Positions 1 through 30,597 of a DNA stretch of 30,597 nucleotides are shown in pieces; position 1 is the stretch's first letter, and every line of letters starts with the position of its first letter. The DNA lies in the IMG/VR virus record IMGVR_UViG_3300025687_004710, positions 1 to 30,597 of that record, one strand, 5' to 3'. The notes under the pieces are model-generated. The model did not search any database and was not told where the DNA came from. It worked only from the letters and a program-made list of their open reading frames with translations. Source of the stretch: a virus. The position numbers and the translations under genes were made by a program.

Positions 1-69
1 AACGTTAGGATTAACAGTGAGTTCCCCTAAAAACAGAAAAACTTGTTGCTGTGTGGTAAACTTGGACAT
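1..69 (-). CDS. 5' part of a hypothetical protein, cut by the window edge
   Basis: The reading frame starts at an ATG (69-67) and stays open to the left edge, giving 23 residues beginning MSKFTTQQQVFLFLGELTVN. An AAAGGAG ribosome site lies just upstream. A sigma70-like promoter at 95-122 precedes it, so this is the first gene of a new transcription unit. Too little is visible to assign a function. Confidence 0.7.
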   Translation of the reverse strand, partial: MSKFTTQQQVFLFLGELTVNPNV

Positions 70-94
70 TATGCTCTCCTTTAAGTTAGACTTA

Positions 95-122
95 ATACTA
101 ACACAGGCTAGCAGATAGTCAA
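95..122 (-). promoter_or_regulatory. sigma70-like phage promoter for the left-edge gene
   Basis: On the minus strand: -35 TTGACT (122-117), 16-base spacer, -10 TAGTAT (100-95) preceded by TGTGT, an extended -10. The -35 box overlaps the TGA stop of the 119-511 gene. The site matches three other promoters in the window (543-570, 12922-12949, 28650-28678), which makes chance unlikely. The transcript would start about 20 bases before the ribosome site of the gene starting at 69. Confidence 0.65.
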
Positions 123-511
123 CCGTTCTTAGCAAGATCTTTTGCTAATTTTGCAGCCGCTTTTTCTGCGTCACGAGCTTCTTTAGCAATACGTTTTTCT
201 TCCTTAACAGGATCTACCCAGGTACCAGCAATTTTATCAGCAACTTCCTGACGATACTCTGGGCTATTGCGAAACTTGTTCTGCACTTCAAAGAACCCCT
301 GCAGGTCAAAATTAACACTGCCCCTGCGGCGAGTAATCTTAGTAATTAGATCATTGATTTCAGTTTGAATATTATTCTGTTGTTCCTTAGGAACAGTGCC
401 ATTGCGTAGATCTGACTCTAACTTAGACAAATAATGTTGCATTGCGAAGACTGCTTCAGCTGGTTTGCACCACGTAAAGTTGCCTGGCCGGGGCTTATAT
501 TTTTCTGACAT
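119..511 (-). CDS. conserved phage hypothetical protein, basic C-terminus
   Basis: A 130-residue soluble protein. I place the start at the ATG of MSEKYKPRPG (511) because AAGGA lies 6 bases upstream; the longer frame to 562 would begin inside the promoter at 543-570. The N-terminal half has a helical stretch (MQHYLSKLESDL) and an RRRG patch near the middle. The last 30 residues are an alternating Lys/Ala/Glu helix (KEEKRIAKEARDAEKAAAK), probably a coiled coil or nucleic-acid-binding tail. No catalytic motif is visible. It is transcribed from its own promoter as a single gene, since the next promoter overlaps its stop codon. I do not recognise a function. Confidence 0.8.
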   Translation of the reverse strand: MSEKYKPRPGNFTWCKPAEAVFAMQHYLSKLESDLRNGTVPKEQQNNIQTEINDLITKITRRRGSVNFDLQGFFEVQNKFRNSPEYRQEVADKIAGTWVDPVKEEKRIAKEARDAEKAAAKLAKDLAKNG

Positions 512-542
512 ATTGTATTCCTTGTAAAAACTAATATCAGCT

Positions 543-570
543 ATAATAACACATATAAGCAATAAGTCAA
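543..570 (-). promoter_or_regulatory. sigma70-like phage promoter for the 119-511 gene
   Basis: On the minus strand: -35 TTGACT (570-565), 16-base spacer, -10 TATTAT (548-543) inside TGTGTTATTATA, an extended -10. It belongs to the promoter family described in the findings. The start codon at 511 is about 30 bases downstream of the -10 box. Confidence 0.65.
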
Positions 571-578
571 CTGATGAT

Positions 579-586
579 GATAAATA
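579..586 (+). promoter_or_regulatory. possible plus-strand T4-late-type promoter box
   Basis: GATAAATA differs from the T4 late consensus TATAAATA at one base and is the same variant as the minus-strand box at 1645-1652. It points toward the hairpin and T-run at 633-664, so it could drive a short non-coding transcript. An 8-base motif in an AT-rich genome can occur by chance. Confidence 0.25.
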
Positions 587-591
587 AGAGT

Positions 592-664
592 GTGAAAAGA
601 ATTCGCAAGTTGGGACAAGGCGCCAACACGTTCGTCCAGTAGAAATACTAGGGCGGTTTTCTTT
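592..664 (+). ncRNA. candidate small RNA on the plus strand
   Basis: The only stretch in the window organised as a transcription unit on the plus strand. A late-type box (579-586) precedes it. It contains a GTTGG/CCAAC hairpin (609-627) and ends in a second hairpin (633-655) followed by T-rich sequence. It lies in the 100-base gap between the gene ending at 667 and the promoter ending at 570 and has no useful reading frame. On the minus strand the second hairpin is weaker, because a G-U pair becomes A-C, which favours the plus strand as the functional one. Speculative; no homology to a known RNA was recognised. Confidence 0.3.
633..664 (+). terminator. possible intrinsic terminator, plus strand
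   Basis: The arms CGTCCAGTA (633-641) and TACTAGGGCG (646-655) pair around a GAAA loop with one bulged A and one G-U pair. TTTTCTTT follows at 657-664. Stem plus T-run fits a Rho-independent terminator reading rightward. Confidence 0.4.
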
Positions 665-666
665 GA

Positions 667-990
667 CTAGACGCTGTGGTAAAAGTTTTGTGGATATCTT
701 CTTTTATTTACAGTGCTTGCTTGTGTAGTGTAGGTGTATAGCAATATAAAACTAGCAGCATCAGATTCAGATTTAAAACGAACATCAGCACTGTGGTCTG
801 CCCAGCGTATATTATACCTTTCATTAACGTTGCCGTATTGTTCTTGCATTAATTCCAGGAACGAGTTTTTATTTTCCATATATCCTGGCAGTAACTGCCC
901 ATCTTTGTCAGACAAATCAATGTTAACCAGATATTTCCACTCACAGTTTTCCAGTGGTTTGGCGTAAATAAATTTAAACTTTGTATGCAT
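667..990 (-). CDS. small hypothetical protein
   Basis: A 107-residue soluble protein starting MHTKFKFIYAKPLENCEWKY and ending at a TAG. The alternation of beta-strand-like segments with a helix around residues 40-52 suggests a small alpha/beta fold. The start overlaps the 3' end of the preceding gene (974-1336) by 17 bases, in keeping with the packed operon 1614 to 667. The ribosome site is weak, so translation may depend on coupling. I recognise no family. Confidence 0.65.
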   Translation of the reverse strand: MHTKFKFIYAKPLENCEWKYLVNIDLSDKDGQLLPGYMENKNSFLELMQEQYGNVNERYNIRWADHSADVRFKSESDAASFILLYTYTTQASTVNKRRYPQNFYHSV

Positions 991-1336
991 TTAGGAAACT
1001 CTGAAAATCTTCATTGTGCATGGCTAGCCAGAAGTATGTTTTCTCTGAAAACAGGATAATTTTTGGCCATCTGCCTGTCATTATAAAATATGGACAATCC
1101 ATAAATCTATCTAACTCTAATAGAAACTTATAGTTAACTTTTTGCTCACGTATATCAACGGTGTACTTCTCTAGTTCTAAATTGTGTACTAAGAAATGGT
1201 AACCATTCTCGTTTAATCGTAGCCCACCGTTCTCTCTGATGTTTTGCCAGAAAAAACCATACGAGGTACTATCACTAACAGTTAAGTCACTGTTTTTGAT
1301 AAATGCTTGTGTATACTGGTATTTTGTTAAGGATAT
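974..1336 (-). CDS. conserved marine T4-like phage protein, apparent ATA start
   Basis: A 120-residue frame filling an otherwise empty gap. It reads (I/M)SLTKYQYTQAFIKNSD, then STSYGFFWQNIRENGGLRL, and ends QSFLNAYKV. From memory, cyanophage T4-like genomes carry a protein starting in the M-x-LT-x-YQYT style with the same SYGFFW-x-N-x-RENGGLRL core. The frame opens just downstream of a stop at 1354-1352 and has no ATG, GTG or TTG before residue 79. The codon where homologues start is ATA (1336-1334), with AAGGAAG about 6 bases upstream. It overlaps the end of the upstream gene by 10 bases and the start of the 667-990 gene by 17. Confidence is high that the frame is coding, moderate for ATA initiation. 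Confidence 0.75.
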   Translation of the reverse strand: MSLTKYQYTQAFIKNSDLTVSDSTSYGFFWQNIRENGGLRLNENGYHFLVHNLELEKYTVDIREQKVNYKFLLELDRFMDCPYFIMTGRWPKIILFSEKTYFWLAMHNEDFQSFLNAYKV

Positions 1337-1614
1337 ACCACACTTCCTTTTTTAAGAAGGACTACGGTGAACTCGTCACAGCCAAAGGCTTTGTTTAGTT
1401 TCTTAGCCAGGTTAATAGCATGACCACTATTGCTGAAGCTAACTTTTTTATATTTAGGTCCAGGATAATTTACTAGGATGTTTTGTGATTTTAGGTTAAT
1501 AGCACGGCCCTTATAATATACAGTCCAAATACCATCGCTAGCTAACACCTGCTCAGATTTATATGTATTCTTGTCAATCTTCTCTAAGAGAACTTCTGGC
1601 TTGGGTCTACTCAT
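1327..1614 (-). CDS. conserved marine T4-like phage hypothetical protein
   Basis: A 95-residue protein starting MSRPKPEVLLEKIDKNTYKS with a core of GPKYKKVSFSNSGHAINLAK. I remember this pattern (SRP-P-VLLE, NYPGPKYKK, SNSGHA-NLA-KLN) as a small conserved protein of T4-like cyanophages; no function is known to me. AAAGGA precedes the ATG. It is the first gene after the terminator at 1667-1693 and sits about 30 bases downstream of a late-type promoter box, so it probably leads the operon 1614-667. It ends inside the next gene. Confidence 0.8.
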   Translation of the reverse strand: MSRPKPEVLLEKIDKNTYKSEQVLASDGIWTVYYKGRAINLKSQNILVNYPGPKYKKVSFSNSGHAINLAKKLNKAFGCDEFTVVLLKKGSVVYP

Positions 1615-1644
1615 ATACGTTGTCCTTTTAATTAACTACGTATA

Positions 1645-1652
1645 TATTTATC
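1645..1652 (-). promoter_or_regulatory. T4-late-type promoter box
   Basis: Minus-strand GATAAATA, one mismatch to the T4 late consensus TATAAATA. It lies between the terminator of the outer-membrane protein gene (1667-1693) and the start codon at 1614, where a promoter is needed for the operon 1614-667. Confidence 0.55.
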
Positions 1653-1666
1653 TATACTTTTATAAA

Positions 1667-1693
1667 AAAATAGGGCCATTACAGCCCTATTTT
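1667..1693 (-). terminator. Rho-independent terminator after the outer-membrane protein gene
   Basis: A perfect 10-base inverted repeat, AAAATAGGGC (1667-1676) and GCCCTATTTT (1684-1693), around a 7-base loop. On the minus strand the stem is followed by TTTTTAT, the U-tract of an intrinsic terminator for the gene ending at 1715. The only clear terminator in the window; it separates the outer-membrane protein gene from the next operon. Confidence 0.9.
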
Positions 1694-1714
1694 AATTTAC
1701 TTGGTTAGTGAATA

Positions 1715-2251
1715 TTAAAACTTAAACCGTAAACCAGCAGTAATAGCCTGGGTATCCCAATTATCAGTTCCTGATAAATTAGTTACAGTAATATCATCAC
1801 TGGTTAGATACTGATAACGAGCAACCAAATCAATGTTGTCTGCTACTGCATATCCAACGCCAGCCGAGGCACCGTAAACAAATCCTGCGTCATCTACTGT
1901 GCTAACCCCTGTGCCGTCTGCCCAGCCATACCCAAGGTTAATACCAACGAATGGAGTAAACTTGCTGTTGGTATTGATGTCATAGTATACACCAGTTAAT
2001 AGTGAGTCTACTTCAACTTCACCAAGTGAAGTATTATCTCCACTGGAGTTCCGGACACCAGCAAGATCAACACGAACTTTACCAAAGTCTTTTCCCAAGG
2101 CAAGGCCCATTACACTGGAGTTATCACGCCCGTCGTCGGCATTGATAGTTGATCCAAATTGACCTTCAATGTAGTAATTTTTTGCATCTTCTGCATGGGC
2201 AGTTGAAGCAATAAAGAGTACAGCAATAGCTGCGATAGTTGTACGAAACAT
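1715..2251 (-). CDS. small outer-membrane beta-barrel protein (Ail/Lom/OmpW-like)
   Basis: A 178-residue protein with a Sec signal peptide: MFRTT, a hydrophobic stretch AAIAVLFIAS, and an AHA site cut near residue 20 before EDAKNYY. The mature part alternates Gly/aromatic/polar residues in about eight amphipathic strands (VGINLGYGWADG, YGASAGVGYAV, IDLVARYQYL) and ends in GLRFKF, with the terminal Phe that the BAM machinery reads. Phage lambda Lom is a known phage relative of this type; such proteins alter host surface properties. The gene is terminated at 1667-1693. A possible -10 TACAAT lies at 2287-2282 without a convincing -35. Function is inferred from fold only. Confidence 0.8.
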   Translation of the reverse strand: MFRTTIAAIAVLFIASTAHAEDAKNYYIEGQFGSTINADDGRDNSSVMGLALGKDFGKVRVDLAGVRNSSGDNTSLGEVEVDSLLTGVYYDINTNSKFTPFVGINLGYGWADGTGVSTVDDAGFVYGASAGVGYAVADNIDLVARYQYLTSDDITVTNLSGTDNWDTQAITAGLRFKF

Positions 2252-2307
2252 ATGTTATCCTTTCCCTATGTTAACAAGTGTATTGTAGCATAAGGAAGTC
2301 GAAATAC

Positions 2308-2526
2308 CTAAAAGTTTCCGGATAATATTTCTATTTGCGTGGGGTTTGCGTTTTCCTGTTCCAGTTCCACGATGCGATCCTGCAACTCAAGCGTATACTT
2401 GATTAGTTTTTGATACTCATTAGCGGCGTGTTGTGCCTCTGATCTAGTAATACTAATACTAGGACTAACGCCAATGGTTGCCTTCTTTACAAACATTTCT
2501 AGGTTATTAAAGTTTGGTAATCTCAT
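2308..2526 (-). CDS. small coiled-coil hypothetical protein
   Basis: A 72-residue protein starting MRLPNFNNLEMFVKK. Residues 30-60 (AANEYQKLIKYTLELQDRIV then ELEQENA) form a heptad-like helix, probably a coiled coil. The ATG overlaps the TGA of the upstream gene (ATGA at 2526-2523), so translation is coupled. I recall similar short proteins in marine T4-like phages but know no function. Confidence 0.7.
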   Translation of the reverse strand: MRLPNFNNLEMFVKKATIGVSPSISITRSEAQHAANEYQKLIKYTLELQDRIVELEQENANPTQIEILSGNF

Positions 2527-2984
2527 AGTTTTTTCTGTTTCTCTTGCATCTCAAACTTGCTCATGTATGGGCCAACGAATTCATTCTTGCCTAGAGTAAT
2601 TAACTTAGGACAATAACTTGGAAGCCATCCGCTTTCAAATTTAATAATATAATATCCAGCACAATAGAAACTCTGACTCTTGGCAGTCTTAGTATACAAT
2701 GGCAACTTCCGCTTTAAGTCAAAAATGTCATTAAACGGTTTGTGCTTACATGGAAACCCGTGTACGTCAAAGTCCTTGTTTTTATCTTCCGTTGCTACTA
2801 CTTCTTTACTGGTAGCAAATTTAATTTCTGTTGAGTCGCACAATGATTTAATATCCGTAAACTTAAAGTTTTTTTGATTAATAGTAAGAACAAGGTCCTG
2901 AGTTTTACGCAGGGTGCCAACTTTTTCACCGTTGCGCTCTATAATCCAAAACTTCTCGTCAATAATAGGTCTAGCAAGCAACAT
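2523..2984 (-). CDS. conserved marine T4-like phage hypothetical protein
   Basis: I choose the ATG at 2984 (MLLARPIIDEKFWIIERNG, 153 residues) because AAGGA sits 5 bases upstream; the frame extends to 3047 without a good start signal. The start overlaps the 3' end of the RNase H gene by 14 bases. The N-terminal third is a beta-rich segment (KFWIIERNGEKVGTLRKT). The C-terminal half has paired Cys residues (HGFPCKHKPF, YCAGYY, SYCPKL) that could bind a metal, though the spacing fits no zinc finger known to me. Conserved next to rnh in related phages as far as I remember. Confidence 0.75.
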   Translation of the reverse strand: MLLARPIIDEKFWIIERNGEKVGTLRKTQDLVLTINQKNFKFTDIKSLCDSTEIKFATSKEVVATEDKNKDFDVHGFPCKHKPFNDIFDLKRKLPLYTKTAKSQSFYCAGYYIIKFESGWLPSYCPKLITLGKNEFVGPYMSKFEMQEKQKKL

Positions 2985-3984
2985 CTTGTTCCTTCTCCAT
3001 ATAACTTTTTTGTAACCACTCAGCGTATTTAGGTGCTTCGTCTGCAATACGCTTTAGCTCATACTTACCACAAAACTTTAGGAACTTTGCTCCCACCATG
3101 GAATTATTCTTAGGAGCCATTTGATCTTTGATTGTAGAGTCAATATACTCTTTGAGCTCTTCAGGCTGCGCTGTTAAGTCTACCAGTACACGGTTGCGTT
3201 CGTAGTCATCTAGTACACGATGTTCGTCACCGTTATGATCTGTCCAACGTTGCAGCATCATGTTATTCCAGTTATAGCCTTTGTTGTCACGATCTTCAAA
3301 AGCCTCTAAAAGCCCTACTTTGTTCTTAGTACCTTTTTTGCGGACTCCAGGGTATGCGCTAAAAATGTTATCAGTTGGATCGCCACGCATGCATTTCTCG
3401 AACAGTAGCCATTCCGGATCAGGTGCCGGCTTAGGATCCCCTGTTTTTTTGTCTTTAACTGGTTTGCCATGGTCATCAAATACTCCTTGTAGTGTAATTA
3501 TATTGTTAGAAATACCATTATACTGTTTAACATTGTCGCTAACCAGCTGTACGAAATCAGTGTCGCTACTAACAATAACATGATTGTCCTGGGGATGCAT
3601 GTGAATAAACCGTGCAATAATATCGTCTGCTTCTGCAATATCACATTGTAATGTGCTACAATTTGCATTTTCTACCAGGAACTTAACCAGGGAATCATAT
3701 GCTTCAAAGAACAAGGCATCTTCTTCTTGTTCTATCTCTGTCTTTACCTGTCTAGCGGCAACACGATGTGCTTTGTAAGGCTTAAAGAAGTCCTTGCGCC
3801 AACTGCGGCCTTCTAGAGCAAAAACCACATGGTCAGCTTGACTAATACGCCAGGCGCGGTTAACTGCACTCATTGTTACATGGATAGCAAATCCTACTTT
3901 GGTCCACATATCCATGCTACGATGTGCGGCGTGTCTAGCACGAAAGAATGTATTAAGGGAGTCTACAAGTAAATATGTTGTCAC
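2971..3984 (-). CDS. rnh: FEN-family 5'-3' exonuclease / RNase H (T4 Rnh-like)
   Basis: A 337-residue FEN/PIN nuclease that removes RNA primers and flaps during lagging-strand synthesis. Metal-binding acidic residues are visible: D8 in LLVDSLNTFFRARH, E118/D120/D121 in AEADDIIARF, D141/D143 in SSDTDFVQLV, and D202/D205 in CMRGDPTDNI. The YPGVRKKGTKNK segment after them matches the helix-hairpin-helix part of the family. T4 RNase H is 305 residues, so the length fits. It overlaps the SGNH-like gene upstream by 4 bases and probably also has a promoter inside that gene (4045-4073). Confidence 0.9.
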   Translation of the reverse strand: MTTYLLVDSLNTFFRARHAAHRSMDMWTKVGFAIHVTMSAVNRAWRISQADHVVFALEGRSWRKDFFKPYKAHRVAARQVKTEIEQEEDALFFEAYDSLVKFLVENANCSTLQCDIAEADDIIARFIHMHPQDNHVIVSSDTDFVQLVSDNVKQYNGISNNIITLQGVFDDHGKPVKDKKTGDPKPAPDPEWLLFEKCMRGDPTDNIFSAYPGVRKKGTKNKVGLLEAFEDRDNKGYNWNNMMLQRWTDHNGDEHRVLDDYERNRVLVDLTAQPEELKEYIDSTIKDQMAPKNNSMVGAKFLKFCGKYELKRIADEAPKYAEWLQKSYMEKEQDVAC

Positions 3985-4763
3985 TTTTTCCTCATTAGTC
4001 CTGAACTGGGTTTCACGGTTCTCTTAACTACTTTAGTATTACTCATTATACTAGTACTCACGCCAGATGTCAACCGCGGAAGTAAAAATTTGTACCAGGC
4101 ACTATGAGCATCAATACCGTAATGATGGCTTCCGTATCTAACAGTTAAAAAACCCTGGTCTGCCAACCATTGATAATATGTGCCACTTTTATCGTAAGGA
4201 CTAACATAACTATCTCCCCAGTCCCGTTGTTCATCAACATCAAAATGACTATATGAATTAAAGAAAATATGCCGTATTCCCAGCTTATTTAAATGTTGGT
4301 GAAACTCCCAGATCTTATCATGCCACTGTCGACATTTTTCTTTGACTACCTCAGGAGTTTGGTTAATAACCCATTGCTTGTAACGGTCACCAAACTCTGG
4401 TGGAACACTGTCAGTGCCACTGGCAGTTACCTGAATATAAGTTTTATCTCCTTGTAACCATTCTTCCCGTTCCCAGGTACTCCATCCAATAATGAACACT
4501 CTGTCGTGGATATTAGTAGTAAGAGCGTCTGCATATTCCCGGGTTGTCCTTAAAATACGGTCATTGCTACTAGCACTCTCTGCATCTAGAAAAAACCCAG
4601 CATTGAGTGCTCGGGCTAGTTTAAATCCGTATGTATGGGGGATAGCATCTGGATGGGGTCGTCGTTGCCAGGCAGTGTATTTTGGATCATCTGCTGCAAA
4701 GCAATAGTCTTTAACCAACTCTGCACCTGCACTATGACTGTCACCGTTTACATAGATGATCAT
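3981..4763 (-). CDS. SGNH-hydrolase-like protein
   Basis: A 260-residue protein opening with YVNGDSHSAGAE, where G-D-S (S9) fits block I of SGNH/GDSL esterases. SSND (N67) could be the block III Asn, and YGIDAHSAW (D218, H220) the C-terminal acid/His pair, although the spacing is D-x-H rather than the usual D-x-x-H. I remember similar proteins with the YVNGDSHSAG start in marine phages, without a known substrate. No signal peptide. The last 20 residues are basic (VKRTVKPSSGLMRKK). The stop overlaps the next gene start, and the ATG touches the stop of the gene above, so it is in a coupled operon. Confidence 0.6.
   Translation of the reverse strand: MIIYVNGDSHSAGAELVKDYCFAADDPKYTAWQRRPHPDAIPHTYGFKLARALNAGFFLDAESASSNDRILRTTREYADALTTNIHDRVFIIGWSTWEREEWLQGDKTYIQVTASGTDSVPPEFGDRYKQWVINQTPEVVKEKCRQWHDKIWEFHQHLNKLGIRHIFFNSYSHFDVDEQRDWGDSYVSPYDKSGTYYQWLADQGFLTVRYGSHHYGIDAHSAWYKFLLPRLTSGVSTSIMSNTKVVKRTVKPSSGLMRKK
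4045..4073 (-). promoter_or_regulatory. perfect-consensus sigma70 promoter inside the SGNH-like gene, ahead of rnh
   Basis: On the minus strand: -35 TTGACA (4073-4068), 17-base spacer, -10 TATAAT (4050-4045), identical to the bacterial consensus. It lies in the last 25 codons of the SGNH-like gene, about 60 bases before the rnh start at 3984. The surrounding codons (LTSGVSTSIM) are unremarkable for protein function, so the match is probably selected as a promoter. Confidence 0.65.
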
Positions 4764-5128
4764 TATTTGTATTCAGCTTTGCCATCGCCTAGATCATTTC
4801 TAGTAACCATGGCTTGGTCTTTTTCATATGTTTCCATAACTACCTGTCTGCAAACATCCTGAAACCAACGATCAACCATGTCTTCTTCTACGTCATCACG
4901 ATATCCTGCTTTAAAGAGCATTTTAATAAACTGTGGGTTCCAGTCAAGTTCAAATGCACCACTGCCAGGATTTTCTGGATCAACCTCTAGATCAATAACA
5001 CTAACCCAGGGCTCGTCCTTTTCAGTTGCAATATCCTTAGCTGACTTTTTTGTTGTTCGTTTAGGGGTGTTAACTTTCTTAGCTTCACCCATACCCATTG
5101 CTTTTTTAGCTGAATCTAGAAGTCCCAT
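4763..5128 (-). CDS. conserved marine T4-like phage hypothetical protein
   Basis: A 121-residue protein. The N-terminus MGLLDSAKKAMGMGEAKK is an amphipathic basic helix, followed by a Lys/Thr-rich linker. The conserved core contains PWVSVIDLEVDPENPGSGAF, ELDWN and MVDRWFQDVCRQVVMETYE. From memory, cyanophage proteins share the GAFELDWN and W-F-Q-x-V-C-R-x-V-VMET parts; no function is known. A late-type ATAAATA box lies about 32 bases upstream of the ATG within the preceding gene, and AGGAG precedes the start. Confidence 0.8.
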   Translation of the reverse strand: MGLLDSAKKAMGMGEAKKVNTPKRTTKKSAKDIATEKDEPWVSVIDLEVDPENPGSGAFELDWNPQFIKMLFKAGYRDDVEEDMVDRWFQDVCRQVVMETYEKDQAMVTRNDLGDGKAEYK

Positions 5129-5640
5129 TCTAATATTTCTCCTGTCTGTGCTCTAAAATTATTTATTTCTGTTGGATCTAGTTTGCCCACGACCACCGCC
5201 GCCGCCGTTAATGTGTCACTGTGAGCAATAATAACATGTGGTAACTCGTTTTCAGTATCCTGTATTTCTTTTAAGAAACTGTATACTCTGGAAGCCACAT
5301 CCTTTAAACTTTCGCCATTCTCAGGAGCATCTTGCCAGTTTAATTGAGTATCCAGCCGCTTGCCAGTTAGGTTACCATAGTCACGATCTCTAATAAACGG
5401 GCTTACTTGTTGTGTTTTATTCCAACTAGTATTATCACATATAATTTTTGCTGTATTAAAACTACGTCTTAGGTCACTGCAATATACATTGGCTACCACT
5501 GAGTACTTATCAGACAATTCTTTTGCTACATCGGTAGCCTCAATTACGCCCTGTTCTGTTAACTCAGGGTCCAGCCAGCCAGTGCATAGATTTTGTGCAT
5601 CATACTCATTTTGAGCAGTTTTAATCCAAACTGTTTTCAC
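5116..5640 (-). CDS. histidine-phosphatase-fold protein lacking the catalytic RHG
   Basis: A 174-residue protein of the phosphoglycerate-mutase/histidine-phosphatase superfamily. Family landmarks are clear: CTGWLDPELTEQGVIEA (residues 19-35), VYCSDLRRSFNTAKII (52-67), PENGESLKD (E110) and VIIAHSDT (H140). The signature N-terminal Arg-His-Gly, whose His is the phospho-acceptor, is Lys-Thr-Ala here (K7-T8-A9). The protein is therefore probably not a normal phosphatase and may bind a ligand or partner instead. The start is GTG at 5640, overlapping the stop of the small upstream frame. Its 3' end overlaps the next gene by 13 bases and carries a late-type promoter box. Confidence 0.75.
   Translation of the reverse strand: MKTVWIKTAQNEYDAQNLCTGWLDPELTEQGVIEATDVAKELSDKYSVVANVYCSDLRRSFNTAKIICDNTSWNKTQQVSPFIRDRDYGNLTGKRLDTQLNWQDAPENGESLKDVASRVYSFLKEIQDTENELPHVIIAHSDTLTAAAVVVGKLDPTEINNFRAQTGEILEWDF
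5160..5167 (-). promoter_or_regulatory. T4-late-type promoter box inside the phosphatase-like gene
   Basis: Minus-strand AATAAATA, one mismatch to the T4 late consensus, about 32 bases upstream of the start codon at 5128. The spacing closely matches that of the box at 1645-1652 to its gene (31 bases). Confidence 0.45.
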
Positions 5641-5774
5641 ATTCCGGTCTTTCTTAATCGGTCTGCTAAATCTTCGTCAATATTATCTGAGTGCTCAGTC
5701 ACTACAGCTGGCTCAACTCGCGGCATACCAGTTTCAGGATTATGTTCCCCAGGCGTTACCGAAAACGTCGACAT
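5637..5774 (-). CDS. small acidic hypothetical protein
   Basis: A 45-residue frame: [16 protein letters not shown], then MPRVEPAVVTEHSDN, then IDEDLADRLRKTGM. It begins inside the last 35 bases of queE and ends so that its TGA overlaps the GTG start of the next gene. The longer frame back to 6158 is only a shadow of queE. The sequence is Pro/Glu-rich with a short C-terminal helix and looks protein-like, but no ribosome site is visible, so it would depend on coupling with queE. No family recognised with certainty. Confidence 0.5.
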   Translation of the reverse strand: MSTFSVTPGEHNPETGMPRVEPAVVTEHSDNIDEDLADRLRKTGM

Positions 5775-6606
5775 GAAGCCGGGGGGAGTAACGATAACCT
5801 TTTTCAAGCGCAAGTTCTGCGACAGCTTTTCCGTTTTTAAAGTAACTGTCTGTTGTGCCTCCGACAGCCATGAGGTATACCGGCGCATGGACTCCCTGGG
5901 ATCCATATACTGACACAGCTCTGTCCACTTCTGCCACATCATTAAGATCACAAACCACAAACTTGAAATACAATTGACTGCCAGGAACATCACTGTAAGC
6001 CCTAGCAATATCAGGCTTAATAGCATCATCCCAACCATGTCCGCTAACTGATAGTTTTGGGGAGCATGACCATGTAACATGTAGTCTTGGTGTATCTTCG
6101 AGGTAAGATTTGAAATCATCGTGCAAACTCTGTGTGGTATTTGTTTCAAAGGTAACATTTTTTAAATCCTTCATTCGGGGATGGTCAAATAATTCTGTAT
6201 ACATACGCTGCCATCCTAGCAGTGGCTCTCCGCCAGTAATTACTAAATGTACATCTTGTCCATTTTCTTGTGTCCAACGGCCATTGGGTACCAACGTCAG
6301 TAGATAATCAACTAACCCATCAACGTCTGTTGTAGTTTGGAATCGCTTAAACGCTGGGTGCCAGGCTGCATAACTATCACAGCCTGTTGTTGCTAGTGGG
6401 AGATCATCCAATTTCTTATAACGATCTGGATTTTCTAAAACTTGTGCTGCAATGTCATCTGGCTCAGTAGTTTCTTGGCCATGTGGTAACCCAAATCCTG
6501 GGCATGTGAAATTACAGCCATACATACGAAGAAAAACACTGGGAACACCAGTAAATCTACCTTCGCCCTGAACACTATAAAATGCTTCTGTATATCTTAG
6601 TTTCAT
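5740..6606 (-). CDS. queE: 7-carboxy-7-deazaguanine synthase (QueE), phage type
   Basis: A 288-residue radical SAM enzyme that turns 6-carboxytetrahydropterin into 7-carboxy-7-deazaguanine, the ring-contraction step on the way to preQ0. Evidence: [20 protein letters not shown] (residues 8-27, the QueE substrate region), [11 protein letters not shown] with C31 and C35, [12 protein letters not shown] (SAM-binding GGE) and TFETNTTQ. The third cluster Cys expected at residue 38 is Gly; C76 in [11 protein letters not shown] is the best substitute. I remember the same arrangement in cyanophage QueE. The start overlaps the clpP stop (ATGA), and queD lies one gene further upstream. Confidence 0.88.
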
Positions 6607-7220
6607 GGTCTTTTCTCCACGATCTTATCGGCTAGTCCATAATCCAATGCTTCTTGTGCATTTAAGAATGTGTCGAACTTCATAGTTTCAAACAATTCTT
6701 CGTAACCTTTGCCTTTTGAATTATGCTTGACATAAAGCTCAGTAAGTCTCTTATTGATCTTTTTGCTTTCTTCAAAACTGCGCCTAGCATCTTCAAATTC
6801 TAATTCCTGTACATGGACTGAACCGCGTGTACTAGGTGTGCCTGAGCTTACACGGTGGATCATTGTGCGTGACTCTGGTAGCACAATACGCTTGCCTGCT
6901 GTGCCTGCTTGTGCAAGGAAACTTCCCATACTACATGCCTGACCTACAACAACTGTTTGCACATCGCACTTGATAAACTGCATAGTATCATAGATACCAA
7001 GTCCTGCGGTTACAAGTCCACCTGGGCTGTTAATATAAAGTGTAATGTCAGCATCATAGCTCTCGCTTTCCAAGAACAACATTTGTGCCACTACTAAATT
7101 AGCACTGTTGTCATCTACAGCACCATTTAACATAATGATACGATCTTTAAGCAATCGACTGTAGATGTCATAACTGCGTTCGCCTGCACTGGTCTTTTCT
7201 ACTACAATAGGTACTAACAT
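6603..7220 (-). CDS. clpP: ClpP-like ATP-dependent protease proteolytic subunit
   Basis: A 205-residue serine protease of the ClpP family, which forms a tetradecameric barrel fed by a host Clp ATPase. The triad is complete: S97 in [11 protein letters not shown]122 in MIHRVSSG and D183 in [17 protein letters not shown] (62-68) is the oxyanion strand. Length and the C-terminal ALDYGLAD segment are normal for the family. The AGGAG ribosome site lies in the last codons of queD, and the stop overlaps queE (ATGA), so clpP is embedded between two deazaguanine genes. Phage-encoded ClpP is common in marine T4-like phages; its target is unknown. Confidence 0.93.
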
Positions 7221-7676
7221 TTAAATCTCCTGTGGTGCATAAATTGCTGAATTGGCTCCGTGTTCTGCACACTCAACTCGCACACAGTAACAACGATTAT
7301 CAGTTTCTTCACGTATAAGTTTGTCTGCAAAGTTAAATGCGTGTTCTGCAAACTTCTCTGCACCTACGCCGTCGAACACACGAATCTCTGCTAGATCCAT
7401 TGCTTCAAGTTCACGCATCTTATCCAAGTGAGGATCTTTAGCATCTACTGCTACCTTATGATCAAAGTGATCTTCTAACCATGCTTTGAGTGGCTTCAAT
7501 CCGCCAAAGTCAACTGCCCAGTTCTTGTTATCCAGTTCATCACAACCGAATGTGAATGTAAATGCTAAACTGTAACCATGTAGCAAATGGCAATGTGAAT
7601 GATCTGCGTTTGGTTGACGGAACACTGCACTTAGTCCAATGTTATGTCCATAATGTTTTGTACTATAATAAGGCAT
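7221..7676 (-). CDS. queD: 6-carboxytetrahydropterin synthase (QueD-like T-fold protein)
   Basis: A 151-residue T-fold enzyme of the 6-pyruvoyl/6-carboxytetrahydropterin synthase family, second step of the preQ0 pathway after FolE. Matches: HCHLLHGYSLAF (C29, H33), WAVDFGGLKPLK (53-64), HFDHKVAV and the C-terminal VECAEHGANSAIY, with the Glu that binds the pterin. The canonical HGH zinc motif is HGY here, and the usual first His (AAH) aligns with Val-Phe; extra His residues (H26, H28, H30) may replace them. I remember alphaproteobacterial QueD relatives with the same HGY pattern, so this is a family branch rather than damage. First gene after the promoter at 7741-7769. Confidence 0.85.
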   Translation of the reverse strand: MPYYSTKHYGHNIGLSAVFRQPNADHSHCHLLHGYSLAFTFTFGCDELDNKNWAVDFGGLKPLKAWLEDHFDHKVAVDAKDPHLDKMRELEAMDLAEIRVFDGVGAEKFAEHAFNFADKLIREETDNRCYCVRVECAEHGANSAIYAPQEI

Positions 7677-7740
7677 ATACCTTCTCCTATGTTATAGGGC
7701 GGAATATTTAAAGACGGGCGAACCTTTGACGTCTAAGTTT

Positions 7741-7769
7741 ATTATAATGTTATTTAGATTATTTTGCAA
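7741..7769 (-). promoter_or_regulatory. sigma70-like promoter for the queD-clpP-queE operon
   Basis: On the minus strand: -35 TTGCAA (7769-7764), 17-base spacer, -10 TATAAT (7746-7741). It overlaps the 3' end of the 2OG oxygenase gene and gives a leader of about 58 bases before queD. The leader holds an AGACG/CGTCT inverted repeat (7712-7716 and 7730-7734). The spacer contains TCTAAATA, a near match to the T4 late box, so early and late transcription may use the same place. Confidence 0.6.
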
Positions 7770-8322
7770 TAAACTTTTCAATATATTCACGTTTAACTGC
7801 TTGCATGGCAATGATACTTCTCATACCTGGACACCGTCTTTGGGGACCTTTTCCAATGTGTTCGATACTACTATCAAAGGTAACCAATTTACGAGGTTCG
7901 TACTCTGAACTGTACAGGCAATCTTCACCTACAAATACAGTATCTCCTCCCCAGTTACGCTCCCAGGTTTTGTCAGTATACAAGACACCAGTCTGACTTT
8001 TACCCCAACTGGGCCAGTCTTTGTGATAGTCACCGTCTAATCCAAAGGTGTTAGCACATGCCATACTGCGAACTAACACATAATCATCTGGACACTGACT
8101 AATGAACCTCAGTGATATTATTTTAATAATTTCAGGCGTAGACTCATTAAATTGTTGAGTCCTATGATTAAAAAATCCCTGCATCCACATGGGATAATTT
8201 TCAGTATATTGTTTGCTATCGCTGGTCTGACCAAATGACCAACGGTCAGCAAGAACCACTGACTTAAGAATGTCAGTGTGCTCATGCTCAGTTATCCAGT
8301 TTTTGTATTGGTTAAATAACAA
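7759..8322 (-). CDS. 2-oxoglutarate/Fe(II)-dependent oxygenase (prolyl-4-hydroxylase-like)
   Basis: A 187-residue protein of the 2OG-Fe(II) oxygenase superfamily, common in marine T4-like phages. The iron ligands are H100 and D102 (DYHKDWP, H-x-D) and H155 (IEHIGKGP); R168 in GMRSIIAMQ would bind 2-oxoglutarate. The strand TGVLYTDKTWERNWGGDTVF before the distal His fits the double-stranded beta helix. The start codon is TTG (8322), with TAAGAG just upstream, 3 bases after the stop of the phosphoribosyltransferase gene. The substrate could be a protein or a nucleotide and cannot be told from sequence. Confidence 0.82.
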   Translation of the reverse strand: MLFNQYKNWITEHEHTDILKSVVLADRWSFGQTSDSKQYTENYPMWMQGFFNHRTQQFNESTPEIIKIISLRFISQCPDDYVLVRSMACANTFGLDGDYHKDWPSWGKSQTGVLYTDKTWERNWGGDTVFVGEDCLYSSEYEPRKLVTFDSSIEHIGKGPQRRCPGMRSIIAMQAVKREYIEKFIAK

Positions 8323-8325
8323 CTC

Positions 8326-8811
8326 TTACCACCACTCTTCAAACGGCAAGACAATCCATCTAGGGTCTTCTGCTTTGTTAATCTCTGTACCAGTGTAGGA
8401 CATTTCAACCTTGCACTCACTGGCAGCGTTGTCGATCAAAGCAGCAAATCTAACATTGTCTCCCCAGATAGTATCTGGCATATTATAAACACTTGAATGC
8501 CAATCTTCCATAATCCAATTAAACGTAGCACCAGTGTCGTTAATATCATCTAAGATGAGAATGTTTTTTTCTGCTTGGGCATCTTCAGCCATCCAACAGT
8601 TGGACTCGCATTCGCCATCACCATTACGGAGTCTAACATCTAGTGTGTGCATCTTAATGCCAGTATAGTGGCTTAACATTACTGATGGAATAAGTCCGCC
8701 TCTGGTAATGCCTACGATGTAATCAGGACGCCAGTTATCAGCATACATCTGTGATACGATGTTTGCTAAGTATTTTTCGATATCCTGATTTGTTAAGTAA
8801 ATTTTGTTCAT
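8326..8811 (-). CDS. purine phosphoribosyltransferase-like protein (XGPRT type)
   Basis: A 161-residue type I phosphoribosyltransferase. The PRPP-binding loop is ILILDDINDTGATF (residues 84-97) and the N-terminal VGITRGGLIPSVMLSHY (33-49) is the usual pyrophosphate loop region. The C-terminal WIVLPFEEWW resembles the WVVFPWE ending of xanthine-guanine phosphoribosyltransferases. It probably salvages guanine, xanthine or hypoxanthine to the nucleotide; with a deazaguanine pathway nearby, a role in supplying GTP for FolE is possible but is inference. It lies between a GNAT gene and a 2OG oxygenase gene in one operon. Confidence 0.82.
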   Translation of the reverse strand: MNKIYLTNQDIEKYLANIVSQMYADNWRPDYIVGITRGGLIPSVMLSHYTGIKMHTLDVRLRNGDGECESNCWMAEDAQAEKNILILDDINDTGATFNWIMEDWHSSVYNMPDTIWGDNVRFAALIDNAASECKVEMSYTGTEINKAEDPRWIVLPFEEWW

Positions 8812-8827
8812 TTTATATAGTCCATTA

Positions 8828-9289
8828 TTAAGAAATTATATATTCGTAGTTGTCTGTTTCTGCATTTTGTTGGAGAATAAAAGCGCCATTGTTTAAATGG
8901 AATTTTCTAGCCATTGCTGTTTTTGGACTTAGAGTTACGACCCGGTGTATGGTATCACTGTTTTTTACTATTTCTATTAGATCCAATATTATTTTTCTAC
9001 CAGCTCCTGATTTCTTACTCCAAACTGTATAAGCAACTGCAATACTACCGTGTTGTCCGTCTTGATGTGCGGCCTGGCTATAATAGTCCAGTTCTTTAAC
9101 AGTAGTTGGAACTTCATTACAGTATGCTATACAGATCGCCGCTTTATATTCACCGTCCTCTGTTAGAGCGTATACTGTTCGCCCAGGGCTTAATCTAAAG
9201 TCTAAATTAAGCTCTGGACGGACAGGGTCATCACTTACTTTAAAGTTAAGTTTCTTATTATTGTCGTAAGTGATAACCGTTAGTTCCAT
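8828..9289 (-). CDS. GNAT-like acetyltransferase fold protein
   Basis: A 153-residue protein with the order of elements expected of GNAT acetyltransferases: YKAAICIAYCNEVP (central strands), HGSIAVAYTVWSKKSGAGRK (residues 79-98, strand 4 then a K-x-G-x-G/A-like acetyl-CoA loop) and TLSPKTAMARKFHLNNGAFI (118-137, the A-x-x-x-x-x-x-x-G-F helix near the C-terminus). I remember a similar conserved protein in T4-like cyanophages. AAGGAA precedes the ATG. It follows the large protease gene by only 9 bases, so it is probably co-transcribed with it. Acetyl acceptor unknown. Confidence 0.65.
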   Translation of the reverse strand: MELTVITYDNNKKLNFKVSDDPVRPELNLDFRLSPGRTVYALTEDGEYKAAICIAYCNEVPTTVKELDYYSQAAHQDGQHGSIAVAYTVWSKKSGAGRKIILDLIEIVKNSDTIHRVVTLSPKTAMARKFHLNNGAFILQQNAETDNYEYIIS

Positions 9290-9298
9290 GATAGTTCC

Positions 9299-12200
9299 TT
9301 AAAAATTCCAGTTTAACTTAATGCCTGCGTTAAGCTGGTCGTTGCCTTTAGTTCCAGCAACATTTAGTCGTTTCTCACCAAATGCCGCTATTGTAAAGTT
9401 ATCTTGTACCTTGTATTTTACAAACAAACCAAAGTCATGTTCAATAACTTTTGTGCTTGCGTCAGCACTTCCTTCATTAAACTGCACTTGGCCATCTACT
9501 GTTCGACCTGTTGGTACTCGATAGTTCATGCTACCACTCATTACGTGTAGTGGCTGACTGTAAGTACCACCCAAGGTCCAACCTTCAGCTGGCTTGAACC
9601 CTAGTCCAGTATTAAAGCTCTGACTAACCAAGTCACTGTAACCAGTAACTAGGCTGAACTCTTCGCTGGCTTGTACATCAGTAGTACCAATTTGGTAGTT
9701 ACCAAAACCAAACACAGTGTCATTAAAGTTGTGTTTGATCTTAAAGCTCGCATACTGTGTTGTATGATGCTCACCAACACCCATGAAGCCCTGCTGCACG
9801 TTATTAAGAAACTTGCCAGTTTCTTTTACAAAACCTAGACCAAAGTCAATACGTGTGTTTTCATCTTCGTAGGCTTTGTAGTTGGCGTTAATAGCATAAT
9901 CACCAGAGGCGTCACTGTTCATCTTCATTCCTGCGGAGAAGCCCATAAACTCTGGAGTGACAATATTCTGGTTGCTTGCTGCAAGGTTACTATAAGCGTC
10001 ATAGTTTCCTGCACCAAATGCCAGTGTTTCAACATAACCACCTGGACGAGTATCAACTGCCTGTGTTTGGCTGAGATCGACCTTAAAGTCTCGTTCGAAC
10101 TCATCCAACACGATAGCATTACTTAGTGCGGCAAATGCATCACTGCTAATATTTCCGATAGCAGCACCACCACTAAGGCTTGAAATACCACCGCTGGTAC
10201 GACCACTCGTTGGGATACCAGTTGCACCAACAGGCTGTGTTGCTGCATTAAGGTCCAACAATCCTTGCCCGTGTGTGTTAACATTATACCCAGCAATGGT
10301 CTTGTCAGCAGTTTTGGTAACCAACTTTACAAGGTTCTCACCTTTCATGTGTGGCCACATCTGGTTTAGGATAGCAAGTGCACCAGCAACCTGCGGCGCT
10401 GCCATACTAGTACCAGACATTAATTTGTTGCCACCGTCGTTGCTGGCACTTTCAACTGCCATGCCTGGTGCAAGAATGTAGAAGTCCGAAGTACTTGCGG
10501 CATCGGTGCAAGCACCGCTTACATAACTAGCACACATATGACCAGCTTTGTTACCAGAAATACTGTTGCTATCTACACTCCAGTTACCAACAATAAGCAT
10601 ACGGCCACCAAGAATAAGGTTGCCGTTTGCATCTGTTGCAGTTGCCATCTGACCACTGCCTACCACATAGTCGTAACCGTTGTTGCCAGCACTGTTGACA
10701 TACACCTGTTCATTACCAAGTGCCTCTGCCCAGCTTGGCGCATCCAAGGTGACCCCATTGTAGCCGTTAGGGCCGTAGTAATAGTGGTTACTGTGGAACT
10801 TACCGTCGCCATCATTTACAACACTAGAACGGAACGCTGAGTCTGGATTGTAGTTTGCACTAACACTGAACGCTACAGCACCAAGGTCACGAGACCAAGC
10901 CGCAGCATTCTTTGCACGTTGGAAACTAAATGCAGTACTGTCACTGATTTTAGCAACTGCAACATCAGCGTCAAATGCGACACCGTGTGTTCCTGTGCCA
11001 TTCTTGCGACCAGCAGCAACACCCAACACATGACTACCGTGCCCATGATTATCTTGCATGGTAACGTCAGTATTGCCAGTTGTTTTAACTTCAGTAAGTG
11101 TGTTGTAAGTGTGCTTAACGGCACCTGACAAATCACTGTGATCTACGTCGTAGCCAGTGTCAGCAATGGTAATCAAACTACCTTTACCAGTCCAACCGCG
11201 GCTATATGCGTAGTCTGCTTTAATAACTGACTTGTAGTTGGTACCACCACTGCCATTAAACTCTGAAGTACGATAGCTCAGTGGATCTGAATTGTATCCA
11301 GGAGTACGTGTACCCATGTCAGCATGATCGCCAACAGGTGCTTCAGCTTCTGGATTTTCAGCTTCACCAACAACCACATCTTCCACTGTCTCGCTCATAA
11401 CCTTGTTCCAGTTATCAGTAACAACAGTGTTTTCTGTGTTTACAGCGGTTACTGTTTCACCACGGATTAGCTCTTCACGACCATCAGTCCAAACCTTCTT
11501 GGTAACTGGGGTTGTTTTTGTGGTAGTAGTGGTAACAATAGTAGCTGTTGTTGTGTAGTAACGTGTTACTGTGGTGTACTTTTTGCCATCAGATTCTGTT
11601 ATGGTGGTGCGATCCTCTTGTTCAGTAACAAACACTGGGTCTGCTTCTGTAACTTCAGTAATCACCTCGTTTGTGATGGTCTCATTAGCAACAACATGTT
11701 CAGTGGTTGTTTCAACGAGTTCTTCGTTTTCTGTAACTACAACATCATCCACAGTTTCAGCAACAACTTCGTCAGTGGCATCATGTGTAAATGAGTGGCC
11801 ATCTTCGTAAGTGTAAACTGTTACTTTGGGATAGGTAGTTGTAGTAGTAACAGGTGTCGTTGATGTAGTCGTTGTCTTACGAAACGTCTTGTGCAAGATG
11901 CTGCCATCAGCCTGCGTTTCTTGAACAACACGATCTTCATAAACATTTTCTACAGCCGTAGTACCACGAGTAACAACCACTGTAGGAGTATTCTGCTCGT
12001 CTGAAGTATAACCAATAACCCTACTGAGTTCTTCAGTAGTCACACGCGGTGCAGCATCGTAAGTCTGCTGATATGGAATCTTACGAACAGCACCACGTTC
12101 TTCGCTGGTAGTACCATCACTGAACACAGTAGTCGTAACGTTCTGTGTTTCAACAGTCCAGGTACGGTCATATTCCATGTTTTGTGTAGTAGTACGTGTC

Positions 12201-12862
12201 CATGTTGCAGTACGTGTCAGGTTACCAACACTGTCACCACCAGTAACAGTTTGTTCACCATTGGTAACTTCTGTGTTCTTAACACGCTCTGCGCTGCTAA
12301 TGGTTTCTGACGTATTGACGGTTACTGCGCTGGTTGATGCGCTGATGACTGTTGGAGTGGCGCCTTCAAAAATGGCTGCCTTCTTATCAGAAATTTTCTG
12401 ATCCAACGTTTCCTTCTTTGCGAGGAATTCAAAATCTTTTGTATCATAGCTGCCACCGTTGACAACTTTAGTAACTATAGGCCGTAGATCTTCTTTGAGA
12501 ATCTTTACAACAGCCTCAGCTTCTCTCCACTCTTCGGTGGATAGTTTGACTGCAAGTAGATGTGGATCCATGCTGGCTTTATAATCGTTCCAGCCATTAA
12601 TAACGTTATCGATCTGACTGACAACATCACCTGCCAGCTTCACATCGTTATCGTTGGGGTTAACTAGTGCACTGATACTAGTGTTACTTTGTGCTACAGC
12701 AACCACAGCTTCAAGAGCTGAGATTTGACCGCTAATAGCAGCAAAGGCACTATTTGATGTCAGTCCACTAGTTACGCTTTTAACAGCATTACTCACACCG
12801 CCTGCTTGGCAGGCAGTTAGAGCAGTAGTTGCCATTAAAATTCCTAGTGTTTTTAACTTCAT
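9299..12862 (-). CDS. lipidated subtilisin-like (S8) autotransporter protease
   Basis: An 1187-residue exported protein. A lipoprotein signal ends at ALTAC (C18) with Gln at +2, predicting the outer membrane. Residues 40-170 are helical; residues 180-510 are Thr/Val/Glu-rich and repetitive (VTTTTTYPKVTVY, EVITEVTEAD), probably a beta stalk. The S8 domain spans about 540-875: D568 in IADTGYDVDH, H608 in HGHGSHVLG, oxyanion N727 in NSAGNN and S819 in MSGTSMAAP. The last 220 residues alternate as beta strands (FGLGFVKE, YASFKIKHNF, FGLFVKY) and end in NWNF, typical of an outer-membrane barrel. The plan resembles the lipidated S8 autotransporter NalP of Neisseria. It has its own promoter of the phage family (12922-12949). 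Very unusual cargo for a phage. Confidence 0.9.
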   Translation of the reverse strand: MKLKTLGILMATTALTACQAGGVSNAVKSVTSGLTSNSAFAAISGQISALEAVVAVAQSNTSISALVNPNDNDVKLAGDVVSQIDNVINGWNDYKASMDPHLLAVKLSTEEWREAEAVVKILKEDLRPIVTKVVNGGSYDTKDFEFLAKKETLDQKISDKKAAIFEGATPTVISASTSAVTVNTSETISSAERVKNTEVTNGEQTVTGGDSVGNLTRTATWTRTTTQNMEYDRTWTVETQNVTTTVFSDGTTSEERGAVRKIPYQQTYDAAPRVTTEELSRVIGYTSDEQNTPTVVVTRGTTAVENVYEDRVVQETQADGSILHKTFRKTTTTSTTPVTTTTTYPKVTVYTYEDGHSFTHDATDEVVAETVDDVVVTENEELVETTTEHVVANETITNEVITEVTEADPVFVTEQEDRTTITESDGKKYTTVTRYYTTTATIVTTTTTKTTPVTKKVWTDGREELIRGETVTAVNTENTVVTDNWNKVMSETVEDVVVGEAENPEAEAPVGDHADMGTRTPGYNSDPLSYRTSEFNGSGGTNYKSVIKADYAYSRGWTGKGSLITIADTGYDVDHSDLSGAVKHTYNTLTEVKTTGNTDVTMQDNHGHGSHVLGVAAGRKNGTGTHGVAFDADVAVAKISDSTAFSFQRAKNAAAWSRDLGAVAFSVSANYNPDSAFRSSVVNDGDGKFHSNHYYYGPNGYNGVTLDAPSWAEALGNEQVYVNSAGNNGYDYVVGSGQMATATDANGNLILGGRMLIVGNWSVDSNSISGNKAGHMCASYVSGACTDAASTSDFYILAPGMAVESASNDGGNKLMSGTSMAAPQVAGALAILNQMWPHMKGENLVKLVTKTADKTIAGYNVNTHGQGLLDLNAATQPVGATGIPTSGRTSGGISSLSGGAAIGNISSDAFAALSNAIVLDEFERDFKVDLSQTQAVDTRPGGYVETLAFGAGNYDAYSNLAASNQNIVTPEFMGFSAGMKMNSDASGDYAINANYKAYEDENTRIDFGLGFVKETGKFLNNVQQGFMGVGEHHTTQYASFKIKHNFNDTVFGFGNYQIGTTDVQASEEFSLVTGYSDLVSQSFNTGLGFKPAEGWTLGGTYSQPLHVMSGSMNYRVPTGRTVDGQVQFNEGSADASTKVIEHDFGLFVKYKVQDNFTIAAFGEKRLNVAGTKGNDQLNAGIKLNWNF

Positions 12863-12921
12863 TGTTGACCTCTGTGTCTAAGTTAATGTTTGCAACAGCT
12901 CATCTGTGCAAACTATAACTT

Positions 12922-12949
12922 ATAATAACACGGTCCTGTGTAAGGTCAA
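12922..12949 (-). promoter_or_regulatory. sigma70-like phage promoter for the S8 autotransporter gene
   Basis: On the minus strand: -35 TTGACC (12949-12944), 16-base spacer, extended -10 TGTTATTAT (-10 hexamer 12927-12922). Same form as the sites at 95-122 and 543-570. The leader to the ATG at 12862 is about 50 bases and carries AGAGGTCAAC just before the start. Confidence 0.7.
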
Positions 12950-12962
12950 CCGTTTTTGAAGA

Positions 12963-13283
12963 TTATTTTTTAAGTAGGTCCCAGGCTTGGTAATGTCGCT
13001 GTAATTCGCGGAATTCTTCCCATTTGGCCTTTAGATCTGGGTGCTCTTCACAGAGTTCCTGATCCACAAAGTAGCTATTCTGCCTAACTGCTTGTATAAT
13101 TGGGTCGCAATTTAGAGCACTATCGCATAATCCTAGATGCTCATCAAACTCAGGATTATCACCAACGTCTGCGTATATTACCCGATTTTCTGATAAATCA
13201 CCAGCATCTCTAACAGTAACTGTTAGACCACCGTCTGGTGATTCGTAAACTTTAGGTTTTATTTTTCCTGTAATATTTTCCAT
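12963..13283 (-). CDS. conserved phage hypothetical protein
   Basis: A 106-residue acidic protein. I prefer the ATG at 13283 (MENITGKIKPKVYESPDGGL) to the upstream TTG at 13295; either lies inside the end of the phosphomannomutase-like gene, so expression is coupled. The KVYESPDGGLTVTVRDAG start forms a beta hairpin that I remember from small cyanophage proteins of the YESPDGGKTVY type. The C-terminal half is helical (DLKAKWEEFRELQRHYQAWD). Last gene of the dpdA operon; the protease promoter lies just beyond its stop. Function unknown. Confidence 0.72.
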   Translation of the reverse strand: MENITGKIKPKVYESPDGGLTVTVRDAGDLSENRVIYADVGDNPEFDEHLGLCDSALNCDPIIQAVRQNSYFVDQELCEEHPDLKAKWEEFRELQRHYQAWDLLKK

Positions 13284-13945
13284 GTTTCTGTCCAATTCTT
13301 AACATGTGATACTCGACAAGTGTTTCTGTTTGATAGCCTGTTGGCAACAGAGTAATCATTTCCGCCAGGCTCACATCGATCACCAAAGAAGTGTATGGGC
13401 TGGCCATGAAAGTACTTTAACACCTGAGACTTGTCGCACCCTTGGGGGTAAATGTCAATACCTGTTTCACCGCCCACTTGTGCACAAATATCAGGGAATC
13501 GTTCCTGGACACCCTGTGCGATATGTTCTCGTTCATGAAATACACAATCCCAATCATAATACTGTGTTCTTTGATCGCCAACAGCGGATCTGCCTACAAC
13601 ACTAAAATTAAGCATACCAGTTCTTACTTCAAAATGGTTACCAAACCGTTCTGCATAGTTACTATCAGCCAAACACTGTTCCAGGTAACCCATTAACTCT
13701 GTGCTTGGTTTCCAGTTATTCTTTGCTACAGGCACCCCGTAACGATATACATCATTGCCTGAACAATTAAATGAATATTCCGCTAGGTTAAAAATATCCA
13801 AACCAACTTGTTCAATGGTCTTGGGCAAATCACTGCCTGTAACAAGACTAAAGTTAGGAAGTTTCTTAAAGAACTGTTTAAAGTCTGGGTCCATTAATCC
13901 CCTGCTAGGAGTCAGTGTTCCGTCTACATCGAATAGAAGAATCAT
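13259..13945 (-). CDS. HAD phosphatase of the eukaryotic-type phosphomannomutase family
   Basis: A 228-residue HAD-superfamily protein. Motif I is LLFDVDGTLTPSR (D6 nucleophile, D8). SLVTGSDLPKTIEQVG matches the segment after motif I in eukaryotic phosphomannomutase (VSGSD...QLG). FEVRTGMLNFSVVGR matches the family's substrate-binding R-x-GMLN-x-S-x-GR. GIDIYPQGCDKSQVL and FFGDRCEPGGNDYSVA match the D-x-FP-x-GWDK and FFGDKT-x-PGGND motifs. The expected reaction is mannose-6-P to mannose-1-P, feeding GDP-mannose; simple sugar-phosphate phosphatase activity is the alternative. It overlaps folE (ATGA) and sits in the operon with DpdA and a glycosyltransferase. Confidence 0.82.
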   Translation of the reverse strand: MILLFDVDGTLTPSRGLMDPDFKQFFKKLPNFSLVTGSDLPKTIEQVGLDIFNLAEYSFNCSGNDVYRYGVPVAKNNWKPSTELMGYLEQCLADSNYAERFGNHFEVRTGMLNFSVVGRSAVGDQRTQYYDWDCVFHEREHIAQGVQERFPDICAQVGGETGIDIYPQGCDKSQVLKYFHGQPIHFFGDRCEPGGNDYSVANRLSNRNTCRVSHVKNWTETWKILQEK

Positions 13946-14631
13946 CGTGGGGCAAAAGATTGCTGAAGTTTAATGTTATCAAAGAACTCTTTTTTACAAG
14001 CAGGGTCTTCTATAAACGATCCTTCAAGTACGGTTGTCTGTGTAAGACTTGAATGTGCCATGATGCCACGATTTTCGCAACATCCATGCTGAGCCTGAAT
14101 GTAAACGCCAACATTCTTGCTACCAGTTGCTTTAACAATCTCACGAAGGATATCGTTAGCAAGTTCTTCCTGTAGTGTTCCGCGCCGTGCGCACCATTGA
14201 GCAATGCGAGTATACTTGCTAAGACCAATAACTTTTTCTCCCGGAATAATACCAATGTATGCTACGCCACTTACTGGTTGATGATGATGTGAACACACAC
14301 TCTTTAGTTCGCTTCTCACTACCAGCATACCATTGTAAGTATGCCCGTTCTCATTAGGAAATGCTGTGGGATTAGGTGCAGGATAATACCTGCCGCTCAT
14401 AATCTCGTTAACATACATCTTTGCTAACCGGCGACCAGTACCCATGCTGTTGGGATCGTTTTTACGATCAATAACAAGACTATCTAAAACACCCTCAAAC
14501 TTTAATGTTAGTTCGTCAATCAGTAACTGATGTTCGCCTTCGTGGATATGTTTGCTGATATTGTCACCAGCCCAGTATCTATCTCCACTGGTGTTTAATC
14601 GTTCTTTAATAATATCGGAAGTCTTTTTCAT
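13942..14631 (-). CDS. folE: GTP cyclohydrolase I (FolE)
   Basis: A 229-residue enzyme that converts GTP to 7,8-dihydroneopterin triphosphate, the first step of both folate and 7-deazaguanine synthesis. The zinc ligands are present: C113 and H116 in SVCSHHHQPVSG and C184 in QHGCCENRG. GEKVIGLSKYTRIAQWCARR (residues 131-150) is the usual GLSK-x-xR region and the length is normal for a type I enzyme. Three bases separate it from the glycosyltransferase gene and its stop overlaps the phosphomannomutase-like gene (ATGA). With QueD and QueE encoded at 5740-7676, it points to preQ0 synthesis rather than folate. Confidence 0.95.
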   Translation of the reverse strand: MKKTSDIIKERLNTSGDRYWAGDNISKHIHEGEHQLLIDELTLKFEGVLDSLVIDRKNDPNSMGTGRRLAKMYVNEIMSGRYYPAPNPTAFPNENGHTYNGMLVVRSELKSVCSHHHQPVSGVAYIGIIPGEKVIGLSKYTRIAQWCARRGTLQEELANDILREIVKATGSKNVGVYIQAQHGCCENRGIMAHSSLTQTTVLEGSFIEDPACKKEFFDNIKLQQSFAPR

Positions 14632-14634
14632 ATA

Positions 14635-15702
14635 CTATGTTCCTTTTTTTAATAAATTGTTGATCATAATGCTACTTGATAGGTAGTCTTTGATCAGTAT
14701 TTGTTGCTGTTGTTTAATTAAATCCTGATAATCAGCAAAGTTGTCAAGACGTGCGTTAATAAATTTTACCATGTCATCCCTGTGATAGATAAACTGTTCG
14801 TAGTTTTCTGTCCATTCACTTGGATACTTAAACTCTGGCAAGTACATCTCTGCATAACTGCAACGGTCAGGAACAATAGGAATGGCTCCCGTAAGCACTG
14901 CTTCCATTACGCTAATGCCTAAATTCTCATGCAATGCACAACTAAAGATTGCTTTACTAGTACCCATTGTAGCATAGTAATCAGCTTTGTTCAAATTCAT
15001 TTTCTGTGTGATAACCATATCGAAATCACTGGACAATTTTTCAGCAATGTCTGGTTGCTTGTCATCGTTGTATCGATGCGGCCACATAACAGTGTTTTGT
15101 TTATCTGTGCTTTGGTACTGTGTTAGCGAGTCAACAATAAGCTCATGTGGTTGCCCGCTTCTAATTGCCTTGTGATGATATTCATCAGGAATGTTTAAAT
15201 TCTTTAGGAACATATCCCTATGGCTGTTAGTAGCATAATAGTTATAATCGCTACTATGGAACCAACTGCGCTCTGCATCCCAGGGCCAGGGCTTGCTCAT
15301 GGAATATCCTAGTATATCACTGGGATCATAGGCACCAGCATGCCAAATACTGTGTATCTCTACTGGGATATCTAGTAGATCGCTCATGTACTTAATTGGG
15401 GTAATAATAAAGTTCCATGCATCTGTTACCAAGAACTTATCACCAGGCCTAACTTTACCATAACTAAACAGTTTGCTTACTGCTAAACTTTGGCTAGACT
15501 TGTAAACATTGGTAGCACCAAAGTCTAAAAATGCACCTGATGTAGTTGTGTCTGGAATAGTTTCACCATCTACAGTAACTACTTCATAGTCCAATTTGTT
15601 CTCAGCGATAGCAGAATCCAACATAACTGGAATATTGTCGTACCACTGCTTTGTGTAACGCTGATCAATTGGTTCAATAGGAATGATCCAAATGGTGCTC
15701 AT
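14635..15702 (-). CDS. GT-B glycosyltransferase (GT4-like)
   Basis: A 355-residue glycosyltransferase. The C-terminal Rossmann domain carries the E-x7-E donor motif of GT4 enzymes in CALHENLGISVMEAVLTGAIPI (residues about 256-277), followed by PDRCSYAEMY. The N-terminal domain begins STIWIIPIEPIDQRY. No signal peptide or membrane segment, so it acts in the cytoplasm. Its ATG overlaps the stop of the DpdA-like gene (ATGA) and folE follows 3 bases after it. That position suggests it glycosylates the base DpdA places in DNA, by analogy with T4 DNA glucosyltransferases; transfer to a protein or lipid cannot be excluded. Confidence 0.8.
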   Translation of the reverse strand: MSTIWIIPIEPIDQRYTKQWYDNIPVMLDSAIAENKLDYEVVTVDGETIPDTTTSGAFLDFGATNVYKSSQSLAVSKLFSYGKVRPGDKFLVTDAWNFIITPIKYMSDLLDIPVEIHSIWHAGAYDPSDILGYSMSKPWPWDAERSWFHSSDYNYYATNSHRDMFLKNLNIPDEYHHKAIRSGQPHELIVDSLTQYQSTDKQNTVMWPHRYNDDKQPDIAEKLSSDFDMVITQKMNLNKADYYATMGTSKAIFSCALHENLGISVMEAVLTGAIPIVPDRCSYAEMYLPEFKYPSEWTENYEQFIYHRDDMVKFINARLDNFADYQDLIKQQQQILIKDYLSSSIMINNLLKKGT

Positions 15703-17165
15703 CTTTCATCGTCCTCTTCCTGTGTGCTATCAATGTCAGTATTAACTGGAGTCGCATCACCAAAACTAAACAAACTATCAAAAGTGTCACTGTTTTTAAG
15801 ACTCTTTGTTCTGCTTAGTTTCGCAATTAACTTTTCGTGCTTTAGTAGTTCAGCATCAATAGCCGCCATGCTACCGCCATAGTCTTTCTCAAACAAACTC
15901 TCACATACTTGATCAAATTCAATATACTGACTTGGCATCCAGGGGTTGATACCTGCGGTTCTAGCCATGAGTCTGTTTGCCATTTGTACACTGTCAATAT
16001 GCTTGTAGATATTATGTCCCATCATTAAACAATATGCGAAGCTATCCCAGCTTGTTTTACCTTCTTTACCAATCTTATTTAGGTCGCCGGGGTCATACCA
16101 ATTAATATCTTTCCATGTTAAACGCTCACCAATTGGGCTATCATCCCAGGGCCAAGGCGCATGTTTGCCTTGTGGATCTTTTTCATCCACCATGTGTACC
16201 ATGTTATAGCCAATACGCTTATTATCAAAGGTGTTGTGTGTGTAAACCTGACCATTAGCAGTTGCAATAAACGGACTAGCACAATCCATGCTAATAGTAA
16301 GATTGGGATTAACATGCTTTCTAATAGCACGTTGCATAGCAGTATACATAACACCTTGGTCTAATCTACCAGTACCCAGGAAGTGTATCCACTCTGAGTT
16401 TTCTAGGATCTTTATTTCTTTTAAATATAGTAAACGCCGTAGACTGTGGTTAACCATGGTTTTCTGAATGCCACCAAACGCCCAACCATGTGTTTCACTT
16501 ACGACAGGCAAACATACTTTGTCAAACCAATCGTCTGCTTGTGTGTATGTACTACCCTGGCAAACATTTAGGAACTTTGTCTTACCCTGACGATGCTTAA
16601 AGAAATAGTTGTTATTAGCAATAGTAGCGTCTCTAAACTCATTATAGTCATTGAGTCCACACCGGGGCTTGCCAGTGGCTTCATCAACAAAATTTAATCC
16701 GTTAGTAGGAATATCCAGCACCATACTATAGTCGGCTGTATTCTCTAACCAATTGAGAACCTTGCCACGAGTCTTGTCAGTTTCAGTACACTGCCCTTCC
16801 GGCTCAAGCCAGTTACCCTGCCAAACACCTTTACTGATCTGGAACCCACCACTGTCGCCAATTAGTGTAGTGAAGTTCTTATCACGGCCATGGATCATAC
16901 CTTCCTTGGCTGGTGCTTTGTTCATGTCTAGTTCAGCATGTCCTGCACTATACAATACATGGTCATATGTAAAATATCCTGCTTCAGGATTTAAGAAGTT
17001 TAGCCCTTCAATTCCATTCTCAAACTTTGCTGGAATGCGTTCTGCTTCTACGTGGTTTCCAGTAGCTTGTTGCTTACTGACATAACTGGTATAAAACCCG
17101 CTGAGTGCTGGAGTAAAGATAGCGTAATCATAATTCTTCTTGCTCAAATCTACTTTATTTGTCAT
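15699..17165 (-). CDS. dpdA: DpdA-like DNA 7-deazaguanine transglycosylase with clamp-binding tail
   Basis: A 488-residue TGT-superfamily protein. GDSGGFQIS (D104, then S105-G106-G107-F108-Q109) is the base-exchange signature; MVLDIPTNG (148-156) and WAFGGIQK (228-235) fit the substrate pocket. D294 in SMDCASPF is the likely nucleophile. The zinc CxCxxC...H site of tRNA-guanine transglycosylases is absent, as expected for phage DpdA. DpdA exchanges guanine in DNA for preQ0 or a derivative, protecting phage DNA from host restriction. The tail has TFDSLFSF (461-468), then an acidic end. This peptide nearly repeats the clamp-binding tail of the phage polymerase. The gene has its own promoter (17194-17222) and leads the operon through GT4, FolE and the phosphomannomutase-like protein. 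Confidence 0.88.
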   Translation of the reverse strand: MTNKVDLSKKNYDYAIFTPALSGFYTSYVSKQQATGNHVEAERIPAKFENGIEGLNFLNPEAGYFTYDHVLYSAGHAELDMNKAPAKEGMIHGRDKNFTTLIGDSGGFQISKGVWQGNWLEPEGQCTETDKTRGKVLNWLENTADYSMVLDIPTNGLNFVDEATGKPRCGLNDYNEFRDATIANNNYFFKHRQGKTKFLNVCQGSTYTQADDWFDKVCLPVVSETHGWAFGGIQKTMVNHSLRRLLYLKEIKILENSEWIHFLGTGRLDQGVMYTAMQRAIRKHVNPNLTISMDCASPFIATANGQVYTHNTFDNKRIGYNMVHMVDEKDPQGKHAPWPWDDSPIGERLTWKDINWYDPGDLNKIGKEGKTSWDSFAYCLMMGHNIYKHIDSVQMANRLMARTAGINPWMPSQYIEFDQVCESLFEKDYGGSMAAIDAELLKHEKLIAKLSRTKSLKNSDTFDSLFSFGDATPVNTDIDSTQEEDDER

Positions 17166-17193
17166 AGTTCCGCCTTGTTTGCTAATATACTAT

Positions 17194-17222
17194 ATGATAT
17201 GGTTATTTAGACGATTAGTCAA
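17194..17222 (-). promoter_or_regulatory. sigma70-like promoter for the dpdA operon
   Basis: On the minus strand: -35 TTGACT (17222-17217), 17-base spacer, -10 TATCAT (17199-17194). The -35 overlaps the stop codon of the DegT-like gene, as at 95-122. TCTAAATA in the spacer resembles the T4 late box. The leader to the ATG at 17165 is about 25 bases. Confidence 0.6.
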
Positions 17223-17817
17223 TATTAATATTAATTCTACTGACGTCTGGGTATGTGCGCCGTTGTGAAGTGAGATCAGGCATCTCATCAGGTCGGCTTA
17301 ATAACTCGATGCCCCGAGCAGCATCCTCTAACCGCATGTTATAATGGAACCCTAGTTTCCATTCTCTTTGTGCTTGCCAGGGAGAATGGTGCAAATTCCT
17401 GCCGTCATACGCCATTGCTCTAAGTTGTGTGTAATCGGTGTGACTATCCAATAGTATTGCACCACCGTGTCCAATACTTAATCGTTTATCATGCCCAAAA
17501 CTCAAACATTGCCAGCGTCCTGGAACATACATGTCCTTGTCAAATGCTCTTGCACTATCCCAGATGTTGGTAGGGGATAATTGATATTCGTATTCCCAGG
17601 TTTGCTCTTTGTTGTAGTAAATATCAAGACCCAATTTGTGTAACACCATGGGCACACTGATATATGTATTACAAGGCATTACTATTGGACCCTGCCATTT
17701 TTGGTATCGCAAGCCGAGTTCTATAGCATGTGTGCAACAGTCAGTGAGTACAACATACGGAGCCCCAGTGTAATCACTGAGTGCTTTTTCAAAATCTTCT
17801 AGTATGTCGAAGTTCAT
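17215..17817 (-). CDS. short DegT/DnrJ/EryC1/StrS-type PLP aminotransferase
   Basis: A 200-residue protein matching the N-terminal catalytic half of sugar aminotransferases. TDCCTHAIELGL (residues 25-36) fits the phosphate-binding T-x-x-x-HAL segment, WDSAR (D87) the Asp that contacts the PLP nitrogen, and SFGHDKRLSIGHGGAIL (K111) the Schiff-base lysine with GGAI/L after it. Full-length members have 360-400 residues; here the C-terminal domain is missing although the frame ends cleanly and the ATG overlaps the gene before (ATGA). It may work as a compact version or be a remnant. Neighbours (epimerase, sugar dehydrogenase) suggest amino-sugar synthesis. Confidence 0.8.
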   Translation of the reverse strand: MNFDILEDFEKALSDYTGAPYVVLTDCCTHAIELGLRYQKWQGPIVMPCNTYISVPMVLHKLGLDIYYNKEQTWEYEYQLSPTNIWDSARAFDKDMYVPGRWQCLSFGHDKRLSIGHGGAILLDSHTDYTQLRAMAYDGRNLHHSPWQAQREWKLGFHYNMRLEDAARGIELLSRPDEMPDLTSQRRTYPDVSRININID

Positions 17818-18329
17818 CTATGGCCTGTTAGTTGCAATGTGTATCTTTTATCTAATCCAATGTTAGCAGCCATGTGCTCAACATCACCTATCCAGTGTAC
17901 GTAATCACCTGCATTCCAGTTAATAACTGGTACACCATCAATTTCAAAATAATGGCCGCTGCGCCAGTCCTCTAGAAAAACAATTACACGATGGATGTCT
18001 GCTAGGTTACAATTAAATAATCTACGATACTTTACATATGTATCGCCATGCAGGGGTAGAATAACACCAGTGCCCATGCGATAATAACTTGTACCTACGT
18101 CCTGAACTTTAAATTTTTCAGTAAACCAATCAATAAATGTTAAATTCCAACTTGGTTGAGGACTACGCATGTCACACAATAAGCCGGTGTAATGTGACGT
18201 AGGATGAACATAACCTTCACGTCGCCATCTCATAATGTCTTGTTGATTATTAAATACTTCATGTGTGTAGTTTAGATTGGTATATTCATCGTCCCAGAAT
18301 TTGGTGATATTTCCCTGACTCCAGTTCAT
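17814..18329 (-). CDS. cupin/2OG-oxygenase-like protein (Asp/Asn hydroxylase type)
   Basis: A 171-residue protein. The start is MNWSQGNITKFW at 18329, where ATG overlaps the TGA of the dehydrogenase gene; the frame extends to 18359 without a ribosome site. The second half fits an aspartyl/asparaginyl-hydroxylase-like double-stranded beta helix. H94 and D96 in ILPLHGDTY form H-x-D, HRVIVFLEDW and HYFEIDG are core strands, WNAGDYVHWIGDVEHMAANI supplies H152, and R162 precedes YTLQLTG. It would use Fe(II) and 2-oxoglutarate; the substrate is unknown. Its place among sugar-nucleotide genes suggests a sugar or base substrate. Assignment is by motif order only. Confidence 0.6.
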   Translation of the reverse strand: MNWSQGNITKFWDDEYTNLNYTHEVFNNQQDIMRWRREGYVHPTSHYTGLLCDMRSPQPSWNLTFIDWFTEKFKVQDVGTSYYRMGTGVILPLHGDTYVKYRRLFNCNLADIHRVIVFLEDWRSGHYFEIDGVPVINWNAGDYVHWIGDVEHMAANIGLDKRYTLQLTGHR

Positions 18330-19543
18330 CGTGTATTCCCATAATGAATTACCGTGCATTGGTCATTTGCATACTTACGCCAAGGATCTACAACTACACT
18401 ACCAGCAGGGATTGTACAATAAAATTCATCCTTGCTGTCTTGTCCAGTGTATTTGTAGGTAGTGCTTGCACTGTGTGCTAGTAGGAATACACATGGCTCA
18501 CTGGGATTAAAATTATCACCTGTAAGCGGATCTGCGTATACAGGATTGAATCCATGGTCTGCACAATAGTGTCCAATTAACAAACTGTAACTGCCATCAC
18601 AGTATTCCACACCAGGCTTGTATGCTTTGCCGTGAATAACAATTTGCATGTTATATTCATTAGCCAGGTCAACTAATCTTAGTGCAATGTTCTGTGCTTG
18701 AATTTCTCTGGCATTCATAATAGCATCAAAGATGTCATAACCCAGTCCAAGTTCCTGTGCCATGTATCTGAGTGCAATATTGTCCCTGGGGTGACATCCA
18801 CCACCATCGCCCATACCAGCAGTCATGTACTGTGGGCCCATGATGCGTTTAGTGCTGTGTGCTAGTGCGTGGGTTACCACATCAACGTTAATGTTACCTT
18901 GACGTTCAGCAACATCCTGGATCATATTCGCCAGGCCAATCTTGGTGCTGATAAAAGTATTATAGAACACCTTGATGCATTCGCACTCGTCCCAGGTGCC
19001 AATTTCATAGCGCGGATCGTTCTCCATTACAGTATGATAAAAGTCTACTAGTTCTCGAGCATCACCGGTTTCACTGCCATCTTCAGTGCCAATCATAACC
19101 ATCTCAGGATTAACCATGTCCCAGCCTACACTGCCCATGGCAATCAGATACGGATTGTATACAAATCTTGTATTGGTTACCAGTGGTGCTAGATCTCTGC
19201 GAACTGTGCCTGGCAACACTGTACTAATAAGAACCAACAACTGTTTAGAATTCATTACAGCATTGGCCTGTGACATAACATCCTTGACAATGCTATAGTC
19301 AAAATCTCTGGGTTCTAAGTGTGCGCTTGGTGCTCTACCATCGTAATCTGGATCATGCGGTGTGGGAACGGCGATGAATACAATGTCTCTGTCTGCCACA
19401 ACATCTGCAATTGTGGGTACAACGTTGACTAAATCACTGTTAACATCGGCAACATCATAGCCACGAACGTCATGGCCTTTTTTTGCAATCTCTTCAGCAC
19501 ATGGCATACCAAGTTTGCCTACGCCAATAAATCCAATATTCAT
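18326..19543 (-). CDS. UDP-glucose/GDP-mannose 6-dehydrogenase family protein
   Basis: A 405-residue NAD-dependent nucleotide-sugar dehydrogenase. NIGFIGVGKLGMPCAEEIA (residues 2-20) is the Rossmann G-x-G-x-x-G; STVLPGTV (107-114) is the family's STV-x-PGT; K201 in FISTKIGLANM is the conserved Lys; C250 in GGGCHPRDN is the catalytic Cys of the two-step oxidation. VIHGKAYKPGVEYCDGS is the C-terminal domain GxAFKxxxxDxR-like motif with some changes. It would oxidise a UDP- or GDP-sugar at C6 to a uronic acid. A phosphomannomutase-like gene downstream makes GDP-mannose a candidate substrate, but this is inference. Coupled by ATGA to the next gene. Confidence 0.88.
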   Translation of the reverse strand: MNIGFIGVGKLGMPCAEEIAKKGHDVRGYDVADVNSDLVNVVPTIADVVADRDIVFIAVPTPHDPDYDGRAPSAHLEPRDFDYSIVKDVMSQANAVMNSKQLLVLISTVLPGTVRRDLAPLVTNTRFVYNPYLIAMGSVGWDMVNPEMVMIGTEDGSETGDARELVDFYHTVMENDPRYEIGTWDECECIKVFYNTFISTKIGLANMIQDVAERQGNINVDVVTHALAHSTKRIMGPQYMTAGMGDGGGCHPRDNIALRYMAQELGLGYDIFDAIMNAREIQAQNIALRLVDLANEYNMQIVIHGKAYKPGVEYCDGSYSLLIGHYCADHGFNPVYADPLTGDNFNPSEPCVFLLAHSASTTYKYTGQDSKDEFYCTIPAGSVVVDPWRKYANDQCTVIHYGNTR

Positions 19544-19547
19544 ATGG

Positions 19548-20369
19548 TTATCCTTGAATAAGCTGATCTATTCCTGCGAATACATCAACCCTGGGTTGAT
19601 ATCCCAGTTCGTGTTTCGCCCGCTCAATTGACATGGTTCCTCGTTGTGGGTATTCCACGTCAGGTATTTCTACCTTTACACTGCCACTGCCTACTTTTTC
19701 ACAAATATATTTGGCAATATTTTCCAAGTGGACTGCTTTGCCGTAACTAATGTTGAAGGTGCGATTGTCTGTGCTATCCATGCCCAGTATAATACCAGCA
19801 ACAACATCATCAACATGTGTGAAATCAAGTTGATTGTTGTGCCCTTTAACTGTTAGCGTCTCGTTGTTCTTGGCTTTCTCGATGAACAGAGGCATTACTC
19901 TACTAGGATTATCGCCTGGGCCGTATACTGCGGTGGGTCTAATAATTGTCCAATGTCTATGGAGTTCTCGTACAATTCCCTCGCCGGCTAGTTTTAGCTG
20001 TCCATACAGATCAATAGGAGCTCTGTGTGAATACTCATAAACACTGTCGTCCCAGTTTCCGTATACCATGCTACTACTAATGTATGTGAAATGTGCGCTA
20101 GGATATGTAAGCAGACATTTCATTAGCCCGCTTGTCATAGTTTTAATAGCCTCAGTAGGGTTTTGCTTAACAGCCCTTAAATTAGCTTCTGCTGCTAAAA
20201 ACACAACATGGCTGTAATTAATATCGGTAATTAATCCGTGATCGTCATTGATATTTCTGCCATACAGTTTATCGATAATGTCTACAGAATGCCCTTCCAG
20301 ATTTAATCTAGATTTAAGATGTGTGCCGATAAACCCGGCGCCACCAATAAGTAATACTGTTTTTGTCAT
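19548..20369 (-). CDS. NAD-dependent nucleotide-sugar epimerase/dehydratase
   Basis: A 273-residue short-chain dehydrogenase of the extended type. LLIGGAGFIGTHL (residues 6-18) is the GxxGxxG NAD site; VVFLAAEAN (55-63) is the usual strand 4 segment; SSSMVYG (98-104) supplies the catalytic Ser/Thr; Y122 and K126 in LYGQLK are the YxxxK pair; IIRPTAVYGPGDNPSRV is the family's substrate loop. At 273 residues it is shorter than typical UDP-glucose 4-epimerases (about 330). It heads the sugar operon with the dehydrogenase, an oxygenase-like protein and a short aminotransferase. The exact sugar is not known. Confidence 0.88.
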   Translation of the reverse strand: MTKTVLLIGGAGFIGTHLKSRLNLEGHSVDIIDKLYGRNINDDHGLITDINYSHVVFLAAEANLRAVKQNPTEAIKTMTSGLMKCLLTYPSAHFTYISSSMVYGNWDDSVYEYSHRAPIDLYGQLKLAGEGIVRELHRHWTIIRPTAVYGPGDNPSRVMPLFIEKAKNNETLTVKGHNNQLDFTHVDDVVAGIILGMDSTDNRTFNISYGKAVHLENIAKYICEKVGSGSVKVEIPDVEYPQRGTMSIERAKHELGYQPRVDVFAGIDQLIQG

Positions 20370-20399
20370 TAAATTTCAATCGTTTTAGGAAGTGTAATG

Positions 20400-20657
20400 T
20401 TATTTAGTATTTTGGGCTAACCCTAGTAACACTGTATGGCTTTGATCACGAAAACATAGATTAAGGCTTCCTGACCCCATGCCTTCCCACCACCAATCTT
20501 TTTTGTAGATTAGTCCATGATTGCCCAGATGATTGGCAACACTTGCTAGAGCGTCCACAGAAGTGTACCCTGCATTTAGTGCCCCGCCAGGTTGTGGAAG
20601 ATGGTTTGGTCGATTACTAAATTTATCGCAGGGTACAACTACTGTGTGCTCAAACAT
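20400..20657 (-). CDS. small hypothetical protein
   Basis: An 85-residue protein. I choose the ATG at 20657 (MFEHTVVVPCDKFSNRPNHL), which follows the stop of the 20662-20877 gene by 4 bases with AAGGTC upstream; the longer frame to 20813 is only a shadow of that gene. It is rich in Gly/Asn/His, with a WWWEGMGSGSLNL patch that looks like a compact beta structure. The last bases overlap the CTAAATAACAT motif discussed in the findings. No family recognised. Confidence 0.6.
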   Translation of the reverse strand: MFEHTVVVPCDKFSNRPNHLPQPGGALNAGYTSVDALASVANHLGNHGLIYKKDWWWEGMGSGSLNLCFRDQSHTVLLGLAQNTK

Positions 20658-20661
20658 TCTA

Positions 20662-20877
20662 TTAAGACCTTGGACCAAAGATATTCGCACCACAAAGTTT
20701 AGCGTCACGCATCCAGTTATTACTGATACGCTTGCCTTCTTTAAGATTGCGATAAGCTTGCCAATGCTCACTGTCTGCATTGTATAGGTCAGCTGGGTTA
20801 TAAGGGTGACCAAATACCTTGCAAAAACGCAAGTAGTCGTCTAAGTCGTCGAATACTTTTTTAGTTTCGTGTGTCAT
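20662..20877 (-). CDS. conserved small phage protein
   Basis: A 71-residue acidic helical protein starting MTHETKKVFDDLDDYLRFCK with a central ADLYNADSEHWQAYRNLKEG. I remember short marine-phage proteins with the YLRFC-x-x-FGH...NEADLYN pattern; no function is known. The start directly follows the stop of the 20878-21330 gene, so it is co-translated in the operon of small genes between the radical SAM gene and the sugar genes. Confidence 0.7.
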   Translation of the reverse strand: MTHETKKVFDDLDDYLRFCKVFGHPYNPADLYNADSEHWQAYRNLKEGKRISNNWMRDAKLCGANIFGPRS

Positions 20878-21330
20878 TTACTTGTCTTTCATGTATTGGG
20901 TTAATGAGCCGTTCTCTCCGTCTTCACTTACTTCAATGTGTACATCACGGCCCGGGTAACGCTCATTGATTTGTAAATATAAATCATCGCTGATCATTTC
21001 ACAACTTTTAAAGTCTAGTGTAAGTGTACTTTCAGCGTATAGTTTTTCTAACCAACGCTTAAACTGAATAAATTCGATATCACGATCGTCATGGAATACT
21101 TCAATGCTGACACGGAACTTAAAAATATGTCTGTGCACATAGCCCAGGAAACTGACATCATATTCGTCACCAGTTGCTAGGTTAGGGTCATCCAATGCTG
21201 CTGGATACTTGTGCAATCCTTCTTTCTGAAATGTTACCCAGATCATTTTTTTTGCTTTTAACATTTTAGTTTTAAGTGCCTCTTCTCGCATTTTTCGTAA
21301 CATAAATTCGTCGTGACGTTCGTTAGTCAT
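20878..21330 (-). CDS. putative T-fold protein (QueD/PTPS-like), conserved in marine phages
   Basis: A 150-residue protein. After a basic N-terminal helix (residues 8-28), the order of elements fits 6-pyruvoyl/6-carboxytetrahydropterin synthases. H40 (EGLHKYP) could be the first zinc His, YVHRHIFKFRVSIEV (H66-x-H68) the lHGHxyxvxv strand, DIEFIQFKRWLEKL the DFxxLK segment, and HIEVSEDGENGS (E134) the pterin-binding Glu. The His triad is complete here, unlike in the QueD encoded at 7221-7676. The similarity is my own pattern match, not a database result; it may be a conserved phage protein of unrelated function. AGGAG precedes the ATG. Confidence 0.5.
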   Translation of the reverse strand: MTNERHDEFMLRKMREEALKTKMLKAKKMIWVTFQKEGLHKYPAALDDPNLATGDEYDVSFLGYVHRHIFKFRVSIEVFHDDRDIEFIQFKRWLEKLYAESTLTLDFKSCEMISDDLYLQINERYPGRDVHIEVSEDGENGSLTQYMKDK

Positions 21331-21338
21331 AATATCTC

Positions 21339-21581
21339 CTAGTGTAGGGTGCCTGAGTCAGTATCAAAGCTATCCAGGGTAAAGGGTTTAGTTTCGTTAG
21401 CTGATTGTGATATAGTTTCAACCATACGGTTAAACTCATCATCGTTTAACATGGTTCGATACATACGCATTGCTTGTACGACAAAGATGGCAGCAACAGC
21501 CGTAGCATCGTATTCGTTACTGAGTTTTGTGTTCATAGTAAAGATCTTATTATAAAGTTCTTGCATTGTCTCATCGTTCAT
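21339..21581 (-). CDS. conserved small helical phage protein
   Basis: An 80-residue protein. I choose the ATG at 21581 (MNDETMQELYNKIFTMNTKL) because it overlaps the TGA of the preceding gene (ATGA); an upstream TTG at 21593 is less likely. Residues 23-45 (EYDATAVAAIFVVQAMRMYR) form a hydrophobic helix that is probably buried rather than membrane-spanning. I remember cyanophage proteins with the same LY-x-KI-x-x-MN...YDA-AVA plan. Function unknown. Confidence 0.75.
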   Translation of the reverse strand: MNDETMQELYNKIFTMNTKLSNEYDATAVAAIFVVQAMRMYRTMLNDDEFNRMVETISQSANETKPFTLDSFDTDSGTLH

Positions 21582-22207
21582 GATATTTTCCAAATCGATG
21601 CATAGTAGCCTTTACCAGTGGTATCACAGCCATCATTATAAATTTCTACACCGTCATACTCTATAGCTTCCAGTATAACTTCTTGTGGGTTGGAAGTCAA
21701 CATAAACGTTAGTTTATTGGGATCAAAGTCAGCACCGTTGGTAACTATGGGATAGTCTCCGAAAATTCCTTTTTCTGAACTATATCCAGAGAAAACATAC
21801 TGTGTGTTTTCTAAAACTTCTTCAAGATCGTTCTCGTCTACAGTAGAGTTATATTTTGTTTGGAAATCTTGCCAGGATATTCTATCCAAAGGAGTAGAAA
21901 TATTATTACTGTTATATGTTTCGCCATCATATTCTTCGACAGTGATATATGCAGTATCTTCACCAACTCCTATTTCATGAAAAAGATCATCATTCTCATG
22001 CCAATAACCCAGGAACCGTGGATCCTCATCGTCAAAGATTGGATTTTCGTCGTTCTCTTCCCAAGGATCCCAACATGCATGAGCAATAATGTCTTCTTCG
22101 TCTAAGTCTTTCCAGAACTCATATTGATCTTGGGTAAGTGATCCATATACACGTTCACCACCATATCCTGATAGAAAAACTCTAAAGTATCTCTTAGTGT
22201 CAGTCAT
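21578..22207 (-). CDS. acidic hypothetical phage protein
   Basis: A 209-residue, strongly acidic protein starting MTDTKRYFRVFLSGYGGERV. Two Trp-rich acidic stretches stand out: AHACWDPWEENDENP (residues about 42-56) and FLGYWHENDDLFHE. The negative charge could mimic DNA or bind basic partners, but there is no direct evidence. No catalytic motif or membrane segment. Both ends overlap neighbours by ATGA, placing it firmly in the operon between the DUF465-like and the small helical genes. Confidence 0.72.
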   Translation of the reverse strand: MTDTKRYFRVFLSGYGGERVYGSLTQDQYEFWKDLDEEDIIAHACWDPWEENDENPIFDDEDPRFLGYWHENDDLFHEIGVGEDTAYITVEEYDGETYNSNNISTPLDRISWQDFQTKYNSTVDENDLEEVLENTQYVFSGYSSEKGIFGDYPIVTNGADFDPNKLTFMLTSNPQEVILEAIEYDGVEIYNDGCDTTGKGYYASIWKIS

Positions 22208-22434
22208 CTGTCGTAATCATAAAAGTCAAAAGATTCTTGGTCTGCATGATCAGACTTTATTAAATGAGCCAGTTCATCTTTTACTTTAAGTTTCTTACGT
22301 TTTAGTTCTGCTAGGTTTTGTGATAGTTTGGTATCACTGGGGGTTAGTGCAAGTTTAGATTCTAACTCAGTGGTGCTTAGATCTAATCTTTCATGTTGAT
22401 TAGTCAAGTATTTAATTCTATCTTTGTTGTTCAT
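22204..22434 (-). CDS. DUF465 (YdcH)-like small coiled-coil protein
   Basis: A 76-residue helical protein. The pattern QHERLDLSTTELESKL followed by LAELKRKKLKVKDELAHLI matches the H-x-x-LD...LKkkKLxLKDEI layout of DUF465 proteins, which are about 70-75 residues in bacteria and have no settled function. The acidic tail HADQESFDFYDYDR is extra. ATGA overlaps on both sides couple it to the radical SAM gene and the acidic protein. Confidence 0.65.
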   Translation of the reverse strand: MNNKDRIKYLTNQHERLDLSTTELESKLALTPSDTKLSQNLAELKRKKLKVKDELAHLIKSDHADQESFDFYDYDR

Positions 22435-23312
22435 TTTTCACCTTTAAACTCTTTTTTAAGTGATGTTATGCAGGTTCCGTATTCAGCACGTTCTGGGCAT
22501 AGACTGCATACGTCTTCTGCTGCGAAGAATGATTGTCGCCATTTTGGATTATACTGTTTCATACTCACTGGTATATAATCAAATAGTTTCTGCCAGTGTT
22601 CCTCAGCACCTCGTTCTTTAATAAACTCCTTGCCAGCAGCAATCATACCACATTTGTATAGCTCACCATCAAAGAAGGTGTGGCTAAACTTTAGTGAACA
22701 GTCATGATATGCTTTTTCAGGATCACTGTTATGTGGCATGGGGATCATGCCATCATACTCTTTAACACTGGTGCTTGAGAAGAAATGCGCATCAGTAAAC
22801 CGGAATCTAAACCCGCCAGCATCCTGTAGACACTTGGATTCAGTAGTGAACTCTTCACCATCCCTGCCTACATGATGCACTATCTCTGTTTCAATGGGTC
22901 CCCAGGATCTACCATTGGATTGCTTGAACTTTTCGATCTCTTCCCAGAGTCTAATGTCCAAATCATCCTTGTCATGGAAACTTATTTCCACACCGCAATT
23001 ATTAGCTACGCAATATTCATACAAATGTTTAACTTTATTAATTTGTAGTCCATTGCTTGTAATAATCATGGGAGTGTCAGGCCAGAGTTTTCTCAGTCCT
23101 TTAACGTAACTGAATAGTCCTGGGTGTAATAGTGGTTCACCTCCGATAATGCTGATATTACCAAAATCAAACTTAGCGGCCCAGTCTATATACTGCTCTT
23201 CGTTGAAGTTGATATGGCCCTTGCGAGGAAAATTGTTAAATCTATTACAATTCTCACACGCAAGGTTACATACGTTAGTAATGTAAAACTCAGCAAGTCC
23301 GAGGTTTTCCAC
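22431..23312 (-). CDS. radical SAM protein with C-terminal cysteine cluster
   Basis: A 293-residue radical SAM protein. CNLACENC gives the canonical CxxxCxxC (C15, C19, C22) for the [4Fe-4S] cluster. SIIGGEPLLHPGL (residues about 54-66) is the SAM-binding GGEP, and IITSNGLQ continues the partial TIM barrel. The C-terminal part has further cysteines (HDCSLKF, YKCGM, VCSLCPERAEYGTC) like the auxiliary clusters of SPASM/Twitch-type maturases. The start is GTG, three bases after the gp45 stop. It probably modifies a peptide or small molecule; I cannot name the substrate. I recall similar radical SAM genes near replication genes in marine T4-like phages. Confidence 0.85.
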   Translation of the reverse strand: MENLGLAEFYITNVCNLACENCNRFNNFPRKGHINFNEEQYIDWAAKFDFGNISIIGGEPLLHPGLFSYVKGLRKLWPDTPMIITSNGLQINKVKHLYEYCVANNCGVEISFHDKDDLDIRLWEEIEKFKQSNGRSWGPIETEIVHHVGRDGEEFTTESKCLQDAGGFRFRFTDAHFFSSTSVKEYDGMIPMPHNSDPEKAYHDCSLKFSHTFFDGELYKCGMIAAGKEFIKERGAEEHWQKLFDYIPVSMKQYNPKWRQSFFAAEDVCSLCPERAEYGTCITSLKKEFKGEK

Positions 23313-23314
23313 AA

Positions 23315-24046
23315 TTATTTACTCTGTGCTGGGAGTAGATAACGATAGCTACCTAGTCCACTGTCAACAGTAATCTCAGTTACGCCATCATCACTGATCT
23401 TGTAATTAATATCACCGCCGAGACTTAGGATCTTGCTAACCTGATCAACTGGCCAAGCCCAGCCACGATCTAGTTTGCCACCTACATCATGTTGGAATAC
23501 AAAGTTACCAGCATGTGTGCTAGCATCACCAAAATGTAGGACCAGATTCTTGTCTTCTGTTTTGGCAATAAACGCACCCTCGTCACTGTTAGCTGAGATT
23601 TGCATGCGTAGTCGCTGAATGCTTGCTACAGTAGGGGAAAACTCAACACCCCATTTAACTTCCTTCATAGTAACACTCTTTAGTTTGTCATTGACAACTT
23701 CTGAGACCATGAAACGGTAATCGTTCTGAAAGTCGCCACCTGCGTTTTCAAAGTGAATACCAACCGGAACAGATTCGCCATTGCGTTCCTGTGTGTTAAT
23801 AGAGATCTTAGCATCAGTAGCGTATTCTGAGATCTTAAGAATAGTACCTAATTTGTCCAAGTTGGGCATACCAAATGTGCCCATGAACTCTGGCACTGTT
23901 TTATGAAACGTGCCCTTGAGGATAACACTGCGATCTTCTGCAAGTCCCTCAATAGTGGTTTCCTCGTCAGTACCAGTAATCTTAACTAGACTGATAAATC
24001 CAAGGCTGTGCGTATGCTGCACAATGTCAAGTAGATAGTCTTTCAT
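23315..24046 (-). CDS. 45: sliding clamp, DNA polymerase processivity factor (gp45-like)
   Basis: A 243-residue protein close in length to T4 gp45 (228). It has the repeated beta-alpha-beta pattern of clamps, with segments such as FISLVKITGTDEETTIEGLA, GTFHKTVPEFMGTFGMPNL and the ending TVDSGLGSYRYLLPAQ. Phage clamps form a trimeric ring that holds polymerase on DNA and, in T4, activates late transcription through gp33/gp55. Here it sits near gp43, with the methyltransferase gene between them, and has a good promoter at 24080-24108. Clamp-binding peptides are visible in the polymerase and in the DpdA-like protein. Confidence 0.88.
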   Translation of the reverse strand: MKDYLLDIVQHTHSLGFISLVKITGTDEETTIEGLAEDRSVILKGTFHKTVPEFMGTFGMPNLDKLGTILKISEYATDAKISINTQERNGESVPVGIHFENAGGDFQNDYRFMVSEVVNDKLKSVTMKEVKWGVEFSPTVASIQRLRMQISANSDEGAFIAKTEDKNLVLHFGDASTHAGNFVFQHDVGGKLDRGWAWPVDQVSKILSLGGDINYKISDDGVTEITVDSGLGSYRYLLPAQSK

Positions 24047-24079
24047 TGAAACTTCCTTATGTAAAGTTGTTATAGTGTA

Positions 24080-24108
24080 AGTATATGTGATTTAAAAGGT
24101 GGATGCAA
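24080..24108 (-). promoter_or_regulatory. sigma70-like promoter for the sliding clamp gene
   Basis: On the minus strand: -35 TTGCAT (24108-24103), 17-base spacer, -10 TATACT (24085-24080). It starts in the end of the methyltransferase-like gene and leaves a leader of about 30 bases with TAAGGAAG before the ATG at 24046. The -35 is the same as at 28673-28678. Confidence 0.55.
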
Positions 24109-25192
24109 TATAAATCTTTATAGAATGGCTATATTTTTGCCACTCAGTTAGTGCGTTAATTTCCATTTCATGCAATTCTTTCCAGTTATTGGCGAGCTGA
24201 TCAAACCAAATTTCTGGGATATCTGCTTTGTGTTTTAATATCCAGTTTTGAACATTAACTGGAATATCATTCCAAGGATATACACGTTTTTGTATACTAA
24301 CGTCACCACTTGCTAACTTTTGTGTAGATAGTTTGCCTGGTTTACTAACCAATAACCAGGTCCAAATACCATCGGTATGATTAGTAGAATGAATATCGAA
24401 CCCCTGTCCAAACAACAGACTTTCCATTAAATCTTTGTTGTTAAGACACCTAAAATTATTGTCTAGTAACTCTAAACTTCCAGAATGTTCACAGTTGTTG
24501 TATGTAAGCAGGAGTTTACCACCAGGGCGCAAACAATTAAATATTTGTTTGACTATATCTTTGATAGGATCCAGTGGCATATACTCAAACATGTTAATAC
24601 AAGTTGCAAACCCAATCTGATTAGCAGGAACTTTTTCTAAATTATCATATATTCTTAGGCGTCGGGATGCATAAAAATCATTAAAATTTTCCTTTAATTT
24701 ATGTTTAATTTGATCAGTAGCACATATTGCATACTGCGGGTCAGCAGCATTCATTATGTTTGAATATCTAGCATCAGCGGGATTAACTTCCAGTGTAGGA
24801 TACTGCCAGGAAACATTCTGTTGAATTATGCCGATGATTTCTTTATCAAACTTCTCAGAAATCCAACTCTGGCGATCAATGAGTAAGTCTAGGTCTTGAT
24901 TATCATATCTTGTATAATCTTTCTGGAGTATTTTTCGCTCTTGTTTTTGTATGACCGCATCAATTTGGTTAGTTAGTTCACTAACTGCCTGATTATATTC
25001 GTTGGATACCCGTTGTAGCTCAGCAAGTTTATCCATGACGTTGTCATGTAGACCTGTATTTTTCCATCTGGGCTGTTGGCTCTCGATTATATTTCTGGAT
25101 TCTTCAATATTTTTCGATAAATCCCAGATAAGTTTACGAGCATCTTTTTTATGTTTATGTAATAAACTGTGTGAATTTAAAAGTTTGCTCAT
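24092..25192 (-). CDS. class I SAM methyltransferase-like protein with N-terminal coiled coil
   Basis: A 366-residue protein. I choose the ATG at 25192 (MSKLLNSHSLLHKHKKDARK), preceded by GGAG; a GTG at 25204 is the alternative. Residues 1-100 are helical, probably a coiled coil. The middle has a methyltransferase-like layout: CINMFEYMPLDPIKDIVKQI (strand 4 and helix) and NCLRPGGKLLLTYNNCEH (the LRPGG turn and strand 5). The glycine-rich motif I is degenerate (NPADARYSNIMNAADPQYAI), so SAM binding is not assured. The C-terminal 80 residues are helical and unassigned. Lying between gp43 and gp45, it may modify a replication component or nucleotide. Confidence 0.65.
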   Translation of the reverse strand: MSKLLNSHSLLHKHKKDARKLIWDLSKNIEESRNIIESQQPRWKNTGLHDNVMDKLAELQRVSNEYNQAVSELTNQIDAVIQKQERKILQKDYTRYDNQDLDLLIDRQSWISEKFDKEIIGIIQQNVSWQYPTLEVNPADARYSNIMNAADPQYAICATDQIKHKLKENFNDFYASRRLRIYDNLEKVPANQIGFATCINMFEYMPLDPIKDIVKQIFNCLRPGGKLLLTYNNCEHSGSLELLDNNFRCLNNKDLMESLLFGQGFDIHSTNHTDGIWTWLLVSKPGKLSTQKLASGDVSIQKRVYPWNDIPVNVQNWILKHKADIPEIWFDQLANNWKELHEMEINALTEWQKYSHSIKIYIASTF

Positions 25193-25207
25193 ATTAATCT
25201 CCACTGG

Positions 25208-25215
25208 TATTTATG
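25208..25215 (-). promoter_or_regulatory. possible T4-late-type promoter box before the methyltransferase-like gene
   Basis: Minus-strand CATAAATA, one mismatch to TATAAATA, in the 30-base gap after gp43. It is only 16 bases before the ATG at 25192, so the leader would be very short. Confidence 0.35.
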
Positions 25216-25223
25216 TGTGTATA

Positions 25224-27911
25224 TTACTCAAAACTAAAAATACTGTCAAATTGGTTCTCAGTTTGTGTTTTTCCAGCTAAATCCCAGTCAAGTACGCCCA
25301 GTAAGTTATCAATCTTCTTGTCCACAATAGTTGCCTCCATTAAACTATCATCAAATGGCAGGTCTTTAAACCACTGCGGTAAATGCGATTGGTCTGTAGG
25401 ATAGCCTACACTGGAATATCCCAGTGGATTAGGTTTTAGTTTACAAACAATAGTCTTCATACCATCAACGATACTCTGGCTATAGTTGTCTCCATGCATT
25501 TTCTTTAAGCGATTCCAGTTAATTGCAGCTCTAACGTGTCCTGGCATGTTTGCTTTGCCGTTGTATGTTTCTGCCTTTGTTGTAGGATCAATTGACCATT
25601 CTTTAGCAGTATACATGGTTAAGTTGTTAACACGCTTGGGAGTGCCTTTTTCCCAGCCAGGTTGATCTTTAAACTGATATTTAAATTCTTTAATACGCTC
25701 TACCACATGATCCTCATTACTGCCAGTGAGAACATCCATCAATAGGCTACTTAAAAATTCTTGCATAACTGGAGGAGTATCTGAACGTTTGAGATCCAAA
25801 CCCATGGCTTTCATTTTGCCTAGTTTGCCATTTAGATCTAAACGCTGACCTTCATTATCAATAACTAGTGCAGCATAACGCTTTTTAGTGATAAACAATC
25901 CTTTGAGTGCCACTACTTCTCTAGCACCAGCCATAATCTCACCGTGTTTGCGAGTAGTATGGAATGCGGTTTCCATAAAGCTGGGGAATGTTTCGTTAAC
26001 AGCCTCGCCCAATTGATCATAGAGTTGGATACATTGTTCTTTACCCCACTGCATCTTTCCGCTTTCAACATCATCTTTAATAACTGGCCATGCACTAAAG
26101 TAAACCGAGTCAGTGTCACCATAAACAATACAATCGCCTGTGTGGTCATATTTGCCAGTTAGTAACTCGTTAACTTTTGCACTCATATGTTTGGCAATAG
26201 CCCTGCCAGTTAGTGTAGTACTCTGCCCAATACGATGGTCAAAGAAACGACACCCAGGATTAAGAATAGCACCATACAAACTGTTCAAGTTAATCTTCTT
26301 AACCAACTGTCGCTTGTCCCAGAAGGCACGCTCTTCACCTTCGCAAGTACGCATCTTTGCTTGGATCTCTTGACGTTCTGTATACCAGCGTTCTAGTAGT
26401 CCAGGCACCACACCTTTCTTTTCGTGTGTAAGTATAGTTCCGTTAGCAGTTAAGATCCAGGGCTTGTTACTGTCAAAGATTAATCGCCAGGTGTCTGCTG
26501 CACTTAGCGTGTCTTCACCGCCTGTTTCCCAGTCAATGGTAATTTCTGTGCCAACGTCCATGTCCATAACAGCCTTGTACTCAAGTGTACCAAACATGCC
26601 TTCCCAAGCACCTGCAAACGTAGCACCAGTTGCCATCCTACTTGAGATATGTTTCTCAGTCATGGACATTCTAAGTTGTCCAACGATAGTTTCTGGAGCC
26701 ATATTTAACGAACGGATAATACTAGGATACAGACTGTTTAAATCGATACTGCCGACCCAGTCATGTAACCCACGTTTAGGAGTTGCAACATAAGCACCAG
26801 CAGCTCGTACACGATCTTCGTCTCCGTGGTGTTTTCTATTAGGAACAATCAATCCTTGCTCATGTGCTTCGTTGATAATAGCCTGTTCTGTAACAGCAAC
26901 CGCACCCATTGTGGTAGCAAGTAGCACTGTGTTGGCATGTGCCAGTTCGTTACTTAAATCAATGAATCTGAGTTTCTTATCCAGCCTATCCAGCAATGCA
27001 GTGTCTTGTCTGTTATAGTCAATAAACTTTTTAAAGTCCTGATTATATAGCTGATCCAGGGTACCTTCGTATTGTACTTTACGTTCACCAAGTTCGTGTT
27101 CACCAATAGCATCCAGTGCATAACTATGCCGCTCTTCATATGTATATTTGCGATACAGTTGCATATAGTCTAAATGCTGTCTGCCAATTAAGTCATATGT
27201 GTTTTGCTCAGAGCCAAAGCGTTCAAATGTGCGCTTCTTGGGATATTGTCCAAACAAACAAAACTTGCGAGTATCATCCTTGCTTAGTATACGAGTAGTG
27301 CGGTTAATAGTATACGGAATATCATAACCCTCACTGTTCCAACCACTAAGAACATCAGCATCTTCGATAAGATCCAGGAATGTAGCCAGCATCTCAGCTT
27401 CTGTTTCAAACAGGAATGTATTGGAAAACTCGCTTACTAGATCCTTTGCAGATTCCATGCTCAAACTTTTAGGAGGAATCGCCAGTGTAATCATCTGCTC
27501 CATCCAGTTTAAGTAGACGCTAATGGCTGTAATAGCATTAAAGGGATCATCAGGACTACTGTAACCACGTTCAGGATCAAAGTCCACCTCGATATCAAAA
27601 AAAGCAGTTTGAAGTTTGGGAGCATCAACACCCAGATAGTTTTCTGCTAAACATCTAAACACAGGATTAAAGTCGCTCTCCCATAGAGAACCTCCATCGT
27701 GCATTCTTACTTCTTTTTGGAACTCCTTGCCATTGCGTGTGCTAAAACGGCTTACTGGATTACCATAGATAGTTTTAAACTTGCCGCGGGGATCGTTATA
27801 ATAGAACACATAGTTTGCAGGAAACTCACGGAATTCCCTGCGTCCCTCCACACGTTCTACAACGTGAATCCTATCATGCTGTTTATCAAACCAAGCGTCG
27901 ACATAACTCAT
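25224..27911 (-). CDS. 43: family B DNA polymerase (gp43-like)
   Basis: An 895-residue replicative polymerase, as in T4 (898). The proofreading domain has Exo I FFDIEVDFDPERG (D106, E108), Exo II WNSEGYDIPYTINR and Exo III DYNRQDTALL (D303). Polymerase motif A is SIDLNSLYPSII (D390), motif B VKKINLNSLYGA (538-548) and motif C VYGDTDSVYF (D599, D601), so both activities look intact. The tail ends NQFDSIFSFE, matching the clamp-binding tail of phage polymerases (in RB69: SLFDMFDF). The ATG overlaps the stop of the small membrane protein gene (ATGA). Confidence 0.98.
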   Translation of the reverse strand: MSYVDAWFDKQHDRIHVVERVEGRREFREFPANYVFYYNDPRGKFKTIYGNPVSRFSTRNGKEFQKEVRMHDGGSLWESDFNPVFRCLAENYLGVDAPKLQTAFFDIEVDFDPERGYSSPDDPFNAITAISVYLNWMEQMITLAIPPKSLSMESAKDLVSEFSNTFLFETEAEMLATFLDLIEDADVLSGWNSEGYDIPYTINRTTRILSKDDTRKFCLFGQYPKKRTFERFGSEQNTYDLIGRQHLDYMQLYRKYTYEERHSYALDAIGEHELGERKVQYEGTLDQLYNQDFKKFIDYNRQDTALLDRLDKKLRFIDLSNELAHANTVLLATTMGAVAVTEQAIINEAHEQGLIVPNRKHHGDEDRVRAAGAYVATPKRGLHDWVGSIDLNSLYPSIIRSLNMAPETIVGQLRMSMTEKHISSRMATGATFAGAWEGMFGTLEYKAVMDMDVGTEITIDWETGGEDTLSAADTWRLIFDSNKPWILTANGTILTHEKKGVVPGLLERWYTERQEIQAKMRTCEGEERAFWDKRQLVKKINLNSLYGAILNPGCRFFDHRIGQSTTLTGRAIAKHMSAKVNELLTGKYDHTGDCIVYGDTDSVYFSAWPVIKDDVESGKMQWGKEQCIQLYDQLGEAVNETFPSFMETAFHTTRKHGEIMAGAREVVALKGLFITKKRYAALVIDNEGQRLDLNGKLGKMKAMGLDLKRSDTPPVMQEFLSSLLMDVLTGSNEDHVVERIKEFKYQFKDQPGWEKGTPKRVNNLTMYTAKEWSIDPTTKAETYNGKANMPGHVRAAINWNRLKKMHGDNYSQSIVDGMKTIVCKLKPNPLGYSSVGYPTDQSHLPQWFKDLPFDDSLMEATIVDKKIDNLLGVLDWDLAGKTQTENQFDSIFSFE

Positions 27912-28129
27912 ACAATTAATCCTATAATATATATTAATGTTAACATAATGTTTAGCCAGAGTAAACTATTTTCTCGCCACAAATACCCAACAACAACCCA
28001 TAGTGCATTGCCCAGGATAAATGCCCAGTGGTGCCAATACCATTCAGGAACAAAACTAGCAAGGCTTGCTGCTGATACTAATGCTAATGTTGCTAGCCAT
28101 GCCAGCCATTGATAGGGTTTTTTATTCAA
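27908..28129 (-). CDS. small membrane protein, paired with its neighbour
   Basis: A 73-residue protein with three hydrophobic segments (WLAWLATLALVSAAS, WAFILGNALWVVVGYLW, LNIMLTLIYIIGLIV). The start codon is TTG, directly after the TAA of the preceding gene, with no clear ribosome site, so it should rely on coupling. Its second half (N-A-L-W-x-x-x-G-Y-L-W...LLWLNIMLTLIYIIGL) resembles the second half of the upstream membrane protein, suggesting an old duplication. Function unknown; a small transporter-like (SemiSWEET/PnuC-type) fold is only a thought. The stop overlaps the start of gp43. Confidence 0.65.
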   Translation of the reverse strand: MNKKPYQWLAWLATLALVSAASLASFVPEWYWHHWAFILGNALWVVVGYLWRENSLLWLNIMLTLIYIIGLIV

Positions 28130-28348
28130 TTATATAAACCATTGATACAAGCCAAAAAAGTTAATAACGGTGAATACCAACGACATACGCATTAAAGACC
28201 ATTCCTTCATAAAAAAAGCAGTTATTGTCCATGCAACAGAACTGCTAGTAAAGAAAATATATCCATACGCAGAGAGATCAGTGTTCGTTGCTACCATTAA
28301 AGCACCAACGATACCACCAATCTCTCCGATGTATTTGAGAAACTTCAC
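28130..28348 (-). CDS. small membrane protein, paired with its neighbour
   Basis: A 72-residue protein with three hydrophobic segments (IGEIGGIVGALMVAT, YIFFTSSSVAWTITAFFM, MSLVFTVINFFGLYQWF). The start is GTG overlapping the TGA of the DsbA-like gene (GTGA), giving MKFLKYIGEIGG. The ending INFFGLYQW resembles the N-x-x-G-x-Y-x-W of small bacterial membrane transporters such as PnuC, but the protein is too short for the full family. It precedes a similar 73-residue protein; the two could form a heteromeric membrane unit. No function can be assigned. Confidence 0.65.
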   Translation of the reverse strand: MKFLKYIGEIGGIVGALMVATNTDLSAYGYIFFTSSSVAWTITAFFMKEWSLMRMSLVFTVINFFGLYQWFI

Positions 28349-28611
28349 TGAAGTTTGCCAACGGTAGCCAAGATATTTTCAAGCTCTGCCAAGTCTTCGC
28401 TGTGCTTGGAGAAGTCTGCTTTGTATGCTGTTTTTACTGCTTTCTTAAGAACTGCTGGTTTAATTTCAAACTCTTCAGCAATTGCTTTAACAGTGTCATT
28501 GAGGCCTTCTGTTAGGTCATCAACTTCCTGCATTACAGTCATACCTTCTTGAATTAAGTGTGATAGTTTTGCTTTTTGTTCTGCGGTAAAGACGCGATCA
28601 GCGTTACTCAT
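28345..28611 (-). CDS. dsbA: DsbA-like double-stranded-DNA-binding protein
   Basis: An 88-residue helical protein, as long as T4 DsbA (89). The pattern KLSHLIQEGMTVMQEVDDL, then NDTVKAIAEEFEIKPAVLKK, then AYKADFSKHSEDLAEL parallels T4 DsbA (an I-x-x-G helix, a D-x-x-K-x-E-G/E-I-loop and a final Y-K-D-F helix) as I remember it. In T4 the protein binds double-stranded DNA and assists late transcription. It is the first gene after the promoter at 28650-28678 and is coupled by overlap to the membrane pair and gp43. The identification rests on fold pattern and length; another small helical DNA-binding protein is the alternative. Confidence 0.65.
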   Translation of the reverse strand: MSNADRVFTAEQKAKLSHLIQEGMTVMQEVDDLTEGLNDTVKAIAEEFEIKPAVLKKAVKTAYKADFSKHSEDLAELENILATVGKLQ

Positions 28612-28649
28612 ATTACGATCCTTCTAAATGTAATTTGTAATTGTCTATT

Positions 28650-28678
28650 ATAATAACACAGGCTTGCATACAATGCAA
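28650..28678 (-). promoter_or_regulatory. sigma70-like phage promoter for the dsbA-gp43 operon, with palindrome at -35
   Basis: On the minus strand: -35 TTGCAT (28678-28673), 17-base spacer, extended -10 TGTTATTAT (hexamer 28655-28650). The sequence TGCAAGCCTGTGTTA next to the -10 almost repeats that of the promoter at 95-122. A perfect 6-base inverted repeat with a 3-base gap, TTGCAT-N3-ATGCAA (28664-28678), covers the -35 and could be an operator. Confidence 0.65.
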
Positions 28679-28704
28679 CCTAAATACTTACTAGAACAAT
28701 AAAT

Positions 28705-29181
28705 TTATTTGCTATCTTTGGGAAAGGCTTCCTGATGGGGGAAATCGTAAGTAATTAACTCTGTTTGGTCTGTGCGATCAAGTCTATTTTCAGGTTCTTT
28801 TTTCTTAAACTCGCCAATGGTAGCACGGCCACGAGATGCCTGTTTCTTAGCTTCGTTTAATTTTTTCTGAGTTTGTTTATCATATACAAATCTATATAGT
28901 CTGTCTTTCTTTTCAACCATTGCCCAAAGTGTAATCCACTTTTCGTTATTCATGGTTGAAATACTGTGATGCTTGTATATAAACTTAGCAGGCTTGTCAT
29001 ACACTGGTGCGCCGATAAACTCCCGGTTAGTTTCAAAACTAATCCATATAGAAAATAACACAATTGGGATAATTAAAAACTTTTGCCATGAAAGTTTAAC
29101 AAACATGGGAATCATACAGCATAGTCCAGCAAAGATCCAAATTGCGGCTAACTGAGTAGTAGTAATGTTAAAGTCGATCAT
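28705..29181 (-). CDS. two-TM membrane protein of the stator-like cluster
   Basis: A 158-residue protein with two N-terminal membrane segments (LAAIWIFAGLCCMIPMFV and FLIIPIVLFSIWISF) followed by a soluble domain of about 105 residues that ends basic, then acidic. The soluble part has WITLWAMVEKKDRLYRFVYD, a beta hairpin, then a charged Lys/Arg linker. The start is 9 bases after the ExbD-like gene, so it belongs to the same operon and may be a third subunit of that membrane complex. No family recognised. Confidence 0.75.
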   Translation of the reverse strand: MIDFNITTTQLAAIWIFAGLCCMIPMFVKLSWQKFLIIPIVLFSIWISFETNREFIGAPVYDKPAKFIYKHHSISTMNNEKWITLWAMVEKKDRLYRFVYDKQTQKKLNEAKKQASRGRATIGEFKKKEPENRLDRTDQTELITYDFPHQEAFPKDSK

Positions 29182-29190
29182 TTTCTATCC

Positions 29191-29817
29191 TCAATTATTT
29201 TTTCTTGATATGTTATCAGCATCATTGACAATGAGTTTTTCAGTATCGTCTAATTCTAAATTGCCATCTGGCAATACCGTAAACGTAAATGCATGCTTTT
29301 CGTCACCAGGGCCTTGAAGAATTATTTGTTTAATAGATGCTTCTTTATAAGGATTAAGACGTATCAACTCAATGGTAACCTGTTCTGCACCAGTATTCGC
29401 GTCAATTATTTTTGAATACCAGTGTGTAGTTACAGTATATGTTCTTGGATCTCTGCTTCTGATAGTTAATACTTCACGGTTAATTTCATGTTTCACTGTT
29501 GCGCCCGTTTCACTAATAAACGTGTCATTTCTATAACCAAGGTCGTCTCTGTCTAAATGCATTAGTGCAATATTCTTTGTTCTAAAACTAACAATATTGT
29601 TTAAATTATCCTGCACCCACATGTCAATGTCAGTTGTACTTTGTGGATCCCAGCTCATAACTACCATGTATTCTGCTTTGGGATCAAAGTTGTGTTTCTT
29701 AGCTATGGGATTAATCAGCATAAAAGCCAGGATGAACATAAATGTAAATCCTACTAGAAGATTGAATAGTAAATCTATAAATCCAAAACTGCTTTTGTAA
29801 CGTTGTTTAGTCGCCAT
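29191..29817 (-). CDS. ExbD/TolR/MotB-like membrane protein with large periplasmic domain
   Basis: A 208-residue protein with one N-terminal membrane helix, FGFIDLLFNLLVGFTFMFIL (residues 11-30). F-I-D (D15) matches the FID-V-M/L start of ExbD/TolR helices, where the Asp carries protons. The rest is periplasmic: WDPQSTTDIDMWVQDNLNNI resembles the T-D-I-D-L-x-V beta-sandwich domains of the DUF2135 type, followed by EVLTIRSRDPRTYTVTTHWY. No peptidoglycan-binding OmpA motif is visible, unlike MotB or ZorB. The ATG lies within the end of the channel gene (11-base overlap), so the two are made together and probably form one proton-driven complex. Confidence 0.75.
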   Translation of the reverse strand: MATKQRYKSSFGFIDLLFNLLVGFTFMFILAFMLINPIAKKHNFDPKAEYMVVMSWDPQSTTDIDMWVQDNLNNIVSFRTKNIALMHLDRDDLGYRNDTFISETGATVKHEINREVLTIRSRDPRTYTVTTHWYSKIIDANTGAEQVTIELIRLNPYKEASIKQIILQGPGDEKHAFTFTVLPDGNLELDDTEKLIVNDADNISRKNN

Positions 29818-30280
29818 TTTCCCAGCTATTCTCCAAAATAACCATTTGTGCTTTTGTTAAGATTGAGCAAATTAGTCCAACTAATGTAGTGCTCAATGCT
29901 GTACTCATTCCAATGGCCATGTCTGCAATAGCTGCTTGTATATTGGCAATGTTGGTAACATCAAGGTTACTAAAGGCAGTTCCAAGCATAAGCAAGAACC
30001 CAGCAACTGTGCCAATCATGCCCAGTGTGATCATTGCTTCACTGGCAAACCATACATAATTTCCAAGTGCTTGTGATTTTTTGTCCTGGTAGTTCTTGCT
30101 GATGTAACCGGTGAGTAACATAGTTACAGCAAATACACCTAGGATTCCAATACTAATTTTGGTGATGTCTGCATCCCAGAGCGCATGCCACCAACTTAGT
30201 TGATACGCAACAACACTGCCGAATACAATACATGAAACCTGAATCCACCATTTTAACAGGGTAACATTTAAAGATGCCAT
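29807..30280 (-). CDS. MotA/TolQ/ExbB-family proton channel subunit
   Basis: A 157-residue integral membrane protein with four hydrophobic segments at about 12-30, 41-60, 80-102 and 124-145. The last two carry the TolQ/ExbB signatures: ITLGMIGTVAGFLLMLGTAF (residues 84-103) and MAIGMSTALSTTLVGLICSI (121-140), with conserved Thr and Gly at the pore. ExbB and TolQ are about 230-245 residues; this one lacks the long cytoplasmic loop between the second and third helices. With the ExbD-like product of the next gene it should form a pentamer-dimer type motor driven by proton flow. Its ATG overlaps the TAA of the upstream gene. Confidence 0.82.
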   Translation of the reverse strand: MASLNVTLLKWWIQVSCIVFGSVVAYQLSWWHALWDADITKISIGILGVFAVTMLLTGYISKNYQDKKSQALGNYVWFASEAMITLGMIGTVAGFLLMLGTAFSNLDVTNIANIQAAIADMAIGMSTALSTTLVGLICSILTKAQMVILENSWENGD

Positions 30281-30597
30281 TATATTTTTTCAATCCGGGC
30301 TTCAAATTCTCTCAGTGCTTCTGATTCAGTACCGTAGGAACCCACATTAAGTGATTCTACTCGTGTATAAAACTCTTGGGGATAAAATTTATCGTTATGC
30401 TCAAATCCGCCGACTCTTGTTTTAAGATAGATCTGATAATCGTTCTTGCGAGAATCACCGTCGTCATGCTTGGTGTTTCCAAGTGCATATTCTTTGCCAT
30501 CCTTCATAGTTTTTGCGACAAGAACAAAGTCACGATTTGCGACTAGTTCCGTTTCAACTGCTTCAAGCATGTCTAGTGTTTGACGGATTAAGTTGGG
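30280..30597 (-). CDS. 3' part of a hypothetical protein, cut by the window edge
   Basis: The frame is open to the right edge, so at least 105 residues are visible: PNLIRQTLDMLEAVETELVA at the N-terminal side, ending EALREFEARIEKI. The internal ATG at 30570 has no ribosome site, so the gene probably starts outside the window. The protein is soluble and charged, with a beta-rich middle (KEYALGNTKHDD, DYQIYLKTRVGG) and a final helix. It overlaps the channel gene start by 3 bases (TAATG) and may be part of the same cluster. No family recognised. Confidence 0.7.
   Translation of the reverse strand, partial: PNLIRQTLDMLEAVETELVANRDFVLVAKTMKDGKEYALGNTKHDDGDSRKNDYQIYLKTRVGGFEHNDKFYPQEFYTRVESLNVGSYGTESEALREFEARIEKI

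Follow-up and report, generated by a model that had tools for sequence, protein, structure and literature searches.

The analysed stretch of DNA, referred to here as the window, comprises 30,597 nucleotides of a viral record (IMG/VR virus record IMGVR_UViG_3300025687_004710, positions 1 to 30,597). An intact 1187-aa open reading frame occupies positions 9299–12862 of its minus strand, the opposite (plus) strand being riddled with stop codons; the coordinates of a preliminary description were correct, and the strand, which it did not give, is minus. The reading frame, a Pfam match and the presence of relatives in more than 100 viral contigs together identify a complete gene for a putatively lipidated S8 protease with a C-terminal outer-membrane barrel. 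On the same strand, a ribosome-binding site (AGAGG, 12869–12873) lies 6 nt before the ATG, and a near-consensus sigma-70-type promoter (GTTGACC-N16-TATTAT with an extended -10 TG, 12922–12950), recognised from its sequence and conservation, has a -10 element ending 59 bp before the start codon.

The protein, encoded throughout on the minus strand, begins with a lipoprotein signal peptide (residues 1–18, 12809–12862), predicted from its sequence and from conservation in relatives. Its lipobox reads MKLKTLGILMATTALTAC, with LTA directly before Cys18 (LTAC, residues 15–18, 12809–12820) and Gln as the +2 residue, and is kept in close relatives with a complete N-terminus. An N-terminal domain that looks helical from its sequence (residues 19–180, 12323–12808) is followed by a Thr/Val-rich stalk (residues about 181–510, 11333–12322), delimited by composition and by length variation within the family, and containing 25.5% Thr and 14.5% Val when computed over about residues 181–505. 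The S8 protease domain (residues 545–876, 10235–11230) was placed by Pfam, a structure match and alignment, with the catalytic codons located by alignment at 11159–11161 (D568), 11039–11041 (H608) and 10406–10408 (S819). A conserved linker (residues 877–965, 9968–10234), with short helices in the AlphaFold2 prediction and invariant R888, D920 and R924 in the alignment, leads into the predicted outer-membrane beta-barrel (residues 966–1187, 9302–9967), which was defined by AlphaFold2, Foldseek and the family alignment and ends in Phe. The lipobox (as ALTAC), the Thr/Val-rich stalk, the complete S8 triad and the barrel ending in Phe had all been proposed at the outset, and each is borne out by the closer analysis. 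A role as a virion structural protein was also considered and dropped, as the signal peptide, lipobox and barrel speak against it.

The protein is assigned to peptidase family S8 (PF00082) on the strength of a profile match (residues 559–865, E 2.4e-25) whose 89.9 bits exceed the curated cut-off of 21.8, and of a full catalytic triad, with D568, H608, S819 and the oxyanion Asn727 invariant in an alignment of ten diverged sequences. The closest solved structure is 8e7f, an extracellular serine protease passenger (E 1.4e-21); the EprS model NF051851 was matched weakly in an NCBIfam search (E 3.3e-21), and phrog_3677 (PHROG 3677, ‘protease’) also matches the domain (E 4.2e-25). A comparison of the protease with PADLOC returned no defence-system match. 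Estimates of dN/dS of about 0.04–0.17 for the protease and barrel in most unsaturated pairs of close relatives, with often higher values for the stalk, indicate that both of these domains are under purifying selection.

Evidence for the barrel is structural. An initial AlphaFold2 model of the protease and barrel built from 10 sequences was poor (pLDDT 48.6), and was superseded by a barrel-only model of the C-terminal 318 residues with 74 homologues (pLDDT 88.8, pTM 0.83), in which the strands resemble those of outer-membrane proteins. The preliminary description had proposed structure prediction as a check for a 12-strand barrel; a barrel is indeed predicted, but with 10 transmembrane strands, as counted from the DSSP string read without coordinates, and with turns that are short on the periplasmic side and loops that are long on the outer side. 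Only short helices precede it, with no long pore-spanning helix in the prediction. In a Foldseek search of the PDB the matches listed were essentially all outer-membrane barrels, among them OmpG, PorB, TodX, OpcA, the NalP translocator 1uyn (E 1.1e-3), EstA, Hbp and EspP, and TM-scores were low (0.28–0.43), so that, judged by the model, none of these barrels is a close copy (about 0.3–0.4 for the top matches). A profile of the barrel sequence found no match in the PDB. The autotransporter translocator family PF03797 was absent among the matches listed for 74 family barrels (25 of 38 Pfam families, E up to 10), and likewise from the Pfam matches of the full protein. An aromatic final residue is typical of the family: F, W or Y closes the sequence in 52 of 67 non-redundant relatives, and the exceptions are mostly from one clade with a C-terminal extension. 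This clade (L013, L016–L021 and related loci) carries about 55 extra residues past the barrel, with the conserved end HGLVYDLExDxFVPI. Among predicted viral structures in BFVD, the model A0A6J5TBB6 matches the barrel with a TMq of 0.79. The same barrel is also found, with a TMq of 0.70, in A0A6J5L9S5 from an uncultured Caudovirales member, annotated with a VCBS-type repeat, and the barrel may therefore bear passengers other than S8 proteases.

This organisation invites comparison with bacterial subtilases that combine a lipid and a barrel, namely NalP (PMC5472700) and SphB1 (PMC9977779), both of which cut surface proteins of their own cell. The phage protein shares with NalP of Neisseria meningitidis, a lipidated type Va autotransporter, a lipoprotein signal, an S8 domain and a C-terminal outer-membrane barrel. 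It differs in that its Thr-rich stalk precedes the protease, its barrel is predicted to have about 10 strands, not 12 (counted from DSSP), with no match to PF03797, and it is phage-encoded with its own sigma-70-type promoter. The subtilisin-like autotransporters SphB1, Ssp and EprS (Group 15) have an S8 domain related to that of the phage protein, as judged from the matches to 8e7f and to the EprS model NF051851, but place a PF03797 translocator and a beta-helix of about 200 aa after the protease (PMC9289746), where the phage protein has a linker of about 90 aa. Thus, while a lipidated-type signal motif, an S8 passenger triad and a predicted C-terminal outer-membrane barrel are all present, the protein is not classified among the type Va subtilisin-like autotransporters, because PF03797 is not among the listed matches and the protease is joined to the barrel by only about 90 residues instead of a beta-helical stalk. 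The original comparison with NalP therefore stands for the overall plan of lipid, S8 domain and barrel, but not for PF03797 or a stalk after the protease; the barrel looks 10- instead of 12-stranded, and by analogy the protein may function like NalP though it lies outside the PF03797 family. No report of phage autotransporters was found in the open-licence literature, which at that coverage is weak evidence, and open-licence papers on jumbo phages, marine ones included, made no mention of the family in the terms searched.

The family itself is already present in databases (PHROG 3677; UniProt A0A6J5TBB6, ‘Peptidase S8/S53 domain containing protein’, uncultured Caudovirales), where entries that match the protease or the barrel are named only for the protease domain; the barrel, lipid anchor and promoter are not described in them. 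A lipobox, found in most members, defines one group, in which it is mostly followed by a glycine run, while a second group has a Sec-type N-terminus and no lipobox. Ahead of the protease, members differ widely in length (about 60 to 950 aa), as expected for the spacer of a surface-displayed enzyme. In L036, L039 and L040 the linker and barrel are 98–100% identical, whereas two of the three pairs share 63–64% identity in the N-terminal part; such coupling of an almost unchanged barrel to a divergent N-terminus is taken as a sign of recombination, with modules exchanged within the gene.

Homologues had been sought in other phages and in bacteria, and they occur both in the viral contigs and on proteobacterial chromosomes, for example beside rml genes (L023) and adjoining branched-chain amino acid transporter genes (L025). 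Hits to the barrel profile occur in 15 of 321 genomes (5%) of the class containing the gammaproteobacterial MAG and 60 of 337 (18%) of the class of Henriciella; the matching bacterial proteins carry an S8 domain upstream of the barrel and, in some, a lipobox. These proteobacterial proteins (L187, L189, L193, L204 and others) thus share the S8 domain and the barrel family with the phage protein, mostly with a C-terminal aromatic residue, and two (L204 and L193) share its lipobox. They are, however, chromosomal, have a shorter region before the protease and lie for the most part on a separate branch of the tree. In a tree of 92 core sequences, whose long branches leave the deep branching order unsure, the 67 phage sequences group together, with six bacterial ones dispersed among them. 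At least five changes of label are forced, which argues for several transfers of the family between phages and bacteria.

Chromosomal homologues are also what could be expected if the contig fused phage and bacterial DNA through misassembly or contamination, a junction that the preliminary description had named as grounds for refutation. This explanation is vanishingly improbable: a second IMG/VR contig holds the gene at 100% identity with identical neighbours, and dozens of diverged contigs show the same arrangement of genes around the protease. The protease is present in 7 of 7 contexts of the close clade (reached through the neighbouring exonuclease gene), and together with the synteny this indicates that the phage clade to which it belongs has conserved it, and excludes a phage–bacterial joint. 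In the contexts of the next phage clade it is mostly missing from the corresponding interval; phages of this type can thus do without it, which counts against the surface-trimming role favoured below. The window’s PolB is closest to the DNA polymerases of the jumbo phages Phosso (469 kb) and Atu_ph07, and viral contigs bearing relatives reach 352 kb. T4-type gp23 was found in three, and a terminase in four, of 12 relative-bearing records tested, and three relatives’ contigs of 300–350 kb carry both gp23 and terminase (TerL) genes. Cultured phages yielded only weak S8 matches, in two records, and the window had no DNA-level match among them. This gene content and conserved synteny mark the source as a T4-type jumbo phage, in agreement with the phage origin first assumed. 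The accompanying view that such a protein is unexpected in a phage should be toned down, given the occurrence of the family in more than 100 viral contigs and in bacteria.

Several other features of the window were recorded. A candidate overlapping gene of 173 aa (5637–6158, minus strand) lies in the +1 frame of queE (5740–6606, minus strand), and extends past it; its product has a hydrophobic segment and ends in a conserved tail of LRxxGM/L type. Over the last 140 queE codons the overlap frame has zero stops in 20 of 20 relatives, where synonymous resampling predicts 6–14. Most pairs also show reduced synonymous change within the overlap, and in queE copies further removed the frame contains 7–15 stops. 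A second phage outer-membrane protein is encoded at 1715–2251 (minus strand), with a signal peptide and an OMP_b-brl/Opacity barrel (E 9.2e-16), and was seen in just two loci, both the same contig. At 29191–30280 (minus strand) lies a gene for a MotA/TolQ/ExbB-like protein (Pfam E 2.5e-7), with weak ZorA matches in PADLOC, adjoining a gene for a one-helix protein that is ExbD-like by eye; the pair is possibly a phage-encoded envelope motor.

The promoter bears on when the protease would be made. Among close relatives its hexamers are conserved while the spacers have diverged, and the exact GTTGACC-N16-TATTAT-type pattern is present at three places in the window, always on the minus strand. A promoter score of at least 10 was reached by 37 of 58 family members (64%). 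The corresponding share was 9.6% among 1325 other genes on the same strand and 13% among the 568 whose gap is at least 60 bp; the ratio is approximate, since scoring covered 15–75 bp upstream of automatically chosen start codons and the control genes are non-independent. Roughly one member in three, with most of the C-terminal-extension clade among them, is without the signal, which counts against the reading favoured below. Sigma-70-like sites are rare in the clusters of head and structural genes in these phages, where the T4 late-promoter motif TATAAATA was seen once; in the window there is none. A conserved sigma-70 promoter points to transcription by host polymerase, probably early, and away from a lysis gene. 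This timing is relevant to a proposed late role, in which the protease would liberate progeny from debris, or cleave receptors and thereby keep new virions from sticking. The anatomy would be the same, and an early surface protease would persist to lysis, yet the sigma-70-type promoter, present in most of the family and rare in structural clusters, makes release as the main function quite improbable; superinfection exclusion or surface remodelling fits it better than progeny release at lysis.

Taken together, these features point to an early-made serine protease fixed in the outer membrane, facing the surface and cutting surface proteins, most plausibly to exclude rival phages, a reading to which we give about an even chance. 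Host sigma-70 polymerase would transcribe the gene early from its own promoter. The lipoprotein signal would direct the product to Sec and signal peptidase II, with lipidation of Cys18 predicted from the motif, and the predicted C-terminal barrel would be inserted into the outer membrane by BAM. By analogy with NalP, the stalk and S8 domain would then extend outwards, tethered by barrel and lipid. There the protease would cut proteins of the infected cell’s surface, most plausibly phage receptors or appendages, such that rival phages would be excluded and released progeny would not readsorb.

Features of the predicted barrel weigh against this arrangement: it is narrow, with 10 strands as opposed to the 12 of known translocators, has no long pore helix and gives low TM-scores. 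The main rival to surface trimming is accordingly a protease that faces the periplasm, with the barrel as an outer-membrane anchor only, where it would cut host periplasmic or outer-membrane proteins or weaken the envelope. Export of the protease through its own barrel is less obvious with 10 strands and no long pore helix, and by the parity of the strand count the first strand begins on the periplasmic side. Moreover, unless the +2 residue is Asp, the default destination of a lipoprotein in the Lol system is the outer membrane's inner leaflet. The narrow periplasm would, however, hardly accommodate the family's spacers, which reach about 950 aa ahead of the protease, and the lipid-and-barrel subtilases NalP and SphB1 act at the surface; on balance we consider a periplasmic location unlikely. 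A nutritional role, as an auxiliary gene digesting nearby proteins to feed a long jumbo-phage infection, would suit the broad substrate range often seen in S8 proteases, the metabolic genes carried by large phages and the several neighbours in the window that resemble nucleotide- or sugar-metabolism genes. Among the window's genes, though, none was recognised as encoding a peptide transporter, and anchoring by lipid and barrel suits the cutting of adjacent surface proteins better than secretion, so this role appears very improbable.

A protease built for anchoring in the outer membrane, with a strong bacterial-type promoter of its own, suggests that very large phages remodel the host surface early in infection. 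Known superinfection-exclusion lipoproteins block receptors through binding, as Llp does with FhuA, and the Llp–FhuA structure 8a60 was among the Foldseek matches listed for the barrel. If the surface reading is true, a membrane-anchored phage protease would represent catalytic receptor blocking, and could hit several receptors. More tentatively, a large clade of T4-type jumbo phages may shave receptors or appendages with a self-anchoring early protease as a proteolytic form of superinfection exclusion. The anchor would then belong to a secretion-type barrel family of about 10 strands, separate from PF03797, that phages and proteobacteria have exchanged. As a barrel family with no Pfam model, it may represent an unannotated class of outer-membrane anchor or translocator, widespread in uncultured viral contigs and likely to have crossed between phages and bacteria several times.
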